Under the pieces are notes generated by a model, which made no database searches, was not told the origin of the DNA, and saw only the letters and a program-made list of their open reading frames with translations. Shown piece by piece: positions 1 through 64,000 of a stretch of DNA of 64,000 bases. The stretch covers positions 1 through 64,000 of IMG/VR virus record IMGVR_UViG_3300011114_000911. One strand, written 5' to 3'. The DNA comes from a virus. Made by a program: the position numbers and the translations under genes. The first letter of the stretch is position 1; each line of letters begins with the position of its first letter.

Positions 1-1
1 A

Positions 2-1852
2 CAACACAGCTTGTTATTGAATACAGTAAACGGTACTAGTTTCTTAACTGATAGTTCAACATACAACGCCACCGTTACCAACAATGGCACCGCAACTAGT
101 TCGTCTAGGAATCCTTTTGCAGGATATGTTAATCTCACACACACCACTGCTGCCACGGTGGTACTAAACATGGCAGCCGCAGGTGGATTCACTTACACTG
201 GCAATGGCGGATTCACTGTGGCTGAAATGACTAATACTAGAACGTTCAGTGTGGCCAGCACATCGGGTGGTTCAACAACCAATGCAGTTAACTTGTATTT
301 TACTTCAGGTGCTAGTGTGGCAACTTTGACCACTGCTGGGTGGATCGACAATCTTGATTTTGGATTTACATCGTTTAATCCAGGCACAACCACTTTAAAT
401 ATCAACGGTGGTTTAGTATTATCATCCAGCGGAACTTATACAGGCCTGACTCCTTCGTTCCGTTCTGATAGTACACTTACCAGTAACGGTAAAACTGTTG
501 CAGCTCTAGTAGTTAACGCTCCAACATATACATTAACAACAAATGATGCAACATCAATCACAGGAGCATTAACATTGACTGCAGGAGCAGTGGTTGCTCC
601 TTACAACATAACCAGTGGTAGCTTTGCTAGTGCTGGGCCATATTCTCGATCAATAACAGGATCAACCACAACATACACCATAACAGGTGCAGGTGCCACA
701 GCATGGAATTTTGGATCAACTGGTAGTGTTTTGTTAAATGGTACTACCCAACGTCTAAGTTCACCAACTAATGCAGCATTTACTTTTGGCACCGGAGATT
801 TAACTTTAGAATGTTGGATCTATCAAACTGCTACTTCCACCGGCGCCTACAAAGTTATTTTTGCAGATAACGTGTATGGCGGCACTGGAGGATATACGCT
901 TTACAGTTATAATAATGCACTAAATCTATGGATAGGAGGAAGTCCTCAAGTAGAAATAATTGCTCCAGCAGGCACAATTGCTCTTAATACTTGGACTCAT
1001 GTTGCGTGGTCAAGATCAGGATCGTCAAACAGATTATTCATTGATGGAACTCAAGTTGGTGCTACAACAACAGATAGCACCAATTATACCGGAACAGCAT
1101 CTCTTATCGGTGCTAGCACTTTAAGCACTTTATTTTTCCCAGGTTACATGACCAACATACGTGTGGTCAAAGGCGTAGCAGTTTATACTGGTAACTTCAC
1201 AGTACCCACTGCACCTTTGCAACCAACACAAAGTTCTGGCACAAACATAAGTGCCATTACAGGAACTCAAACCTCTTTATTGTTATCAACACCATTTAGT
1301 AGTTTTTTAACAGATTATTCAACTAACGCGTTTACTGTTACAAACACAGGTACAGCTACAGCCAATAATCTTTCACCATTTGCTGTGACTTCGCCGGGCA
1401 TAACATTTACCGGTTTTACTATTAGCATGACAAGTGCCTCAGCAAAAACATTTGCCGGTGGCGGCGCAACTTATCCAACACTCAATCAAGGTGGTGCAGG
1501 TGCGCTGACCATATCAGGTAACAATTCATTTGGTGATTTGACTGCGACCACAAGACCCAGCACAATCACATTTACCATCTCAACAACACAGACATTCGCT
1601 GCGTTTACTCTGTCAGGCACAGCTGGCAATTTGGTCACAATCAACAGCAGCACCGCAGGAACTCAGGCCACTTTGAGCAAAAATAGTGGTACAGTGAGCG
1701 TTGGTTATTTGAGCATTCGTGATTCTGCAGCAACAGGTGGTGCACAGTGGTATGCGGGAACCACATCAACCAATGTGAGCAACAACACAGGATGGATATT
1801 TGCTGCACCAGGCAGTTTCAATGCTGGCGGACTCTTTTTTGCATTCTTCTAA
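2..1852 (+). CDS. LamG-domain fibre/structural protein, 5' partial
   Basis: The reading frame is open to the left edge, so the true start lies outside the window; 616 residues are visible. A concanavalin-A/LamG-like domain lies at about residues 240-400 (ECWIYQ, WTHVAWSRSG, LFIDGTQVG, the last being the usual inner strand of this fold). A segment of about 35 residues ending in GTAT...PFA occurs at the very start and again after the LamG domain, so the protein is built of repeated Thr/Ser/Gly-rich beta modules. These features suit a glycan-binding tail fibre or capsid decoration protein, which is inference. The gene ends 3 nt from the convergent Nudix gene. Confidence 0.7.
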   Translation, partial: QHSLLLNTVNGTSFLTDSSTYNATVTNNGTATSSSRNPFAGYVNLTHTTAATVVLNMAAAGGFTYTGNGGFTVAEMTNTRTFSVASTSGGSTTNAVNLYFTSGASVATLTTAGWIDNLDFGFTSFNPGTTTLNINGGLVLSSSGTYTGLTPSFRSDSTLTSNGKTVAALVVNAPTYTLTTNDATSITGALTLTAGAVVAPYNITSGSFASAGPYSRSITGSTTTYTITGAGATAWNFGSTGSVLLNGTTQRLSSPTNAAFTFGTGDLTLECWIYQTATSTGAYKVIFADNVYGGTGGYTLYSYNNALNLWIGGSPQVEIIAPAGTIALNTWTHVAWSRSGSSNRLFIDGTQVGATTTDSTNYTGTASLIGASTLSTLFFPGYMTNIRVVKGVAVYTGNFTVPTAPLQPTQSSGTNISAITGTQTSLLLSTPFSSFLTDYSTNAFTVTNTGTATANNLSPFAVTSPGITFTGFTISMTSASAKTFAGGGATYPTLNQGGAGALTISGNNSFGDLTATTRPSTITFTISTTQTFAAFTLSGTAGNLVTINSSTAGTQATLSKNSGTVSVGYLSIRDSAATGGAQWYAGTTSTNVSNNTGWIFAAPGSFNAGGLFFAFF

Positions 1853-1855
1853 ACG

Positions 1856-2278
1856 TCAATTGCGTCGAAATGCGTTTTCAATTGATTCCAGTTTGGTCTG
1901 TATGCTTTCAAGATTCACAGTGCTCCACAGGCCTGGATGCATTGGACGAGGCCATGTTCCTTGATCAATCCAGGCATACCCTAGGTGTTCGTCATTCAGC
2001 ACTGGTATAAATTCTTCATCAACCACACACACCCAGGTGTGATACTCAAACATACCATCAGCTGATGTGAATTTTTCCAGTGGTACCAATCGTGTGTAAG
2101 TGGGAAAACTGCCCAGTTCCTCCACACACTCACGTTCCATACCACCCAGCAATGTTTCGCCAGTTTCTATCTTGCCGCCAGGCAGGCCCCATGAACCCGG
2201 ATGCTTGGCATCGTTGCGTAGCAGATACAAGTATCTTCCGGTGCCTTGACTAAGGAACCAGACTCCCACGGCTTTCAA
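1856..2278 (-). CDS. Nudix hydrolase
   Basis: A 140-residue Nudix-fold pyrophosphohydrolase. The Nudix box is complete at residues 35-57 (GGKIETGE, then RECVEELGS), giving the metal-binding REx2EE core. Nudix enzymes cleave nucleoside-diphosphate-linked substrates; the substrate here cannot be told. I place the start at TTG 2278, which overlaps the TGA of gp15 (TTGA) and follows a GGAG 9 nt upstream, so translation would be coupled. An in-frame ATG at 2347 would add 23 residues overlapping gp15 in another frame and is less likely. It is the last gene of the leftward gp14-gp15 operon. Confidence 0.85.
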   Translation of the reverse strand: MKAVGVWFLSQGTGRYLYLLRNDAKHPGSWGLPGGKIETGETLLGGMERECVEELGSFPTYTRLVPLEKFTSADGMFEYHTWVCVVDEEFIPVLNDEHLGYAWIDQGTWPRPMHPGLWSTVNLESIQTKLESIENAFRRN

Positions 2279-3663
2279 AGTACCAGACTCCAGGTGCCGC
2301 CGGGGTATATTCCTTGATAACTTTTGACCCATTGTATTCCAGTCCATTGATATTGTATGCTGGTGGTGATATTGGTAACATACTGAATGTCTGTGTTGCC
2401 TTCAGCATTGAACACCACATTCCAATAGTTACCACTGTATTCAATTATGTCATTGGCTTTGGCAATCAATGGACGACCGTTTTGCCCAATCCAGCCCTCA
2501 GCAGGATACTCATTGTCAAGTGAACCAGTGGCCTCAGTCAGCAAATATCTCACGCCTTCCAGGTTACTATCGTCTGGACTGGGTGCATAAGTCAAGGGAT
2601 TCACCACAGCATCTATAGGAGCCAGGGTGTTTTGTGGAGCAGTGTCTTGATCCACGTCAAACAACAAGAATCGATTGTCTGTGGGATCCAATACTATGGT
2701 TCCTATCACTTCAGATTCATCTGCTTGTATCAGTCGTATTTGACTGATACCCGGGCGTAGCACACCGTACACCCCAATCACTGCTGTCCATTGTAAATTG
2801 CTGTTGGACACAATTTGAGTAGGGGTCAATGATTCGTTGTCAGGCTCATCTGCTAGACTTTGCTGTTGTAAGCATTGCAGTTTGTTGTTGATCAACACTG
2901 CTGCCCAATTGTACGGAGTAATCACTTGTCTTGTGCCCAGTAACAGATCATTGTTTTCTATGGCATTGTGCAGGTCACCATTGGCATCGTACATGCTGGC
3001 AACCACACGTTCTACCACACCCAGTTTTTTAACCTTGACTGGTGAGCTGATCCAGATTGGCAGGCCAAATTTCAAACTGGCAATGTCAATGGGATTTTCT
3101 GTACCTTGCGGAATGATTCTTGACGTCCAGGTGCAACTGTCCAGTTCTACCACACTCAAACTGGTCCAGTCAAGATAGTTGTCTGTGCTTTGTATTTCCA
3201 AACTGGGATTGAACAGGGTCAAAATCTGTTCTAACAATTGCAATTTTTGATTGGTGTTGCTGGTCCAGATTTCCAAAGTGATACCCAATCTATAAGGCAC
3301 AGGCATCAAGCGTTCAATGGTAAAGGCATTTCCTTGTGTGGTTTCGTAAGTGTCGGTTTCGCTGTCGTAGGTTCGTTGTCGAATTGACACTGAATTCACA
3401 TGATAAGGTTCTTGCATCCTGGGACGGTCGTAGTCCAAGGATGAAATATAAAAAGTCATCAGCGGTGTGCTGGGCAAACTGCTGGCTGAATTTTCCTGCA
3501 ATATGGTCTGCACATTTCTAGTAGAATCGCCATATCTCACTGGTACTCGCAGCAGCGCAGCTTGTTCGCCGTCGCGCCCGTACTGAACTTGAAAGCCGGA
3601 TACCATTCTGGTAAACTGCAACAAGAAACGTCGTATCTGTTCATCATAAAAGAAATTTTGCAT
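2275..3663 (-). CDS. 15: gp15-like tail sheath stabiliser/completion protein
   Basis: The 462-residue product starts like T4 gp15 (FFYDEQIRRF, then RVPVRYG) and carries the family's central block, an elementary strand followed by QLLEQILTLFNP, which corresponds to QIVEQILPYFQP in T4. In T4, gp15 caps the finished tail and joins it to the head neck (gp13/gp14). This copy is much longer than T4 gp15 (272 residues); the extra C-terminal part is unassigned. It lies 3 nt downstream of gp14 in the same operon, which supports the neck/tail-completion role. Confidence 0.82.
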   Translation of the reverse strand: MQNFFYDEQIRRFLLQFTRMVSGFQVQYGRDGEQAALLRVPVRYGDSTRNVQTILQENSASSLPSTPLMTFYISSLDYDRPRMQEPYHVNSVSIRQRTYDSETDTYETTQGNAFTIERLMPVPYRLGITLEIWTSNTNQKLQLLEQILTLFNPSLEIQSTDNYLDWTSLSVVELDSCTWTSRIIPQGTENPIDIASLKFGLPIWISSPVKVKKLGVVERVVASMYDANGDLHNAIENNDLLLGTRQVITPYNWAAVLINNKLQCLQQQSLADEPDNESLTPTQIVSNSNLQWTAVIGVYGVLRPGISQIRLIQADESEVIGTIVLDPTDNRFLLFDVDQDTAPQNTLAPIDAVVNPLTYAPSPDDSNLEGVRYLLTEATGSLDNEYPAEGWIGQNGRPLIAKANDIIEYSGNYWNVVFNAEGNTDIQYVTNITTSIQYQWTGIQWVKSYQGIYPGGTWSLVL

Positions 3664-3666
3664 AGC

Positions 3667-5079
3667 TTAACTGGATTTCTGTCCTGGTTGTGTGGGCGGA
3701 AATGGTTTGTTTGGCAAGTCACCGCCGTTGTCACCATTGTCCGCTCGAGGTTTGAGCATTTCACTGAGACTCTGACGACTGGGTATATTACCCATGTCAG
3801 TAGTAGGCACAGTGTATGTATTGTTAACAAAGGTACTCTTCAAGATATCGTTGGCAGAACCATTGTTGAGATTGGTACGCACTGCATCTTCCAGTTTGAC
3901 CCAGCGAATACCATCCCAGCGGAACAGTCTGTTGGGTTGATAATCCAGTCTCAATGCATAATCTCCCAGCGATGGATTCAACGGGAAAGTCACACCAGGT
4001 GTGACAGGCAATCCGTTAGGTGCTTCATCTGAGCCGGTCAAGTAACCCACTGTGTAACCAAAAGATGTTGGTGTGCCGGTCAAGTAACCTTCAGTGTAGC
4101 CCTGTGATTGTGGCGTCACGTCCATGCCACCTTGTGTGCCATCCACTGTGTTGTCACTGCCAGCATACAGTGTGGTAGAGTTGGCAGGTTGTAAATTTTC
4201 AGTGGGCAGGATATAAAACTTGCTGATGTCGTAACCGCTGAGCGGAACTTCAATGTCGGCCTGTGTGAGTATGGCTTCGTTGATGTTGGTATCTTTGAGT
4301 CTGGTACCTTGCAAATCTGCAATGGTAGGAGGAGTGTACTCTCTCCAATAATTGGTATTGGTAATGTCTGTGCCAGCTGGCGTGTTTGCTCTGGCTTGAT
4401 AATACACATCGCCGTAGTTGACCACACTACCAGTGGGGTAAAAATTACCATTATCCCAGATCTGTTCGCTCACCATGGGTTTGTTTGTGATGGTGTTGAA
4501 TTCTTGTGAATCTGTCAGCGGTGTGGCTTTGACTCGCCACAAGTGAGGCAACCAAGTCACACTAAATCCTTCGCTGGCATAAGCAGCATCTTGGATGACA
4601 TAATATCTAGCCAGTCCTGTGGGTAAATCAGCCTTCAGCGGATGAAAATCTTTTAAATTGGGTATTTCCAAAACATCGCCATTCATCAGCTTGCGACCAA
4701 ACGTGTCAATCATTTTGTTGTAGTGGAACGTGATGAACAGTGTGTCGTTGTTCAGGAACAGGCCAAATTGGGTAAGATCAAAGTCAATGTCTTGTGAGTT
4801 GTACACACCGCGCATGACATATATGTCCGGATCATATTGCCGATCTCGATTTTCCAGCAGCAGCAAATCTTGTATGTTTAACGGGCTCAGTGTTTCGTAA
4901 ACTGGCAAAGTGGCGTCTGCATTGCCCGAAAATGCCGAATCGGCACCGCCGGTTTCGGGTCCTAGATACTTGTGGCAGTACAAATCCAAGCCGCCAACGG
5001 TGTACATTTCTGCAATGGTGCGATCTAGAAATTGGTAATCCCTAGTTCGATTGGTACGGTACATGGAAAGTCTGGGCAT
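3667..5079 (-). CDS. 14: gp14-like neck protein with carbohydrate-module-like insert
   Basis: 470 residues. The first 190 residues match the gp14 pattern: a disulphide-free YxVGGLDLYCHK-type opening, DPDIYVMRGVY, a FGLFLNND segment and GDVLEIPN (GDLIYFP in T4). In T4, gp14 forms the neck with gp13. Residues 208-249 form a separate small module (W, YPTGSVVNYGDVYYQA, YW) resembling type 5/12 carbohydrate-binding modules. Two GY(T)xGYLTG copies follow. A CATAAATA box lies 8 nt before the ATG, so the mRNA may be nearly leaderless. Roughly 200 residues longer than T4 gp14. Confidence 0.72.
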   Translation of the reverse strand: MPRLSMYRTNRTRDYQFLDRTIAEMYTVGGLDLYCHKYLGPETGGADSAFSGNADATLPVYETLSPLNIQDLLLLENRDRQYDPDIYVMRGVYNSQDIDFDLTQFGLFLNNDTLFITFHYNKMIDTFGRKLMNGDVLEIPNLKDFHPLKADLPTGLARYYVIQDAAYASEGFSVTWLPHLWRVKATPLTDSQEFNTITNKPMVSEQIWDNGNFYPTGSVVNYGDVYYQARANTPAGTDITNTNYWREYTPPTIADLQGTRLKDTNINEAILTQADIEVPLSGYDISKFYILPTENLQPANSTTLYAGSDNTVDGTQGGMDVTPQSQGYTEGYLTGTPTSFGYTVGYLTGSDEAPNGLPVTPGVTFPLNPSLGDYALRLDYQPNRLFRWDGIRWVKLEDAVRTNLNNGSANDILKSTFVNNTYTVPTTDMGNIPSRQSLSEMLKPRADNGDNGGDLPNKPFPPTQPGQKSS

Positions 5080-5086
5080 AGTGTGT

Positions 5087-5094
5087 TATTTATG
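5087..5094 (-). promoter_or_regulatory. late promoter box for gp14-gp15-nudix
   Basis: Reads CATAAATA on the minus strand, matching the T4 late box TATAAATA recognised by the gp55 sigma factor. The start codon A (5079) is 8 nt past the box, so the predicted 5' end nearly coincides with the ATG. Confidence 0.65.
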
Positions 5095-5100
5095 GGCAGG

Positions 5101-5129
5101 TTGACTGGAAATTCTGTTTCAGTTATAAT
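5101..5129 (+). promoter_or_regulatory. sigma70-like promoter
   Basis: TTGACT, a 17-bp spacer, then TATAAT, a near-perfect host vegetative promoter. Predicted transcription start is near 5136, where an ATG lies; the better-supported translation start with an AAAGGA is at 5160. Confidence 0.8.
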
Positions 5130-5159
5130 TACAACATGACAATCACCAAAGGAAAACCC

Positions 5160-6305
5160 ATGGCAGTGACTGCAAAAATCGCAATCAAATCAATGAATCC
5201 GCGTAGCCCAGATACCAAATACGTGGGACACGAACCCGAATGGCGTGTGCAGCCTGAACAAGATCGCAATCGAATCAGTGCAATGAGCAATGCGTTTGGT
5301 TGGTACAATTATTTTTACGGCAAAAAAGAAGCCAAAGAAATGATTGTGACCTACTTGGAGCTGCACAAACGAGCAAAAGATGCCAAAAAAATACGCTCGT
5401 TGACTGACAGTCAAATACGACTGACCACTGGTTGGCTGTGCCGCATGACCATGATGGGCTTGGAATTGACTGATCAAGAACAGATCAAATTGGACAATCT
5501 CATTGACGACTTGCTGGCAATCAAAGACCAGGCAGCAGCAGAAGTGGCAGAAGTTGACACAGCAGTCAAACCCAACATCCAAGATCGTCTACGTGAAAAG
5601 ATGAAAGAATGTGCAGGTGAATTGGAAGGCATGCTGGATGATTTTGTCACAGCAGGTTGCAAAATGTCAGCTGATTGGAAACCCATTGCTCAGATACGTG
5701 GCATGAACGTGGCACCACAAATGGTGTATCACATTGCAGACATTTGGAAAACTAGGTTGGCACACTTTGAAAAAGTAGTAGCCGGCAAAGATGCACAACT
5801 GGTCGAAGGCTACTCACACCTGTCCAAGGTACAATTACGCAACATTGTGAAGTTTTGCGAATCTGTGATTTCAGATTGCGGTGCTTATGTGCAGATCAAG
5901 AAAGTGGAACGCAAGCCACGCAAGGTCAAACCCGTAAGCCCGGAGAAAAAAGCAGCCAAGTTCAAACATTGTGTGGAATTTGCTGAACTCAAACTCAAGG
6001 GTTTGTCAGCTGCGACTCTGGTGGACAAGAGCGAAGCATGGTTGTACGATACCAAGAAACGCAAACTGATCCATGTGGTAGCAGACAGTCACGCTGGCAG
6101 TTTTACAATCAAAAGCAGTTCAATCATTGGATTTTCTGTGAGCGAAACACAGCAAAAAACACTGCGTAAGCCAGCAGACACTTTGAAAGCACTACAGGCC
6201 GCAGGCAAACCGGCTGCTAGAAAGATTTTTAAAGATCTAACCACAACCGAAACTCAGTTCAATGGTCGAAGCAATGAGAATTTGCTAGTGCTCAAAAGCT
6301 GGTAA
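5160..6305 (+). CDS. conserved phage protein of unknown function
   Basis: 381 residues, rich in Lys and Glu, with no motif that I can tie to a function. The N-terminal third contains a WYNYF and a WLCRM helix, the middle is mostly helical (long alternating charged stretches), and the C-terminal 80 residues contain a beta-rich segment (SEAWLYDTKKRKLIHV) followed by RKPADTLKALQAAGKPAARK. The start at 5160 is chosen because AAAGGA sits 6 nt upstream; ATG 5136 at the predicted +1 is an alternative. It has its own sigma70-like promoter, suggesting early expression, unlike the structural genes on both sides. Confidence 0.75.
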   Translation: MAVTAKIAIKSMNPRSPDTKYVGHEPEWRVQPEQDRNRISAMSNAFGWYNYFYGKKEAKEMIVTYLELHKRAKDAKKIRSLTDSQIRLTTGWLCRMTMMGLELTDQEQIKLDNLIDDLLAIKDQAAAEVAEVDTAVKPNIQDRLREKMKECAGELEGMLDDFVTAGCKMSADWKPIAQIRGMNVAPQMVYHIADIWKTRLAHFEKVVAGKDAQLVEGYSHLSKVQLRNIVKFCESVISDCGAYVQIKKVERKPRKVKPVSPEKKAAKFKHCVEFAELKLKGLSAATLVDKSEAWLYDTKKRKLIHVVADSHAGSFTIKSSSIIGFSVSETQQKTLRKPADTLKALQAAGKPAARKIFKDLTTTETQFNGRSNENLLVLKSW

Positions 6306-6308
6306 ATA
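6301..6308 (+). promoter_or_regulatory. late promoter box for gp13
   Basis: GGTAAATA overlaps the stop codon of the preceding gene, 23 nt before the gp13 ATG. A predicted transcript would start near 6314 with a short leader carrying GGAG. Confidence 0.45.
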
Positions 6309-6310
6309 AG

Positions 6311-6327
6311 GGGGAACGGAGTTCCCC
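6311..6327 (+). terminator. GC hairpin between the unknown gene and gp13
   Basis: GGGGAAC and GTTCCCC form a 7-bp stem with loop GGA, followed by TTT only. It could end transcription from upstream, but the Shine-Dalgarno GGAG of gp13 lies at the loop and the 3' arm's first base, so it could also tune gp13 translation. Confidence 0.5.
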
Positions 6328-6330
6328 TTT

Positions 6331-7092
6331 ATGTCTGAAAAAACACTACCACAACTCAAACAAGATCTTGTAGAATACTGTAGCCTGATGTTGGGCAGTC
6401 AGATCATTGATCTTGAGTTGGATCCAGCGCACTACGAAGCAGCATACCAGCGAACTTTGGGTGTGTATCGGCAACGTGCCAACGCTGCATATGAAGAAGC
6501 CTACATCTTCATGGAGTTGATACGAGACCTCAACATCTACACGCTGCCGCAAGAAGTACAAAGTGTGCGGCAGATATTTCGTCGCACGTTCGGCGATGCC
6601 ACAGGCCCGTTTGCATCAAACTTTGATCCGTTTGCTCAAGCGTCGATCAACGTGTATCTCATGAATTTCAATGTGGCAGGTCGCCTGGCCACGTACGATT
6701 TCTACAGCCAATACGTAGAACTGGCAGCCAAGATGTTTGGTGGTTTCATGAACTACACCTGGAATCCTGTAAACAAAAAACTGCAACTGATTCGCGATCC
6801 CAAAAATACCGGGGAAAATGTGTTAATTTGGTGCTACCAACTCAAACCAGAAATCAATCTCTTGAGTGATTTTCAAATACAGCAATGGATCCGTGATTAC
6901 ATGGTGGCTGTGTGCAAAATGATCATAGGTGAAGCCCGTGAAAAATTTGGCACCATTGCTGGACCACAAGGTGGCGGCACCCTAAACGGCACTGCTATGA
7001 AAACCGAAGCCCAGGCACAGATGGATGCCAAGGTGTTAGAATTGGTCAACTATGTTGATGGTTCTCAACCAATTACTTTTGTGATTGGATAA
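6331..7092 (+). CDS. 13: gp13-like neck protein
   Basis: 253 residues. The opening (LKQDLVEYCSLMLGS, LELDP, then a helix of the YEAAYQRTLGVYRQ kind) and the ending (a long helix, then ITFVIG) follow the gp13 plan seen in T4-like phages, where the C-terminus usually reads FFVG. In T4, gp13 and gp14 build the neck after DNA packaging. Facing gp14-gp15 on the other strand supports the assignment. The SD is GGAG at 6318-6321. Confidence 0.68.
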   Translation: MSEKTLPQLKQDLVEYCSLMLGSQIIDLELDPAHYEAAYQRTLGVYRQRANAAYEEAYIFMELIRDLNIYTLPQEVQSVRQIFRRTFGDATGPFASNFDPFAQASINVYLMNFNVAGRLATYDFYSQYVELAAKMFGGFMNYTWNPVNKKLQLIRDPKNTGENVLIWCYQLKPEINLLSDFQIQQWIRDYMVAVCKMIIGEAREKFGTIAGPQGGGTLNGTAMKTEAQAQMDAKVLELVNYVDGSQPITFVIG

Positions 7093-7095
7093 CAC

Positions 7096-8085
7096 ATGGC
7101 ATTTAGTATGGGACCTGGTTGGAGTATGGGACCTGGTTGGGCGTTTGTGCCCACATCAGCTGCACCTGCCACAGTTGAATATTTAGTGGTTGCTGGCGGC
7201 GGCTCGGGCGGCGCTTGGGCCGCCGGTGGTGGTGGCGCCGGCGGATATAGAACAGCGTCAGGATTTGCTGTTGCTTCAGGCACACCAATCACTGTCACAG
7301 TTGGCGGTGGCGGCGCTGCTATTGCCACTGGCAGTACAGCAGCCCAAGGCAATAGTGGTACCAATTCTGTATTCTCAACAATCACTTCAATCGGCGGTGG
7401 CGGTGGCGGTAGTTATACCGTAGCCACGTATCCTGGTCTCGCTGGCGGTTCAGGTGGTGGTGGTGGCGATACAGGAACTACCACACCTAACGCTGGTGGA
7501 TATGGTACAGGTACTGCCGGGCAAGGCAACAATGGTGGTAGTGGTATTGACAGCGCAGGCGGTTCAGGTGGTGGTGGTGGTGGTGCAGGTGCAGTCGGAT
7601 CAAGTGTACCAGCTGGACCGTATTCACCAAATGCTGGATATCCAAGCGGCGCCGACGGTGGCATTGGATTGCAATCATCAATTACCGGCACCGCTACTTA
7701 CTACGCTGGTGGCGGTGGTGGCGGTTGCTTTAACCAAGGCTACAAAGGCGGCAACGGCGGCGACGGTGGTGGAGGTGGCGGCAGCGCATACGGAGGACTT
7801 GGCAATTCTATAAATTCTACAGGCGGTAGCAATGGTGGTGGTGCTGGTGTAGTAGCTGCTGCTGCTGGCGCAGGCGGACCAAATTCTGGTGGAGGTGGCG
7901 GCGGCAGTAATGGCAGTAATAGTTACTTTCACTACGCTAGCGGAGCAGGTGGTTCGGGTATTGTGGTTATTCGTTATCCTGATACTGATCTTGCTGCAAC
8001 CTCCACAACAGGATCACCAACAATCACTGTAACGGGCGGTTATAGAATATACACTTGGACCAGTTCGGGTTCAATAACTTTCTAA
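7096..8085 (+). CDS. glycine-rich adhesin-like protein, copy 1
   Basis: 329 residues. A short N-terminal tag (two GPGW repeats) is followed by VEYLVVAGGG, many poly-Gly runs (GGGGGG) separated by short variable loops, and a beta-like C-terminus (SGIVVIRYP, GGYRIYTWTSSGSITF). This plan matches glycine-rich domain proteins and recalls the polyglycine-helix adhesin gp38 of T4-like phages that bind outer-membrane receptors at fibre tips. The receptor-binding role is inference. It begins 3 nt after gp13. Confidence 0.75.
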   Translation: MAFSMGPGWSMGPGWAFVPTSAAPATVEYLVVAGGGSGGAWAAGGGGAGGYRTASGFAVASGTPITVTVGGGGAAIATGSTAAQGNSGTNSVFSTITSIGGGGGGSYTVATYPGLAGGSGGGGGDTGTTTPNAGGYGTGTAGQGNNGGSGIDSAGGSGGGGGGAGAVGSSVPAGPYSPNAGYPSGADGGIGLQSSITGTATYYAGGGGGGCFNQGYKGGNGGDGGGGGGSAYGGLGNSINSTGGSNGGGAGVVAAAAGAGGPNSGGGGGGSNGSNSYFHYASGAGGSGIVVIRYPDTDLAATSTTGSPTITVTGGYRIYTWTSSGSITF

Positions 8086-8096
8086 TAAAGATCACA

Positions 8097-9014
8097 ATGG
8101 CATTAACAATAGGATCTGGTTGGACATTTGGCGGCGGATGGACTGTGTCTGGTGCTTCTTTGCTTAATCCGCCCACAGCAGTTGAATACTTGGTGGTTGC
8201 TGGCGGTGGTGGAGGTGGTGGCTCAGTTGCAGATTATGCTGGCGGTGGCGGTGGCGGCGCAGGCGGATATAGAACAGCATCAGGATTTGCAGTGGCTGCC
8301 AGCACTCCAATTACCGTCACAGTTGGCGGTGGTGGTGCCGGTGCCATTGGTGGCGGAACTAGCGGAGAAAATTCTGTTTTTTCAACTATTACTTCAACAG
8401 GCGGCGGCGGCGGTGCCGGCGGCGCCTCCGGTACCGCTGCAACTGGTGGCTCTGGTGGTGGCGGTGCCTACACAAATTTAGCTGGCGGCTCGGGCACGGC
8501 AGGTCCGCCAAGACAAGGATATGATGGCGGTACTGGCAATAGAACTTCTGACGCAGGCGGTGGTGGCGGTGGCGCAAGTGCAGTTGGTGGAAATGCCAAT
8601 GCTAGCCCCTATAATGTTAGCCCAACAGGCGGCAACGGGGGAGCAGGTAGTGAATGGCCAATTAGTTCTGGAACATATTACGCAGGCGGCGGTGGCGGTG
8701 GCACATATGGCGCTGGCAGTGCAGGAGCAGGCAGAGCACCAGGCGCTGGCGGTTCAGGTGGTGGCGGCGGTGGCGGTCCAATAACTACCTATAATGGTAT
8801 AGCTGGCACAACAAACACCGGTGGTGGTGGCGGCGGCTCAACTGCCAAAGCCGGTGCAACAAGCACAGGTGGTACTGGTGGATCTGGTATTGTTATTATT
8901 CGTTATTCTGACACTTATGATCTGGCAACATCCACCACTGGATCGCCAACAATAACAACCACCGGTGGTTATAGAATATACACCTGGACCAGTTCAGGTT
9001 CGATAACTTTCTAA
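8097..9014 (+). CDS. glycine-rich adhesin-like protein, copy 2
   Basis: 305 residues, a tandem paralogue of the preceding gene. Both share the GWxFGGGW-like start, VEYLVVAGGG, GGYRTASGFAVA, IT(V)TVGGGGA, and nearly identical C-termini (TTGSPTIT, GGYRIYTWTSSGSITF); the DNA at the 3' ends is also nearly identical. Loops between the Gly runs differ, as expected for parts that face a receptor. ATG 8097 is chosen over an upstream ATG at 8055 that overlaps copy 1, because the copies then align from their first residues. Confidence 0.75.
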   Translation: MALTIGSGWTFGGGWTVSGASLLNPPTAVEYLVVAGGGGGGGSVADYAGGGGGGAGGYRTASGFAVAASTPITVTVGGGGAGAIGGGTSGENSVFSTITSTGGGGGAGGASGTAATGGSGGGGAYTNLAGGSGTAGPPRQGYDGGTGNRTSDAGGGGGGASAVGGNANASPYNVSPTGGNGGAGSEWPISSGTYYAGGGGGGTYGAGSAGAGRAPGAGGSGGGGGGGPITTYNGIAGTTNTGGGGGGSTAKAGATSTGGTGGSGIVIIRYSDTYDLATSTTGSPTITTTGGYRIYTWTSSGSITF

Positions 9015-9030
9015 TATCACACAAAATACC

Positions 9031-9038
9031 GATAAATA
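9031..9038 (+). promoter_or_regulatory. late promoter box
   Basis: GATAAATA, 22 nt before ATG 9060. The leader between them has GAGGA as Shine-Dalgarno. Confidence 0.65.
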
Positions 9039-9059
9039 CGCATAGAGGAACAACACAAC

Positions 9060-9416
9060 ATGAGTCATTTTGCAAAAGTAGAAAATGGTATTGTCACCCA
9101 AGTGATAGTTATAGAACAGGATGTTCTCACCACAGGACTTTGGGGCGATCCTGCTGCCTGGGTGCAAACCAGTTACAACACGTATGGTGGGCAACACCAG
9201 CTGGGCGGAACACCACTGAGAAAAAATTATGCTGGTGTGGGTTACATTTACGACCAAAATCTAGATGCATTTTATGCACCCAAACCTTATGCCAGCTGGA
9301 TCTTGGACGAAGCCACCTGCATATGGCAAGCACCCAAATCCATGCCAACTGACGATAAAAACTACTACTGGGACGAACCCACTGTGTCTTGGAAAGTAGT
9401 GGTTGCAACGCCATGA
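9060..9416 (+). CDS. small conserved T4-like phage structural-type protein
   Basis: 118 residues beginning MSHFAKVENGIVTQVIV. Proteins with this opening and the following pattern (WVQTSYNTYGG, NYAGVGYIYD, AFYAPKPYASW, then a Trp-rich end) recur among structural and fibre genes of T4-like phages of aquatic bacteria, in my recollection; their function is unknown. The late box and SD in front indicate expression with virion genes. The ATG of the next gene overlaps its stop (ATGA). Confidence 0.7.
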   Translation: MSHFAKVENGIVTQVIVIEQDVLTTGLWGDPAAWVQTSYNTYGGQHQLGGTPLRKNYAGVGYIYDQNLDAFYAPKPYASWILDEATCIWQAPKSMPTDDKNYYWDEPTVSWKVVVATP

Positions 9417-10183
9417 ATTCAGTGCTGATTGCTGGATGCAGTTTTGCAGGAATAGCAGCAGGATATTCAAATCCAGCGCCCAACATCAATCGCACACGAT
9501 TTAAATTCTTTGATGCACCAGCAGCCGGCAACAGAGCTATTGCTGCTCGTGTGCGATACGAACTGTTCAGAGGCTCATATGATCATGTGATTGTACTTTG
9601 GTCGGGTATAAATCGTATAGATGTACCAGTCACGCTAAAAACACATATTAGAACGCCCAGCAATTACCGATACATATCAGTAATGGAAGAATGGGCATGG
9701 TACCATTCTGGAGGCATGGCTGGCAGTTGGCAGTCAGATGATGTGTGTCCAGCTGCAATAAAATCTCAATTTCGTGAAGAATATCTAAATCAAACTGCTA
9801 GGTCGGCCACAGACACAACCTTAGCGGCCATTATAGACACACAAGATTTATTAAAATCTTGCAAAATTGACTATACCATGTGTTTTATCTACGACATAAA
9901 TCAAAGTTACAATGACACAGTAGACAAAGTGACCAACACCAAATATCGTACCATTGGATTTGATCGCTGGCCACAATGGTTGGCCTTGGAGCATTGTTTG
10001 GGCAAAATTGACCCCACATCAAGTCTGTACAACATGGTCGACTGGGGAAAATTTAACAAAGTCACTCCGCCTTATGAATACTGTGTCAAGCAAAATCTAC
10101 AACAAATTGACAAGTTTCATCCTAGCTCTTTTGGCATGGCAGAATGGTTTGAAACACAATTGGGTATTGATTTAACCAGTTGA
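9413..10183 (+). CDS. SGNH/GDSL-hydrolase-like protein
   Basis: 256 residues. SGNH blocks are visible: GCSF near residue 7 (nucleophile Ser), PAAGNRA (Gly), LWSGINR (Asn), and KFHPSSFG near the C-terminus (His). SGNH enzymes remove acyl groups from glycans, lipids or other esters; the substrate here is unknown. The start at 9413 overlaps the previous stop as ATGA, like many genes here. It is one of five SGNH-like proteins in the window (see also 26744, 50814, 53503, 57323). Confidence 0.65.
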   Translation: MNSVLIAGCSFAGIAAGYSNPAPNINRTRFKFFDAPAAGNRAIAARVRYELFRGSYDHVIVLWSGINRIDVPVTLKTHIRTPSNYRYISVMEEWAWYHSGGMAGSWQSDDVCPAAIKSQFREEYLNQTARSATDTTLAAIIDTQDLLKSCKIDYTMCFIYDINQSYNDTVDKVTNTKYRTIGFDRWPQWLALEHCLGKIDPTSSLYNMVDWGKFNKVTPPYEYCVKQNLQQIDKFHPSSFGMAEWFETQLGIDLTS

Positions 10184-10184
10184 G

Positions 10185-10213
10185 TTGTGTGTGCCAGCGG
10201 TGTGTGTTACAAT
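10185..10213 (+). promoter_or_regulatory. sigma70-like promoter, leaderless type
   Basis: TTGTGT, 17 bp, TACAAT. The exonuclease ATG (10219) is 6 nt past the -10 box, at the expected transcription start, with no Shine-Dalgarno. Confidence 0.6.
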
Positions 10214-10218
10214 ACACT

Positions 10219-10743
10219 ATGGCAGATTTAATGATTGACATTGAAGGTCTGGGTACCGGACCAGACACCACTATACTGACTATTGCGGCTCAGAGTTTTG
10301 ATCCGCTGGGACACGGCTACCACGATCGATACTACTATGCTAGAATTGATTTGGAAAGTCAGCCTGATCGCAGTATTCAACAAGGCACTATAGATTGGTG
10401 GGCCACCCAACCTGCAGCAGCACGTGACGAAGCATTCAATGAGCATGATCGTATTCCACTAGATCAAGCACTGGACCAACTGGCCAAGTTTATTTGGCAA
10501 AGCCGATTGATCTGGGCCAATGGTCCCACTTACGATATGAACATTATTGAACATGCTTACAAAAGCTATGGCCGACCCTTGCCCTGGCAATTTTACGTGG
10601 TTCGTGATGCCCGCACCATATATAGTTTGTGGCCTGATTTGCCTCGTCCTGCTACCAGTCACCATGCACTGGAAGACTGCCGACGGCAAATTGACATGTT
10701 GCAGGCCACACTAAAACATCTAAACATCAGAGAGCTCAAATGA
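10219..10743 (+). CDS. 3'-5' exonuclease, DEDDh, Rv2179c-like
   Basis: 174 residues. RNase-H-like exonuclease with D7/E9 (MIDIEGLG), a third acid at D106 (WANGPTYD) and the final H149 and D153 (SHHALEDC), i.e. the DEDDh set. The TIDWW block matches the Rv2179c-like group (PF16473). T4 has a functionally similar enzyme, DexA, involved in host DNA breakdown or DNA processing; whether this is its counterpart is not certain. The start at 10219 sits directly at a sigma70 promoter. It overlaps the dNMP kinase gene by 4 nt, suggesting a nucleotide-recycling pair. Confidence 0.82.
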   Translation: MADLMIDIEGLGTGPDTTILTIAAQSFDPLGHGYHDRYYYARIDLESQPDRSIQQGTIDWWATQPAAARDEAFNEHDRIPLDQALDQLAKFIWQSRLIWANGPTYDMNIIEHAYKSYGRPLPWQFYVVRDARTIYSLWPDLPRPATSHHALEDCRRQIDMLQATLKHLNIRELK

Positions 10744-11414
10744 TTATTGGAATTTGTGGATTTATTGGATCAGGCAAAGATACTGTGGCAGATTATCTCA
10801 CAAACTTGCACGAGTTTCGTAGAGAAAGTTTTGCCAACAGCCTCAAAGATTCTGTAGCACATGTGTTTGGCTGGGACAGAACCATGCTAGAAGGCCGCAC
10901 CAAACAAGCCCGTGAATGGCGCGAACAAGTAGACTCATGGTGGGCAGATCGACTGAACATGCCCGAACTCACTCCAAGATGGGTGCTGCAACACTGGGGC
11001 ACAGAAGTATGTCGTCAAGGATTCCACGATGATATTTGGATTGCCAGTTTGGAAAACAAACTGCGTAACAGCCAAGATGACATAGTAATTTCTGACTGTA
11101 GGTTTCCCAATGAAATTGCAGCAATACGACGAGCCAACGGGCTAGTTGTACGAGTTGTTCGCGGCGCAGAACCCACCTGGTACGATGATGCTGTGGCAGT
11201 TAATCAAGGCGAATTTGGTAACATGGCCTGGACCACCAGTAAGTCTCGACTGGCCAAACTCAAAATACATGCCAGCGAAACTGCCTGGGTGGGTACCCGA
11301 TTTGATGTAATCTTAGACAACAACGGATCATTGGATGACCTGTATGCTCAAGTGCATCAGTTGGTCACACATCCGGTTCAAGATCTCCTGGCCGCCACGG
11401 CAAATCAGACCTGA
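10740..11414 (+). CDS. 1: deoxynucleoside monophosphate kinase (gp1-like)
   Basis: 224 residues. P-loop GFIGSGKDT at residues 7-15, then FANSLKD, a LEGRTKQAREW segment, WVLQHWGTE, and DIVISDCRFPNE with an acidic site, the normal order for phage dNMP kinases such as T4 gp1. The enzyme phosphorylates dNMPs from host DNA to dNDPs for phage synthesis. It is in an operon (4-nt overlap) with the exonuclease that would supply dNMPs. Its 3' end overlaps the convergent HNH gene by 50 nt. Confidence 0.88.
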   Translation: MIIGICGFIGSGKDTVADYLTNLHEFRRESFANSLKDSVAHVFGWDRTMLEGRTKQAREWREQVDSWWADRLNMPELTPRWVLQHWGTEVCRQGFHDDIWIASLENKLRNSQDDIVISDCRFPNEIAAIRRANGLVVRVVRGAEPTWYDDAVAVNQGEFGNMAWTTSKSRLAKLKIHASETAWVGTRFDVILDNNGSLDDLYAQVHQLVTHPVQDLLAATANQT

Positions 11415-11709
11415 GCAATTCTTCCACACAGTTTTTGCATACTGATTTGAGATTTTTTGGTGTGGCATTGCTGAGATTGCCGTCCTGGTGATACACCAAG
11501 ATTTGGCTAACATATCTAGCTCGGAATCCGCAACGGTCACAGCTCATTTTCTTTTTGTAGCCTGCTGATTTCCATCGTGGTTCTCGTGGTCGGATTCCGC
11601 GATTTTTCCTAGCACAAGTTTCACAACGTTTTCTATAATGCTTGATGCCCTCGCGGATGTAGTTCACAGCACAAGGGCGTTGTCCGCAGGCTTGACAAAT
11701 GGGTCTCAT
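11365..11709 (-). CDS. HNH-type zinc-finger protein
   Basis: 114 residues with two Cys pairs near the start (CQACG, CETCARK) and a treble-clef HNH-like unit in the second half (CDRCGF, VYHQDGN, NLKSVCKNC). HNH modules of this kind occur in small phage endonucleases; the central His is present, so nuclease activity is plausible. The start at ATG 11709 is chosen because an AATAAATA late box ends 5 nt before it and the protein then opens MRPICQACG; extending to TTG 11769 would add a tail without SD. It lies opposite the dNMP kinase and next to the sheath gene. Confidence 0.6.
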   Translation of the reverse strand: MRPICQACGQRPCAVNYIREGIKHYRKRCETCARKNRGIRPREPRWKSAGYKKKMSCDRCGFRARYVSQILVYHQDGNLSNATPKNLKSVCKNCVEELLRSDLPWRPGDLEPDV

Positions 11710-11713
11710 GGGG

Positions 11714-11721
11714 TATTTATT
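11714..11721 (-). promoter_or_regulatory. late promoter box, leaderless type
   Basis: AATAAATA on the minus strand, ending 5 nt before ATG 11709 of the HNH gene. No Shine-Dalgarno fits between. Confidence 0.6.
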
Positions 11722-11773
11722 GTCGTGGACCTTTGCCAAAGGGCACTGTATCATGTGTTTTTTTGACAATTGC

Positions 11774-11781
11774 TATAAATA
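11774..11781 (+). promoter_or_regulatory. 18: late promoter box for tail sheath
   Basis: Perfect TATAAATA, 26 nt upstream of the sheath ATG. The leader carries AAAAGGA. This is the clearest T4-type late promoter in the window. Confidence 0.85.
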
Positions 11782-11806
11782 TCAGTAACTTGAAAAGGAA
11801 ACCACC

Positions 11807-14800
11807 ATGGCTCTAACATCACCCGGCGTACAAGTAACTGTAATTGACGAAAGTCAATACATCCCTTCTGCCGTCAACACCGTACCTTATTTTATAATTG
11901 CTACAGCACAGAACAAAGTTTCTAGTGATGGCATCACAGTAGCAGCAGGTACCACGGCAGCCAATGCCAACAAAACTTATCTCATTACCAGCCAACGCGA
12001 TCTTACTGCTACATTTGGTGTGCCATTCTTTTACAATACCACCACAGGTACTCCAATCAATGGATATGAGCTCAACGAATACGGATTGCTGGCAGCGTAC
12101 AGTGCATTGGGTGTTACCAATCGTGCGTACATACAACGTGTTGATATAAATCTCACTGATCTCACAGCCAGTTTGACTCGCCCCACTGGCAATGCCAACA
12201 ATGGCGCTTACTGGCTGGATACCTCTACAACTGTTTGGGGCATACAGGAATGGGATCAGACCACTGGCACATTCACAGTGATGACTCCAATGGTCATTAC
12301 CGACACTGCGGACGTGGTAAACTACAGTGGAGGAGATTACACTCCCCAAGCATCAATTGGTAGCATTGGCGATTATGCAGTGTCAGCTGTGTCACTAAAA
12401 CTGCCTACCTATTACAAAAATTCCAGTAATACCTGGGTGGCCCTGGGTTCTCAAGCCTGGCAAACATCTTACCCCACTGTTACTGGTACCAATGCTCCCA
12501 GCAGTTTGACTGCAGGTTACAACATGTACATCAATGGCAGTTTAGTTACTGTGGGTGCTACCAACACAGTGGCTGGATTTGCAGCAGTGATCAACACCGC
12601 AGCCATACCAGGCGTCACTGCCGCGGCAGTGTCAGGTCAATTGAACATATACGCTAACTCTCTTGCCACTGCCGACGGATCCACTGCGACCACCGGGCAT
12701 GTGGTCATCCAACCTGGACCAAATCAAGGTTCAGCGTTGCTGACCACACTGGGCATTGCCGAAGATGAATATTACACACCTATATATTTCCCAGGTTACA
12801 GTTATCAAGCACCTCGTTGGAGAACCACAGATACTGTTCCTCGTCCTACCGGAAGTGTGTGGAATAATCTCAGCACTGTAAATAATGGTATACAACTGTC
12901 AATTAAACAGTACAGCACTGCACTAGATACCTGGGTGGCACAAACAACATCAGTTTATTCGGGCGATAGCACAGCCATTTATGGATTGGACCCTACAGGC
13001 GGCGGAAAGAACATTCCAGTTGGCACAACCTATGCTGCCTATGATGCAAACCTTGTGACCACTACCCCTAACAGCACAATGGCTTTTCAAATACTTGAAA
13101 GAGTTGCATTGGGTGCCACTATTGTAACTGGAACCACAATTCCCACTGGTAATGCGTTCACAGTGGGTGATACGTTTACTCTTAAAGGCACAGAAGCTGG
13201 ACAAAGCGCAACTAATTCAGCCACTGTGACCATTGGCGGAACTGGTAGCGTGGCCAATTTTATCAGTGCAGTTAGTGCTGCTGGCGTTCCTTATGTGAGC
13301 GCCAGTGTAAATTCTGCAGGCAACATTGTGTTTACACACAGCCAAGGTGGAAACATGTTTTTGGTACCTCTTACTGGTACTCCGATAACCACCGCTGGTT
13401 TCAGCACCAACACAAGCAAAGTACGTGCTTCCAACAGCACAGCTAATCAATTGAATCTTAGCAACTGGGTGACCACACCGTTGTTCACTTATACTGCCAG
13501 CAATACTGCGCCGTCCCAAGATCCTGCAGATGGACGTTTATGGTATTACAGCTCTGTGGATGATTGCGATATCATGATTCAAGACAATGGTGATTGGAAA
13601 GGTTATCAAAATGTCACCAACGATGTTCGCGGCTATGACTTGAGTAACACCAATGCAACAGGCCCAATTGTGGCAGCAACAGCACCACTAACACAAACTG
13701 ACTCAGCTGAATCACCATTGGTGTACGGCGACCTGTGGGTGGATACCAGCGATTTGGAAAATTATCCCAGGTTGTATCGTTGGGAATCGGCCAGCGGAGT
13801 TGATCAATGGGTACAGATTGACACAACAGATCAAACTACTCAAAGCGGTATTTTGTTTGCTGATGCTCGCTGGGCATCAAATGGTACTACTGACCCAGTG
13901 GCAGATCCATTCCCAACTATTGTCAGTTTGTTGACTAGCAATTACCTAGATCCTGATGCGCCTAATCCTGCACTGTATCCACAGGGTATGTTGTTATGGA
14001 ATGCTCGTCGCAGCGGCTACAATGTAAAATCTTTCCAAGCAGATTATTTTACTACCACAGCGACCGACTACAGCATTGGTGTGTATTCTAATACCACTAC
14101 ATATCGGGCAAATGATTTTGTCAGCTATGACAACGGCATCTATGTGTGTACCGCTACTACCACAGGAAATACTCCCAGCAACACAGCATATTGGGACTTG
14201 ATTGTTCTCAACACCTGGCTCACAGCAAGTGGCAACCGTCCAACCGGTGCCATGTATGGCGGGCGTCAGGCACAACGCAAGATGATTGTGGCTGCCATGA
14301 AGAGTGGTATTGACACCAGTGTGGCTGCTAGAGAAGAGCAAAATGGATTCAACCTCATTGGTACTCCAGCATATCCTGAACTGACTCCCAATATGATTGC
14401 TCTCAGCAATGAGCGCAACAACACACTGTTTGTGGTCGCAGACACACCAATGAGATTAGGACCAGATGGCAACAGCTTGGTTGAATGGGCTACTAATAAT
14501 CTTGGCCTGGGATTGCCCACAGAAGACGGAAACATTGCCACCAGTAACTATGCTGGTGCATTTTATCCAAGTTGTTTGACTACAGACCTTGGCGGCAACA
14601 CTGTGGTACAACCTCCAAGCCATATGATGATACGTACTATTCTGCGTAGTGATGCAGTGAGTTATCCATGGTTAGCCCCTGCTGGCACACGACGTGGTGT
14701 GATTGATAATGCCACAGCAATTGGTTATATCGATGCTATCACTGGTGAATTCCAACAAATTGGTGTGAGTCAAAGCGTAAGAGACATCCTGTACGAACGC

Positions 14801-15205
14801 AATATCAATCCAATCACGTTTATTCCAGGTATTGGTATTACCAACTTCGGTAACAAAACCACCACAACCACAACCACTGCATTGGATCGTATCAATGTGG
14901 CACGTTTGGTTTGCTTCTTGCGTGGCAGACTGGAAGAAGTTGGAAAACTGTTCTTGTTTGAACCCAATGATCAGATCACACGTAATTCTATCGCCAATCT
15001 GTGCAACAGCTTGATGATTGACTTGGTGGCCAAACGTGCTATCTACGACTATTTGGTGGTATGTGACTTGAGTAACAATACTCCTGCACGTATTGACAGA
15101 AATGAATTGTGGGTTGATATTGCCATTGAACCAGTGAAGGCGGTGGAGTTTATCTACATTCCGTTGCGTATCAAGAATACTGGCGCAATTGCAGCTGGTG
15201 GTTAA
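11807..15205 (+). CDS. 18: tail sheath protein gp18, enlarged
   Basis: 1132 residues. The N-terminus (SPGVQVTVIDESQY, then YFIIATAQNK) and the C-terminal about 350 residues (KMIVAAMKSGI, FYPSCLTTDL, APAGTRRGVID, LCFLRGRLEEVGK-like, DYLVVCD) are those of T4-family contractile sheath proteins. T4 gp18 has 659 residues; the additional mass lies in the middle, probably as domains on the outside of the sheath. One insert, about residues 754-800 (YRANDFVSYDNGIYVC, YW), resembles a small carbohydrate-binding module and recalls the one in gp14. Late promoter and SD are clear. Confidence 0.93.
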   Translation: MALTSPGVQVTVIDESQYIPSAVNTVPYFIIATAQNKVSSDGITVAAGTTAANANKTYLITSQRDLTATFGVPFFYNTTTGTPINGYELNEYGLLAAYSALGVTNRAYIQRVDINLTDLTASLTRPTGNANNGAYWLDTSTTVWGIQEWDQTTGTFTVMTPMVITDTADVVNYSGGDYTPQASIGSIGDYAVSAVSLKLPTYYKNSSNTWVALGSQAWQTSYPTVTGTNAPSSLTAGYNMYINGSLVTVGATNTVAGFAAVINTAAIPGVTAAAVSGQLNIYANSLATADGSTATTGHVVIQPGPNQGSALLTTLGIAEDEYYTPIYFPGYSYQAPRWRTTDTVPRPTGSVWNNLSTVNNGIQLSIKQYSTALDTWVAQTTSVYSGDSTAIYGLDPTGGGKNIPVGTTYAAYDANLVTTTPNSTMAFQILERVALGATIVTGTTIPTGNAFTVGDTFTLKGTEAGQSATNSATVTIGGTGSVANFISAVSAAGVPYVSASVNSAGNIVFTHSQGGNMFLVPLTGTPITTAGFSTNTSKVRASNSTANQLNLSNWVTTPLFTYTASNTAPSQDPADGRLWYYSSVDDCDIMIQDNGDWKGYQNVTNDVRGYDLSNTNATGPIVAATAPLTQTDSAESPLVYGDLWVDTSDLENYPRLYRWESASGVDQWVQIDTTDQTTQSGILFADARWASNGTTDPVADPFPTIVSLLTSNYLDPDAPNPALYPQGMLLWNARRSGYNVKSFQADYFTTTATDYSIGVYSNTTTYRANDFVSYDNGIYVCTATTTGNTPSNTAYWDLIVLNTWLTASGNRPTGAMYGGRQAQRKMIVAAMKSGIDTSVAAREEQNGFNLIGTPAYPELTPNMIALSNERNNTLFVVADTPMRLGPDGNSLVEWATNNLGLGLPTEDGNIATSNYAGAFYPSCLTTDLGGNTVVQPPSHMMIRTILRSDAVSYPWLAPAGTRRGVIDNATAIGYIDAITGEFQQIGVSQSVRDILYERNINPITFIPGIGITNFGNKTTTTTTTALDRINVARLVCFLRGRLEEVGKLFLFEPNDQITRNSIANLCNSLMIDLVAKRAIYDYLVVCDLSNNTPARIDRNELWVDIAIEPVKAVEFIYIPLRIKNTGAIAAGG

Positions 15206-15212
15206 TGATCAC

Positions 15213-15242
15213 GAGTTGGGGCTGAAAAGTTAGCCCCAACTC
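15213..15242 (+). terminator. strong hairpin between gp18 and gp19
   Basis: GAGTTGGGGCT pairs perfectly with AGCCCCAACTC (11 bp, 8-nt loop). No T-run follows, so it may be an mRNA 3'-end stabiliser or processing site rather than a classical intrinsic terminator. The gp19 late box begins 4 nt after it. Confidence 0.6.
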
Positions 15243-15245
15243 AAA

Positions 15246-15253
15246 GGTAAATA
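15246..15253 (+). promoter_or_regulatory. 19: late promoter box for tail tube
   Basis: GGTAAATA, 22 nt before ATG 15275; AGGAG in the leader. Confidence 0.6.
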
Positions 15254-15274
15254 AACATATAGGAGAGATAACAA

Positions 15275-15916
15275 ATGGCAGTTTCATCATTACAGCGCAT
15301 GACAGTACCCTTGGCAAGTGACCAAAGCTCATCAACCCAAGGCTTGTTAATGCCCAAACTCAGATATCGCTTTAGAGTGATGTTTGATAACTTTGGTGTT
15401 TCAACACCTACCACTGAATTGACCAAACAAGTAATCAGTTTTGCCCGCCCAAATCTTACTTTTGAAGAAATTGCGGTACCTGTTTACAACAGCACATTGA
15501 AGCTGGCCGGCCGTCATAGCTGGGCAGATTCTGTTTGCGAAATACGCGACGATGCATCTAATTCAGTGTCTAAACTGGTAGGCGAACAGCTACAGAAACA
15601 AATGGACTTCCTGGAGATGTCCAGTGCTGCCAGCGGTATTGATTACAAGTTTGTGACTAGACTTGAAATACTTGACGGTGGCAACGGCGCCAACTTACCG
15701 GTGGTTCTAGAAGCTTGGGAATTGTATGGTTGCTATCTCAAAGCTGCCGACTACGGTGCCATGAATTACGGCACCAACGAAGCAGTCACAGTAAGCATGA
15801 CCATTGCTTATGACAATGCTGCTCAGATTGGTACCAATGGATTGACCACATCTGGTATTGGTGGCATAATTGGTCGAACAGTAGGCGACGTGGTAACAGG
15901 CGCTGGCGCAGCGTAA
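15275..15916 (+). CDS. 19: tail tube protein gp19
   Basis: 213 residues. The family plan is clear: YRFRVMFDNFG, KQVISFARPNLTFEE, VYNSTLKLAGRHSW, then ILDGGNG, WELYGCYLKAADYG and VSMTIAYDNA at the C-terminal half. Tube proteins stack as hexamers inside the sheath. It follows gp18, as in T4, with its own late box and AGGAG. Confidence 0.92.
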   Translation: MAVSSLQRMTVPLASDQSSSTQGLLMPKLRYRFRVMFDNFGVSTPTTELTKQVISFARPNLTFEEIAVPVYNSTLKLAGRHSWADSVCEIRDDASNSVSKLVGEQLQKQMDFLEMSSAASGIDYKFVTRLEILDGGNGANLPVVLEAWELYGCYLKAADYGAMNYGTNEAVTVSMTIAYDNAAQIGTNGLTTSGIGGIIGRTVGDVVTGAGAA

Positions 15917-15921
15917 TACTT

Positions 15922-17094
15922 GTGGGTAGCTTTGGTCAGGATTTTGCCAAGGGATTCTTTGGCACTGAGGGAACTCGGGACTATACTCACGCCAGCAAAG
16001 TATTCCGGACCAACGCCTACGAACTTAAACCCCGGTTTAAGTTTCTCTTTCATGTGACATTCACAATCAACACAGGACAAATACCTGCACTGAATGGTAT
16101 ATTTGCCACAGACGATGTGACCAATCTCAGCTATGTGGTCAAAACAGCAAGTTTACCCACTTACAGTATAGACACTGCCACAATGAATCAGTACAATCGC
16201 AAAAGATTAGTACAGACCAAAATAAAATACAATCCTGTTACTATCACATTCCACGATGACGGCGGCGACAATGTGCGAAACATGTGGTACAACTACTACG
16301 CCTACTACTACAAAGATGCCAGCCAAAAATATGGCAGCGATGCCAATACCAACGGCAGTGCAGGACGCAGTCAAAGTCAACAAGATGGATTTGGTGGCTG
16401 GGACCGAGATATCTATTCAAATGATAGACAGGTCAACGACTGGGGCTACATTGGCGAAAGTTACAACGATGGCACTAGTTCGCCCAGCGGTAAACCGCCG
16501 TTTTTCAGTGACATACGCATAGCTGGATTTGATAAAAATCACAAGTATGCAGAATATGTGTTGATCAATCCTATAATTTCCGGTTGGCAGCATGACACGT
16601 ATGATTATGCTCAAGGCAATGGTATCATGGAAAACAAAATGACCATTGACTACGAAACAGTGAAATACTACGACAAAGCCCCTAACAAGCCACCAGGCTT
16701 TGCCAACCCCAGTCATTACGACACACGCCGCAGTCCAATTGCCCGGCCAGGGTCTACCAACAGCATATTTGGTCAAGGTGGATTGTTGGATGTGGTGGAT
16801 GGAATCAGCGAAGACTTGCAGTCAGGATCGGTACTGGGCCTGATTGGCGCAGTGCAAAAAGCAGGAACATTCTACAACACCAATCAACAAAACGGTGGAT
16901 TTAAAAAATTGCTGATCAACGAGGCCACGGCATTGGGAACACAGGCCATACAAGGCGCATTGCCTGGCGCAGTACGTGCTGTGGCCAACAGAGCCGATGG
17001 CTGGATATTCCCTACTGCACAATTTAACAGAAATAACACCGGGGTCAATCAAACTCAAGCCGAAACCGATAGATTGTTAAGAACACGACAATGA
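15922..17094 (+). CDS. tail-tube-like protein, possible tube initiator
   Basis: 390 residues starting at GTG 15922, 5 nt after gp19. The first half has a tube-protein-like plan: KFLFHVTFTIN, LSYVVKTASLPTYSID, YNRKRLVQTKIKYNPVTITF-like strands and NMWYNYYAYYY. The second half has a loop-rich region, a PIISGWQHDTYDYAQG segment and an Ala/Gly-rich tail. Proteins of the gp19 superfamily include T4 gp54 and gp48, the tube initiation and cap proteins; position and length would suit one of these, but I cannot decide between that and a second tube-like protein. Confidence 0.6.
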   Translation: MGSFGQDFAKGFFGTEGTRDYTHASKVFRTNAYELKPRFKFLFHVTFTINTGQIPALNGIFATDDVTNLSYVVKTASLPTYSIDTATMNQYNRKRLVQTKIKYNPVTITFHDDGGDNVRNMWYNYYAYYYKDASQKYGSDANTNGSAGRSQSQQDGFGGWDRDIYSNDRQVNDWGYIGESYNDGTSSPSGKPPFFSDIRIAGFDKNHKYAEYVLINPIISGWQHDTYDYAQGNGIMENKMTIDYETVKYYDKAPNKPPGFANPSHYDTRRSPIARPGSTNSIFGQGGLLDVVDGISEDLQSGSVLGLIGAVQKAGTFYNTNQQNGGFKKLLINEATALGTQAIQGALPGAVRAVANRADGWIFPTAQFNRNNTGVNQTQAETDRLLRTRQ

Positions 17095-17459
17095 CCACAG
17101 TTAACACTACCAATTTCAACATTGATCAGACTGTCAGAGTTTATGATCAATTTTACAACTTTGACGTCAATGTTCCTGCCGACGAATATGATATTGTGTA
17201 CAGTTTTTTCCAGAGAGAAATGACAACTCCCCGCGCAGCCGGCAATTTCACAGTGAGTTTGTTTCGTGTGGCCCAAGAAACTCAAATACCTGCATTGACT
17301 TTGTTGCAGGGATTTCAAGGCAGCGGAGCCAGCAATGGTATCAATCTCAATGTGTCGTTGGCATACTATTTAAACTTGATTCGTGACCGATCTACATTGC
17401 TAGGGGTGGGAACGCCAGTGGTACCCAATTATTATCCTGCACAGGCAGTGTTACAATGA
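17091..17459 (+). CDS. small conserved structural-type protein
   Basis: 122 residues, unknown function. It has a beta-rich opening (VRVYDQFYNFDVNVPADEYDIVYSFF) and ends TPVVPNYYPAQAVLQ. It is coupled to both neighbours by ATGA overlaps between the tube-like protein and gp4, so it is most likely a virion or assembly protein. Confidence 0.65.
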   Translation: MTTVNTTNFNIDQTVRVYDQFYNFDVNVPADEYDIVYSFFQREMTTPRAAGNFTVSLFRVAQETQIPALTLLQGFQGSGASNGINLNVSLAYYLNLIRDRSTLLGVGTPVVPNYYPAQAVLQ

Positions 17460-17890
17460 GTCATTGGGCACAAGGCAAATACGAAGTACTGAACGCTGCC
17501 AAGTATGTGGGCAATGGTATTCCTCGTTATCGTTCAGGTTGGGAACTCAGCTTTATGCGATTCTGTGACAACAACGAACATATCTTGCAATGGGCCAGTG
17601 AGAGCATAGCTATTCCTTATAGAAATCCTGTAACAGGAAAAATGTCGCAGTACATTCCTGATTTTTTAGTGACTTATCGCAACAAAAACAACACCATGCG
17701 AGCTGAGTTGATTGAAATCAAACCCAAAAAGCAAAGCGTGATTGAAAGCAAAATGAGCAGTAGAGATCGTGCAGTGGTAGCAGTGAACTATGCCAAATGG
17801 GCTTCTGCCCAGAAATGGTGTAATCGCAATGGCCTGAACTTTAGGGTGATCACTGAATTGGACATGTTTGCAAACGGCAAAAGAAAATAG
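17456..17890 (+). CDS. 4: gp4-like head completion protein (TnsA-like nuclease fold)
   Basis: 144 residues. WELSFMRFCDNN, IPYRNPVTGK, YIPDFLVTY and LIEIKPKKQ give the E...D...ExK pattern of the TnsA-N-like nuclease fold that T4 head completion protein gp4 belongs to. gp4 acts on filled heads before tail joining. Length is close to T4 gp4. ATGA overlap with the preceding gene. The late box of the homing endonuclease begins at its stop. Confidence 0.83.
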   Translation: MSHWAQGKYEVLNAAKYVGNGIPRYRSGWELSFMRFCDNNEHILQWASESIAIPYRNPVTGKMSQYIPDFLVTYRNKNNTMRAELIEIKPKKQSVIESKMSSRDRAVVAVNYAKWASAQKWCNRNGLNFRVITELDMFANGKRK

Positions 17891-17897
17891 ATAAATA
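17890..17897 (+). promoter_or_regulatory. late promoter box upstream of HNH gene
   Basis: GATAAATA starting in the stop codon of gp4, 62 nt before ATG 17959. It may serve the homing endonuclease and gp16. The leader is unusually long for this genome and ends in AAAGGAG. Confidence 0.5.
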
Positions 17898-17958
17898 AAA
17901 GTGCCAGTCGCGATGTACCACCATCCACTGACTCTAACGCTTTAAAGGAGCATCAGCA

Positions 17959-18549
17959 ATGTATTTACAAAACAAATACACTCGTTGGTATAATAACATT
18001 ATACAACAAGCACAATCAAGAAACTTGCCACCAGATATCTATACAGAAAAACATCACATTATCCCGCGTAGCCTCGGTGGCGATAATTCAAAAGAAAATC
18101 TTGTTCGTTTAACTGCACGGGAACATTTTGTATGTCATTTGTTATTAACAAAGATGACAGAAGGAAAGAGTAAGATGAGCATGTGTTACGCAGCCTGGCA
18201 AATGACACATATAAACAGCAGACCAAGATATAACTCTTGTTCTAGAACTTACGCATATCTAAGAAAAATGTTATCAGAAGCATATACCGGAGTTCCAAAA
18301 ACATCTATTTGGTGGACTGGCAAAAAGCATACTGAAGAAACGCTAACAAAACAATCAGAAGTCAAGCGAGGCCTAAGGAATCCAAACTTCGGAGTGAGTC
18401 AAAAACCAGAATGGAATCAAAAGAAAAGTAAAGCACAAATTGGAATAGCTAAACCAAAATATACGTGTTATAACTGTGGTAAAATAGTAGGTGGTAAATC
18501 GAACCTAGATCGTTGGCACAACAAAAACTGCTTACTAAATACAGGATGA
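17959..18549 (+). CDS. HNH homing endonuclease, free-standing
   Basis: 196 residues. The HNH core lies near the start (EKHHIIPRSLGGDNSKENLV, then HFVCHLLL), followed by NUMOD3-type basic repeats (GKKHTEETLTKQSEV, GLRNPNFG) and a C-terminal Cys/His finger (CYNCGKI, RWHNKNC). This is the usual build of free-standing phage homing endonucleases, which spread by cutting alleles that lack them. It is less GC-rich than gp4, sits exactly between gp4 and gp16, and its stop overlaps the gp16 ATG (ATGA). Confidence 0.85.
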   Translation: MYLQNKYTRWYNNIIQQAQSRNLPPDIYTEKHHIIPRSLGGDNSKENLVRLTAREHFVCHLLLTKMTEGKSKMSMCYAAWQMTHINSRPRYNSCSRTYAYLRKMLSEAYTGVPKTSIWWTGKKHTEETLTKQSEVKRGLRNPNFGVSQKPEWNQKKSKAQIGIAKPKYTCYNCGKIVGGKSNLDRWHNKNCLLNTG

Positions 18550-19037
18550 AGAAATTAGAAGAACTGTTTGATTTACCTCCCACAGAAAAAAATAACTTGG
18601 TAATCCCTACCATAGCAGAAAATAAATTGCATCTAGCTGAATTAGATGAAACAATTGATAAAATTGACAATGCCCTCCCAATGGTACGTGGACTTGATGC
18701 CACTGATCAAGAAATGGATGAATTAGCAGGATTGGCCACAGGTACGTACAAGGATTTGATGGACCTTGGGTTTCAAGTTGACAGTCGCTTTGCAGCTGAA
18801 ATCTTCAGCGTGGCCAGCAACATGTTGGGACATGCCATCACAGCCAAGACTGCCAAACTGGACAAAAAGCTCAAGATAATTGATCTACAGTTGAAGAAAA
18901 TGCGCCTGGATCAAAACGTCAAATCCGAAGAACCGGCAGGAGGTGCCATACCAACAGCACAAGGCATGGTGTTGAGTCGCAATGATTTGTTGGAGCGATT
19001 GTTGCGTGGTAAAGACCAAAACACTCAAAAAGAATAA
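18546..19037 (+). CDS. 16: terminase small subunit gp16
   Basis: 163 residues, the same size as T4 gp16 (164). It shows the gp16 plan: an N-terminal LFDLPPT segment, two central helices (AEIFSVASNMLGHAITAKTA; a Lys-rich LDLQLKKMRLDQN-like helix) and AIPTAQGMVLSRNDLLERLL near the end, matching AVPTGQMNI...PTELMDEI in T4. gp16 recognises DNA and regulates the gp17 motor. In T4, 16 and 17 are adjacent; here about 9.6 kb lies between them. The start overlaps the HNH stop. Confidence 0.8.
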   Translation: MKKLEELFDLPPTEKNNLVIPTIAENKLHLAELDETIDKIDNALPMVRGLDATDQEMDELAGLATGTYKDLMDLGFQVDSRFAAEIFSVASNMLGHAITAKTAKLDKKLKIIDLQLKKMRLDQNVKSEEPAGGAIPTAQGMVLSRNDLLERLLRGKDQNTQKE

Positions 19038-19040
19038 ATA
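19033..19040 (+). promoter_or_regulatory. late promoter box
   Basis: AATAAATA overlapping the end of gp16, 18 nt before ATG 19058. TAGGA is at the predicted 5' end. Confidence 0.6.
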
Positions 19041-19057
19041 TACCATAGGATACTCAC

Positions 19058-19666
19058 ATGAAACCATTTGCAAAATACCTAGCCGAAAGCGAAAAAACCT
19101 ACAACTATCGCATCAAGATAGTGGGTGATGTGCCCAACACGTTTGTCAAAGAGCTGGAAGGCAAATTGACACAGTTTGATATTGTAAAAATATCAAAACC
19201 AAAAACTACTCCGGTACGAAAAGAAATTCCAGACTTTCCTGCATTTCCCAATCAACCCATGAGCATTGTGGATGTGGAATTTCGTTATCCGGCTATTGAA
19301 CCACAGATCAAACAGTTGGCACAGTTGTTGGGCATGGATCCCAATAGAATCTTGATGAACACTTTGCCCTACGAAGAAAGCATGAATGACGAAAGTCGCA
19401 AGATTGGCGACCAGAACAAGAACCTGTTGGACAAGCCGGACTATCCTGCACCTGATGCCGAACAACGAGCGCTCAGCAAAGACTATGCCACAGGGCCATA
19501 TGATCATGCAGTGTTGAAAAATGCCTATCGTTCAAACTTCACCATTGCCGGCAAAAAAACACCGCCAGCCAAAACCACAAATGATTTGCCAATGGGAACC
19601 AAAAGCCCAATGACCACGATCAAGCGTCCACCCAAGCCAGCCACTGGCGCACAACCTAGAGGATAA
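19058..19666 (+). CDS. conserved virion-associated protein, unknown
   Basis: 202 residues. Opening MKPFAKYLAESEKTYNYR recurs, as I recall, in T4-like phages of aquatic hosts; the LAE at residues 8-10 fits the (L/I)xE prohead protease site of T4-type phages. A ferredoxin-like segment follows (IKIVGD, IVDVEFRYPA), then a disordered Pro/Lys-rich tail. Late box and SD indicate late expression. It is probably packed in or attached to the head, which is inference. Confidence 0.65.
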   Translation: MKPFAKYLAESEKTYNYRIKIVGDVPNTFVKELEGKLTQFDIVKISKPKTTPVRKEIPDFPAFPNQPMSIVDVEFRYPAIEPQIKQLAQLLGMDPNRILMNTLPYEESMNDESRKIGDQNKNLLDKPDYPAPDAEQRALSKDYATGPYDHAVLKNAYRSNFTIAGKKTPPAKTTNDLPMGTKSPMTTIKRPPKPATGAQPRG

Positions 19667-19672
19667 TACAAA

Positions 19673-22255
19673 ATGAGTTTTTTTTACGACCTAAACAAAA
19701 AGTTAGACAGCATTCGTGCCACACCTGAAGTAACACATCAACAGCTGAACGAGCGTGACATGGGCAAGCACAACAATGCTACCACTGGGTTTGCTGCATT
19801 GGCCAAGAAAACTGGCGGTGGTGAAAAAGGTGCTAGAATCGCTGGCGCACAGCTGGCCAAGATGCGTGCCAAAGGCCAAGTAGAAGAAGGCAGCCCGTAC
19901 ACAGACTATACGCCAGTTGACGAGCCGGTTAATAAAAATGCAAAAGCAGAAGCACCAGGATCTCGAATCAAAGTTGATCCACCAGCACCTCCAGCTTCGG
20001 CAGCATCACGTGCTGCACCTCCAACTAAAAAAACAACCAATGAAGCTGACATGGATGAAAGTGCATTCCAAGCTGCTATTGGCAAAAAGAAATACGGTGA
20101 TCAAGGTATGAAGGCACTGCAAAAAGCCGGAAGAAATCACGCTAGCGATACTACCATGAACAACATTCGCAATCGTTATGACAAGTATGACGAAAGCATG
20201 GGCATGGCCGACGAAGGCAATGCTTTCTCAGGTGCTGTGGTCCGAGCCAAAGCCGACGGTGTTCAACCAGGTGAAAAAATTCATGTAGGCGGCAAAGAAT
20301 ATCCAGTGAAGGAAGCAGCCAAGTGGCGTGCGCCTGAACACAAAGACAAACTGTACACACAGAAGCCTGGTGACAGTGACGACTACGATGATATGGACTA
20401 CGGCTATGACGACTACGGAATTAAGGCGCGCCCTAAAAATGATCCAGGACAAAAACGCAGAATGGGCGGAGTTGGCGACGAGTTCAGCAGAACAGATCCA
20501 TTGAAAAAAGGATTTGGTCGTTCAGGCACAGGAAATCCTGTAGAAAAAGGACCAAGAAAAGGTCTGCCAAAGAGGGATCAAATTACCAGCCTCAAAGGCA
20601 GTATCAAAGACGCACACGGAACACATACACAACCCAATTTGCCCGAAGCTGGTGTGCCAATGACCCCTAAGCAAAAATCGTTTGCTAAATTAGCACCGCC
20701 TGCTGACAAGATCACTTTCGCTGACAAGATTGCCGGCGCCAAGAAAGAAGTTGATGAAATGCTAGGCAATGTAGCAGCCGACGCAATGAAAAAAGCCATA
20801 GGTGGCGGTCGCGGACGCAATGCTGGGATGGACGAAAGCGGCGGCCATATTGATTGGTCAGATGACGATCGTGGCCGTAAATTGTCAAGTACCGGTGGTA
20901 GAATTGATACCTCCACACCGGGAGTCACACGCCATACTCCAGTAAAAGGCAACTACAGTGGCGCAGGCCATGATGCCCATGCCGGTTCAGATGGACCAAG
21001 TGGTCCCGCGGGACGACGCCGAGTTGGTGCTGGCCAAGGCACAAAGATTGGTGCCAAAATCAACACTGGCAAATCCAAATTGATGACACGCGAAGGCGAC
21101 CAGGATCCAGCAGATCAAGGCGAATACGATCAAGAAGGCGCAATGGGTCGCAATGAGATCCATACCATGATGCGTAATGCCAAACAACTGGAACAGATGT
21201 TGGGCGACAACGACAACTTGCCAGAATGGGTTCAGAAAAAACTCAGCTTGGCCAGCGACTACATGCAGACCATTGCTGACTATTTGGCTAGCGAAAAAGA
21301 AACTGATGCCGAAGATCAGTCAGGCGAAGAAATGGAACTGGCTGAAAAAAAATCAGCACGCTCAAAACCCAAACAAAGCAGCGGCAATGACGGCAACTTG
21401 GCCAACAACGCCAAACCTTATGACAAAGTAACACGAGGCGATGTTGTTGCAGGTCGCCTGGGCAAAGATGAAATGGGCGGTAAAAAAAAGTCAACCAAGC
21501 CTTTAGCCAAGAAAGAAAAAGAAGTTGAAGAATCAACCACTGCTGGTTCTGTAGCCACAGCACCCACCTCAGGCAAAGCTGGCAAAGGCAGCATGAGCTT
21601 TGGCAAAGGCATCTATGACAGCATTGATCGTGCAGTTGAACGTCAGATCAACGAAAGCATGAACATTAGCATGAGCATGAACAACGAAGGTGGCAGCGCA
21701 GGCCAAACCCTCACAATCACTGCCACAGACGAAGATGCTACACAGTTGGCACAGATGTTGAAAATGGCTGGACTAGGCGGCGGTGACAATATGTCGCATG
21801 GTGAAGATGATCTTGCTGACCAAATTCGTCAAGCTGAACAAGGTCATGGCGGTGCAGCGTTCGGCGGCGAAGAAGTGTGTGCTGGTTGCGGCATGTCCGA
21901 TTGCGGTTGCGACGAAATGGTAGACGAAACTTATGGCGACAACGTGGTAGACATGAACAGCCCTAATTATCCTACCAACACTGAACGTGCTCAAGATAAC
22001 TTTGGATACAGCGGCGGTGTAAACAAACCCAAGCACGATGTAGCCGGCAATGGTCAAAGCACAGTTCCTGTAACAGCAGTGCGTGCTCAAGATGAACTGA
22101 GCCGCATTAGAGAAATGGCCGGAATGCCACCTGCAATGCCCGTAGTTAACAACAGAGCAGTGCCAAGCAATACCTCGGCGCAGAAGGCACAACAAAAACA
22201 AAATGAAAGTATTTTTACTGATACTGAAAATTTGTGGAAACGCTATAAAGGATAA
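19673..22255 (+). CDS. large low-complexity virion protein
   Basis: 860 residues, mostly charged and Gly/Ala/Lys-rich, with little predicted order; it recalls internal head or scaffold-like proteins. LNE at residues 25-27 is a possible prohead protease site. Two short helical motifs (LKMAGLGG and RIREMAGMPP) resemble motifs in the 1118-residue protein at 30220. A Cys cluster (CAGCGMSDCGC) near residue 740 could bind zinc. There is a beta-like block (SMNISMSMNNEG, LTITATDEDA) after residue 660. It starts 6 nt after the previous gene. Function is unknown. Confidence 0.7.
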   Translation: MSFFYDLNKKLDSIRATPEVTHQQLNERDMGKHNNATTGFAALAKKTGGGEKGARIAGAQLAKMRAKGQVEEGSPYTDYTPVDEPVNKNAKAEAPGSRIKVDPPAPPASAASRAAPPTKKTTNEADMDESAFQAAIGKKKYGDQGMKALQKAGRNHASDTTMNNIRNRYDKYDESMGMADEGNAFSGAVVRAKADGVQPGEKIHVGGKEYPVKEAAKWRAPEHKDKLYTQKPGDSDDYDDMDYGYDDYGIKARPKNDPGQKRRMGGVGDEFSRTDPLKKGFGRSGTGNPVEKGPRKGLPKRDQITSLKGSIKDAHGTHTQPNLPEAGVPMTPKQKSFAKLAPPADKITFADKIAGAKKEVDEMLGNVAADAMKKAIGGGRGRNAGMDESGGHIDWSDDDRGRKLSSTGGRIDTSTPGVTRHTPVKGNYSGAGHDAHAGSDGPSGPAGRRRVGAGQGTKIGAKINTGKSKLMTREGDQDPADQGEYDQEGAMGRNEIHTMMRNAKQLEQMLGDNDNLPEWVQKKLSLASDYMQTIADYLASEKETDAEDQSGEEMELAEKKSARSKPKQSSGNDGNLANNAKPYDKVTRGDVVAGRLGKDEMGGKKKSTKPLAKKEKEVEESTTAGSVATAPTSGKAGKGSMSFGKGIYDSIDRAVERQINESMNISMSMNNEGGSAGQTLTITATDEDATQLAQMLKMAGLGGGDNMSHGEDDLADQIRQAEQGHGGAAFGGEEVCAGCGMSDCGCDEMVDETYGDNVVDMNSPNYPTNTERAQDNFGYSGGVNKPKHDVAGNGQSTVPVTAVRAQDELSRIREMAGMPPAMPVVNNRAVPSNTSAQKAQQKQNESIFTDTENLWKRYKG

Positions 22256-22260
22256 TGGCC

Positions 22261-22431
22261 ATGTCATACAAACCCTACAACGAAAATCTCAACACACCCA
22301 CACAGCACAATCCGCACAGTCCGGCCAGTGCGAGATGGCAACCACAACCTGTGGAAATTCCAGGTGTGTTACACCAATCACGTCAGTTGTATCAACCGGT
22401 GGTGACAGAAGTTCCTAAGGATAACTCATAA
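22261..22431 (+). CDS. small unknown protein (56 aa)
   Basis: ATG 22261 opens a 56-codon frame starting MSYKPYNENLNTPTQ and ending PVVTEVPKDNS. The stop overlaps the next ATG (TAATG), and it fills the gap between two structural genes with no spare bases, the usual packing here. Pro/Gln/His-rich, no recognised domain; probably a small virion component. Confidence 0.6.
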   Translation: MSYKPYNENLNTPTQHNPHSPASARWQPQPVEIPGVLHQSRQLYQPVVTEVPKDNS

Positions 22432-22757
22432 TGGCTATTCAAGTTGTAAATACCGTAGGAAATGTATTGTGGACCACTGACAAAGTGCAGTTCAACACCA
22501 CATTGTCCAATGTCACATTCCAAGTCAGTGCAGTGCAATTGACCTACATACAGGCCAATGGCGTGCCTACCAACGCTGCAATGAGCACTTCTACTGGAAA
22601 CTTGTATGCCAATGCAATTGCATTGCCTGGTAACTCCAGTCAAGAATATTATGTGGGTGCAGGCAACTATCTCAACATCCTAACAGGCGCAGGTGGTTTT
22701 ACTGCCACTGCCATTGGCAGCGCAACATCGGCCACAGCAGGGGTCACTGGCACCTGA
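22431..22757 (+). CDS. small structural-type protein
   Basis: 108 residues, beta- and Ala/Thr/Gly-rich (VNTVGNVLWTTDKVQFNTT, then GAGNYLNILTGAGG). No known domain recognised. Position in the virion run and amino-acid composition suggest a head or tail surface component. TAATG coupling with the small gene in front. Confidence 0.6.
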   Translation: MAIQVVNTVGNVLWTTDKVQFNTTLSNVTFQVSAVQLTYIQANGVPTNAAMSTSTGNLYANAIALPGNSSQEYYVGAGNYLNILTGAGGFTATAIGSATSATAGVTGT

Positions 22758-22759
22758 TC

Positions 22760-23131
22760 ATGCGTGCCAATGAATTTATTTCTGAAGGTCAGCAAATTGG
22801 CCGCCTAAGCAAAACAAAAAGTTATGCTAGTGTGGGCCTGCACAAATTTGTTGATCCAGGTCATGCTGATCGTGTGTATGAACTAAATCGCATCATGATG
22901 GCCACAGCCAGTACCGATGGAACTTTTGTTCCTGATATTGATGGAGAATCTTGGGTTGGACGCTGGAACATTGCCGCGCCTTACACCAAAGAAGAACATG
23001 ACATGTTGAAAATGGCCTACAAAGCCATTGGGTCAGATGTGAGTGATCTCAACCACGGCGATCTCCGCAGTTTGGAAATACCCAGCACCAATACTGTCAG
23101 TCCGGTAAAAGCATTCCGAGGATACAGATGA
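22760..23131 (+). CDS. virion-type protein, paralogue A (MRAxEF family)
   Basis: 123 residues. It shares both ends with the next protein: MRANEFISE at the start and VSPVKAFRGY at the end. ISE fits the prohead protease cleavage rule, so residues 1-9 may be a removable leader. The middle is unrelated to known families by eye. 2 nt separate it from the previous gene; the next gene overlaps by 4 nt. Confidence 0.62.
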   Translation: MRANEFISEGQQIGRLSKTKSYASVGLHKFVDPGHADRVYELNRIMMATASTDGTFVPDIDGESWVGRWNIAAPYTKEEHDMLKMAYKAIGSDVSDLNHGDLRSLEIPSTNTVSPVKAFRGYR

Positions 23132-23508
23132 GAGCCCGAGAGTTCGTGACCGAGCAAAAGAATCTGCCACCCGAGGACGCAGACCCCATGCGATATACCT
23201 ATGTGATTCCTGGACTCAGTGCCGCGGACCCTTATCGCAATTACAGATTTGGTGTGGCCCTGGCACGAGCACGAAGTGATGCCGGCAAGGATGGACTCAG
23301 CAAAGATTTTCCCGAATGGAGCGCAGAAACTGCATTTGGCGAGCATGGCGTTGTGATCGGTATGAACAACAGCATAGAATCGGTGATTGACCAAGCATTG
23401 GCCATGACCAACACACCTGGCGGAAAAAAATTGGTTTCTACTCCTACCAGCACTGAACCAGACTTTGTGGACAAAGTCAGTCCCATAAAAGCATTCAAAG
23501 GTTATTGA
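23128..23508 (+). CDS. virion-type protein, paralogue B (MRAxEF family)
   Basis: 126 residues. MRAREFVTE at the start and VSPIKAFKGY at the end mirror the preceding protein while the middle has diverged, pointing to an old tandem duplication in which the two ends were kept. VTE resembles the protease site only loosely (V instead of L/I). Probably a head-internal protein. Confidence 0.62.
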   Translation: MRAREFVTEQKNLPPEDADPMRYTYVIPGLSAADPYRNYRFGVALARARSDAGKDGLSKDFPEWSAETAFGEHGVVIGMNNSIESVIDQALAMTNTPGGKKLVSTPTSTEPDFVDKVSPIKAFKGY

Positions 23509-23515
23509 ATCTACA

Positions 23516-23523
23516 GCTAAATA
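23516..23523 (+). promoter_or_regulatory. late promoter box
   Basis: GCTAAATA, 24 nt before ATG 23547, with GAGGA in the leader. Confidence 0.55.
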
Positions 23524-23546
23524 CTCCAACGAGGAATATTTAGATC

Positions 23547-24152
23547 ATGGCCAATCCACCCCCACCATACGCAAACATTACCGGCATATCTCGTGCGGCA
23601 ATGAAGGACAATGCACAAATCACTGTGCAAAATTACAATGGGGTTGCTAGACCTGGTGAACTTGTAGTCGATCAAATCACTGACAATCTTTACGTGGGCA
23701 ACACCAATGGTAACCTGACCTTGGTGGCATTTGGTTCTGGAGTTTCGTCTCCCACAGCATTCGATCCGCAGTTTACAGACGTATCAGGTACCACCGCTGG
23801 TGCAACAGCCACAGCATCATACACGCTGATGGGTCCTCTGTGTTATTTTCAAGTGTATGTGGATTTTGCAACCTGCACCAACTTTGGTACTTTGGGTTAT
23901 CGAATTACTCTGCCATTTCCTTCAGCTCAGACCATACGCATGGCCAACGGTACCCTGCATCAAACGTCAGGCACAGGTAGCCCGGCAAATTTTCACATAG
24001 CCGGTATTACAGATATAGATACTAGTACCACAATTCATAACTTGTATTATTCTGGCAGTACCACAGACCTAGCCTGGAAATACAACACACCGGTTAATGC
24101 TACCAATACCGGCAGTCACTTTGATCTTTGTGGCATATATCAAATAGCTTAA
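23547..24152 (+). CDS. tail fibre-type protein
   Basis: 201 residues. The opening (ANITGISRAAMKDNAQ, VQNYNGVARPGELVVD, NLYVGNTNG) is a beta-repeat of the kind found in phage fibre and baseplate-attached proteins. The rest is a compact beta domain (TASYTLMGPLCYFQVYVDF, LPFPSAQTIRMANGTL) that could be a receptor- or glycan-binding tip. Late box and SD in front. Confidence 0.6.
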   Translation: MANPPPPYANITGISRAAMKDNAQITVQNYNGVARPGELVVDQITDNLYVGNTNGNLTLVAFGSGVSSPTAFDPQFTDVSGTTAGATATASYTLMGPLCYFQVYVDFATCTNFGTLGYRITLPFPSAQTIRMANGTLHQTSGTGSPANFHIAGITDIDTSTTIHNLYYSGSTTDLAWKYNTPVNATNTGSHFDLCGIYQIA

Positions 24153-24160
24153 TATAAATA
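24153..24160 (+). promoter_or_regulatory. late promoter box, leaderless type
   Basis: Perfect TATAAATA. Only four bases (CCCA) separate it from the ATG of the nuclease gene, so no SD can fit. Confidence 0.75.
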
Positions 24161-24164
24161 CCCA

Positions 24165-24980
24165 ATGAAAAAACTTTTGTTTGTGCTGTTACTCACAGCC
24201 GTTAATTTAGCACAGGCTTGGACGCAACGAGCTCCCAATCCATTGCCCATGTGTAAAGTGCATCAACCATATGGATTTGCAAAAACTGCACACCAGTTAC
24301 AACCCATCTGCCGGCAGGCATATCTTGTGGCCTATGACGCACAGGCCAAAATTCCCAACTATGTGGCATACACACTCACACCACCCAACGCACTGGGTTG
24401 TGTAGCACGTACCAATGCATTTGCAGTAGATCAATTAATCTCAAATGGAGCCACTCCGGATGATTATGCTGGTACAGGATTTGACAAAGGGCACATGGCA
24501 CCCGATGGCGATCTAAGCTGGGATCAACAGGTGGAGTTTGAAAGTTTCTTGATGACCAACATGAGTCCACAAGCTGGCAGCTTGAATCGCGGCATTTGGA
24601 AATTGCTAGAAACATCAGTGCGTGGCTGGGCAGCGCAGCACAATCAAGCATATACTGTCATTGCAGGCAGTTTTTACGATGCATCTGACAAGAAGATTGG
24701 TCGGGGTGTGGTTGTACCACATGGCTTTTACAAGATTGTGATCAACAATCAAACACACGAAATCGCCGGTTGGACTTTCCCACACACTGCACCATATCCC
24801 AACTTAGGCAATGACCTGACCAAGTTTAGATTGCCTGTCAGTCAAATTCAAACCATGGCAGGAGTGCAGTTTGCTTTCCCAGCCAATGCTCGCGAACTCA
24901 ACCCCGGAACAGAATGGGCTGTGGATTTTGGTGCACTGACCCGAGCCAAACGTGCCAAATGCGGCGCAGCAGACGATTAA
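24165..24980 (+). CDS. secreted DNA/RNA non-specific endonuclease (NucA/EndoG type)
   Basis: 271 residues. A Sec signal peptide is clear: MKK, a Leu/Val-rich core, and a likely cleavage after AQA (residue 18). The beta-beta-alpha-metal nuclease motif is FDKGHMAP (107-113; DRGH is usual, here Lys replaces Arg), followed by N132 and NRGIWKLLE (141-149) as metal/catalytic helix. Cysteines at 30, 49, 79 and 266 could form disulphides, fitting an extracytoplasmic protein. Export to periplasm or medium is predicted. A late promoter box immediately precedes the ATG. Possible roles: breaking down DNA released at lysis, or hindering other phages. Confidence 0.85.
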   Translation: MKKLLFVLLLTAVNLAQAWTQRAPNPLPMCKVHQPYGFAKTAHQLQPICRQAYLVAYDAQAKIPNYVAYTLTPPNALGCVARTNAFAVDQLISNGATPDDYAGTGFDKGHMAPDGDLSWDQQVEFESFLMTNMSPQAGSLNRGIWKLLETSVRGWAAQHNQAYTVIAGSFYDASDKKIGRGVVVPHGFYKIVINNQTHEIAGWTFPHTAPYPNLGNDLTKFRLPVSQIQTMAGVQFAFPANARELNPGTEWAVDFGALTRAKRAKCGAADD

Positions 24981-25001
24981 AATCTGTCCAAACAGGCATG
25001 T

Positions 25002-25009
25002 CGTAAATA
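25002..25009 (+). promoter_or_regulatory. late promoter box, leaderless type
   Basis: CGTAAATA, with the radical SAM ATG 5 nt after its end. Weaker than the TATAAATA boxes. Confidence 0.45.
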
Positions 25010-25013
25010 CTGC

Positions 25014-26162
25014 ATGACCAATTTCTACTGTGCTGCACCCTGGCGCGGCTTGCATATCAATCCTCAAGGCAATGTTAAAACTTGTTGTGCCGGCAATCCC
25101 AACATGCTGGGCAATTTGAACAGCCAGACCATTGAGCAGATACTGAACAGCAATCTCATGACAGAAATACGTGCCAGTTTGGCACAAGGTCAGCCGCACG
25201 ACTATTGTTCCAATTGTGTTCGAGCTGAACGCTTTGGAGCAGACTCTGAACGGCAATGGCACAACAACGTGAATCCCAATTTTGATTATGCCACTGCTGG
25301 CAACCAATATCATTATCCTGTGATAGTAGATGTACGTTGGAACACCACATGCAATCTAAGTTGTAATTATTGCGGCGAATCATGCAGTTCAAAATGGGCC
25401 AGTATCAAAGGAATTCCATTCAAATCTGGTGCTCGTCCCTACTACGATTCAGTCTGCGACTTTATTGAACAGCACTATGAACACATACACGAGGTGGCCT
25501 TGGTTGGTGGAGAACCACTGTTGTTGCCAGAAAATGATCGGCTACTAGATGTCATACCCCAGGATGCCATTGTCACACTAATCACAAACTTGAATGTGGA
25601 TCTAGACAAAAACAAAATATTTCAAAAATTATCCAAACGAAACCGGGTGGGCTGGTCAATGAGTTTTGATAACACTGGTGAACAACTGGAGTATGTGCGT
25701 CACGGAGCCAGTTGGTCGTTGATCAAAGAAAATCTTGCCAAGATCAAACACTTGATGACCACACAAGGCCATTGGGGTGGTATACATGCAGTGTACAACA
25801 TGTACAATGCCACACGTATTTGTGAACTAAGACAATTTGCCGAACAAACTAAAACCACAGTGCTATGGCAAAACTTGTTTCAACCTGAATACCTTGATCC
25901 ATTCTTGCACGGTGCAGCAGTTGCTCAAGCAGCAATTGCAGAGATTGAAAGATTCTATGCCATGAACATTGCTACACCTGCTGAACGTCAGTTTTTTGAC
26001 AATGCACTAACCACTTATCACAATAGATTGAGTGTGGATAAAATTAGCAAAATTGACACAGACTTTTGGCGTCATGTGCATAACAATGAAACCAAATATC
26101 ATCCAGACAAAGCTGGCGAGTTTCAGCGCCTATGGCCGGAGTTGGCATTCTTATGCAAATAA
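25014..26162 (+). CDS. radical SAM protein, twitch-domain type
   Basis: 382 residues. The radical SAM cluster motif CNLSCNYC lies at residues 113-120, followed by the GGEP loop (VGGEPLL). An N-terminal Cys-rich part (C6, CC at 24-25, CSNC at 65-68) looks like a twitch/SPASM-type auxiliary cluster domain placed before the barrel. Such enzymes modify peptides, sugars or other small molecules; the target is unknown. It overlaps the downstream oxygenase-like gene by 10 nt, so the two may act together. A second, distinct family member is at 59478. Confidence 0.82.
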   Translation: MTNFYCAAPWRGLHINPQGNVKTCCAGNPNMLGNLNSQTIEQILNSNLMTEIRASLAQGQPHDYCSNCVRAERFGADSERQWHNNVNPNFDYATAGNQYHYPVIVDVRWNTTCNLSCNYCGESCSSKWASIKGIPFKSGARPYYDSVCDFIEQHYEHIHEVALVGGEPLLLPENDRLLDVIPQDAIVTLITNLNVDLDKNKIFQKLSKRNRVGWSMSFDNTGEQLEYVRHGASWSLIKENLAKIKHLMTTQGHWGGIHAVYNMYNATRICELRQFAEQTKTTVLWQNLFQPEYLDPFLHGAAVAQAAIAEIERFYAMNIATPAERQFFDNALTTYHNRLSVDKISKIDTDFWRHVHNNETKYHPDKAGEFQRLWPELAFLCK

Positions 26163-26698
26163 CTGCTGTTGATCAAGACCTAAACTTGTTCCGCGTGATG
26201 GATCTGTTTCCACCATCACTGGTTCAACAGGTCCTTGACACTGATTGGGCCAAACTGCCCTGGCAGCCACAACCAGGTCATCAAAAACGTCGCAAGATTG
26301 ATAATGCAGCAATAGAATGGATTCAACAGTGGAATGACTATTGCGAAGAACTGTGGCCCAAGATTGGAACAGCACTGGATTGTACGGTAGCGCAATACTC
26401 GGGCACAGGCTGGTGGGTTGATGAACCAGGATTTATTTGCGGAATACATACTGACGGGGAGTTGCCAGGCGCTATTCAGATGACCTGGATCGGTGACAAT
26501 TTGGGCACTGCATTTTATCATTACAACAATCCTGCTGCACTGAGATATCAAGTTGAAGCCGTTCCAAACGCAGGATATCTCATGATAAACAATGCAGATT
26601 CAACTGGGTATAGAAAATTACAATGGCACGGTATGCTGACTCCTGTACCTGCTAACTCTTTAAGAGTAAGTTCGTATTCGTGGCTAACAGCCAAATGA
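26153..26698 (+). CDS. 2OG-Fe(II)-oxygenase-like protein
   Basis: 181 residues. A double-stranded beta-helix oxygenase pattern is visible: HTD (H99, D101) then WHG (H159) and LRVSSYSW (R171), giving the HxD...H iron triad and an Arg for 2-oxoglutarate. I start it at ATG 26153 (GGAG upstream) rather than 26132, which would deepen the overlap with the radical SAM gene. Substrate is unknown; pairing with a radical SAM enzyme suggests a two-step modification. No close family was recognised, so the assignment rests on these residues. Confidence 0.6.
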   Translation: MQITAVDQDLNLFRVMDLFPPSLVQQVLDTDWAKLPWQPQPGHQKRRKIDNAAIEWIQQWNDYCEELWPKIGTALDCTVAQYSGTGWWVDEPGFICGIHTDGELPGAIQMTWIGDNLGTAFYHYNNPAALRYQVEAVPNAGYLMINNADSTGYRKLQWHGMLTPVPANSLRVSSYSWLTAK

Positions 26699-26743
26699 AA
26701 ACCAGTCTAGACAGTCAAGTCAAGTTTTTTAATTAATAAAATT

Positions 26744-28639
26744 ATGTTAGCAATCTACAGTAACAATATAGTGACAGATGAAATAATTGAACATTGCAAG
26801 TTTGTTCAACCGTATGAAATTTTTAGATCAATTGATCAGTATGTGAACTCAGATGCTGTTAGAAAACTGGCATTTATAAATTGTATCAATCAATTTGATC
26901 CACCAAAAAATGATCAAGACCATCATGAGCAAATGGTCAACGGCACACGATTTTGCCAGGAAATTGAACAGACCAAATATTGCAGTGAAGCAGTTTTTGC
27001 GCTTGACAATGAATTTCACGCATATCATCTTGACATCTTAAAGATACACAATCAATCCAACATCTATTGGATATTGCCAGTATATCCAACTGCTTGCGTT
27101 ACTTCTGCAATTAATATTTTGCCCTACAACGTTCAATTTCACTATCAACTTGAACCTTATCAACAAAGATTAAATCACAAACTGCATGAACTCACGTATC
27201 ATGAGCACAAACCTTTTTACTTTGATGCATTACTTGGACTGAGTCGACCTTTTAGAGATTTTGTATTTGACGCTGTGAATGCCAGCAACAATCGAGAAAA
27301 ATTTCTTATGACCTACGGTGCTCGGCCAGGCCAGGATACAGTTTCAAAATACCATTGGGAACCCGAAGTAGAATTTGCGTCATCATTTTGGAGCTCGGTT
27401 ACCAACGTGAATTACCTGGGCGAAAACTTAAAAGTAAGTCTGATAGTTCCAATTACCATCTACAATCAGTGTGCCTATAGCATAATAACCGAAACCAACG
27501 CATTCAATGAGTATAGTTTTTTTACAGAAAAAATAGCCAAAGCACTGTTGGCCAAAAGATTGTTTGTGGTGTTTTCCGGCTACAACTTTTTAAACAACTT
27601 GCAAAAGTTGGGATTTCGAACATTTGGCAATGTGATAGATGAAAGTTATGATAACATCATTGATGACAAACAAAGATGGGCCGCTGCTTTTGAACAGGTT
27701 GAAAAATTATGCAACATGGATCAATTGACAGTTCAAAAACAGATTGAGAGCACAATAGATCATAATTATCAGTTGCTGATGAATACCAATTGGCATTTAT
27801 CAATGTTGGACAATGTCAAGCACGTTGTTGATAATTTACAAAATCCTTTTCAAAAAAACACAATGACACAAAAATTTAAAAATTCCCCCTGGCACCCAGG
27901 AGCCTCTACAAATCCTGAAGCATATTATGTCAATACCACCCGAGAGTTTATGCCGCCAGACAGCAAAGAAAATTTTGAAAAACTCTGCGAAGTTCCTGAA
28001 TACCACGAATATTTCAAAAATAATGGCTGGTTGGAACCCGGTGCCATCACATATGATATCAACAGCTATGGATTTCGTTGTGCTGAGTTTGATGATCAAG
28101 ACTGCATGCTGGCCCTGGGCTGTAGTTTTACCATTGGCATAGGACTACCGCTTGACAGCACTTGGCCACAGATAGTGGGCAAACAATTGGGATTGGTTCC
28201 GTACACCATGGCCTGGGGCGGAGCATCAGCTGACACTTGTTTTAGACTGGCAGAATATTGGATTCCAAAACTAAAACCCAAAGCAGTGTTTGTGTTGGCA
28301 CCACCGCCCGCTAGATTTGAATTGATAAAAGCGGTGGGCTATCCGCCTGTTGAAAACTATCTACCACAAGGTGAATCACACAGCACAACTGAAATTGATA
28401 GTTTTTTAAAACACTGGCATACCATGGACGAAAATTCCAGATTGAATTACAAAAAAAATAAGTTGGCAATAAAAGCCATATGTGCCGAACTTGATATTCC
28501 GTGTTTTGTATATGATGTGCTTGATCACATGGCAAAACCAAGAGAAGAAGTTGGATATGCTAGAGATCGCATGCATGCTGGACCTGTTGGGCACAGCATG
28601 CTGGCAGAAAGGATGCTGAATGATTGGTCTAAAAAATAG
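26744..28639 (+). CDS. two-part protein: phage unknown domain plus C-terminal SGNH domain
   Basis: 631 residues. Residues 1-360 form an unidentified domain containing LIVPITIYNQCAYSIITET and KRLFVVFSGYNFLNNL; I recall similar stretches in unknown proteins of aquatic T4-like phages. Residues 370-631 form an SGNH hydrolase-like domain: ALGCSFTIGIG (Ser), AWGGASAD (Gly), VLAPPPARFE where Asn would be expected, and DRMHAGPVGH (Asp/His). The block III Asn is not obvious. It overlaps the gp17 gene by 20 nt. More AT-rich than gp17. Confidence 0.6.
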   Translation: MLAIYSNNIVTDEIIEHCKFVQPYEIFRSIDQYVNSDAVRKLAFINCINQFDPPKNDQDHHEQMVNGTRFCQEIEQTKYCSEAVFALDNEFHAYHLDILKIHNQSNIYWILPVYPTACVTSAINILPYNVQFHYQLEPYQQRLNHKLHELTYHEHKPFYFDALLGLSRPFRDFVFDAVNASNNREKFLMTYGARPGQDTVSKYHWEPEVEFASSFWSSVTNVNYLGENLKVSLIVPITIYNQCAYSIITETNAFNEYSFFTEKIAKALLAKRLFVVFSGYNFLNNLQKLGFRTFGNVIDESYDNIIDDKQRWAAAFEQVEKLCNMDQLTVQKQIESTIDHNYQLLMNTNWHLSMLDNVKHVVDNLQNPFQKNTMTQKFKNSPWHPGASTNPEAYYVNTTREFMPPDSKENFEKLCEVPEYHEYFKNNGWLEPGAITYDINSYGFRCAEFDDQDCMLALGCSFTIGIGLPLDSTWPQIVGKQLGLVPYTMAWGGASADTCFRLAEYWIPKLKPKAVFVLAPPPARFELIKAVGYPPVENYLPQGESHSTTEIDSFLKHWHTMDENSRLNYKKNKLAIKAICAELDIPCFVYDVLDHMAKPREEVGYARDRMHAGPVGHSMLAERMLNDWSKK

Positions 28640-30203
28640 TTCAGAAACAGCATTGGTCAAGGCGCCTCATCGGCGCGAGACTTACTCAGACGAAGAAATC
28701 ACAGAATTTGTGTTGTGTGCTGATCCTGTTACAGGACCGCTGTACTTTATGGATCATTTTTTCTACATACAACATCCCATACGCGGCAAAATGCGATATT
28801 CTCCTTTTGAATATCAAACCCGACTGATCGAAACGTATCACAACTACAGATATTCAATCTCCATGATGCCTCGACAAACAGGCAAATCAACCAGTGCTGC
28901 TGGCTACCTACTATGGTATGCTATGTTTGTGCCTGATTCCACAGTGTTGATTGCAGCACACAAGTACACAGGCGCTCAAGAGATCATGCAACGCATACGC
29001 TATGCCTACGAACTGTGCCCCAATCACATACGTGCCGGTGCTACCAGTTACAACAAAGGCAGTTTGGAGTTTGACAACGGCAGCCGTATTGTTTCAGCCA
29101 CAACTACTGAAAATACCGGTCGTGGTATGAGTATTTCACTGCTGTACTGTGACGAGTTTGCGTTTGTTCGCCCAACCATTGCCAAAGAATTCTGGACCAG
29201 TATATCGCCCACACTGGCCACAGGCGGTAAAGCAATTATTACATCAACCCCCAACAGTGACGAAGATCAGTTTGCATTCTTGTGGAAAGGTGCCAACAAA
29301 ACAGTGGATGAATATGGCAATCAAACTGTGCTGGGCACCAACGGATTCAGAGCATTTCGCAGTTATTGGAATGAGCATCCAGATCGTGACGAAGCCTGGG
29401 CAGATCAACAACGAGCAGCCTTAGGCGAAGATCGTTTCCGCCGTGAAATGGGTTGTGAGTTCATTATCAATGATGAAACACTGATTGCTCCTACCAAATT
29501 GATTGATCTTGAAGGACGTGAGCCCTTGCGTAAAACTGGGCAAGTACGCTGGTACAAAGAACCCAGCAAGGACAAGATGTACATTGTGGCACTAGATCCC
29601 AGTCTAGGTACCGGCGGCGACCCCAGTGCCATACAGGTATTTGAAGCAGACACCACAATACAAGTGGCTGAATGGCGGCATGATCGTACAGATGTGCCCA
29701 CTCAGGTCAAAATACTAGTGGACATCATCAAAGAAATCAATGCTGTAGTACAAGATTCCAGTAAGATCTACTACAGTGTGGAAAACAACACCCTGGGCGA
29801 AGCAGCGTTGATATCCATTGCAGAATACGGCGAAGAAAATATTCCAGGCTATTTCCTCAGCGACAACTCAGTGCAAGGCACAGCTGGGCGTAGAATTCGC
29901 AAGGGTTTTACCACCACAAACAAAAGCAAAATCATGGCCTGCAACAAGGCCAAAATCTTGATTGAGTCTGGGCGCATGAAAATCCACAGTTCACCACTGA
30001 TCACTGAACTCAAAACATTTGTGGCGCATGGCACCAGTTTTGCTGCCAAGCCCGGAGAAACTGATGATTTGGTCATGGCCACGTTGTTGGCTGTGCGTAT
30101 GTTGGTGATGTTACAGACATATCACGTGGAGTTAGACACACATCTCAAAGATCACGGTGACACCATAATTGAGCCCATGCCATTTATATCAATCATGCGT
30201 TGA
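28620..30203 (+). CDS. 17: terminase large subunit gp17
   Basis: 527 residues. ATPase: adenine motif FEYQ (63-66), Walker A MPRQTGKST (83-91), Walker B LLYCDEF, coupling motif ITSTP. Nuclease: VALDPSLGTGGDPSA with the first Asp, VENNTLG, and a final DDLVMA acid pair. These parts, in this order, are those of T4 gp17, which drives DNA into the prohead and cuts the concatemer. T4 gp17 has 610 residues. The start lies within the end of the preceding gene. Confidence 0.95.
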   Translation: MIGLKNSSETALVKAPHRRETYSDEEITEFVLCADPVTGPLYFMDHFFYIQHPIRGKMRYSPFEYQTRLIETYHNYRYSISMMPRQTGKSTSAAGYLLWYAMFVPDSTVLIAAHKYTGAQEIMQRIRYAYELCPNHIRAGATSYNKGSLEFDNGSRIVSATTTENTGRGMSISLLYCDEFAFVRPTIAKEFWTSISPTLATGGKAIITSTPNSDEDQFAFLWKGANKTVDEYGNQTVLGTNGFRAFRSYWNEHPDRDEAWADQQRAALGEDRFRREMGCEFIINDETLIAPTKLIDLEGREPLRKTGQVRWYKEPSKDKMYIVALDPSLGTGGDPSAIQVFEADTTIQVAEWRHDRTDVPTQVKILVDIIKEINAVVQDSSKIYYSVENNTLGEAALISIAEYGEENIPGYFLSDNSVQGTAGRRIRKGFTTTNKSKIMACNKAKILIESGRMKIHSSPLITELKTFVAHGTSFAAKPGETDDLVMATLLAVRMLVMLQTYHVELDTHLKDHGDTIIEPMPFISIMR

Positions 30204-30204
30204 A

Positions 30205-30212
30205 ACTAAATA
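30205..30212 (+). promoter_or_regulatory. late promoter box, leaderless type
   Basis: ACTAAATA just after the gp17 stop. The next ATG (30220) is 8 nt past the box. Confidence 0.5.
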
Positions 30213-30219
30213 AACAATC

Positions 30220-33200
30220 ATGGCACAAGAAAACAACATCGCTCAGCAACTGAATGACCTACTGGTCACACGAGATTTTCACCCGGACATGCGCGATTCG
30301 CAGGGAAAAGTATGCGACAGCAGTGATGCCAAAGTGTTCACATTTGACTATGTCAGCGGCAGCGGCAAAGACTACGGAACCATGGTGATCATACTGGACT
30401 CAGGAAATGATCTAAAAGCCATGTTTGGCAACAATTTAGGTCGCGGCATGGAAGATGCGGACAAAGACGAATGGTATGAATTTCAACAGCAACTGAGTCA
30501 ATTTGCCAACAGCCATCGCTGGACTTACACCGGCGATGACATAAGCAAGCTCAAGTATACCATGCAAGGCTTGGCCGCCATCAAAGAAGGCCTGTTTGAA
30601 GGCTACTATGGCACACGCAGAATCAGCTATGCCGGCGAGCCCACCCAAGCAAGATTGATGATCCGACACAATCGCAATCTGGGCGAAAATGACGCACGTT
30701 TCCGTTATGTGGAAAGTATTTTTGTAGAAACAGCAGACGGTGAGCGACATCGATTGCCATTTACAAATCTAGCTGGAGGCAGAGCCATGCTGGAACATGT
30801 GCGTCAAGGTGGCAAGCCGTATGATGTGCGCGGCAATCACATTTGTGAAATGATAAATGAGCTCAAGGTTCTTGCACGTTTTAATCGTGCCAGCCAGGGG
30901 CGTGTGGTAGAAGGTGTCAAACAAAGCGTGGTACAAGGTGCTCAAACTTATTACAAGTCCTTGAGAGAAAACATCAAGCGATTGAGCAGCCCACGTGGCT
31001 ACACGGCTTATTTTGAATCATGGCATCCGGCCAGCATCACAGAACAAGACCAATTGGTAGAAGATATCAAAACACTGTTCATAGAACAGACCATTGACGA
31101 CAGGATTGAGCAAGCTCTTCCACTGTTGGCAAAAATACAACAAGGACGCGAAATGAAAGAAGCTGAAATTTTTGAAAACTGGGTAAACAACGTTACCGAA
31201 GGCACCTGGAGCCTGCCAGAAACTCCTGAACAAATGACCCGACTCAAAGAGCTCATGAGTGGTGAATTGATTGCGGGACCCGATGGTACCAATGCCACAG
31301 AACAACTGTATGACTTGATCGGCGACGATGTGTTGTTTGATCGCATCGGTGAATTGGCTGCACAAGACCCACGTGCCAATGTGTGGGACGATACTGACAT
31401 ACAAGCCAGAATGCAAGAACTGGGCATACAGATGCCTGATCGTTCTGCAGCAGATATGGATGCTCAACCGCAGCAAGGCGTGGCGGAAGATTCGCATGAA
31501 GAACAAGTCGCAAGATTAGCCGCATACAATGAAAAAATGGCTGGTGAAAATCCACCAATTGATTTGGGTCTACGAGAAGTAGGAAACTGGGCAAAGGTTG
31601 GGCACTATGGTGATCCTATCAAAACAGCCTGGTTCAATATAGCAAAATACGGACTTAGAAACAATAAATTCAATGATTCTGTTGACCAAGCAATGTCAGC
31701 AATAGGTGATTTCCCTGACAAGTATGATCTTAGCATACCCGAAATTGATACATTATATAGTGCCTATGAAACAGTATATGACCAATGGGAACAATCAAAA
31801 AGTCAACGAGGTATGTCAGAAGCTGACAACATTGCTGCCTTTGAAAGCCTGCAACGTATGCGTGGCCTGGCAGGCATGCCACTGAAAGAAAATGTGCTCA
31901 ATGATGCTGGCAGCACACTGGCACATATCATGACCACATATCAACGTGACGTTAGAGACTTTGCACAAACTGGAGAAATGAGTTCAGACCTGTATGATGC
32001 ACTGTATGACTACTATTTTGATGACATGCCATACGGGGTTAAAAAAGCTCGCTCAGGCGATCCGTATGAATGGATCAGCGATCGCTTTGCTGAAGACATC
32101 TTGAGCAATGCACCAGTCGATACGCCACATCAGTCTGACGGTCAAACTGTGGGCCAAGTGATGAGTCAAGTGGGCACTCGCGGACTCAATGGCAGACCAG
32201 CGCCACTGACCGAATGCAACTACACCATGGAAGGTGAATACTGTCCAGAGCACGGCTTGTCTGAATGCTGGTCGCAAGGCATGTACGAAGACATTTTGTC
32301 TACAGGCATCCAACTGGCCGAAGAAACAAAGACACGGTCAATGCCGCAGATGTCTGGTATGAGAATGCCCACAATGCCCACAATGCCCACAATGCCCACA
32401 ATGCCCACAATGCCCGGGATGGCAGCAGGCATGGGAATAACTGCGCCAACGCCTCCCACCCCACCAACTGCGCCAACGCCTCCCACCCCACCAAGCCTTG
32501 ATATGCCACAAATTCAACGACTGATGAAACTGGCTGGTATGTACAAAGCAGGTAACCGTTCTTCGTTGCAAAAATCCACCAATGATCTACTGGCCAGAAT
32601 GACTGGGCAGGACAAGTCGTCGGCTGCAGATGTGGCACCATCGTTTAAAACTCCTGGCGCCGCACATGCTGGCCAGGGCGGTTCGGACTACCAGGATGAA
32701 GAGCCTAAAGGCCAAGCACATTTGGGTCAGCAAGGTTACGACTACCAAGACGAAGAGCCCAAAGGCCAAGCACATTCAGGTCAAGGCGGATCCAACTACT
32801 ACAATTATGATGATGCAGATCAAAGCAGTGCAGAAACAGCACGTCTTGGAAAGTTGAAAAATCCAAATGTTGATCCTGCCTTGGCTCACATGCTGATCAA
32901 TCCTAACAATCCGGATGCTTTTGCTATGCAGCGTGACGAAGAGCCAAATGATCGCAAGATGAATGATGCCAACTATATAAATTCTCTAAATCCCAACGGC
33001 GTTGAAAAACCACCTGTAGATTTGGGATTGCCGCCGGGAGAATTGGATAAAAATTCCTGGGACGACATGATGAAATCAGTTCCGGATACAGATGATGATG
33101 CCTGGTCTGACCTCATGAATCAGACCAAAGTAAGCGAAGCTGATGCTCCAGCTCAAAACAGAGCAAAAGGTTTCACCAGCCCATATTTTCAAAGTCGCCA

Positions 33201-33576
33201 ACTGCCCGGCAAAAAATGGTGGGGCAGTGATGGATATCCACCACTGCCAACAGATGGATCTGATCCAAATAATACACCTAACAAAGGCAATTCAAGATCA
33301 AGATACTTCTTGCCTCACTCAGACCAACCTGTTGTTCAGCCTAACCGTATAGACCCAGATACAGATATACCAGGCTCTGACGACTCGTACCCAGTTTCCT
33401 ACAGCAACAGAGACGATCTTGGGCCCCCGGTTTTTGACCAAGAACCACCACTTAGCTCGCTAGATAAAGCACCACGGCTGCCCAACAACACTGTTACAAA
33501 TGTTGATGTCACTCGCGAATCACGTGAAGGTGATGCGCTTTTGGCAAGAATAAAATCATTAGCTTTAATCAAATGA
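30220..33576 (+). CDS. very large virion-type protein with repeats
   Basis: 1118 residues, no known enzyme motif. The N-terminal about 320 residues look folded (VFTFDYVSGSGKDYGTMVI, RFRYVESIFVETADG, MINELKVLARFNRASQGR) and then long low-complexity stretches follow. Repeats: five MPT units (about residues 716-730), a doubled APTPPTPPT segment, and three copies of a GQ-G-YQDEEPKGQAH unit. Motifs RMRGLAGMP and LMKLAGMYK recall the protein at 19673. Position after gp17 and composition suggest a head-internal or capsid-associated protein; function unknown. Confidence 0.65.
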   Translation: MAQENNIAQQLNDLLVTRDFHPDMRDSQGKVCDSSDAKVFTFDYVSGSGKDYGTMVIILDSGNDLKAMFGNNLGRGMEDADKDEWYEFQQQLSQFANSHRWTYTGDDISKLKYTMQGLAAIKEGLFEGYYGTRRISYAGEPTQARLMIRHNRNLGENDARFRYVESIFVETADGERHRLPFTNLAGGRAMLEHVRQGGKPYDVRGNHICEMINELKVLARFNRASQGRVVEGVKQSVVQGAQTYYKSLRENIKRLSSPRGYTAYFESWHPASITEQDQLVEDIKTLFIEQTIDDRIEQALPLLAKIQQGREMKEAEIFENWVNNVTEGTWSLPETPEQMTRLKELMSGELIAGPDGTNATEQLYDLIGDDVLFDRIGELAAQDPRANVWDDTDIQARMQELGIQMPDRSAADMDAQPQQGVAEDSHEEQVARLAAYNEKMAGENPPIDLGLREVGNWAKVGHYGDPIKTAWFNIAKYGLRNNKFNDSVDQAMSAIGDFPDKYDLSIPEIDTLYSAYETVYDQWEQSKSQRGMSEADNIAAFESLQRMRGLAGMPLKENVLNDAGSTLAHIMTTYQRDVRDFAQTGEMSSDLYDALYDYYFDDMPYGVKKARSGDPYEWISDRFAEDILSNAPVDTPHQSDGQTVGQVMSQVGTRGLNGRPAPLTECNYTMEGEYCPEHGLSECWSQGMYEDILSTGIQLAEETKTRSMPQMSGMRMPTMPTMPTMPTMPTMPGMAAGMGITAPTPPTPPTAPTPPTPPSLDMPQIQRLMKLAGMYKAGNRSSLQKSTNDLLARMTGQDKSSAADVAPSFKTPGAAHAGQGGSDYQDEEPKGQAHLGQQGYDYQDEEPKGQAHSGQGGSNYYNYDDADQSSAETARLGKLKNPNVDPALAHMLINPNNPDAFAMQRDEEPNDRKMNDANYINSLNPNGVEKPPVDLGLPPGELDKNSWDDMMKSVPDTDDDAWSDLMNQTKVSEADAPAQNRAKGFTSPYFQSRQLPGKKWWGSDGYPPLPTDGSDPNNTPNKGNSRSRYFLPHSDQPVVQPNRIDPDTDIPGSDDSYPVSYSNRDDLGPPVFDQEPPLSSLDKAPRLPNNTVTNVDVTRESREGDALLARIKSLALIK
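32365..32415 (+). repeat. 9-bp tandem repeat in coding sequence
   Basis: ATGCCCACA is repeated five times without change (32365-32409), with a sixth copy diverging after ATGCCC. It encodes Met-Pro-Thr units. Copy number likely varies between relatives by slippage. Confidence 0.9.
32443..32496 (+). repeat. 27-bp direct repeat in coding sequence
   Basis: Two 27-bp units (starting at 32443 and 32470), the same except in the last codon (ACT/AGC). They encode a Pro/Thr-rich linker just after the MPT run. Confidence 0.85.
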
Positions 33577-33584
33577 CATAAATA
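33577..33584 (+). promoter_or_regulatory. late promoter box upstream of gp32
   Basis: CATAAATA directly after the stop of the 1118-residue protein. It is followed by a sigma70 promoter, so gp32 could be expressed early and late. Confidence 0.55.
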
Positions 33585-33587
33585 ACA

Positions 33588-33616
33588 TTGACACGTAGAC
33601 AGAAAGCGCATATACT
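33588..33616 (+). promoter_or_regulatory. sigma70-like promoter for gp32
   Basis: TTGACA, 17 bp, TATACT, close to consensus. The -10 box lies in the loop of the terminator hairpin at 33603-33635. Predicted start is near 33623, giving a leader of about 95 nt. Confidence 0.8.
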
Positions 33617-33642
33617 ACTACAGTGTTTGCGCTTTTTCTTTT
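33603..33642 (+). terminator. intrinsic terminator overlapping the gp32 promoter
   Basis: AAAGCGCA pairs with TGCGCTTT (8 bp, 17-nt loop), followed by a T-rich run to 33642. It would end readthrough from the upstream virion gene. A transcript from the sigma70 promoter begins after the 5' arm, so it escapes the hairpin. Confidence 0.65.
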
Positions 33643-33649
33643 GTGGCAC

Positions 33650-33709
33650 AGGCAACATTAGATCTAACTAACATTAGATAGGCAACATACATAGGCAACT
33701 TTATAGGAG
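33650..33709 (+). promoter_or_regulatory. gp32 mRNA leader with repeated AGGCAAC, candidate autoregulatory operator
   Basis: AGGCAAC occurs at 33650, 33680 and 33693, and ACATTAGAT at 33655 and 33671, in an A/U-rich leader ending in AGGAG (33705-33709). T4 gp32 represses its own translation by binding its unstructured leader. That this leader does the same is inference from location and repeats. Confidence 0.45.
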
Positions 33710-33717
33710 AAAAAACT

Positions 33718-34707
33718 ATGGCATCTTTAGCAGAAATTCGAGCACGACTACAGGCAGCAGAAAACAAAGGTGGGCAATCCACCGGAGGCGGTGACAAATC
33801 CATTTACCCGCATTGGAACATGGAAGAAGGTCAATCAGCCACTTTGCGCTTTTTGCCCGACGGCAACACAAAAAACACATTCTTCTGGGCAGAACGAGCC
33901 ATGATCCGACTGCCATTCAATGGCATCAAAGGAGAGATGGACTCAAAACAAGTCATGGTACAAGTACCTTGTGTTGAGATGTGGGGCGAAACTTGTCCAA
34001 TCTTGGCAGAAGTGCGTACCTGGTTCAAGGACAAGAGCCTTGAGGACATGGGTCGTAAGTACTGGAAGAAACGCAGTTACATCTTTCAAGGATTTGTTCG
34101 TGAGAATCCCATTGCAGACGACAAGACACCGGACAATCCCATCCGACGTTTCATCATTGGACCTCAACTGTTCACCTTGATCAAGGGTGCGTTGATGGAT
34201 CCTGAGTTGGAAGAATTGCCAACTGACATGATGCGCGGTCTGGACTTCCGTATCAGCAAAACACAAAAAGGTGGCTTTGCTGACTACAACAGCAGCAAGT
34301 GGGCTAGAAAAGAGTCAGCACTGACTGACGCAGAACAAGCAGCAGTGGAAGCACATGGCTTGTTTGACTTGAGCTCATTCTTGCCCAAGAAACCCACAGA
34401 TGTGGAACTCAAGGTCATGAAAGAAATGTTTGAAGCATCAGTAGATGGACAGCCTTACGACACAGAGCGTTGGGGCCAATACTTCCGCCCTGCTGGTGTG
34501 AATGCTCCTGGCGGTGCAGCAGCACCTGCAGACGCAGACGAAGACGTTGCCAAGCCTGCATTGCGGGTGGCAGCACCAAGCAAAGCAGCACCAGCAGACA
34601 ACTTTGATGACGAACCAGCAGAGGCATCTGCTCCGGTGGCCAAACCTGCTGGTGACAGCAAAACACAGGACATCTTGGCCATGATCCGTAGTCGCCAGAA
34701 CAAGTAA
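33718..34707 (+). CDS. 32: single-stranded DNA-binding protein gp32
   Basis: 329 residues. A short basic N-terminus (LAEIRARLQ, used in T4 for cooperative binding), core with VMVQVPCVEMWGETCPILAEV and WKKRSYIFQGFVREN, FIIGPQLFTLIKGAL, and an acidic Asp/Glu/Ala-rich tail before the final KTQDILAMIRSR, the part that in T4 contacts partner proteins. The T4 zinc site C-x9-C-x2-C is reduced to C-x6-C here, so zinc binding is uncertain. gp32 coats ssDNA in replication and recombination; UvsX and UvsY are downstream. Confidence 0.93.
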   Translation: MASLAEIRARLQAAENKGGQSTGGGDKSIYPHWNMEEGQSATLRFLPDGNTKNTFFWAERAMIRLPFNGIKGEMDSKQVMVQVPCVEMWGETCPILAEVRTWFKDKSLEDMGRKYWKKRSYIFQGFVRENPIADDKTPDNPIRRFIIGPQLFTLIKGALMDPELEELPTDMMRGLDFRISKTQKGGFADYNSSKWARKESALTDAEQAAVEAHGLFDLSSFLPKKPTDVELKVMKEMFEASVDGQPYDTERWGQYFRPAGVNAPGGAAAPADADEDVAKPALRVAAPSKAAPADNFDDEPAEASAPVAKPAGDSKTQDILAMIRSRQNK

Positions 34708-34712
34708 TAACG

Positions 34713-34737
34713 CAATGGGGAGAATTTCTCCCCATTG
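34713..34737 (+). terminator. strong hairpin after gp32
   Basis: CAATGGGGAGA pairs with TCTCCCCATTG (11 bp, loop ATT). No T-run follows. Likely an mRNA 3' stabiliser or weak terminator for the gp32 message. Confidence 0.65.
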
Positions 34738-34753
34738 TAAACTCTAAATTATT

Positions 34754-35641
34754 ATGGGCGGCGACGGAATTCACATTTTTTTATTTTCCTGTGCTGAATA
34801 TGCACCATATCTTGACGAGTGTTTGGATTCTATTAGAACTCATGTGATTGATACAATACTTTCAATAAACATTGTAACAAATACAACAATAAAAAAAGAC
34901 GGTTGCACCACTATCAAAGATCGTGATTTTTGGAACCTACTAGATCCTAAATTTCAATATAGGAATTTATACAATCACAATTGGTACAAACAACAGTTTT
35001 TTAAACTACATGTCGACAAGTATATTGATGGAAATGCATTAATAGTTGACGGAGATGTGTTATTCACAGGCCCTACAAAATTTATACATCAGAACACTGT
35101 TGATGTCTATACAACAGTCATCTTGCCCGAAGCAAAATTTTTCTACAACAATTTTAATAAATTTCTATTGGATTTAAATTTTGAATATAATGAAGATGAG
35201 TCGTTTGTATCCGAAGTCATGATTTTTTCTACTGAGATTTTAAAAAACCTCAGAGATGAAATAGAAAATAAACATAAAAAATCCTGGATTGACATAATGT
35301 CTAGCAGTTTACTAATTGATGCAGATGTGAGTCCTGATAGGAATCCCAACTATCGTTTGTCAGAATACGAATTGTACGGAAATTATTTTTATAAAAATCA
35401 CAAAAATTTGATAAACAATATTTTGCCTAAAAGCTCAAAAAATTTTATATCTCGGAAGGCTAGAGTTACAAAACTTTCAAGCACCGGACCATTGACCAAG
35501 TGGATAACATTTTATGAACAAGTCCGAGATCCAAGTTGGCCAGACTGCGAATATGAAAAAGATTTTGTAAATTTGCCAGACCACATCAAAAAAGAATGTA
35601 TAGAAGTGTTTGGTTATAATCCTACATTGACAATGAAATGA
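34754..35641 (+). CDS. glycosyltransferase-like protein (GT-A, DxD)
   Basis: 295 residues. IHIFLFSCAEYAPYLDECLDS-like opening strand, then NWYKQQFFKLHVDKY and LIVDGDVLFTG with a DGD (99-101) for metal and nucleotide-sugar binding, the plan of GT-A transferases. Acceptor and sugar are unknown. The sequence is AT-rich compared with gp32 and UvsX on both sides, suggesting an acquired cargo gene. No SD is visible in the gap after gp32. Confidence 0.6.
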   Translation: MGGDGIHIFLFSCAEYAPYLDECLDSIRTHVIDTILSINIVTNTTIKKDGCTTIKDRDFWNLLDPKFQYRNLYNHNWYKQQFFKLHVDKYIDGNALIVDGDVLFTGPTKFIHQNTVDVYTTVILPEAKFFYNNFNKFLLDLNFEYNEDESFVSEVMIFSTEILKNLRDEIENKHKKSWIDIMSSSLLIDADVSPDRNPNYRLSEYELYGNYFYKNHKNLINNILPKSSKNFISRKARVTKLSSTGPLTKWITFYEQVRDPSWPDCEYEKDFVNLPDHIKKECIEVFGYNPTLTMK

Positions 35642-35645
35642 GACA

Positions 35646-36608
35646 ATGGATTTTAATGCTGATAATTTAATTATTGTGTGGTACCCTCGGTACTCTGGCG
35701 GCAAGTTTATTATGAATTGCCTAGCGTTAAGCAAGCACTGTGTTCCGCTAGATGTTGCTGCATGCAATTATCTATTAGAACATCCGGCTGATTATGACTA
35801 CAGATTAAAAAAAGTGTTAGAGACATTGCCAGCAAAAGATGCAATGACGGAATGGTTATCATATGAATGTGACACAGATGAATTTTATGGTTTTGCCAGC
35901 ATCCGCACAGGAAAAGATACAATTGCAGCTACGAATACCCAACGGGTATTCATAGACAGCCAACTTGTGGCATTTGACAAAATACACAATGCACACACTC
36001 AGCGGGTCATTGTTGATGTTGATAAGGCTAGTGATAGAGTGCAGCAAAGAATAAGCAAATTTGATAAGGCCAGTGATAAAGTACAGCAAAGAATAAGCAA
36101 ATTGATAGATAAAAACTTGGATTTTTTTGCTGAGAATCGTACTTCTTCTGGGTTGATGAACTATCTTTCTTATTGGCCAAATTCTAAAATAGTACGACTG
36201 ATTAATTTTGAAAAATTTCTTTCAATTGCATTTTTAAAAAAAACCACAAATAAAACAGTCCCAACCATGTCGTCTATATGTGGCAATGAGTGCAGAGAGA
36301 AATACAATTTCCTCAAAGGCGACGATTGGCCAGATTGGGAAATATTTGAAAAAAACCATTATAATATTGACAAAATTGCAAAATGTGTTACAATAAGTGA
36401 TGACATAATAAATGAGATAAAATTGTTCTATCCGTGGCACAAAATTTCTGCACCAATTTTTAATGTAGATGTTGATAACACATATTTTGATAAAGATAAA
36501 TTTTTAACACAGATGAAAGAATTGTATAGTTGGTTAGGATATGATGATTTTAATCAAACATTATTGTCAACATATTACACAGCATATATAAAATTACATA
36601 CAAATTAA
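35646..36608 (+). CDS. unknown protein, possibly P-loop/sulfotransferase-like
   Basis: 320 residues, AT-rich. The opening LIIVWYPRYSGGKFIMNCLALS resembles the PxxSGGKF start of sulfotransferase-like or kinase-like P-loop proteins, but no second motif confirms this. A 14-residue unit (DKASDxVQQRISK) is doubled near residues 126-153 by a 42-bp tandem repeat. C-terminus: FLTQMKELYSWLGYDD. It sits with the preceding glycosyltransferase-like gene between gp32 and uvsX, so a glycan-related role is a guess. Confidence 0.45.
   Translation: MDFNADNLIIVWYPRYSGGKFIMNCLALSKHCVPLDVAACNYLLEHPADYDYRLKKVLETLPAKDAMTEWLSYECDTDEFYGFASIRTGKDTIAATNTQRVFIDSQLVAFDKIHNAHTQRVIVDVDKASDRVQQRISKFDKASDKVQQRISKLIDKNLDFFAENRTSSGLMNYLSYWPNSKIVRLINFEKFLSIAFLKKTTNKTVPTMSSICGNECREKYNFLKGDDWPDWEIFEKNHYNIDKIAKCVTISDDIINEIKLFYPWHKISAPIFNVDVDNTYFDKDKFLTQMKELYSWLGYDDFNQTLLSTYYTAYIKLHTN
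36021..36104 (+). repeat. 42-bp tandem duplication inside coding sequence
   Basis: Units 36021-36062 and 36063-36104 differ at a handful of positions and stay in frame, doubling a helical DKASDxVQQRISK segment. Looks fairly recent. Confidence 0.85.
36564..36592 (+). promoter_or_regulatory. sigma70-like promoter for uvsX
   Basis: TTGTCA, 17 bp, TATAAA inside the end of the preceding gene. Predicted start is near 36599; ATG 36622 follows with AAGGA in the leader. Confidence 0.6.
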
Positions 36609-36621
36609 CTAAGGAAACACC

Positions 36622-37677
36622 ATGGCAAAACCATTTGACGTAAGCAAGTTCCGCAAGGAAATAACCAAAAGCATTGAAGGTCTTTCAATCGGCTTCAACG
36701 ATCCCACAGACTGGATCAGTACAGGCAACTATGCCTTAAATTATTTAATATCTGGTGACTTCAATCGAGGTATTCCTCTAGGCAAGGTCACTGTGTTTGC
36801 TGGTGAATCCGGCGCAGGCAAAAGTTATATCTGTTCAGGTAACATCATCAAGAACGCCCAAGCACAGGGTATCTATGTGGTGTTGATTGACAGCGAAAAT
36901 GCACTAGACGAAGACTGGCTCAAGGCACTGGGTGTGGATACCGGCCAAGACAAATTGCTCAAATTGAGCATGGCCATGATCGACGATGTGGCCAAAACAA
37001 TCAGCACATTCATGAGCGACTACAAGGCCTTACCCGATGGTGAGCGTCCCAAAGTGATGTTTGTGATTGACAGCCTGGGCATGTTGCTTACCCCCACTGA
37101 CGTGAATCAGTTTGATGCAGGCGAGATGAAAGGTGATCTGGGTCGTAAGCCCAAAGCACTTACCAGTCTTGTACGTAATTGTGTCAACATGTTTGGCAGT
37201 TACAATGTGGGCCTGGTGTGTACCAATCACACATACGCTTCGCAAGATATGTTTGACCCAGATGATAAAATCTCTGGTGGACAAGGATTCATCTACGCCA
37301 GTTCAATTGTTGTGGCCATGAAAAAACTCAAACTCAAAGAGGACGAGGATGGCAACAAGATCACAGACGTCATGGGCATCCGTGCTGCCTGTAAGGTTAT
37401 GAAAACACGTTACTCAAAACCCTTTGAAGGTGTACAGGTCAAGATTCCTTATGAAACAGGTATGAGTCCTTACAGCGGCATGGTAGATCTCATGGAAAAA
37501 CGCAGTCTGCTAAAGAAAGAAGGCAACAGCCTGGTGTTTGTGACCAGCGATGGTGAGATCATCAAGAAGTTCCGCAAGAAGTGGGAAGCCAACGAGGAAG
37601 GCTGTTTGGATCGTGCAATGAAAGACTTTGGAAATCATAAAGAAGAGGTAAGTACCATCGAGGAGACAGCAGAATGA
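36622..37677 (+). CDS. uvsX: UvsX, RecA-like recombinase
   Basis: 351 residues. Walker A GESGAGKS (about 61-68), YVVLIDSENAL, KVMFVIDSLGMLL (Walker B) and LVCTNHTYAS, then SGGQGFIYASSIVV, in the order of T4 UvsX. UvsX forms filaments on ssDNA for strand exchange and recombination-dependent replication, with gp32 and UvsY. ATGA overlap with the next small gene. Length is close to T4 UvsX (391). Confidence 0.95.
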   Translation: MAKPFDVSKFRKEITKSIEGLSIGFNDPTDWISTGNYALNYLISGDFNRGIPLGKVTVFAGESGAGKSYICSGNIIKNAQAQGIYVVLIDSENALDEDWLKALGVDTGQDKLLKLSMAMIDDVAKTISTFMSDYKALPDGERPKVMFVIDSLGMLLTPTDVNQFDAGEMKGDLGRKPKALTSLVRNCVNMFGSYNVGLVCTNHTYASQDMFDPDDKISGGQGFIYASSIVVAMKKLKLKEDEDGNKITDVMGIRAACKVMKTRYSKPFEGVQVKIPYETGMSPYSGMVDLMEKRSLLKKEGNSLVFVTSDGEIIKKFRKKWEANEEGCLDRAMKDFGNHKEEVSTIEETAE

Positions 37678-37940
37678 ATGAAGCAGTAGCAGTGGCCAGT
37701 GAGATCTGGAGCGAACTCAAACGTTACGTAAACACAGTGGATCGAGATGAAGCAGCCGAAACAGTGGTGGCCATCTTGATTGACAACGACTGTGATGTTG
37801 ATGATATCAAAGACACTTTCAAAGGTGAACCCGATATCAAACGTGCTCTCACAGTTTACCTTGACGACGACAAGGATTATGCAGAAGAGGACGAAGTTGA
37901 AGAAGAAGAGGATTATCACGAAGACGACTGGGAAAATTAA
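37674..37940 (+). CDS. small acidic protein between uvsX and uvsY
   Basis: 88 residues ending in a strongly acidic tail (EEDEVEEEEDYHEDD). Its helical N-terminus has no recognised motif. It is coupled to uvsX (ATGA) and to uvsY (TAATG), so it is co-translated with them and probably serves the recombination machinery; an acidic DNA-mimic or partner-binding tail is possible. Function unknown. Confidence 0.6.
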   Translation: MNEAVAVASEIWSELKRYVNTVDRDEAAETVVAILIDNDCDVDDIKDTFKGEPDIKRALTVYLDDDKDYAEEDEVEEEEDYHEDDWEN

Positions 37941-38392
37941 TGTGGTACAGTCGCGTAACAGCCAGCTTGACTGCTATTCCAGACTTTATCAGTCACTACG
38001 AGCGTGAGCTTGAGGATGCCAAGAAAGACTGCAAGATTGGCGGAGTAGTAGAAAAAAACATCACTGCGCTGCCGGGCATTACCGAACAACGGTTCAACCA
38101 GCTGCAAGAAATTGAAGCTGTGTTGAACTATCTCAACATACAACTACGTAAAATACGCAGGAAGCATTTTCAAAAGTATCTAGAAGGCTATGCCCGTGCC
38201 TTGACCAGTAGAGATGCAGAAAAGTATGTGGAAGGCGAAGATGAAGTGATTGATTACGAAACCATCATCAATGAAGTGGCATACCTACGCAATCGCTGGC
38301 TGGGCATCATGAAAGGCCTAGATACCAAGCAATGGCAGATGGGGCATGTGGTCCGTCTAAGAACTGCAGGCATGGAAGATATCCAGGTGTAA
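37940..38392 (+). CDS. uvsY: UvsY-like recombination mediator
   Basis: 150 residues, near the T4 UvsY size (137). Helical throughout: a middle stretch EAVLNYLNIQLRKIRRKHFQKY matches the basic helix of UvsY and the end (YLRNRWLGIMKGLDTKQWQMG, VVRLRTAGMEDI) matches the T4 C-terminal layout (YWGILLDFCSGALDAIKSRG, IKHIQDMRAF). UvsY helps load UvsX on gp32-coated ssDNA. Location after uvsX supports this. Confidence 0.72.
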   Translation: MWYSRVTASLTAIPDFISHYERELEDAKKDCKIGGVVEKNITALPGITEQRFNQLQEIEAVLNYLNIQLRKIRRKHFQKYLEGYARALTSRDAEKYVEGEDEVIDYETIINEVAYLRNRWLGIMKGLDTKQWQMGHVVRLRTAGMEDIQV

Positions 38393-38400
38393 TCTACGCC

Positions 38401-38408
38401 TATAAATA
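38401..38408 (+). promoter_or_regulatory. late promoter box, leaderless type
   Basis: Perfect TATAAATA ending 6 nt before the cupin ATG, i.e. with the ATG at the predicted +1. It begins the rightward glycan gene run 38414-41346. Confidence 0.75.
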
Positions 38409-38413
38409 TCTTC

Positions 38414-38752
38414 ATGAAAACTGAAAGAACCTGGGGATATTATCATGTGCTGCACGAAGTGGGCACACACACCAAAGTCAAAGAACTCACAGTCATGCCC
38501 AAAACATGTTTGAGCATGCAACGTCATGCCCAACGAGCAGAATTTTGGTTTGTGGCCGAGGGCGAAGCCACAGTATACACACTGGATTCCAGCACTGATC
38601 GAGACATCAAAGATCAATTGACAAAACATCAACACAGCTGGATTGGTCTAAACGAATGGCACCAACTGTGCAATGAGACTGACCAACCACTGCGATTGAT
38701 CGAAATACAGTACGGAGACAATTGTGTAGAAGAGGACATCACAAGATTATGA
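38414..38752 (+). CDS. mannose-6-phosphate isomerase-like cupin
   Basis: 112 residues, a single cupin of the type II phosphomannose isomerase group (PF01050 style): TWGYYHVL start, VKELTVMP, LSMQRHAQRAEFWFVAEG (His/Glu metal ligands), and LRLIEIQYGD...EEDITRL at the end. Such domains supply GDP-mannose precursors, often fused to a mannose guanylyltransferase. Here it stands alone as the first gene of a glycan cluster. Stop overlaps the next ATG (ATGA). Confidence 0.8.
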   Translation: MKTERTWGYYHVLHEVGTHTKVKELTVMPKTCLSMQRHAQRAEFWFVAEGEATVYTLDSSTDRDIKDQLTKHQHSWIGLNEWHQLCNETDQPLRLIEIQYGDNCVEEDITRL

Positions 38753-39435
38753 AACCAATTCCTATTTTTGTAGGATACGATCCTAGAGAAGCCATAGCTT
38801 ATCATACCTGTGTGAATTCAATCATACGCAACAGCAGTCGCCCAGTGGCCATTGTACCGGTGGCGCTGAATTTGTTCCGAGACTATGCTGAAACACACAC
38901 CGACGGGTCAAACCATTTTATCTACACAAGATTTCTAGTACCGTATTTGATGGAATATCAAGGCTGGGCAATCTTCATTGATGGCGACATGATTGTGCGT
39001 GGGGATATTGCTGAACTCTGGGATCTCAGACAGTACACCAAAGATGCCATGGTAGTCAAACACGACTACAAGACGCGAATGAAAGAAAAATATCTAGGCA
39101 GCCCAAACGAAGATTATCCACGCAAAAACTGGTCTAGTGTGATATTATGGAATTGCAATGCCATACGCAACAGACAGCTGAATCCTGAATTTGTACAAAA
39201 ATCAACAGGTGCTTTCTTGCATCGATTCTCTTGGATAGAGGACAGCCGACTGGGAGAGCTGCCTCCCGAATGGAACTGGTTGCCAGACGAATACGGTGCC
39301 AATCCCAATGCCAAACTGTTGCATTACACACTGGGCACACCATGCTTTGATGAATTCAAACATACTCCGATGAATGAACACTGGCATGCAGAACGTGCCC
39401 TCACAGAACATTGCCAGCAAAGGACAGATCAATAA
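38749..39435 (+). CDS. glycosyltransferase, GT8-like
   Basis: 228 residues. FVGYDPREAIAYHTC opening, IYTRFLVPYLM, WAIFIDGDMIV with DGD at 78-80, NWSSVILWNC and LLHYTLGTPCF; the last His is typical of the retaining GT8 group. It transfers a sugar from a nucleotide donor; donor and acceptor are unknown. Coupled to the cupin and the next gene by ATGA and TAATG overlaps. Confidence 0.78.
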   Translation: MKPIPIFVGYDPREAIAYHTCVNSIIRNSSRPVAIVPVALNLFRDYAETHTDGSNHFIYTRFLVPYLMEYQGWAIFIDGDMIVRGDIAELWDLRQYTKDAMVVKHDYKTRMKEKYLGSPNEDYPRKNWSSVILWNCNAIRNRQLNPEFVQKSTGAFLHRFSWIEDSRLGELPPEWNWLPDEYGANPNAKLLHYTLGTPCFDEFKHTPMNEHWHAERALTEHCQQRTDQ

Positions 39436-40406
39436 TGGATCAAGAAGAATTGGAATCACTGCCGCTGCCAGACGCCCATGCATTAGACATGGTTGTTCCA
39501 GAAATAAGAAAACTGTTTGATGACATATTGAAATATCGTGTGGATCCTGCAGGATTGTATTACGGAGTAACACAGCAAAGTCTCATGCAGCAAATTGCAG
39601 AATTGCCAGTTGATCGCATAGTGGCGTTGGACAGCGAGTACAGATATGAAAGGAAAGGTCATATGTATGATCCCACATTACAAAGTTTTGTTCAGGGCGC
39701 TGGCGGCCAAATCAGCACCTGGGCAAAAGAAGAAAATACACAGACACCTGTAGTGCTGCGCGGAATAACCAAACGCAAACAAATGGACACTTGCCGTGCC
39801 AATGGCAGAGATTTTTATTACATCGACACTGGTTATTTTGGCAACGGAAAAAAGAAAAACTATCATCGCATCACACGCAACGATGTGCAGAACTTTGGCC
39901 CTGTGAGAGAACGACCGTCAGACCGACTGGATCGAACTGGTATCAGTTTGAAAAAAGTACGTGCCGAAGGCAGTAAAATACTACTGGCGCCGCCTAGCCA
40001 AAAACTATTAAATTTGTATGATATTGATTTGGAAACTTGGCTCAATCAAACACTAGCAGAAATTAGTGCTCATACTGATCGCGAAGTGGTTATTCGTCGC
40101 AAGCAAGGACGTAGCACTCGTATAAACGATGATACCATAGAGATGGCCTTGAGTCAAGACGTGTACTGCCTGATCACCTACAGCAGTATTGCAGCAGGCG
40201 AAGCCATCTTGTTTGGCAAACCTGCAATCACACTAGGACCTAATGCAGCAGCAGCAGTTTGCAGTACCAGTATTGCTGAAATAGAAACAATCAAACGTCC
40301 CAGTCTCGACGAGATCTCTGCTTGGGCAAGACACCTGGCCTACTGTCAGTTTACTGAAGCGGAAATGCGTGACGGTACTGCTTGGAGAATACTCAACGAT
40401 GGTTGA
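39435..40406 (+). CDS. GT-B-like capsule-type protein, paralogue 1
   Basis: 323 residues. One of four related proteins here. C-terminal half: HTDREVVIRRKQG, then YCLITYSSIAAGEAILFGKPAIT (the N/YSxxxxEAIxxGxP loop of KpsC/KpsS-type capsule transferases) and WARHLAYCQFTEAEM...GTAWRIL. The last block and DRLDR match the paralogue at 43801. This suggests a nucleotide-sugar-dependent transferase, by inference only. TAATG start. Confidence 0.5.
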   Translation: MDQEELESLPLPDAHALDMVVPEIRKLFDDILKYRVDPAGLYYGVTQQSLMQQIAELPVDRIVALDSEYRYERKGHMYDPTLQSFVQGAGGQISTWAKEENTQTPVVLRGITKRKQMDTCRANGRDFYYIDTGYFGNGKKKNYHRITRNDVQNFGPVRERPSDRLDRTGISLKKVRAEGSKILLAPPSQKLLNLYDIDLETWLNQTLAEISAHTDREVVIRRKQGRSTRINDDTIEMALSQDVYCLITYSSIAAGEAILFGKPAITLGPNAAAAVCSTSIAEIETIKRPSLDEISAWARHLAYCQFTEAEMRDGTAWRILNDG

Positions 40407-41346
40407 TGTAGTAGTTTACGTTTCCAGTGTGGCCAACTTTCAAAAGCACACAAGAAAAACACAATGTCTTGAGAGCTTTGCAGCTGGTGTGACCAACAGC
40501 GGGCATACAGTTCTATTAGAAACTGCTCACAGGTACACCCCCAGTCGCCTGGCAGTGATGTTGGGCTGGGCCACTACCAACACTGGTGGTGCCAACATAG
40601 CACTACGTAAAGAAATCATAGCTCAACAACGACGTCAGAACAATCATACCATGTGCATTGATGCCAGTTGTTGGAAATATCTAGACAATGCCAGCAGTTA
40701 CTTGCGTTACAGTTTGGATGGGCCGTTCTATGATCGAGCCGAATACGCCAATCACAACAGCGACAGCACTAAATGGCAAGAGATCAGTCAAGCACTGAGA
40801 ATCTCACTAGCACCTCTACAAAACAATCCTGGCGGCCACATATTGATCTGTATGCAACGTGATGGAGGGTTTGCTATGAAAGCCCTAGATCCATTGGTGT
40901 GGCTACAACAAAAAATTGATGAAATAAGAAAATACACAGACCGTACTATCTTGGTACGCCCGCATCCGGGTGCTTACAAACCTACAGATTTTTTACAGTT
41001 TAGAACCAAACACTATCAAACTCGTTTGGGTGTGCAGGTGCTAGAGCCATTGGCTGCCAAACTTACTGACAATCTTCTGAGAGCACATGCTGCGGTATTT
41101 TTCAACAGCAGTGCCAGTGTGGCAGCGGCCTGTGCTGGAATACCTATTTTTGTGGATGATATCAGCTGTGTGAGTTGGGCAGTGGCCAACAAGGACATGG
41201 CCAAGATTGAATCACCTGAACAGTTTGATCGGCAACAATGGATCTATGATCTGGCAGCGGCACACTGGAGCGATGAAGATGCTAGAAAAGGCCGCATCTA
41301 TCAAAAGTTCTTGCCTTATTTGACTCGCAGCACAGTTACGTCGTAG
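40399..41346 (+). CDS. GT-B-like capsule-type protein, paralogue 2
   Basis: 315 residues. YVSSVANFQKHTRKT at the start, HILICMQRDGGF, YTDRTILVRPHPGAY, AAVFFNSSASVAAACAGIPIF and DMAKIESPEQFDRQQWIYDLA. The RPHP strand and the NSxxxxxAxxAGxP loop are those of capsule/Kdo-type transferases. Start ATG 40399 overlaps the previous gene by 8 nt. The 3' end overlaps the convergent methyltransferase by 31 nt. Confidence 0.5.
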   Translation: MVDVVVYVSSVANFQKHTRKTQCLESFAAGVTNSGHTVLLETAHRYTPSRLAVMLGWATTNTGGANIALRKEIIAQQRRQNNHTMCIDASCWKYLDNASSYLRYSLDGPFYDRAEYANHNSDSTKWQEISQALRISLAPLQNNPGGHILICMQRDGGFAMKALDPLVWLQQKIDEIRKYTDRTILVRPHPGAYKPTDFLQFRTKHYQTRLGVQVLEPLAAKLTDNLLRAHAAVFFNSSASVAAACAGIPIFVDDISCVSWAVANKDMAKIESPEQFDRQQWIYDLAAAHWSDEDARKGRIYQKFLPYLTRSTVTS

Positions 41347-41876
41347 TTGCAACCTTTGACATGTGGCCATTTGTAACTTTTGTCAAACACGCTGATATCT
41401 TCATGCACAATTTCAATGGACATGTTTTTCAACAGCTTTTCTCGCCACCACGCAGGTTGTTCCACTATGAGATGAGCATTGCGCCCATCTAATAACACCT
41501 TTTTGGCTGGGTAACATGCAATACGGAACCAGCCCACACGCTGCATCTTTTGACCAATCAACTGCAATGTTTGATCCAGATGCTCGGGCTCGATATGCTC
41601 AAATACATCCGCGCTGACCACAGCATCAAATGACTCTGCTGGTATTTCACTGTGTGTAGCTGATCCTGGATCATATCCATCCACTGTTGTACCCGGGTAT
41701 GCCTCGGCAATACTCCGAATTAGTTCTCCATGCCCACATCCAAAATCCAATACGCTTGTGGGTTGATATTGTTTAAGGAACGGAGTTATGGTGGATAGTA
41801 TTTTGCTACCTCTTCTGAATCTGCCTTGACCATGCATGGTAGCTAATTGATCTTTGTAGTCTTGATTGATTATCAT
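41316..41876 (-). CDS. SAM-dependent methyltransferase 1
   Basis: 186 residues, class I methyltransferase fold: VLDFGCGHGE (43-51) binds SAM, DGYDPG is the acidic strand end, FDAVVSADVFEHIEP motif follows. Probably modifies a sugar or small metabolite, given neighbours. Last gene of a six-gene leftward operon; ATGA-type overlap with the gene in front. Confidence 0.78.
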   Translation of the reverse strand: MIINQDYKDQLATMHGQGRFRRGSKILSTITPFLKQYQPTSVLDFGCGHGELIRSIAEAYPGTTVDGYDPGSATHSEIPAESFDAVVSADVFEHIEPEHLDQTLQLIGQKMQRVGWFRIACYPAKKVLLDGRNAHLIVEQPAWWREKLLKNMSIEIVHEDISVFDKSYKWPHVKGCNYDVTVLRVK

Positions 41877-42544
41877 CTGTGATTGACCTCTATATACTTA
41901 TATTTGCCTTCAAACTCTGAAGGAACGTCTTGCCATTGTCCCGACAATTGATCATCTGCCCATTCTGCATAGTAAGGGCGATCCTTCCACCACCAGAACA
42001 AATCACTGCCGGACCAGTTGTTGTAGTAGCTGCGGAAGAATTCTCTTGTGCGCGGCAAGCGGAAATACTCGGGATCATACATGGTTTTTTTGCTTTTGGC
42101 CTCACGTTGAAAGTTTATTCCGATGAAACAAAATTTAGCTGAATGCTGTTGCAATAGATCCCGCACCCATGGCATGTCATCGTCGGGTATGCTGTTGAGC
42201 ACTTGTGTGCAGATTACACCATCAAATTTGATTTTGGGATCAGGCAATTGATTGTGTTCAGGTACACATGGATCATAGGGATATACTGTAACGCCAAGAT
42301 ATTCGTCAAATGTTTTCCATTGGTCCAACGGAATTGGATCACCGGGCAGTTGGCCATATGGTAATTTTTCCTGATATTGTAGTCCTTTGCCGCAACCGTA
42401 ATCCAATATAGTTTTGGCTTTGTAACGATCTACCAAGTGCTTAATTTTTTTTTGATATTTGACCACATCGTATCCAGCCCAGTTCTTGTTGTTCCGTTGG
42501 AACTCAGTACCTAGTCTGACAGATTCTTCGTAGTATGGACTCAT
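41873..42544 (-). CDS. SAM-dependent methyltransferase 2
   Basis: 223 residues. TILDYGCGKGLQY (45-57) as SAM loop, YDPCVPE, KFDGVICTQVLNSIPD. The rest is Tyr/Trp-rich (YYNNWSGSDLFWWWKDRP), suggesting binding of a sugar. Overlaps both neighbours by 4 nt in the leftward operon. Confidence 0.75.
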   Translation of the reverse strand: MSPYYEESVRLGTEFQRNNKNWAGYDVVKYQKKIKHLVDRYKAKTILDYGCGKGLQYQEKLPYGQLPGDPIPLDQWKTFDEYLGVTVYPYDPCVPEHNQLPDPKIKFDGVICTQVLNSIPDDDMPWVRDLLQQHSAKFCFIGINFQREAKSKKTMYDPEYFRLPRTREFFRSYYNNWSGSDLFWWWKDRPYYAEWADDQLSGQWQDVPSEFEGKYKYIEVNHR

Positions 42545-43167
42545 AACAATCTTATCTCCACAGTTGCTCTTTTCTTGCCACCCGCGTTGGATATCACATT
42601 GACAATTTCAAATCCATCCACGCCGACAAAATTGGTTTCAGAGCCTTTGCATCGTATGTCCAACACAATCCTAGTGTTGGCATGTGAATGTTTTCGCATC
42701 AACTCCTTGTAAGTATTTACTGGATAATGATGTCCGCAGCTGAGCCAACTGGTTATGACATCAAACTTTACGTCATTGGGTATAGAAATATTGTTGGCAT
42801 CAACCAGGCGATAATTCTTTGTGCCTAGATCTTTTAGTTTTGCATCCAAGAACTCAAAAGTGTGATAGAACTTTAATTCACTGCTGGTGGTGTTCCAGTT
42901 GCCATAGCTGGCCGACTCTGGCTTGGTAGCGTTGGTACTGGCATCTCCATCTAATAGCCAAAGTTCTGTGCCGTACTTTTGATTGAACCATCTGCTGTCA
43001 TATGCAAATCCGCAGCCTATGTCCAACAATCTACCAACAGGTTGATTCAAGTATGCATCAACGATTTCAAAACTAGCACGGCGTTTGGTCACATAGCGAT
43101 CATGAGACCATTTGCGATCCCAGGCTGCAGAATCCGCAGCACCTTTGTCAGGATTTTCTATTTCCAT
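42541..43167 (-). CDS. SAM-dependent methyltransferase-like protein 3
   Basis: 208 residues. RLLDIGCGFAYDSRWF (46-61) is the SAM loop, LWLLDGDA the acidic strand, FDVITSWLSCGHHY follows. Third methyltransferase of the operon. Overlaps FkbM by 10 nt and methyltransferase 2 by 4 nt. Confidence 0.72.
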   Translation of the reverse strand: MEIENPDKGAADSAAWDRKWSHDRYVTKRRASFEIVDAYLNQPVGRLLDIGCGFAYDSRWFNQKYGTELWLLDGDASTNATKPESASYGNWNTTSSELKFYHTFEFLDAKLKDLGTKNYRLVDANNISIPNDVKFDVITSWLSCGHHYPVNTYKELMRKHSHANTRIVLDIRCKGSETNFVGVDGFEIVNVISNAGGKKRATVEIRLL

Positions 43168-43808
43168 CCCATGATCCAGTCGTCTTTGACTTGATCCAAT
43201 TTGGTCATACCAAACGATTCCAGCAATTCAATAGCTGCAAATTGTCCATAGTCTTTGCTGTACATGTCGTGCGGTTTTTGTTCTACCACAATCACTGGAC
43301 GGCATCGCTTGATGGTTTGTTCAGCACCTTGTATCACACGATATTCAAAACCTTCGCAATCCATTTTGATATAATCAACATTGTCTATGCCTAGATTGTC
43401 TAGTTTGACCACTGTGGTATCACCTGAGCCAATGCTGGTTGGATCTATGTGTGTATGCCCAGTATTGCCTTCAGTTATGGTCATTTGTGCTTTGGTATCT
43501 TGATCGCCCAGAGCCATGGGGCTGATAAAAAAGTTAGGCCCGTTTACGTTTTTTTCTAGACATTCTCTAAATATTCCCACTGGTTCAAATGCAATAACTT
43601 TGTCAAATTTCTTAACAAGATCTCTGCTCCACAATCCCACATTGGCACCCACATCTAAGGCCACATTGAATTTTTTAACATGTGTCAAGCTGCGTAAACG
43701 CACTGGTTGCTGATATTCTGCTGGTCCACCTTTGCTGATATTCTTTTTCAGCATCTTGGGAAAATGATCTTCGGCGTCCGGGAACCACCATCCTAATTCT
43801 TCATACAT
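43158..43808 (-). CDS. FkbM-family methyltransferase
   Basis: 216 residues. VALDVGANVGLWSRDL (49-64), KVIAFEPVG, VKLDNLGIDNVDYIKMDCEGFEY and VVEQKP are the FkbM hallmarks. FkbM enzymes O-methylate hydroxyls, often on sugars. Overlaps paralogue 3 by 8 nt and methyltransferase 3 by 10 nt, consistent with one translationally coupled glycan operon. Confidence 0.88.
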   Translation of the reverse strand: MYEELGWWFPDAEDHFPKMLKKNISKGGPAEYQQPVRLRSLTHVKKFNVALDVGANVGLWSRDLVKKFDKVIAFEPVGIFRECLEKNVNGPNFFISPMALGDQDTKAQMTITEGNTGHTHIDPTSIGSGDTTVVKLDNLGIDNVDYIKMDCEGFEYRVIQGAEQTIKRCRPVIVVEQKPHDMYSKDYGQFAAIELLESFGMTKLDQVKDDWIMGWK

Positions 43809-44613
43809 GTAGCATCTCCTGTGTTTGTTTCAGTATGCGATATGCCATACCATTTTTAAATTCATCTATATGGAATTGCCCATATGCAAGATGGCAAAGC
43901 CAAGCATGGCGTTGATCATCTGTAGGAAACCACGGCTCTTCAATTTTGGAAAGATCGTGATTGCTCATTGGGTTGGCAGCATTGCAAGGTGCTGTGGTAA
44001 ACACTGGCACGCCTGCTAAGATAGCTTCTGTGGCCGCTGTGCTGTTGAATGTGACCACAGCATGCACGTCGGCCAACCAATCTTCTGCACGTTGAGTTTT
44101 GCGATCCATTCTGCTGGCCGGCCGCTCTCGAATCTTTACTGGTCGGTCAGTGTACATTTGCAGTTCATTCTTGACGTTGGTCAACCAGTCATCCAATTCA
44201 AACCCGTAAAACGCACAAGGTTTGTGGTCAGGTGCCACAATCAATATGTTGCGACTGTGTTGATGATATGGTCGCATGTACAGTTCCAATCGTTGCAATC
44301 TATCAGCTGGCCGCGGTATGATCTGATCATGTTGTAGGTCATTGGGCACTATGCGATGCCAGTGCTTCCATCCGTATGGGTTTTTGATGCTGGGGCGATT
44401 GCCCAGATAACCTGAATCCATGTACCAAAAAAATCGCTTGTCTTGCCAGCAGCGTTTGATTATCTTGTGTTTCATGATACCACGCAACACCAGCGGCTCA
44501 GTACTATCTTCGTAGTTCCAAGTTTCCAGCGGGGTAGGTTCCATGCCTGCGCCACGAGCAAACATATCAATGTACTCATCTTCGCCATTTTTACTTAGAC
44601 AGATCCAGTTCAT
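43801..44613 (-). CDS. GT-B-like capsule-type protein, paralogue 3
   Basis: 270 residues. FFWYMDSGYLGN, HRIVPNDLQHDQIIPRPADRLQRL, NILIVAPDHK, YTDRPVKIRERP, AVVTFNSTAATEAILAGVPVFT, WLCHLAYGQFHIDEF...GMAYRIL. The blocks around YIDTGYFGN, HRITRNDVQ and the C-terminus align with paralogue 1 (39435), confirming kinship. Likely a sugar transferase; specificity unknown. Confidence 0.52.
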   Translation of the reverse strand: MNWICLSKNGEDEYIDMFARGAGMEPTPLETWNYEDSTEPLVLRGIMKHKIIKRCWQDKRFFWYMDSGYLGNRPSIKNPYGWKHWHRIVPNDLQHDQIIPRPADRLQRLELYMRPYHQHSRNILIVAPDHKPCAFYGFELDDWLTNVKNELQMYTDRPVKIRERPASRMDRKTQRAEDWLADVHAVVTFNSTAATEAILAGVPVFTTAPCNAANPMSNHDLSKIEEPWFPTDDQRHAWLCHLAYGQFHIDEFKNGMAYRILKQTQEMLHV

Positions 44614-45413
44614 TGCCAGTATGCTTCAGTTCTTTTGACTTTTAAGTCTGATCGCCTGCTGCGTCCTTGATCTTTTCTGTCACCTTTGAGATGATCTAAA
44701 TATGCACCCCAATCGCTATTGATCAACGGATGTCCTTCGCCAGAGATCAAATGACCGCTCCAGTCCAATTCAATCAAGTTACATTGTTTTCGCACAGCAT
44801 CAAACACAAAACTATCATGCCATTCTTCTAGGGTAAAAATTCCAGTTTCGGCATGATCATACATTTCTTGAAATTTTTGTAAAAATGTGCCAACAGCAGG
44901 ACTTGCTAATTTCATTGCGTACAATCCACATTCGGTATATTTGCGAGCGCGCCCTAAAAAACACAAATCAACCAAACTAAAACACAGCCTGTCAAGGTCA
45001 GACTGTGTGATAGCACTATGGCAAATGGTGTCAGCATCCATCCACAGCAACCAATCGCAGGGAGTGTTTTTTGCACAGTGGAAAATGCTGTACACTTTGT
45101 GAGCAAATCGAACTGCATCCCATTTGAATCCTTTACCAGCATCTTTACGTCGGGCCCGAGCAGGATCGGCACTGACATCACCATTGGCTTTGGGAACATT
45201 GCCCCAGGTGTTTTTAAATGCTACCAATTCGGGACTGGCTGAGTCAAGATCGTGTATCAACAGATTAGAAGCATGTTCTCGAACTGTACATTTTTCAGCA
45301 TATACCACTAGTTGTACATCTTTGGGCCAGGTGCGTAAGAACGTTTGGATCATGCGCTTACCGTATTTTTCGTAACCAGCGGCATTAAAAGTGGTAACTA
45401 CACAGTATTTCAT
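44610..45413 (-). CDS. glycosyltransferase-like protein (GT-A, DxD)
   Basis: 267 residues starting at ATG 45413 (MKYCVVTTFNAAGY). LLWMDADTICH gives a DAD at 126-128 for metal and nucleotide sugar; GLYAMKLASPAV and WHDSFVFDAV follow. First gene of the leftward operon. ACTAAATA lies 5 nt before the ATG, so the mRNA would be leaderless. An in-frame upstream ATG at 45431 would overlap the promoter box and is less likely. Confidence 0.68.
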   Translation of the reverse strand: MKYCVVTTFNAAGYEKYGKRMIQTFLRTWPKDVQLVVYAEKCTVREHASNLLIHDLDSASPELVAFKNTWGNVPKANGDVSADPARARRKDAGKGFKWDAVRFAHKVYSIFHCAKNTPCDWLLWMDADTICHSAITQSDLDRLCFSLVDLCFLGRARKYTECGLYAMKLASPAVGTFLQKFQEMYDHAETGIFTLEEWHDSFVFDAVRKQCNLIELDWSGHLISGEGHPLINSDWGAYLDHLKGDRKDQGRSRRSDLKVKRTEAYWQ

Positions 45414-45417
45414 CAGA

Positions 45418-45425
45418 TATTTAGT
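45418..45425 (-). promoter_or_regulatory. late promoter box, leaderless type, for the leftward glycan operon
   Basis: ACTAAATA on the minus strand, 5 nt before ATG 45413. The same bases overlap the GTG start of the divergent gene at 45424. Confidence 0.5.
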
Positions 45426-46278
45426 GAGCATAAAAACCCTATCTTATTTTCCCTCTCAATCAGCGGGGAACAGTCCTCCAGTAATGTCAGCCATACTGGC
45501 AGCATTGCATGCCAATGGATTGACCGCTGTGGAAAACTCCTGGGACACAGACGCTGCAATTATTTGGTCTGTGCTATGGAATGGGCGCATGCGAGCCAAT
45601 CAGCAAGTGTATGAGCATTATCGTCAATCAAACCGTCCGGTGATCATTGTGGAAGTTGGTGCATTGCATCGTGGATTGACCTGGAAAGTCTCAGTCAATC
45701 ATGTGACTGCACAAGGCTACTATGGACACACGCAAAATTTAGATCTGGATCGCCCGGCCAAACTGGGTATTAAATTGTTGACCAACCACAAGCCCAATCC
45801 AAACATTGTGATAGCTGCACAGCACAGTCGCAGTTTGCAAGTGCAAGAACTTGCAAGTCAAGAATCTTGGGTGCTAGATTGCATAAGTAAAATTCAAGCT
45901 GCAAGTGACCGTCCGATCATGGTACGATCACATCCTAGATCAAGATTGAATTTGCCGCAGTTGCCTGCTGGGATACACATGGAAACACCAAGACCAGTGC
46001 CTAATACTTACGACGGATTTGATATGAATTATGCATGTCATGCTGTGGTCAATTACAACTCAGGACCAGGTATTCAAGCAGCCATTGCTGGCAGTAGGCC
46101 CGTGGTTCATGAATCCAGCCTGGCAGCGCCAGTATCTATAGACTGGGCCGATATAGAAAAATCATATGATATAGATCGACAACAGTGGTTGATAGAAATT
46201 TGTCATACCGAATACACTGTAGAAGAATTGAGAACGGGCCTATGGCTAAAAAGAATCGCATCCGCCCTGAGTCTATGA
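45424..46278 (+). CDS. GT-B-like capsule-type protein, paralogue 4
   Basis: 284 residues from GTG 45424 (TLSYFPSQSAGNSP), chosen because this stretch aligns in layout with the start of paralogue 2; ATG 45484 is the alternative. Later blocks: VIIVEVGALHRGLTWK, NIVIAAQHSR, ASDRPIMVRSHPRSR, AVVNYNSGPGIQAAIAGSRPVV and DIDRQQWLIEICHTEYTVEEL. No promoter was recognised in front; it diverges from the leftward operon with 10 bp between start codons. Confidence 0.5.
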   Translation: MSIKTLSYFPSQSAGNSPPVMSAILAALHANGLTAVENSWDTDAAIIWSVLWNGRMRANQQVYEHYRQSNRPVIIVEVGALHRGLTWKVSVNHVTAQGYYGHTQNLDLDRPAKLGIKLLTNHKPNPNIVIAAQHSRSLQVQELASQESWVLDCISKIQAASDRPIMVRSHPRSRLNLPQLPAGIHMETPRPVPNTYDGFDMNYACHAVVNYNSGPGIQAAIAGSRPVVHESSLAAPVSIDWADIEKSYDIDRQQWLIEICHTEYTVEELRTGLWLKRIASALSL

Positions 46279-46982
46279 TTGATTGTGCCTGTGTGATTCA
46301 CAGCACCGGATATGACTGGCGCTATGTAGAAAACTTGTACAACATGTTGACCAGAGTGTTGCCTGGTGGCATTCGTTTTCATGTGTACACCGAACACGAT
46401 AGATCTGTACCGCCTCACATGATCAAACACATCTTGACCGAATGGCCTGGGATTGCAGGACCCAAACAGTCCTGGTGGTACAAAATGCAGATGTTCAATC
46501 CTGAGCATCATTCTGGTAATTTGCTCTACCTGGATCTGGACACAGTGGTAGTACGTGACTTGTCGTGGATATTGAATCTTGACACACGATATTTTTGGGC
46601 CATAAGAGATTTTAGATACCTACAAAATCCACACCACGCAGGATTCAACAGCAGTGTCATGTGGTGGAATGTCAGTCATTTTTCTTGGATATGGGAACAG
46701 TTTTCACAAGGTGACATTAAACAAGTGACCAAAACCAATCCAGGTGACCAAGATTATATCACAAAAGTCATTGATATCAATCAGCGTAGATTTTTTGAAG
46801 ATCGAATGTTTGAAAGTTTTAGATGGCAGTGCTTGGATGGTGGTTATAATTTTCAGCGTCGACAACACAAATCTCCCGGCAGCGGAGTCAAAATTGCACC
46901 TGATACTTCTGTGGTGATATTTCACGGATCTCCCAAACCGCATCAAATATCTGATGCAACAATTACACAATTATGGAAATAA
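46275..46982 (+). CDS. glycosyltransferase-like protein (GT-A, DxD)
   Basis: 235 residues from ATG 46275 (MIDCACVIHSTGYDW), overlapping the previous stop as ATGA; ATG 46242 is possible. WWYKMQMFNPEHH, NLLYLDLDTVVVRD (DLD at 87-89), FNSSVMWWN and VVIFHGSPKP, the last a typical acceptor-side loop of this GT-A group. Last gene of the glycan cluster before a promoter region. Confidence 0.72.
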   Translation: MIDCACVIHSTGYDWRYVENLYNMLTRVLPGGIRFHVYTEHDRSVPPHMIKHILTEWPGIAGPKQSWWYKMQMFNPEHHSGNLLYLDLDTVVVRDLSWILNLDTRYFWAIRDFRYLQNPHHAGFNSSVMWWNVSHFSWIWEQFSQGDIKQVTKTNPGDQDYITKVIDINQRRFFEDRMFESFRWQCLDGGYNFQRRQHKSPGSGVKIAPDTSVVIFHGSPKPHQISDATITQLWK

Positions 46983-47017
46983 TAACCTTATTGTAAGTAT
47001 GGGTATTATTTGCCCAG

Positions 47018-47046
47018 TTGACCAGTAACTCAGACCATGCTAAACT
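47018..47046 (+). promoter_or_regulatory. sigma70-like promoter, upstream copy
   Basis: TTGACC, 17 bp, TAAACT. Weaker -10 than the second copy 117 bp downstream. Confidence 0.5.
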
Positions 47047-47134
47047 ACAGCATAACAACAAAAAACGCCAAAACTGCTGAAAAATGTCGCAGAAAACGGC
47101 TGATTTTTGTTGCAAAAAAGCCACAATCTAGTGG

Positions 47135-47163
47135 TTGACCAGTAATGAGTACTTTGCTATAAT
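47135..47163 (+). promoter_or_regulatory. sigma70-like promoter for the AAA+ gene
   Basis: TTGACC, 17 bp, TATAAT. Predicted start is near 47170; ATG 47210 follows with TAGGAG in the leader. Confidence 0.8.
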
Positions 47164-47209
47164 AGAAGCTTAGTAAGTAATTTTAACCGCACAAATAGGA
47201 GCCAACCAA

Positions 47210-48235
47210 ATGAGTGCTATTCGTATTATTCGCGGCGAGTACCGCGGCAAAACTGTAAAAAATCAGAGCTTTGCTCTAGTGTCAGGTTTTCAAACCGGTG
47301 CCAAAGGCGGCTATGTGACTGTGCAAAATGACGGCACATTCGCCAACTGCCCCAGCACCATTCGTATCAAAGTAAACGCTATCTCTGACTATGAGATGGT
47401 ATCAGGAGACAGTGTGACAGCACAACCGCAAATTGCCGCAGTGCCGGCACAAGCCAAAGAAACTGAAGAACAAGCCATGGATCGTATCCGTGAGCGTTTT
47501 GAAATTCTTACAGAAATGACCAAAGCCGCAATTGGTGGCGACATCCGTGCAATGATTGTGTCGGGTCCCCCGGGCGTGGGCAAGAGCTATGGCGTGGAAC
47601 AAGAAATTGAAAAAGCCACGCTGTTTGATAAACTGGCAGGTAAACGACTGCGAGCAGAAGTTGTCAAAGGTTCAGCCACTCCCATTGGCCTGTATCAAAC
47701 CTTGTACAAATACAGCGATGATAATTGCGTATTGGTATTTGATGACTGCGACAGTATTCTCGTTGATGACGTGGCATTGAACTTGCTGAAAGGTGCTCTT
47801 GACTCAGGCAAGAAACGTAAAATTTCCTGGCTGAGTGAGTCTAGCACCTTGCGTCGTGAAGGCATCCCAGATCAATTCGACTTCAAAGGCAGTGTGATCT
47901 TTATCACCAACTTGAAGTTTGAAACAATGAAATCGCAGAAACTGCGCGATCACTTGGATGCACTGCAAAGTCGTTGCCACTACTTGGACTTGACGCTGGA
48001 TACCATGCAAGACAAAATCTTGCGTATCAAGCAGATTGCCAAAGACGGCGTGTTGTTCCAAGACTATGATTTTGAGCCTTGCATGCAAGACGAGATCATT
48101 GACTTCATGAATGCCAATCAAAATCGCCTGCGCGAAATGAGCTTGCGTATGGCATTGAAGATTGCTGACTTGCGTAAACTCAGCACAGGCAATTGGAAAC
48201 GTCTAGCAGAAACCACTTGCATGAAAGCGGCCTAA
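47210..48235 (+). CDS. AAA+ ATPase of unknown role
   Basis: 341 residues. An N-terminal beta domain of about 65 residues (IRGEYRGKTVKNQSFALVSG, YVTVQNDG) looks KOW/SH3-like. AAA+ core: SGPPGVGKSYG (about 117-127), CVLVFDDCDSI (173-183), VIFITNL sensor-1, and a helical lid with LREMSLRMALKIADLRK. It is not a clear match to the T4 clamp loader gp44. Strong tandem promoters indicate high early expression. A small membrane protein follows. Confidence 0.75.
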   Translation: MSAIRIIRGEYRGKTVKNQSFALVSGFQTGAKGGYVTVQNDGTFANCPSTIRIKVNAISDYEMVSGDSVTAQPQIAAVPAQAKETEEQAMDRIRERFEILTEMTKAAIGGDIRAMIVSGPPGVGKSYGVEQEIEKATLFDKLAGKRLRAEVVKGSATPIGLYQTLYKYSDDNCVLVFDDCDSILVDDVALNLLKGALDSGKKRKISWLSESSTLRREGIPDQFDFKGSVIFITNLKFETMKSQKLRDHLDALQSRCHYLDLTLDTMQDKILRIKQIAKDGVLFQDYDFEPCMQDEIIDFMNANQNRLREMSLRMALKIADLRKLSTGNWKRLAETTCMKAA

Positions 48236-48240
48236 TAACC

Positions 48241-48390
48241 ATGAGTGCCATGGCAGTGTCAGTGTTGTTTATGTTGCTGAATGGGTGGCTAGCCATGGGC
48301 AGTTTTGAACGCCAGCAAAACGCATTCGGGTGGTTCTGGGTATTCTTGAGTGCTTGGAATTTTGCCGAACTGTTGAATATGATTTTTTAA
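48241..48390 (+). CDS. small membrane protein (49 aa)
   Basis: ATG 48241 opens a 49-residue frame made almost wholly of two hydrophobic stretches (VSVLFMLLNGWLAM and FGWFWVFLSAWNFAELL) around a short polar turn. It follows the AAA+ gene by 5 nt and ends just before a strong terminator. Role unknown; such early membrane proteins may act on the host envelope. Confidence 0.55.
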   Translation: MSAMAVSVLFMLLNGWLAMGSFERQQNAFGWFWVFLSAWNFAELLNMIF

Positions 48391-48426
48391 AACGTTTGGG
48401 TACGGTTGGCTCCGCCCGAACTTTAT

Positions 48427-48453
48427 ACAGGCACTTAGGTGCCTGTTTTTTTG
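48427..48453 (+). terminator. rho-independent terminator
   Basis: ACAGGCAC pairs with GTGCCTGT (8 bp, loop TTAG) followed by seven T. The next promoter's TTGACT begins inside this T-run. Confidence 0.92.
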
Positions 48454-48479
48454 ACTTTTTTTTGCAATAAGTATATACT
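48451..48479 (+). promoter_or_regulatory. sigma70-like promoter, leaderless type
   Basis: TTGACT, 17 bp, TATACT. An in-frame ATG lies 6 nt past the -10 (48485). Confidence 0.75.
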
Positions 48480-48484
48480 GAAAC

Positions 48485-49351
48485 ATGGTTAATAAACATC
48501 TTATTATTTTGCTAGGCCACAGTGGCAGTATGGAATTAAAATTCCGTATTAGATCAACTGCGTTAGCAGAATTATGGCTTGAACGGATGCAACAAAGGCA
48601 TCAATATCCATTGGATCATCCGGACAGATTTTACGGATTTAATGATCCGGCCAAAGAAAGATCTCGTGCGGTAAACATGATACAAAACTGTATTGATATC
48701 ATAAACAACCACAAACGCATAATTGATCGTGAGTTTGAATACACACAAGACTGTCTCAACTACCTGCATAATATATTTGAAAAATATCATGGGTTGTTAG
48801 ACCAACAAACATCAGATTATTGGATGACAGCACCAAATGATGTTAGGACAGCATTGGCTGATTTAAATTTAGCAGTACATAGATGCGAGCATGCTACAAA
48901 GTCAAATACTCAGCGTATAGTGTGTACTTGGTATGGCTTGCCTAAAACACATTACTTGTCGGCTGAACTACAACGCGAATATGGGGAGACCACTATTAAA
49001 TTTGGTACAGTATATCTTAACTATTGTGAGATAGGCAAAACAGTTGAAGACTTAACATTTGATAATGACACATACATAAGCGACCAAGCATTTCGACCAT
49101 TCAGTCATTACAGTGCCGATTTTAAGATAGCATTTTATGATCGAGACAGTACAGAAAACTATCTACAAATACAAAACTATATTGAGCAACACAGTGATTT
49201 TTTTCTTGCAAAAGGAATCACAAGTGTGTATAATATACAAGCACAACCACTTTATTTTCCTGTGGCAGATCTAGAATCGTCTGTAGATCAAACACACTTG
49301 ATTCAACAAATAAGCACCCAACAGTTTGTGCGTGAAATAAAAATACAATGA
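48485..49351 (+). CDS. conserved unknown protein upstream of uvsW
   Basis: 288 residues if translated from the promoter-proximal ATG 48485; ATG 48530 (MELKFRIRSTALAELWLERM) would give 273 and looks like a natural protein start, so the start is unsettled. Contents: YPLDHPDRFYGF, DCLNYLHNIFEKYHGLLD, ALADLNLAVHRCE, IVCTWYGLPKTHYL, YLNYCEIGKTVEDL. I recall similar unknown proteins from aquatic T4-like phages. No catalytic motif. Overlaps uvsW by 4 nt. Confidence 0.68.
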   Translation: MVNKHLIILLGHSGSMELKFRIRSTALAELWLERMQQRHQYPLDHPDRFYGFNDPAKERSRAVNMIQNCIDIINNHKRIIDREFEYTQDCLNYLHNIFEKYHGLLDQQTSDYWMTAPNDVRTALADLNLAVHRCEHATKSNTQRIVCTWYGLPKTHYLSAELQREYGETTIKFGTVYLNYCEIGKTVEDLTFDNDTYISDQAFRPFSHYSADFKIAFYDRDSTENYLQIQNYIEQHSDFFLAKGITSVYNIQAQPLYFPVADLESSVDQTHLIQQISTQQFVREIKIQ

Positions 49352-50817
49352 AACTAGCAACAATACAAATCAATGACGAAGTGAACATCAAAATTGAAGG
49401 ACTTGATCTTGATGCTCGCAAAGCCTTGGTCAAGTCATTCAAATATGATATTCCGTATGCAAGATATTTGCCGGCAGTACGGCTGGGTCGCTGGGATGGC
49501 AAGGTATCTTACTTCCAACTGGGCGGCAGCACATATATCAATTTGTTGCCGGATATTATTCCTTTGTTGGAACGATTTGATTACGACATTGAACTGGACG
49601 ACCGCAGAGAATACTCAACTACATTTGAGTTTGCTCAGGTAACGGAACAAAGTTATGCAAACAAAGCATGGCCTGAGAACCATCCTGCAGCAGGCCAACC
49701 AATCTTGTTGCGTGACTACCAGGTGGAGATCATCAACAACTTCTTGACCAATCCACAATGCATACAAGAAGTGGCCACGGGTGCAGGCAAAACCATAATG
49801 ACAGCAGCACTCAGCGACGCAGTCAGTGCATATGGTCGTAGCATAGTGATTGTGCCCAACAAGAGTCTGGTTACACAAACAGAAAAAGACTACATCAACA
49901 TGGACCTGGATGTGGGTGTGTATTTCGGAGACAGAAAAGAATACGGTCGAACACACACCATCTGCACCTGGCAAAGTCTAAACAATCTTATGAAGAACAC
50001 CAAGAACGGCGTAGGCGATTGCACCATTCAAGAGTTCATTGAAGGTGTGGTGTGTGTGATAGTGGATGAAGTACACATGGCCAAAGCAGATGCACTAAAA
50101 ACTTTACTCACAGGTGTAATGGCTAGAGTGCCAATTCGCTGGGGCTTGACTGGAACAGTGCCCAAAGAACTGTTTGAAAGTCAGGCCTTGCTGGTCAGCC
50201 TAGGCCCAGTTATCAGCAGACTGTCTGCAAGCACATTGCAGGACGCTGGTGTTTTAGCCAATTGTCATGTGAACATAGTGCAATTGGTAGATCATGTGGA
50301 ATACGCTGACTATCAAGCGGAACTAAAATATCTTCTTGAAGAATCTGGCCGCCTGGATACCATGGCAACGTTGATACAACAAGTTAACGAAACAGGCAAT
50401 ACTTTGGTCTTGGTAGATCGAACTGAATGTGGTCGACAGCTTGTGGAACGACTGGGTGAACATGCCGTGTTTGTTTCTGGAGCCACTAAAGCCAAAGTAC
50501 GTCAGGAAGAATATGATGAGATTGCTGTGAGCGACGGCAAGATCATCGTGGCCACATATGGTGTGGCTGCTGTGGGCATCAACATTCCGCGGATCTTTAA
50601 TCTGGTGCTGATTGAACCTGGCAAGAGTTTTGTGCGAGTGATACAAAGCATCGGGCGCGGCATCCGCAAAGCCGAAGACAAAGATCATGTGCAGATATGG
50701 GATATTACTAGTACGTGCAAATTTGCTCGCAGACACCTAAACAAACGCAAGGTGTTTTACAAAGAAGCCAATTATCCATTTACTGCTGAGAAACTGGAAT
50801 GGATGAAGATAAAATGA
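49348..50817 (+). CDS. uvsW: UvsW-like SF2 helicase
   Basis: 489 residues (T4 UvsW 503). Motif I VATGAGKT (about 142-149), DEVH (239-243), GLTGT, FVSGATKAK, and motif VI QSIGRGIRKA (433-442). The N-terminal 100 residues match the UvsW DNA-binding part (YLPAVRLGRWDGKVSYF). UvsW unwinds branched DNA and R-loops and promotes the switch to recombination-dependent replication. ATGA overlap with both the preceding gene and the next. Confidence 0.93.
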   Translation: MKLATIQINDEVNIKIEGLDLDARKALVKSFKYDIPYARYLPAVRLGRWDGKVSYFQLGGSTYINLLPDIIPLLERFDYDIELDDRREYSTTFEFAQVTEQSYANKAWPENHPAAGQPILLRDYQVEIINNFLTNPQCIQEVATGAGKTIMTAALSDAVSAYGRSIVIVPNKSLVTQTEKDYINMDLDVGVYFGDRKEYGRTHTICTWQSLNNLMKNTKNGVGDCTIQEFIEGVVCVIVDEVHMAKADALKTLLTGVMARVPIRWGLTGTVPKELFESQALLVSLGPVISRLSASTLQDAGVLANCHVNIVQLVDHVEYADYQAELKYLLEESGRLDTMATLIQQVNETGNTLVLVDRTECGRQLVERLGEHAVFVSGATKAKVRQEEYDEIAVSDGKIIVATYGVAAVGINIPRIFNLVLIEPGKSFVRVIQSIGRGIRKAEDKDHVQIWDITSTCKFARRHLNKRKVFYKEANYPFTAEKLEWMKIK

Positions 50818-51554
50818 AATTTGATATAATAGTGTGTGGTGACAGTTTTAGTTCGGCAACCAGCAATGCTAGAGATCATTACAGCCAAATATTGCAAGAT
50901 CAATATGGATATTCGGTATTGTGTTTGGCAAGGTCTTCTATGGACAATCTTGGCATTGCCTGGCAAATGCGAGAAGCAGTTGAAATCGGATGTAGATTTT
51001 TATTGTACCACAGCACCTGGAGCAGCCGGTTGAACTTGTTAGTAAATGACAATTTTCAAGTTGAAAAAGGATTGAAAAATTTCATATATCCATTCACGGA
51101 TGATGAAAGTTCCTACACCACTTATGTTGGCCACAACCCAATTTGCACATCCTCCAATGGAGTACAAACTCCCGACAATGACGCACCCATACTGAGTACA
51201 GTGCCACAAGGACTTGAAACCAGTCCTACTTTGATAATTACCAAAGATCAACACCGAGCCATTGAATACCATTTTAAATATTTTTTTAACGAAGCATTGT
51301 ATCAAGAAGTTGACTCTTGGATTCTGGCGCATTGGCATCATCAAGCAGAAAAATCAGGAATTGTTCCAATAGACATGAAACTGTCACTGGGTCGTGCCAT
51401 GTTTGATTATCAAATGCAAGGCAAGATGGTAGGTGATACTTATGTCATGCACCCAGATTACAATGACGATCGACCTTTTCACACAGATCAGGCCACTCAG
51501 CAAAAAGTAGCAGATGCTGTGCATGCGGAAATAATAAAACTGTCAAAGACTTGA
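50814..51554 (+). CDS. SGNH-hydrolase-like protein
   Basis: 246 residues from ATG 50814 (ATGA overlap with uvsW). FDIIVCGDSFSS has the GDS(F) nucleophile block, LARSSMDNLG follows, LLYHSTWSSRLN sits where the block III Asn region belongs, and RPFHTDQATQQKVADA carries the terminal His. Unknown substrate. It is inserted after uvsW in the replication region, an odd place for an esterase. AT-rich relative to uvsW. Confidence 0.55.
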   Translation: MKFDIIVCGDSFSSATSNARDHYSQILQDQYGYSVLCLARSSMDNLGIAWQMREAVEIGCRFLLYHSTWSSRLNLLVNDNFQVEKGLKNFIYPFTDDESSYTTYVGHNPICTSSNGVQTPDNDAPILSTVPQGLETSPTLIITKDQHRAIEYHFKYFFNEALYQEVDSWILAHWHHQAEKSGIVPIDMKLSLGRAMFDYQMQGKMVGDTYVMHPDYNDDRPFHTDQATQQKVADAVHAEIIKLSKT

Positions 51555-51579
51555 CAAATCCATAACAATCTTGTATACT
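51551..51579 (+). promoter_or_regulatory. sigma70-like promoter, near-leaderless type
   Basis: TTGACA, 17 bp, TATACT, starting in the end of the SGNH gene. ATG 51588 is 9 nt past the -10, at about +2 or +3. Confidence 0.8.
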
Positions 51580-51587
51580 TAGGCATC

Positions 51588-52088
51588 ATGCGTATATTAA
51601 CCTTAGACAATAGCTTTTATGACTTAGATCACTTGCCCGATGAAGTAGATGATATGAGATTCGCCATCTTGGACAACTCAGACCCCAAAGATCCAGATTA
51701 TCATTTTATTCCACTTATATTCTTGGAAAGTTTTAACGCCCCTGCCTTGGTGCTGCGAATAGGCGATGCCACTATAAAAATGCCCATGGACTGGCAGATA
51801 CTAATTGGTGAACCCGATGTGGGCGATCTTGAAGTGCTGCCACTTACCAGTATAAATGACCGTGGTTTCAAGGTGTTTCAATTCAATCCGTTGACCAGTT
51901 TCAGACCCAGCTTTCCTGACATTGAAATATTGGATGTGTATCACGAAGTCAACTGGTTTGCACCCAAACTAAAAAATGGCCAGCTGTTGGCTGTGCCGTT
52001 GAATGATGACGCAGAGCCTGACTGTGTGTATTTTGTCAAAGACATCAGTCGCAACTGCGAGATAGTAGACTATAACAAGGCCTGGTAA
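51588..52088 (+). CDS. conserved unknown protein in replication region
   Basis: 166 residues. Beta-rich: MRILTLDNSFYDLD, ALVLRIGDATIKMPMDWQILIG, GDLEVLPLTSINDRGF, and a C-terminal PDCVYFVKDISRNCEIVDYN. No family recognised. It heads a coupled run (51588-53501) of proteins that seem to recur together in aquatic T4-like phages, as I recall, so a replication or transcription accessory role is plausible but unproven. Own strong promoter. Confidence 0.6.
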   Translation: MRILTLDNSFYDLDHLPDEVDDMRFAILDNSDPKDPDYHFIPLIFLESFNAPALVLRIGDATIKMPMDWQILIGEPDVGDLEVLPLTSINDRGFKVFQFNPLTSFRPSFPDIEILDVYHEVNWFAPKLKNGQLLAVPLNDDAEPDCVYFVKDISRNCEIVDYNKAW

Positions 52089-52387
52089 TGGGACAACTAA
52101 AGCCTGGCGCAACCCTTGTTTACGAACGTGTTGGCAACACAGTGTATTCTCGCGAATCTGGTGCTGATCCCAGCACACGAACAGAAATAGGATATGACTA
52201 CGAAACATTTGAAGAACGTAGAGACCATGACATCAGAGCAGGAATGAGACAACGACATGAAGCCTTGCAGGAGGCCAAACTGTGGGGTGACATTCGCAGA
52301 GAAGCCAAAACCAATCCCACTTTACACGATGCCTTGGAAAATGCTATAATGATCTATCATCTGACCAAAACAACCAAAGCAACATGA
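52088..52387 (+). CDS. small conserved unknown protein
   Basis: 99 residues. MGQLKPGATLVYERVGNTVYSRE and IGYDYETFEERRD, then a basic helix. Coupled by TAATG to the gene in front and overlapping the next by 4 nt. It appears to be part of a fixed gene set; function unknown. Confidence 0.62.
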   Translation: MGQLKPGATLVYERVGNTVYSRESGADPSTRTEIGYDYETFEERRDHDIRAGMRQRHEALQEAKLWGDIRREAKTNPTLHDALENAIMIYHLTKTTKAT

Positions 52388-52830
52388 GCGATAAACTAAA
52401 CATCAACAACGAGATGCGGCAACTGGATGCAAAGAATCGTGCATTTTATGATGAGCTTACCTCAGAGGAACGAAAGAAATTCAGTACCTATCTCATGATA
52501 CGTTGGGGCAGTGCAGTTGGCGGCAGCAGACAACTACAAGAATACTACGTGCAGAGTACCAATCACTATTTGAACAAAAACTTCTTTGACATAGCCAAGC
52601 ATACCAAACTACAATGGCTGTGTGCAACTGCTGCCAGCCCCGGCATGGGAGTGATGAGGCACAACTGGATAGCGCCCAAGAAAAAAGAAGCAGGACTCAG
52701 TGCCAAGCGACGAGCGTTGATGGCAATCTTTCCCACATACAAAGATGATGAGATTGACGTGATGGCACAGCTGGTCACACAAAAAGAAATAGATAGTTAC
52801 AACCGAGCCAGTGGCAACGACAAAAAATGA
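52384..52830 (+). CDS. conserved unknown protein, weak gp62 clamp-loader resemblance
   Basis: 148 residues, helical. KKFSTYLMIRWGSAV, LQEYYVQSTNHYLNK and HTKLQWLCATAASPG with RHNWIAPK follow, in a loose way, the order of blocks in the small clamp-loader subunit gp62 of T4-like phages (a FMVNR-type helix, a YANxMN-type helix, a KRxxKW end). The match is by eye only, and gp44 was not found beside it, so I treat it as unknown. Confidence 0.5.
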   Translation: MSDKLNINNEMRQLDAKNRAFYDELTSEERKKFSTYLMIRWGSAVGGSRQLQEYYVQSTNHYLNKNFFDIAKHTKLQWLCATAASPGMGVMRHNWIAPKKKEAGLSAKRRALMAIFPTYKDDEIDVMAQLVTQKEIDSYNRASGNDKK

Positions 52831-53501
52831 CATTCACTTGCGGATACTGTGAAAAAACTTTCTCAAGAGAAAGCAGTATAGAAGTACACATGTGCGAACC
52901 CAAACGTCGCAGGCTGCAACGCGGCGATAGAGGAGTACAACTGGCATTGCAGGCCTATGTGAGGTTTTACGAAACCATGCAAGGTTCAGCCAAGAACAAA
53001 ACATTTGAAGATTTTGAAACGTCATCCTACTATCGTGCGTTTGTGAAGTTTGGTCATTACTGTGTGAACACTCGCGTGATCAATCCTGAACGATTCATGG
53101 CCTGGCTGCTGAAACAACAAAAAAAAATTGATCGTTGGTGCAGCGATCAAGTGTATACTGAATACTTGGTAAATTATCTCACACTGGAAGCAGTGGATGA
53201 TGCGCTAGCACGAGCCATGGAATACGGATTAGACTGGGCTGAAAAAACCAATAACCCTGCACATGATTGTTTGCGTTATGGCAATGCCAATGTGATATGC
53301 CATGCCATAACCACTGGACGAATCAGCCCTTGGGTGATTTACAGTTCAGAGTCTGGGCAGAAGTTTTTGAGTGAGCTAGGTACGGAACAAGTGGCCATGA
53401 TTTGGATGTATATTGATTCAGACGTTTGGCAGAAAAAATTTCAAACATATCCCACAGATCACGAGTACGCACAGGAAATGTTGAAACAGGCAGGATGGTA
53501 A
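52827..53501 (+). CDS. conserved phage protein with N-terminal zinc finger
   Basis: 224 residues. An N-terminal C2H2-like finger (FTCGYCEKTFSRESSIEVHMCE) precedes an all-helical region with GVQLALQAYVRFYETMQGSA, YYRAFVKFGHYCVNTRVI, GRISPWVIYSSESGQKFL and a terminal EYAQEMLKQAGW. I recall close relatives in T4-like cyanophages, where it is unassigned. Nucleic-acid binding is likely from the finger. Overlaps the previous gene by 4 nt. Confidence 0.72.
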   Translation: MTFTCGYCEKTFSRESSIEVHMCEPKRRRLQRGDRGVQLALQAYVRFYETMQGSAKNKTFEDFETSSYYRAFVKFGHYCVNTRVINPERFMAWLLKQQKKIDRWCSDQVYTEYLVNYLTLEAVDDALARAMEYGLDWAEKTNNPAHDCLRYGNANVICHAITTGRISPWVIYSSESGQKFLSELGTEQVAMIWMYIDSDVWQKKFQTYPTDHEYAQEMLKQAGW

Positions 53502-53502
53502 A

Positions 53503-54282
53503 ATGAGTACATCGCATACGATGATCTATTGCAATGGAGACAGTTACAGTAATCCGAAATATCGTCCCACAATGCAGGACAAAACATATGATTATGTAGT
53601 CAATGAACATCTGCCCGGATATGTTATGAATCGTGCTATATCTGGCAGTTGCAATCGTAGAATTATCAGGACCACGGTTCATGACATGATTCAACAAAGA
53701 CAGTTAAATCCTCAACAAAAAACAATTGCGTTGATTGGGCTAACTTTTGAGATTAGATCAGAGTTATGGATAGACAATAGCCAGCCATTGAAATCTGAAG
53801 AAAGCAATTTTGGCACTCATGTGTTTAGTAATCAACTGAACTGGAGAGAAACACTACTGCAAGGATTTTTCCAGGATGCTAAGAATCCACATCTGTTAGA
53901 AGAAAAGTTCTACAAAAAATATACCGAGGGGCGAGCTTATTTTTATAGTCCGTATGCTGAGCGTATAAATTTATTTTGTGATCTAATCATGTTGAAATCA
54001 TTATTGGATCGACTTGATATTAATTTTTTAGTGTTTAATTGTGTAACTCCAGAAAAGTTAGATTCTGACTATTTGTTAGATTTCTTTCGAAATGAGATAG
54101 TAAATGATCCTCGATTTATTGATCTTGATAACTTTGGATTTTGTAGCTGGAGCAATCAACAAGGATTTGTTCCTTTTGATTTTATTGATCGGCCAGGAAT
54201 AGGTCACTATCAAGCAGATGCACATCGATCGTTTGCTGAAAAAATATTATTACCAACAATAAAAAAATTGAATTTGATATGA
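53503..54282 (+). CDS. SGNH-hydrolase-like protein
   Basis: 259 residues, AT-rich. MIYCNGDSYSNP (Ser block), ISGSCNRRI (Gly/Asn block), ALIGLTFEIR, and GHYQADAHRSFAEKI with Asp/His at the end. It starts 1 nt after the previous stop and its stop overlaps the DnaE-like gene (ATGA). Substrate unknown. Confidence 0.55.
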   Translation: MSTSHTMIYCNGDSYSNPKYRPTMQDKTYDYVVNEHLPGYVMNRAISGSCNRRIIRTTVHDMIQQRQLNPQQKTIALIGLTFEIRSELWIDNSQPLKSEESNFGTHVFSNQLNWRETLLQGFFQDAKNPHLLEEKFYKKYTEGRAYFYSPYAERINLFCDLIMLKSLLDRLDINFLVFNCVTPEKLDSDYLLDFFRNEIVNDPRFIDLDNFGFCSWSNQQGFVPFDFIDRPGIGHYQADAHRSFAEKILLPTIKKLNLI

Positions 54283-54857
54283 GTGCAGATATTGACATTG
54301 ATTTTGCCGACAGAGAACATGTGCTGAAGCTGATACAGCACACACCTGCACGGCAACTGTATCAAGGCACAGCAAGAAAACACAATTCGGGTGTGTATGT
54401 GACTGACATTCCACTGGATCCTGTGTTAGGATGCGCTGCCTTGGATTACGAAACAGCCGAATCACGTGGCTACTTCAAGATTGACTTGTTGAACATGAGT
54501 GTGTACGGACTGGTAAAAGATCCTGCACACTACGAACTGATGTCGACAGCAGAGCCACCATGGGCAAAATTGTGGACAGATCCAGCCTGGGCAAGCCAAC
54601 TGGTTCACGTGGGAAATTACACTGAACTACTAAGGACCATGCAGCCCAACTCAATTCCTAGAATGGCAGCATTCATATCTGTGATACGTCCAGGCAAGGC
54701 ACACCTGCAGAATAAGCCGTGGTCAGAGGTGTTTGACTCAGTATGGGATGGTGATCTTGGTCGGGGATATGTGTTTAAGAAAGCTCATGCACTTGGTTAC
54801 GCAGCCTTGGTTGCACTACACATGAATCTACTTACTCAAGTCGGCGAACCAGCATAA
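54279..54857 (+). CDS. miniature DnaE (C-family DNA polymerase) palm-like protein
   Basis: 192 residues. Landmarks of bacterial PolIII alpha appear in order: ADIDIDFADR (D4, D6; DnaE PDxDxDF, two catalytic Asp), RKHNSGVYVT (34-42; DnaE HAAGVVIS), GYFKIDLLNM (D69; DnaE VKFDFLGL, third Asp), MQPNSIPRMAAFISVIRPG (121-139) and FKKAHALGYA (166-175; DnaE FNKSHSAAYA). PHP, thumb and the rest of full DnaE (over 1000 residues) are missing. Activity is uncertain; it may be a degenerate or repurposed polymerase core. It overlaps the SGNH gene (ATGA) and, by 26 nt, the convergent next gene. Confidence 0.75.
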   Translation: MSADIDIDFADREHVLKLIQHTPARQLYQGTARKHNSGVYVTDIPLDPVLGCAALDYETAESRGYFKIDLLNMSVYGLVKDPAHYELMSTAEPPWAKLWTDPAWASQLVHVGNYTELLRTMQPNSIPRMAAFISVIRPGKAHLQNKPWSEVFDSVWDGDLGRGYVFKKAHALGYAALVALHMNLLTQVGEPA

Positions 54858-55209
54858 TACTTTTTCGTTTGCTTTTTTTGCGGGCTATGTCCAACAAACT
54901 GCAAGCAGGGCCATGCAAGATTTCTAGGTCTTTGTTGACAAACGTGCGTAATGTGTAGCGAAATTGTTCCCAATCTTTACGCAGAAATATGTTTATGGGA
55001 ATGGATCTATTGCTTTCCCACCACCAAACAGATGCCAACTCCAGGTAATTCAGTTTGTCAGCTTGATCTGCCACTGCACCAAAGTCGTAGATGGTGGTGA
55101 CCACATCATCTTTGTTCTGTATCACACCCACATATTCAGCATTGGCATACATGCACAAGCTGATAAATGGATATTTCTCAGTTAATTTTTCGAAAACATT
55201 ATTGCCCAT
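54832..55209 (-). CDS. conserved unknown phage protein
   Basis: 125 residues: NNVFEKLTEKYPFISLCMYANAEY, VGVIQNKDDVVTTIYDFG, WWWESNRSIPINIFLRKDW, then HGPACSLLDIARKKSK. A compact alpha/beta protein of a type I recall in T4-like phages of aquatic bacteria; role unknown. CATAAATA precedes the ATG by 7 nt, giving late and leaderless expression on the strand opposite to its neighbours. Confidence 0.68.
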   Translation of the reverse strand: MGNNVFEKLTEKYPFISLCMYANAEYVGVIQNKDDVVTTIYDFGAVADQADKLNYLELASVWWWESNRSIPINIFLRKDWEQFRYTLRTFVNKDLEILHGPACSLLDIARKKSKRKSIMLVRRLE

Positions 55210-55215
55210 CGCGGG

Positions 55216-55223
55216 TATTTATG
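55216..55223 (-). promoter_or_regulatory. late promoter box, leaderless type
   Basis: CATAAATA on the minus strand, ending 7 nt before ATG 55209. Confidence 0.6.
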
Positions 55224-55237
55224 GTCAATATTTTTTG

Positions 55238-55245
55238 GATAAATA
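55238..55245 (+). promoter_or_regulatory. late promoter box, leaderless type
   Basis: GATAAATA, ending 8 nt before ATG 55253; divergent from the box at 55216. Confidence 0.6.
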
Positions 55246-55252
55246 ATAGGAT

Positions 55253-56323
55253 ATGTATTCTACCACCGTTTATCTTTACCAACAAATCACACGAGTGCTA
55301 CTAGTAGACACCAGTGGAGGATACTTTACTGCGAGGTACGACCCTGTGTACGCAAGAACCCTAACCATTAACAAAGGTGTTGACAATGTGCTGTTGTTTG
55401 AGTTTATAAATCAAGATCAGAAACCTGTGAACATCACTGGCAGCACATTTGTGTTCCGACTGATTGATCAAGCTGGAGGTCAACTGCTGTTGGCCAAAGA
55501 TATGGAGACCTTAAGTGCAAGCACAGGACGAGTCAAAGTGGTGCTAGACAGCTCGGATACTATCAATATTCAAGCACAACCTGCCAGCTACAGCATACAA
55601 CGGGCTGCCGGTGACTATGTTCAGGCAGCATACACTGGCGCTGACAGTTCTGCCAGGGCTGATTGCAATATTGTGGACAGTGTATTCCCTAGTTTTATTC
55701 CCAGTGCAGATTGTACTGTGCCTGATTTGTATGGCAAAAATCAATACGTAGGTGCAGCACCCACAGCATTCCCTGATTGGGCACTGACCCCGCAACCCAT
55801 CAACAGCATTCAGGCAACTGAATTCTACAGCAGTTATATCAACACCAATCAAACTGCATTTACCACAATCAAGTTTGACCTAGTACATTACACAGGCACA
55901 GTCAAAGTGCAAGCGGCCGAAAACTACGAAGCAGTATGGACAGATGTGTCAGAAGCACGACAATATTTGGATGCCACAGTAAGTGATTACTTCAACATTG
56001 TGGGATTTCATCCGCTGTTGAGATTGGCCATGAACAACAGCATTGGCTATGGTGCTAGTGGTACTGCCACTGTGGTTGACGGAGTGGTAACAGGAATTAG
56101 CCTGACTAATTTAGGACAATATTACGTGGCTGCACCATATGTGCAAATTCTGGGCAATGGTGCAGGCGCCGAAGCAGTGGCCACTGCCAGCGATGGTGGT
56201 ACGGTTGGATCGGTCACAGTGACCAATGGTGGATCAGGGTACCTTCCGTTGCAGTTCCAAGGATCGTTGGCTGCCACAGTAGTATTCTCAAATGGCCTGA
56301 TACAGAACGTACAGTACCGATAA
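55253..56323 (+). CDS. structural/baseplate-type protein
   Basis: 356 residues. The N-terminal part (LTINKGVDNVLLFEFINQD, VNITGSTFVFRLIDQAGGQ) resembles the BppU-type N-terminal beta domain of baseplate/fibre proteins. A central TAFTTIKFDLVHYTGTVKV block and C-terminal Gly-rich repeats (GVVTGISLTNLGQYY, GSVTVTNGGSGY) suit a fibre or baseplate protein. It is a lone late gene among replication genes. Confidence 0.65.
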   Translation: MYSTTVYLYQQITRVLLVDTSGGYFTARYDPVYARTLTINKGVDNVLLFEFINQDQKPVNITGSTFVFRLIDQAGGQLLLAKDMETLSASTGRVKVVLDSSDTINIQAQPASYSIQRAAGDYVQAAYTGADSSARADCNIVDSVFPSFIPSADCTVPDLYGKNQYVGAAPTAFPDWALTPQPINSIQATEFYSSYINTNQTAFTTIKFDLVHYTGTVKVQAAENYEAVWTDVSEARQYLDATVSDYFNIVGFHPLLRLAMNNSIGYGASGTATVVDGVVTGISLTNLGQYYVAAPYVQILGNGAGAEAVATASDGGTVGSVTVTNGGSGYLPLQFQGSLAATVVFSNGLIQNVQYR

Positions 56324-56326
56324 TCG

Positions 56327-56355
56327 TTGCTATTACAACACAAATCTGTTAAACT
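56327..56355 (+). promoter_or_regulatory. sigma70-like promoter, leaderless type
   Basis: TTGCTA, 17 bp, TAAACT. The primase ATG (56362) is 7 nt past the -10, exactly at the expected start. Confidence 0.55.
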
Positions 56356-56361
56356 ACACGG

Positions 56362-57336
56362 ATGCTAGACATCCTACAATATTTGCCAGCAAAACGAAAA
56401 GCCACACCATCAGGTTGGGTAAGTTTCAATGCTGTGTGTTGTCAACACAATGCTGGTACAGCAGATAAACGTGGTCGAGGAGGTCTCAAACCCACAGAAT
56501 CGGGTTGGAGTTATCACTGCTTCAACTGCAACTACACCGCTAGCTTTATCCTTGGCCGTACAGTGAGTTTTAAGGCCCGCAGGCTCTTGGGCTGGTTAGG
56601 TGTGCCCGATGCTGAGATCGACATATTAAACTTAGAAAGTCTAAGACATCGCAGTGTGCATGGCATCCTGGATGACCGACAACGTATGTTTAATGTGCTG
56701 TCTGGCATAGAGTTTGAAGAAAGAGAATTGCCGCCAATGAGTGAGTTATTGGATGATTCATATGAACGTCGAGAGTATCTTCGTTCAAGAAAAGTGCCCG
56801 ATGACTATCCTGTGATGGTACAGCTTCACGAAGAAAGGTCTTGGAAAAATCGTCCCAGTGTAATTATTCCATTCACACACAATGATCGCATAGTGGGGTA
56901 CTCACAAAGATTCTTGGATAACCGGCGACCCAAGTACATCACTGACAGCCAACCTGGATATGTGTTTGGAACAGATTTGCAGCACGACAATTGGACCAAT
57001 GCAATTGTTGTTGAAGGCATATTTGATGCACTGTGCATTGGTGGCTTGGCAGTGATGCATAACACCATATCAGATGAGCAGGCACGGTTGATCCGTAGTT
57101 TAGGCAAAGAAATAACCGTGGTACCTGATCAGGACTTGGCAGGTATGGAACTGGTAGATCGTGCAGTAGAACTGGGATGGGCGGTGAGTATGCCGCCGTG
57201 GCCAGATGATGTCAAAGATGTCAACGACAGTGTGGTTCGTTATGGTCAGTTGGCAACCATGCTAACTATATTTGAAAACAGAAACACTAGTCGAATCAAA
57301 ATAGAAATGAGGAAAAAACAAATTGTCAAACGATGA
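56362..57336 (+). CDS. 61: DNA primase gp61-like
   Basis: 324 residues (T4 gp61 342). N-terminal zinc-binding part: CCQH (26-29) with CFNC (53-56). TOPRIM core: IVVEGIFDAL (Glu near 218) and VVPDQDLAGMEL (Asp pair near 256-258), then WPDDVKDVND. It makes RNA primers at the fork with the helicase gp41, encoded downstream. The next gene begins at TTG inside its end. Confidence 0.88.
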   Translation: MLDILQYLPAKRKATPSGWVSFNAVCCQHNAGTADKRGRGGLKPTESGWSYHCFNCNYTASFILGRTVSFKARRLLGWLGVPDAEIDILNLESLRHRSVHGILDDRQRMFNVLSGIEFEERELPPMSELLDDSYERREYLRSRKVPDDYPVMVQLHEERSWKNRPSVIIPFTHNDRIVGYSQRFLDNRRPKYITDSQPGYVFGTDLQHDNWTNAIVVEGIFDALCIGGLAVMHNTISDEQARLIRSLGKEITVVPDQDLAGMELVDRAVELGWAVSMPPWPDDVKDVNDSVVRYGQLATMLTIFENRNTSRIKIEMRKKQIVKR

Positions 57337-58036
57337 AGTTCACATTCTTATTTGTGGTGATAGTTTTTGTGTGACCGACCCTGACTTTCCAGGATTGCAT
57401 TGGTCAGAGAAAATATCAAATTACTCGCCGAATTTTAAAATTTCTAATCTAGCCTACGGGGGCAGCAGCAATGCATTGATTTCATTGCAAATGATGCAAG
57501 GAATGAAGTTAAATCCTGATTTTGTAATATTTTCTTTTACCAATCCGCTTCGATATGAATTTGACAATGACACCGCTGTGCTGCCTCGATCCTTTAGTGA
57601 CCTAGATATTGCAGATTATATCAAAAAACGTTATACTACTACTTGTTATTTTGAAAACAAAGAAAAAATAAAAACAACTGATCATTGGTTAGCCTCTGCA
57701 GCCTCAATAAACATGGAGATGATAAAAAATTACATGTACTTGGTGTTGTGTCTGACTACCTGTGCAACAAACAAAATACCATTTTGCTATAGTACTGGTG
57801 GATTTCTTGATAATATTGGACAGCTAACAAATTCTAACTATATAAAAAATCTTGCCAACGATTATCAAGAGCAAGCATTAATGACAAATCTGTGGAATCA
57901 TCGAACCACCCATAAAAACGCCGGGCATCTTAATGGGTCCAATACTAGACCGTACTTTCACATCAGCGATGACGCTGTACAAAGTTTGTTTGCTAACGAG
58001 TGCATTGATCATATTGTAAGGAAAAAATCTTGTTAA
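57323..58036 (+). CDS. SGNH-hydrolase-like protein
   Basis: 237 residues from TTG 57323 (GAGG 10 nt upstream; no ATG is available before the GDSF block). VHILICGDSFCV (Ser), AYGGSSNALIS (Gly/Asn), VIFSFTNPLRYEF (Asn), and a C-terminal HKNAGHLNG region with candidate His. AT-rich, wedged between primase and helicase and overlapping both, which interrupts the usual T4 pairing. Substrate unknown. Confidence 0.58.
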   Translation: MSNDEVHILICGDSFCVTDPDFPGLHWSEKISNYSPNFKISNLAYGGSSNALISLQMMQGMKLNPDFVIFSFTNPLRYEFDNDTAVLPRSFSDLDIADYIKKRYTTTCYFENKEKIKTTDHWLASAASINMEMIKNYMYLVLCLTTCATNKIPFCYSTGGFLDNIGQLTNSNYIKNLANDYQEQALMTNLWNHRTTHKNAGHLNGSNTRPYFHISDDAVQSLFANECIDHIVRKKSC

Positions 58037-59478
58037 AAGAATACGGAATTGATATACAGAAATTATTCCTGGAAATGATGTTGGAGGATGCTGCCAGCTA
58101 TGTGCGTGTGCAGAACATTTACAATCCAGAAAACTTTGATCGAAATCTTAGACCAGCGGCTGCGTTTATTAAAGAACACAGTGAAAAACACAAAACTCTG
58201 CCAGATATCACGCAGATCTCAGCCACCACTGGAATCAAATTACAATCAGTGCCTGATTTGAATGAAGGGCACTATGAATGGTTCATGGAAGAATTTGAAG
58301 CATTCACACGCAGACAAGAACTAGAACGTGCGATCTTGGCAGCAGCAGACCTGTTGGAAAAAGGTGAATATGGTCCTGTGGAAAAACTGATCAAAGATGC
58401 AGTGCAGATCAGCTTGACCAAGGACATGGGCACAGACTATTTTGCCAATCCCAGCGAACGTATCAACAAGTATTTTAACTCGGGTGGGCAAGTCAGCACA
58501 GGCTGGCCACAACTGGATCGATTGTTGTACGGTGGATTCAGTCGTGGTGAACTGAACATCTTTGCCGGAGGATCAGGATCAGGCAAGAGCTTGGTCATGA
58601 TGAACATTGCACTCAATTGGTTGCAGCAAGGATTGAGCGGAGTGTATGTTACCTTGGAATTGAGTGAAGACTTGACCAGCTTGAGAACAGATGCCATGCT
58701 CACAAACATGAGCACCAAAGACATACGCAGAGACATCGATACCACAGAGCTCAAAGTCAAAATGATGGCCAAGAAGTCGGGCAACTACCAAGTGAAAGGT
58801 TTGCCAGCACAAAGCAACATCAATGACATTAGATCGTACTTGAAAGAGTATCAAATACAAACAGGCAAACGGGTAGACTTTGTGATGATTGATTACCTAG
58901 ACTTGCTGATGCCAATCAGCGTCAAAGTCAATCCCAATGACCAGTTTATCAAAGACAAGTATGTGAGTGAAGAACTACGTAACTTGGCCAAAGAACTGCA
59001 AATATTAATGGTAACTGCAAGTCAATTGAATCGCAGCGCAGTGGAAGAAGTAGAATTTGATCACAGTCACATTGCAGGCGGTATTTCAAAGATCAACACA
59101 GCAGACAATGTGTTTGGTATCTTTACCAGCAGATCAATGAAAGAACGTGGCAAGTATCAGATACAATGCATGAAAAGTCGTAGTTCGACTGGTGTGGGAC
59201 AAAAGATTGATTTGGAATACAACATTGAGACCATGCGTATCACAGACGAGGGCGGCGACGAAGGAACTGGTTATAACAAACCGCAAACATCAATCATGGA
59301 CTCAATCAAGGCCAAGAGTCAGGTTGTTGCCAGCGACAATGCTGCTTGGCAAGCGCCTGTAGGTGGCACACACGCCTGGGACAAACCAGTGGTCAATCAC
59401 GGAGACGTTGCCAAAGTGGTTGGTGTAGTAGAAAGCACCAAACTCAATCAATTGCTGAAAACTATTAAAACGTCATAA
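58030..59478 (+). CDS. 41: replicative helicase gp41 (DnaB-like)
   Basis: 482 residues (T4 gp41 475) from TTG 58030, with AAGGA upstream. STGWPQLDRLLYGGFSRGEL, Walker A GGSGSGKS (180-187), GVYVTLELSEDLT (H1a region), VDFVMIDYLDLL (Walker B), LMVTASQLNRSA and IQCMKSRSSTGVG (Arg finger region). The hexamer unwinds duplex at the fork and binds gp61. Coupled to the SGNH gene in front (8-nt overlap) and the radical SAM gene behind (TAATG). Confidence 0.92.
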   Translation: MLKEYGIDIQKLFLEMMLEDAASYVRVQNIYNPENFDRNLRPAAAFIKEHSEKHKTLPDITQISATTGIKLQSVPDLNEGHYEWFMEEFEAFTRRQELERAILAAADLLEKGEYGPVEKLIKDAVQISLTKDMGTDYFANPSERINKYFNSGGQVSTGWPQLDRLLYGGFSRGELNIFAGGSGSGKSLVMMNIALNWLQQGLSGVYVTLELSEDLTSLRTDAMLTNMSTKDIRRDIDTTELKVKMMAKKSGNYQVKGLPAQSNINDIRSYLKEYQIQTGKRVDFVMIDYLDLLMPISVKVNPNDQFIKDKYVSEELRNLAKELQILMVTASQLNRSAVEEVEFDHSHIAGGISKINTADNVFGIFTSRSMKERGKYQIQCMKSRSSTGVGQKIDLEYNIETMRITDEGGDEGTGYNKPQTSIMDSIKAKSQVVASDNAAWQAPVGGTHAWDKPVVNHGDVAKVVGVVESTKLNQLLKTIKTS

Positions 59479-60473
59479 TGACATGCATTGACATTTATAA
59501 AAATATAAACATTGTGGCTCAGCAAAATGCATTAGCAATTTCGCCTTGTTGTATATCTCCTGTACGCTCAGCTGAAGTAATTGATTTTTTAAACAACAAA
59601 TACCTTGTTGGTCTTCGCAATGAGATATCTACTGGACAGTTACCAACAGCGTGTAGTAATTGTAAAGATGCCGAAGCTGCTGGACTAACAAGCCGACGGC
59701 AAGGCAGCAACTCTTGGTATAAAGACCACAATCTTAACAACAACAAGGTTGAGCTAATTCGTATGGATTACTGGACTGGCGATACATGTAATTTGGCCTG
59801 TGTAATATGCGGGCCGAATAACAGTAGTGTGTGGAAACAAGAACTTGGGCTACCTATAGAATTACAAAAATCAACGGCCAATCAGTTTTGGAAAACCATC
59901 GACTTGAGCAGCATACAATTTATACATTTCAATGGCGGTGAACCGTTGCTGAGTAAAGAACATGTGAAATTGTTACATGCAATTGAGCACAAAGATCAAG
60001 TACACTTAAATTACAACACCAATGGGACTATATTACCAAATAAAGAGTTGTTGAATTTGTGGGAGCAATTTAAGTTAGTGCAACTTGATTTTAGTATTGA
60101 TGATGTTGGTGAAAGATTTGAATACCAACGGTTCCCTGCAAAGTGGGCTCAGGTGACAGATAATTTGCAATGGTATATTGATAATGCGCCGCACAATTGT
60201 ATGTTTGCTACCAATACCTCAGTTGGCATACTAAATTCCGACAATCTTAAACAGTTAGAAGAGTGGCTGCAAACAAATTTCCACACCACGCGATTTACAG
60301 ATCCTATAGAACACCGACAACAATTAACAAATGGGGTGTTCGCTCTTAAAGATACAGACAACAGAAAATCTAAAATAATTGCTACCTTGGATTCTATTGA
60401 TCAACGACGAGGCACAGATTGGCGTGCTGTATTCCCAGAACTGTTTCAGCAGATGTTCAAAATGCAAAACTAA
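59478..60473 (+). CDS. radical SAM protein, twitch-like, second member
   Basis: 331 residues. ISPCCIS and ACSNCKDAEAAG as N-terminal Cys cluster region, MDYWTGDTCNLACVICGP with C104, C108, C111, and IHFNGGEPLL. The layout is the same as the protein at 25014, but the sequences differ, so they were probably acquired separately. It has AT-rich composition and follows gp41 by TAATG. Likely modifies a peptide or small molecule; target unknown. Confidence 0.8.
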   Translation: MTCIDIYKNINIVAQQNALAISPCCISPVRSAEVIDFLNNKYLVGLRNEISTGQLPTACSNCKDAEAAGLTSRRQGSNSWYKDHNLNNNKVELIRMDYWTGDTCNLACVICGPNNSSVWKQELGLPIELQKSTANQFWKTIDLSSIQFIHFNGGEPLLSKEHVKLLHAIEHKDQVHLNYNTNGTILPNKELLNLWEQFKLVQLDFSIDDVGERFEYQRFPAKWAQVTDNLQWYIDNAPHNCMFATNTSVGILNSDNLKQLEEWLQTNFHTTRFTDPIEHRQQLTNGVFALKDTDNRKSKIIATLDSIDQRRGTDWRAVFPELFQQMFKMQN

Positions 60474-60501
60474 AAGAACTACCGGAGCAGATCAAGTCAA
60501 A

Positions 60502-61506
60502 TTAAGCAACAGTGGTCACAGCAGTCCAAGTGGTACTGCCGCTGGTGTTCACATACATTCGTGTGCTGGTGCTTGACCCGTCAGTTCTCAAATAGAGACT
60601 GCCTTGTGCCGCCGTCAATGTTGGAGCACCAGATCCAAAAAACACGCCAAGATTAGCAGTACTAGACATCAACAATCCAGCACCTGCTGTGCCGCCAGCA
60701 GGTACAGCAGTTGCAGCAAGCAATCTGATATTTCCAACAGATGACACCACACCACTTGAGATTACATTACCACCAGTAATATTACCAGTTGCAGATACCA
60801 ACCCACCTGTACGTATGTTACCACTGTACACATTTCCAACAATGCCGGCGCCGCCTGCCACAATCAATGCACCGGTTGTGGTGCTGGTGCTGGCAGTGGT
60901 AGCTGCCACATTCACAGTGTTGGTAAAATAACTTAGAGGTCTATTCAAATCAAACACAGTAATAGTAGTACCGCCATCACTGGTAACAAATCCAAATTCA
61001 TAATATCCAGTGGCACCAAATGTGATCACATTGGCGCTGATGCCTTGTATGCCAGTAAGCCCCAGCGTGACTGCGGCTGGAAGAGTCATGGTATAGGCAG
61101 TATTGGTAATGTTGACCTGCACTCGCATCATGCCCACAGTACCCGATGTTGGAAAGTTAGAGAATCCCAATGTTATACTACCAGTGGTGCTGACCGTTTG
61201 ATAATGCCCAGACGAATAATCCAATGCAACAGCACCAGACGTCACGGTGTTTTGCACAATGCTGCCAGAAAAATCTCGGATCAGCGCAGAATAGATCAAT
61301 TGATCGCCCATGTTGTTGTCCAAGGTAGCGCCGTCCAATGCACTCTTGAGCACAGCTTTGTTTTCCAGATCAGTTATTTCGTTTTTGGCGTAGGTAAAAT
61401 TGGTTTGGATATTAGTGAAGTTGTCACGGAATCCTTGAGTGTTGTTGGGCACGCCGGCAACCGGGTAGTTGGCGTCGATATTTTGCGGGTTGATGCTGCT
61501 GGTCAT
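60502..61506 (-). CDS. fibre/baseplate structural protein
   Basis: 334 residues. The start (SSINPQNIDANYPVAGVPNN, GFRDNFTNIQTNFTYAKNEI) is a pattern I recall in structural proteins of aquatic T4-like phages. Then Gly/Thr/Ser-rich beta repeats (TTGALIVAGGAGIVG, SATGNITGGNVIS) of a fibre kind, and an end typical of fibre tips (YLRTDGSSTSTRMYVN). AATAAATA and AAGGA in front show late expression. Confidence 0.72.
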   Translation of the reverse strand: MTSSINPQNIDANYPVAGVPNNTQGFRDNFTNIQTNFTYAKNEITDLENKAVLKSALDGATLDNNMGDQLIYSALIRDFSGSIVQNTVTSGAVALDYSSGHYQTVSTTGSITLGFSNFPTSGTVGMMRVQVNITNTAYTMTLPAAVTLGLTGIQGISANVITFGATGYYEFGFVTSDGGTTITVFDLNRPLSYFTNTVNVAATTASTSTTTGALIVAGGAGIVGNVYSGNIRTGGLVSATGNITGGNVISSGVVSSVGNIRLLAATAVPAGGTAGAGLLMSSTANLGVFFGSGAPTLTAAQGSLYLRTDGSSTSTRMYVNTSGSTTWTAVTTVA

Positions 61507-61527
61507 TGGTGGTATCCTTGTTATAGA

Positions 61528-61535
61528 TATTTATT
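61528..61535 (-). promoter_or_regulatory. late promoter box
   Basis: AATAAATA on the minus strand, 22 nt before ATG 61506, with AAGGA in the leader. Confidence 0.62.
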
Positions 61536-61549
61536 CACATCCAGAAATC

Positions 61550-61557
61550 GCTAAATA
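61550..61557 (+). promoter_or_regulatory. late promoter box
   Basis: GCTAAATA, 22 nt before ATG 61579, with AAAGG in the leader; divergent from the box at 61528. Confidence 0.55.
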
Positions 61558-61578
61558 ATCCAAAGGTCACTGATTTAC

Positions 61579-61827
61579 ATGCAAAAGAAAACCCGCAGCA
61601 TACTAGAAGAACTGGACAGTCTGTACATCGAGCGAGATCGTCGGTTGGTAATAGAAAATCGCGCGAGCAACGTGATAGCCAATGCCATCAGATTGCTGGA
61701 GCAGATTGAATCAGAATTTGATGCTGAAACAGCAGAAAACCTCACTAGAAAATTCCTCAATGCCATACGAACAAAAAACGCTGGTAAATTTTCTCGATCA
61801 GTAAGGAAAACAGATGCAAATTCATGA
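61579..61827 (+). CDS. small helical protein, unknown
   Basis: 82 residues, strongly helical and charged (RSILEELDSLYIERDRRLVI, AIRLLEQIESEFDAETAENL). No family recognised. Late box and SD in front; overlaps the next gene by 14 nt in another frame. Likely an assembly or virion protein. Confidence 0.6.
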   Translation: MQKKTRSILEELDSLYIERDRRLVIENRASNVIANAIRLLEQIESEFDAETAENLTRKFLNAIRTKNAGKFSRSVRKTDANS

Positions 61828-62299
61828 ACTGACTAGAAAATCTCGCGTCAATGAAGATGCTGCGCCAAACACGTCATTGATGGTTAACCAGGCTGCACAA
61901 AACATGCAACGGCAGTGGTCTCGGCAGGTGTCTCAGGCCCTGGCAGCAGATGCAGTCACTGACACTGCACAACTCAGTCCGCAATCTAAAACTTCATTGA
62001 AAAAAGCATTGAACTCAATAGTGGCACAAAATCAATTTCTTGGCGGTATGGATTTTACAAATTTAAGCCAAATGGTATCTCAAACAGATGACAATGGCGC
62101 TTATACTCCAGTCTACATCAATCAAGCTGATACCATAATGAATCAATTGTATGCTGGTATACGTCAGTTGGGTAATCTTGATGTGGAAAAAGTTGACACT
62201 AGAGAATTGGCTGAATTTCGAACAATTGCACAAGCTGCATATGAAGCAGGAGTTTTGATGCAAACTCACCCTAAACAGCAAGCAGGCACAGCACCATGA
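61814..62299 (+). CDS. virion-type protein, unknown
   Basis: 161 residues. MQIHELTRKSRVNEDAAP: the VNE at 12-14 could be a prohead protease site, as proposed for other proteins here. The rest is helical and Gln/Ala-rich (NQAAQNMQRQWSRQVSQALA). Its stop overlaps the next ATG (ATGA). Function unknown. Confidence 0.6.
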   Translation: MQIHELTRKSRVNEDAAPNTSLMVNQAAQNMQRQWSRQVSQALAADAVTDTAQLSPQSKTSLKKALNSIVAQNQFLGGMDFTNLSQMVSQTDDNGAYTPVYINQADTIMNQLYAGIRQLGNLDVEKVDTRELAEFRTIAQAAYEAGVLMQTHPKQQAGTAP

Positions 62300-64000
62300 G
62301 ATATCTATTAGAAGGCGGAAATGTATTCAAAGGGCCCAACAAAGAACCGCTTACACAGCGTATCAATCGACAAGATGTACCAGCAACGGTCCAATGGATA
62401 GAACAAGTTACTGGTTTAGATTTCAGCACCGACAAAGATGACGATGGCATACCATTGCGTTGGTTGGGGTCAACTGGCAAAGCCCCCTCATCAGGAGACT
62501 TGGATCTTGCTGTGGATCTGAATGAAGTTTCAAAAGAACAATTGGCTGGAATACTTTCTCAATTTGTACAAAGCCAAGGACTGGATCCTAGAGAATGGGT
62601 CAAGAAGGGCGGGGAAGTACATTTAAAAACACCCATTGCCGGTGATGCCAATCGTGGATTTGTGCAAACTGACTTTATGTTCTTTCCCAACTTGGATTGG
62701 GGACAGTTCTTTTATGGCGGTGGCACAGACTCAGCTTACAAAGGCATGAATCGAAACGTGCTAATGAGCAGCATAGCCAAACAACTGGGACTCAAAGTAG
62801 GCGCCAATGGCATGTTCTCTAGAACCACAAATCAACTGGTACAAGGTGGCCTGGATCCTGATTATGTGGCCCAGGTGCTATTGGGACGCGGTGCTACTCG
62901 TGCCAATCTAAAGAATGTAGAATCAATCTATGCTGCATTGGCCAAAGATCCCAACCGTGATGCCAAGCTTCAAGACTTCCGTGGTTATCTAGCCGGCGAA
63001 GGCTTGCAAGAACCCGACTTATCTGTGAAAGAAAGCGACGCATATTTCCTAGCTAGATTAAGAGATCGCATTGTGAATCGCGGATACGTGGCCTTGGTTG
63101 AAACTAAAAAATCTTACCAACTTTACGAACAAGAACCTGCTGCTGTAGGCGGAAAAGCCAAAGGCATCGAACACCTGGAAGATTATATTTTCCGCAAGGG
63201 CAGTGCTGGAGTAGACCAAGCATTGGCCATAGCTGATGGGTTTTATAAAAATTCTCAAACAGGATCCGTAAAATGGGATGGAAAACCTGCTGTGGTGTTT
63301 GGTCGCAAGCCCGCAACTGGTGAGTTTGTGCTTACAGATGATTCGGGTTTTTCAGCAGCTGGTTACGATGGATTGTTTACCAGCACAGATGCCATTGCTG
63401 ACGATATGTCTCGACGAGATGCTAATGCTGTTGCCAAAGGCAACAAAGCAGATAGAGTCAAAACTTTACTGCCAACATACAACGCTATTTGGCCATATCT
63501 TGAAGCAGCCACTCCTACAAACTTCCGTGGATATGTCAAAGGAGATCTGATGTACTGGGCCAACACCAATAACCCGTTGCCAGCAACAGAAGAAGAAATT
63601 GTACCCGGCGCAGTTTATAAGTCTGCTGGACTACTGATATTTAGACCCAACACTGTGACATATCGTATTCCGGCGGACAGCAAATTAGGACAACAAATTG
63701 CCAACAGCAACATAGGTGTGGCTGTACACACTATGTATGCAGATGCAGGTGCTGCCAAACAACCACTCAGCGGAGTCAAATTTAATCCTGTGGAAGGATT
63801 GTTGCTGATAGAACCAATCACCGCAAAACCTGTACCCAAGAACAGTCCCATGTACAACCAGATCAAAACACTGCTACGACAAAATCGTCAGGCTATAGAT
63901 ACTTTGCTCAATCCTGGTGAACTACGTGCAATGAAGATCACTGACTTGGCCAAGTTGGCCATAGACTACATAAACAAAAGAGTAGATCCAAGACACGCTG
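62296..64000 (+). CDS. nucleotidyltransferase-like plus ligase-like two-domain protein, 3' partial
   Basis: 568 residues visible, open to the right edge. Residues 30-150 carry SGDLDLAVD (G67, D68, D70) and FVQTDFMFF, the GDxD...D pattern of polymerase-beta-type nucleotidyltransferases. Residues about 290-530 carry HLEDYIFRKG, then VKWDGKPAVVFG with KWDG (326-329), the shape of motif I (KxDG) of ATP-dependent ligases, and TDDSGF, FRGYVKGDLMYW, GLLIFRP. I recall the second part as a widespread phage family of unknown role. The two-domain build is unusual. MRYLLE at the start is another possible protease leader. Confidence 0.65.
   Translation, partial: MRYLLEGGNVFKGPNKEPLTQRINRQDVPATVQWIEQVTGLDFSTDKDDDGIPLRWLGSTGKAPSSGDLDLAVDLNEVSKEQLAGILSQFVQSQGLDPREWVKKGGEVHLKTPIAGDANRGFVQTDFMFFPNLDWGQFFYGGGTDSAYKGMNRNVLMSSIAKQLGLKVGANGMFSRTTNQLVQGGLDPDYVAQVLLGRGATRANLKNVESIYAALAKDPNRDAKLQDFRGYLAGEGLQEPDLSVKESDAYFLARLRDRIVNRGYVALVETKKSYQLYEQEPAAVGGKAKGIEHLEDYIFRKGSAGVDQALAIADGFYKNSQTGSVKWDGKPAVVFGRKPATGEFVLTDDSGFSAAGYDGLFTSTDAIADDMSRRDANAVAKGNKADRVKTLLPTYNAIWPYLEAATPTNFRGYVKGDLMYWANTNNPLPATEEEIVPGAVYKSAGLLIFRPNTVTYRIPADSKLGQQIANSNIGVAVHTMYADAGAAKQPLSGVKFNPVEGLLLIEPITAKPVPKNSPMYNQIKTLLRQNRQAIDTLLNPGELRAMKITDLAKLAIDYINKRVDPRHA

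What the first reader, a model, noticed from the sequence alone, without database searches (positions are those of the whole stretch)
54279..54857. A 192-residue protein with the ordered catalytic landmarks of bacterial replicase DnaE
T4-like phages replicate with a B-family polymerase, yet this gene keeps five DnaE landmarks in the right order: PDxDxDF-like DIDIDF, HAAGV-like HNSGV, KFDFLGL-like KIDLLNM, the RPG block, and FNKSHSAAYA-like FKKAHALGYA. The three aspartates that bind metal in C-family polymerases (D4, D6, D69) are present. The rest of DnaE is gone. It could be a minimal polymerase, a decoy for the host clamp or fork, or a nucleotide-binding regulator. The aspartates argue against simple decay.
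Basis: partly seen in the sequence, partly recalled or inferred. Interest (0 to 1): 0.8.

Follow-up and report, generated by a model that had tools for sequence, protein, structure and literature searches.

The report
C-terminal half of split phage polymerase
This small gene of a T4-like giant phage is half of a stripped-down bacterial-type DNA polymerase: it carries the metal-binding half of the active site, and in related phages a separate gene carries the nucleotide-gripping half, so the enzyme should work only when the two proteins meet; a 2021 computational study already described this split polymerase, but no experiment on it was found.

Summary
The ORF at 54279-54857 keeps the DnaE landmarks, which map to E. 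coli D401/D403/D405, H511, K553/D555, RPG639-641 and FNKSHSAAY756-764. The catalytic aspartates are invariant in 154 distinct homologues, dN/dS is about 0.09-0.16, and an AlphaFold2 model (pLDDT 92.8) matches C-family polymerases over its whole length. 'The rest of DnaE is gone' is half wrong. Complete relatives encode a second protein of about 170-200 aa that carries the DnaE Gly-Ser motif and stops just before the aspartate motif. Modelled apart, the two fit E. coli DnaE 279-393 and 398-780: one palm cut in a short loop. All 20 relatives with a large enough record carry exactly one copy of each half, always on the same strand. PHP, thumb and helix-hairpin-helix parts are absent, and the same phages have a B-family polymerase. 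So the protein is most likely the metal- and template-binding subunit of a two-chain minimal Pol III alpha. Iyer et al. (2021) already described this split enzyme in silico, so the window holds a new member of a known kind. The window record is a 74-kb fragment in which the partner and the B-family polymerase were not found. Activity and role are untested.

The parts
54279..54857 (+). C-terminal half of split minimal DNA polymerase III alpha (192 aa; metal- and template-binding half of palm plus fingers)
   Evidence: phrog_11778 E 4e-49; AF2 pLDDT 92.8; VIA fit to DnaE E. coli 398-780, Taq 460-838, PolC 970-1295
54288..54302 (+). D4-I-D6-I-D8, equivalent to E. coli D401/D403/D405; D4 and D6 are metal ligands
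   Evidence: invariant in 154/154 distinct sequences; mapping
54381..54392 (+). H35-N-S-G38, equivalent to E. coli HAGG 511-514
   Evidence: H and G invariant
54477..54485 (+). K67 and D69, equivalent to E. coli K553 and D555 (third metal ligand)
   Evidence: invariant; hmm alignment
54687..54698 (+). R137-P-G-K140, equivalent to E. coli RPG 639-641 of the fingers
   Evidence: R, P, K invariant
54774..54800 (+). F166-K-K-A-H170-A-L-G-Y174 finger helix; H170 = E. coli H760, proposed steric gate
   Evidence: H170 invariant, Y174 153/154; PMC8485763
54832..55209 (-). Convergent ORF (phrog_11637, unknown function) overlapping the 3' end by 26 nt; conserved neighbour
   Evidence: found convergent in 122 of 157 homologous loci with enough flank
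52384..52830 (+). Clamp-loader small subunit (gp62-type) by family: phrog_11758, whose relatives also hit phrog_225 'clamp loader'
   Evidence: relatives L265 and L268 hit phrog_225 at E 3e-6 and 7e-8; upstream in 92 of 117 loci
52827..53501 (+). Conserved upstream neighbour with N-terminal C2H2-like zinc finger (phrog_11058)
   Evidence: upstream in 105 of 117 loci
56362..57336 (+). DNA primase (gp61-like), conserved downstream neighbour
   Evidence: phrog_47 E 6e-32; 48 of 49 loci
58030..59478 (+). DnaB-like replicative helicase (gp41-like), conserved downstream neighbour
   Evidence: phrog_19 E 6e-71; 48 of 49 loci
49348..50817 (+). UvsW-type helicase upstream in the same replication block
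   Evidence: phrog_16 E 2e-70; same order in RaK2 and GAP32

Best explanation
The protein is the C-terminal subunit of a two-chain, minimal C-family DNA polymerase. Shown here: it carries the three metal-binding aspartates on a palm sheet, plus the fingers with the RPG block and the steric-gate helix; relatives encode a separate N-terminal subunit with the helical Gly-Ser (GRGSS) subdomain; the two correspond to adjacent, non-overlapping parts of DnaE; and they are inherited together. Inferred: the subunits bind each other and build the nucleotidyl-transfer site at their interface, the N chain gripping the dNTP triphosphate and this chain supplying the metals, template contacts and sugar check. 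Also inferred: without thumb, PHP, helix-hairpin-helix or beta-clamp parts the enzyme is poorly processive and does short-patch synthesis (gap filling, repair, or finishing primed segments) beside the phage's own B-family replicase, recruited near the clamp loader and primosome encoded around it.
For: Fold and family. Partner: PF07733 finds a second small ORF in every large relative, ending at ..EFL(K/N) within 0-2 residues in 74 of 74 sequences; the partner profile hits DnaE 291-393 at E 2.5e-6, and its model (pLDDT 88.6) fits DnaE 279-393 at Z about 10-11. The C model fits 398-780, so only a 4-residue gap is left, and the same holds on Taq, M. tuberculosis and PolC structures. Co-occurrence: 20 records carry exactly one of each on the same strand; the five with one half only are 74-159 kb virus records that may be fragments. 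Co-inheritance: Mantel r 0.68, 0 of 2000 permutations. Catalytic residues invariant in both halves. dN/dS about 0.09-0.16. Replication neighbourhood. B-family polymerase in all 11 large records tested; no PHP or HhH_6 domain in 14. Same inference published for group 2.2 jumbo phages (PMC7824862).
Against: No complex was modelled and no activity is known. The partner is not in the 74-kb window record, so for this phage it is inferred from relatives. Sequence similarity of this half to solved DnaE is weak by itself (best E 0.007), and Pfam gives nothing. Middling Z values (8.3-9.9) are common for unrelated folds, although here every match above Z 3.1 is a C-family polymerase. Two halves could be co-inherited for a non-polymerase function. 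Part of the GRGS and K67/D69 conservation is ascertained, because search patterns used those stretches.
Confidence: 0.75

Rival explanations
1. The two halves do assemble but form a non-replicative nucleotidyltransferase or a nucleotide sensor (for example an end-adding enzyme or a clamp-loader regulator) rather than a template-directed polymerase.
For: Thumb, PHP and helix-hairpin-helix DNA-binding parts are absent; the phages already have a B-family polymerase.
Against: The fingers with RPG block and steric-gate histidine, needed for template-directed dNTP choice, are retained and invariant.
Confidence: 0.13
2. This protein acts alone as a metal/nucleotide-binding regulator or a decoy for the host clamp or fork.
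For: The C half folds confidently on its own in prediction (pLDDT 92.8).
Against: It lacks the Gly-Ser motif; it is strictly paired with the N half in 20 records on the same strand; HhH_6, which in DnaE precedes the clamp-binding motif, is missing from 14 relatives.
Confidence: 0.07
3. Decaying DnaE fragment left by horizontal transfer.
For: Short compared with DnaE; the CBB authors called the N half truncated (PMC5259590).
Against: Uniform length (about 183-214 aa), invariant catalytic residues and low dN/dS across hundreds of contigs; conserved gene order.
Confidence: 0.01

Closest known systems
Split minimal DNA polymerase III alpha of group 2.2 jumbo phages (Iyer et al. 2021, PMC7824862)
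   Same: Same C-terminal Mg2+/template-binding protein with a separately encoded N-terminal NTP-binding protein, no other Pol III domains, B-family polymerase in the same phages.
   Different: The window is another member, in an uncultured phage fragment. Added here: cut point placed on DnaE structures, quantified co-occurrence and co-inheritance, one lineage with both genes about 5-10 kb apart around the clamp loader, and a 141-kb host phage (Slicko01).
Bacterial DnaE / PolC (C-family replicases)
   Same: Palm and fingers fold, catalytic aspartate triad, RPG block, steric-gate histidine; Gly-Ser motif in the partner.
   Different: Two chains, with no thumb, PHP or helix-hairpin-helix found; about 370 aa in all against 1160 aa.
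Two-ORF DnaE of Cellulophaga phage phiST and Tenacibaculum phage Larrie
   Same: Break at the same joint, between FERFLN and PDxDxD.
   Different: Otherwise full-length DnaE (PHP, fingers, HhH matched), adjacent genes, extra tail on the N ORF that in a Bacteroides phage resembles an intein domain.
Split B-family polymerases (Methanothermobacter PolB; gp43 in some Aeromonas phages), from general knowledge
   Same: A replicative-type polymerase encoded as two polypeptides.
   Different: Different polymerase family and fold; not compared here.

Membership tests
Split minimal Pol III alpha of jumbo phages (Iyer 2021) | Stand-alone protein homologous to the C-terminal Mg2+/template-binding part of Pol III alpha | tested here: met
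Split minimal Pol III alpha of jumbo phages (Iyer 2021) | Separately encoded N-terminal NTP-binding partner in the same genome | tested here: inconclusive
   present in 20 of 20 large relatives; not found in the 74-kb window record, which is a fragment
Split minimal Pol III alpha of jumbo phages (Iyer 2021) | Co-resident B-family DNA polymerase | tested here: inconclusive
   present in 11 of 11 large relatives, no match in the window's fragment
Split minimal Pol III alpha of jumbo phages (Iyer 2021) | No other Pol III alpha domains in the genome | tested here: met
   no PHP or HhH_6 match in 14 relatives; for the window's own record PF07733 gave no match
C-family DNA polymerase (DnaE/PolC) as a single-chain enzyme | Three catalytic aspartates in PDxDxDF and KxDxLG | tested here: met
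C-family DNA polymerase (DnaE/PolC) as a single-chain enzyme | Gly-Ser (GRGS) motif in the same chain | tested here: not met
   absent from this protein, present in the partner
C-family DNA polymerase (DnaE/PolC) as a single-chain enzyme | PHP, thumb, tandem HhH with clamp-binding motif | tested here: not met
   about 105 residues between D405 and H511 in E. coli are 27 here; no PHP or HhH_6 in relatives
C-family DNA polymerase (DnaE/PolC) as a single-chain enzyme | Template-directed dNTP incorporation | not testable with these tools
   needs purified proteins

The most novel reading that the evidence does not exclude
The split is functional, not incidental. The N half is made with the clamp loader genes and the C half with the clamp-loader small subunit and primase-helicase, so an active site forms only where loader and primosome meet, giving a polymerase that is switched on by assembly at primed gaps.
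Probability: 0.1. Interest if true: 0.8.

Novelty: new member of a known kind. Interest (0 to 1): 0.5.

Why it matters
A DNA polymerase whose active site would be shared by two separately encoded small proteins (about 370 aa in all) is close to the smallest C-family enzyme one can imagine. It sits in phages that already carry a B-family replicase. It has been described only in silico in the papers found; the cut point and residue map given here make reconstitution directly testable and show which half of the active site each chain must supply. The same joint is also broken in phages of Bacteroidota with an otherwise full-length DnaE, which suggests a recurrent way to split this enzyme.

Tried and rejected
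Pfam and NCBIfam give nothing for this half, and single-sequence phmmer against PDB only a chance hit. Looked for a fused or unsplit minimal form: none among 171 C-half and 90 N-half ORFs, and no fetched locus held both. Looked for a DnaQ-type exonuclease (PF00929) as an obligate third subunit: only 8 of 18 records pass, and none of the records closest to the window, so rejected as obligate. Considered trans-splicing by an intein as in cyanobacterial DnaE: the halves end at EFL(K/N) and start at M(SA)DIDIDF with no room for intein pieces, so rejected for this family. Searched cellular genomes: 12 hits, all in metagenome-assembled bins, so no good evidence for a cellular copy. VIA-align lists only matches pre-selected by Foldseek. 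A two-chain model was not attempted because the structure tool takes single unchanged proteins.

Full report
What is there. The ORF at 54279-54857 (+) encodes 192 aa and starts with an ATG that overlaps the stop of the upstream gene. It belongs to phrog_11778, 'DNA polymerase' (E 4e-49). Homologues cover at least 80% of the query in 63 phage records, among them PA5oct, RaK2, 121Q, GAP32, Atu_ph07, Phosso, SCTP-2, XacN1 and Slicko01, and at least 587 stretches of IMG/VR encode relatives. The window is part of a 74,250-bp uncultured virus record.

The landmarks. Mapped on E. coli DnaE, D4/D6/D8 are D401/D403/D405, H35 is H511, K67 and D69 are K553 and D555, RPG137-139 is RPG639-641, and H170 is H760. 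Published modelling names D401, D403 and D555 as active-site residues and H760 as the steric gate (PMC8485763). In 154 distinct homologues D4, D6, D8, H35, G38, K67, D69, W95, P123, R137, P138, K140 and H170 are invariant. Some K67/D69 and H170 conservation is ascertained by the search patterns; the DxDxD conservation in the second scan and in the tblastn hits is not. dN/dS against the closer homologues with usable dS is about 0.09-0.16. This rules out decay.

The fold. An AlphaFold2 model from 77 window and viral-contig sequences has mean pLDDT 92.8. The top 13 Foldseek matches in the PDB are all Pol III alpha. VIA-align fits residues 1-190 to E. coli DnaE 398-780, to Taq 460-838 and to PolC 970-1295 at Z 8.3-9.9; the next unrelated match has Z 3.1.

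The missing half. Searching relatives with Pfam PF07733 found a second small ORF in all 11 large records tested, far from the first gene in most. It ends '..GVGRGSSVASYVLFLIGIHRVNSITYELDFDEFLN-stop', which is the DnaE palm up to the loop before PDxDxDF. In 74 sequences it ends 0-2 residues after that point, and G, R, G, S of GRGS are invariant in 70 distinct sequences, partly by ascertainment. Its profile hits DnaE 291-393 at E 2.5e-6 and its family is phrog_11127, 'DNA polymerase'. Its model (pLDDT 88.6) fits E. coli DnaE 279-393. The two halves thus cover DnaE 279-393 and 398-780 without overlap; the same 4-residue gap appears on Taq (296-455 and 460-838), M. tuberculosis (305-413 and 418-808) and PolC (9qrn: 822-964 and 969-1301). 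The helical Gly-Ser subdomain is one chain; the metal-binding sheet and fingers are the other. About 80 N-terminal residues of the partner have no DnaE counterpart in these alignments.

Pairing. In 25 records, 20 have exactly one of each half; the five with a single half are the window record and four other virus records of 111-159 kb that may be incomplete. Slicko01, at 141 kb, has both. In all 20 pairs the genes lie on the same strand. Pairwise distances of the two proteins correlate (Mantel r 0.68, 0 of 2000 permutations), with matching clades; genome phylogeny alone would also produce this, so it shows co-inheritance, not contact.

Neighbourhood. The C half lies downstream of a clamp-loader small-subunit-like gene (phrog_11758; relatives hit phrog_225 at E 7e-8 and 3e-6) and a zinc-finger protein. 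It is upstream of primase (48 of 49 loci) and gp41-type helicase (48 of 49), and convergent with an unknown ORF (122 of 157). The N half lies near the clamp-loader large subunit (phrog_168). In G005, G006, G009 and G010 the two genes are about 5-10 kb apart with the N half upstream and the clamp loader between them. The published description says 'distantly located'; in this lineage they are not.

What it is not. No PHP or HhH_6 domain was found in 14 relatives and the thumb is collapsed (27 residues against about 105). A DnaQ-type exonuclease is present in only some relatives. All 11 large relatives have a B-family polymerase.

Literature. [quoted passage not shown] The CBB paper noted only a truncated alpha subunit (PMC5259590) and said gp62 was missing; the phrog_11758 link suggests a gp62-type protein is present in this family of phages. 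No experimental study was found in the library; subscription journals are mostly not held.

Mechanism, shown and inferred. Shown: complementary halves, conserved catalytic residues on each, pairing, selection. Inferred: heterodimer formation, catalysis, and an auxiliary role beside the B-family enzyme. I put 0.75 on a catalytically competent two-chain polymerase.

A side lead on origin. In Tenacibaculum phage Larrie and Cellulophaga phage phiST an otherwise full-length DnaE is broken into two adjacent ORFs at the same joint. In Bacteroides phage BS-TP1 the C half is elsewhere and the N half's tail hits the Pfam intein-splicing domain weakly (E 9e-4, below the curated cut-off). An intein inserted before PDxDxDF may be one way to make this break; the jumbo-phage halves keep no such tail. 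This is a lead, not a result.

Noticed in passing
L324 (Tenacibaculum phage Larrie) 8146-11726; L327 (Cellulophaga phage phiST) 3998-7598; L328 and L333 (Bacteroides phage BS-TP1); L329 and L332 (MT835494): Otherwise full-length phage DnaE broken into two ORFs exactly at the FERFLN / PDxDxD joint; the N ORFs carry a 50-90 aa tail that in BS-TP1 weakly matches the intein splicing domain (E 9e-4) with an ADELQEGDDI end, possibly a decayed or split intein.
   Followed up: partly
window 52384-52830: phrog_11758 'unknown function' looks like the gp62-type clamp-loader small subunit reported as missing in the relative phage CBB: relatives also match phrog_225.
   Followed up: partly
window 54832-55209 (-): Unknown protein (phrog_11637) convergent with and overlapping the 3' end of the polymerase gene, kept in 122 of 157 loci; a candidate partner or antisense-regulated gene.
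   Followed up: partly
window 9389-10183, 50799-51554, 53503-54282, 57323-58036: Four proteins with an N-terminal GDS(F/Y)- or GCSF-type motif, no Pfam match; the two tested (53503 and 57323) have relatives at the same position in only 3 of 117 and 2 of 49 loci, so they look like recent insertions into the replication block.
   Followed up: partly
window 25014-26162 and 59478-60473: Two radical-SAM proteins (the first with a SPASM domain), unusual cargo for a T4-like phage.
   Followed up: no
N-half proteins, residues 1-80 (L187:3935-4468 and relatives): N-terminal region of about 80 aa of the partner has no counterpart in the DnaE alignments; its role (dimerisation or loader binding) is open.
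   Followed up: no
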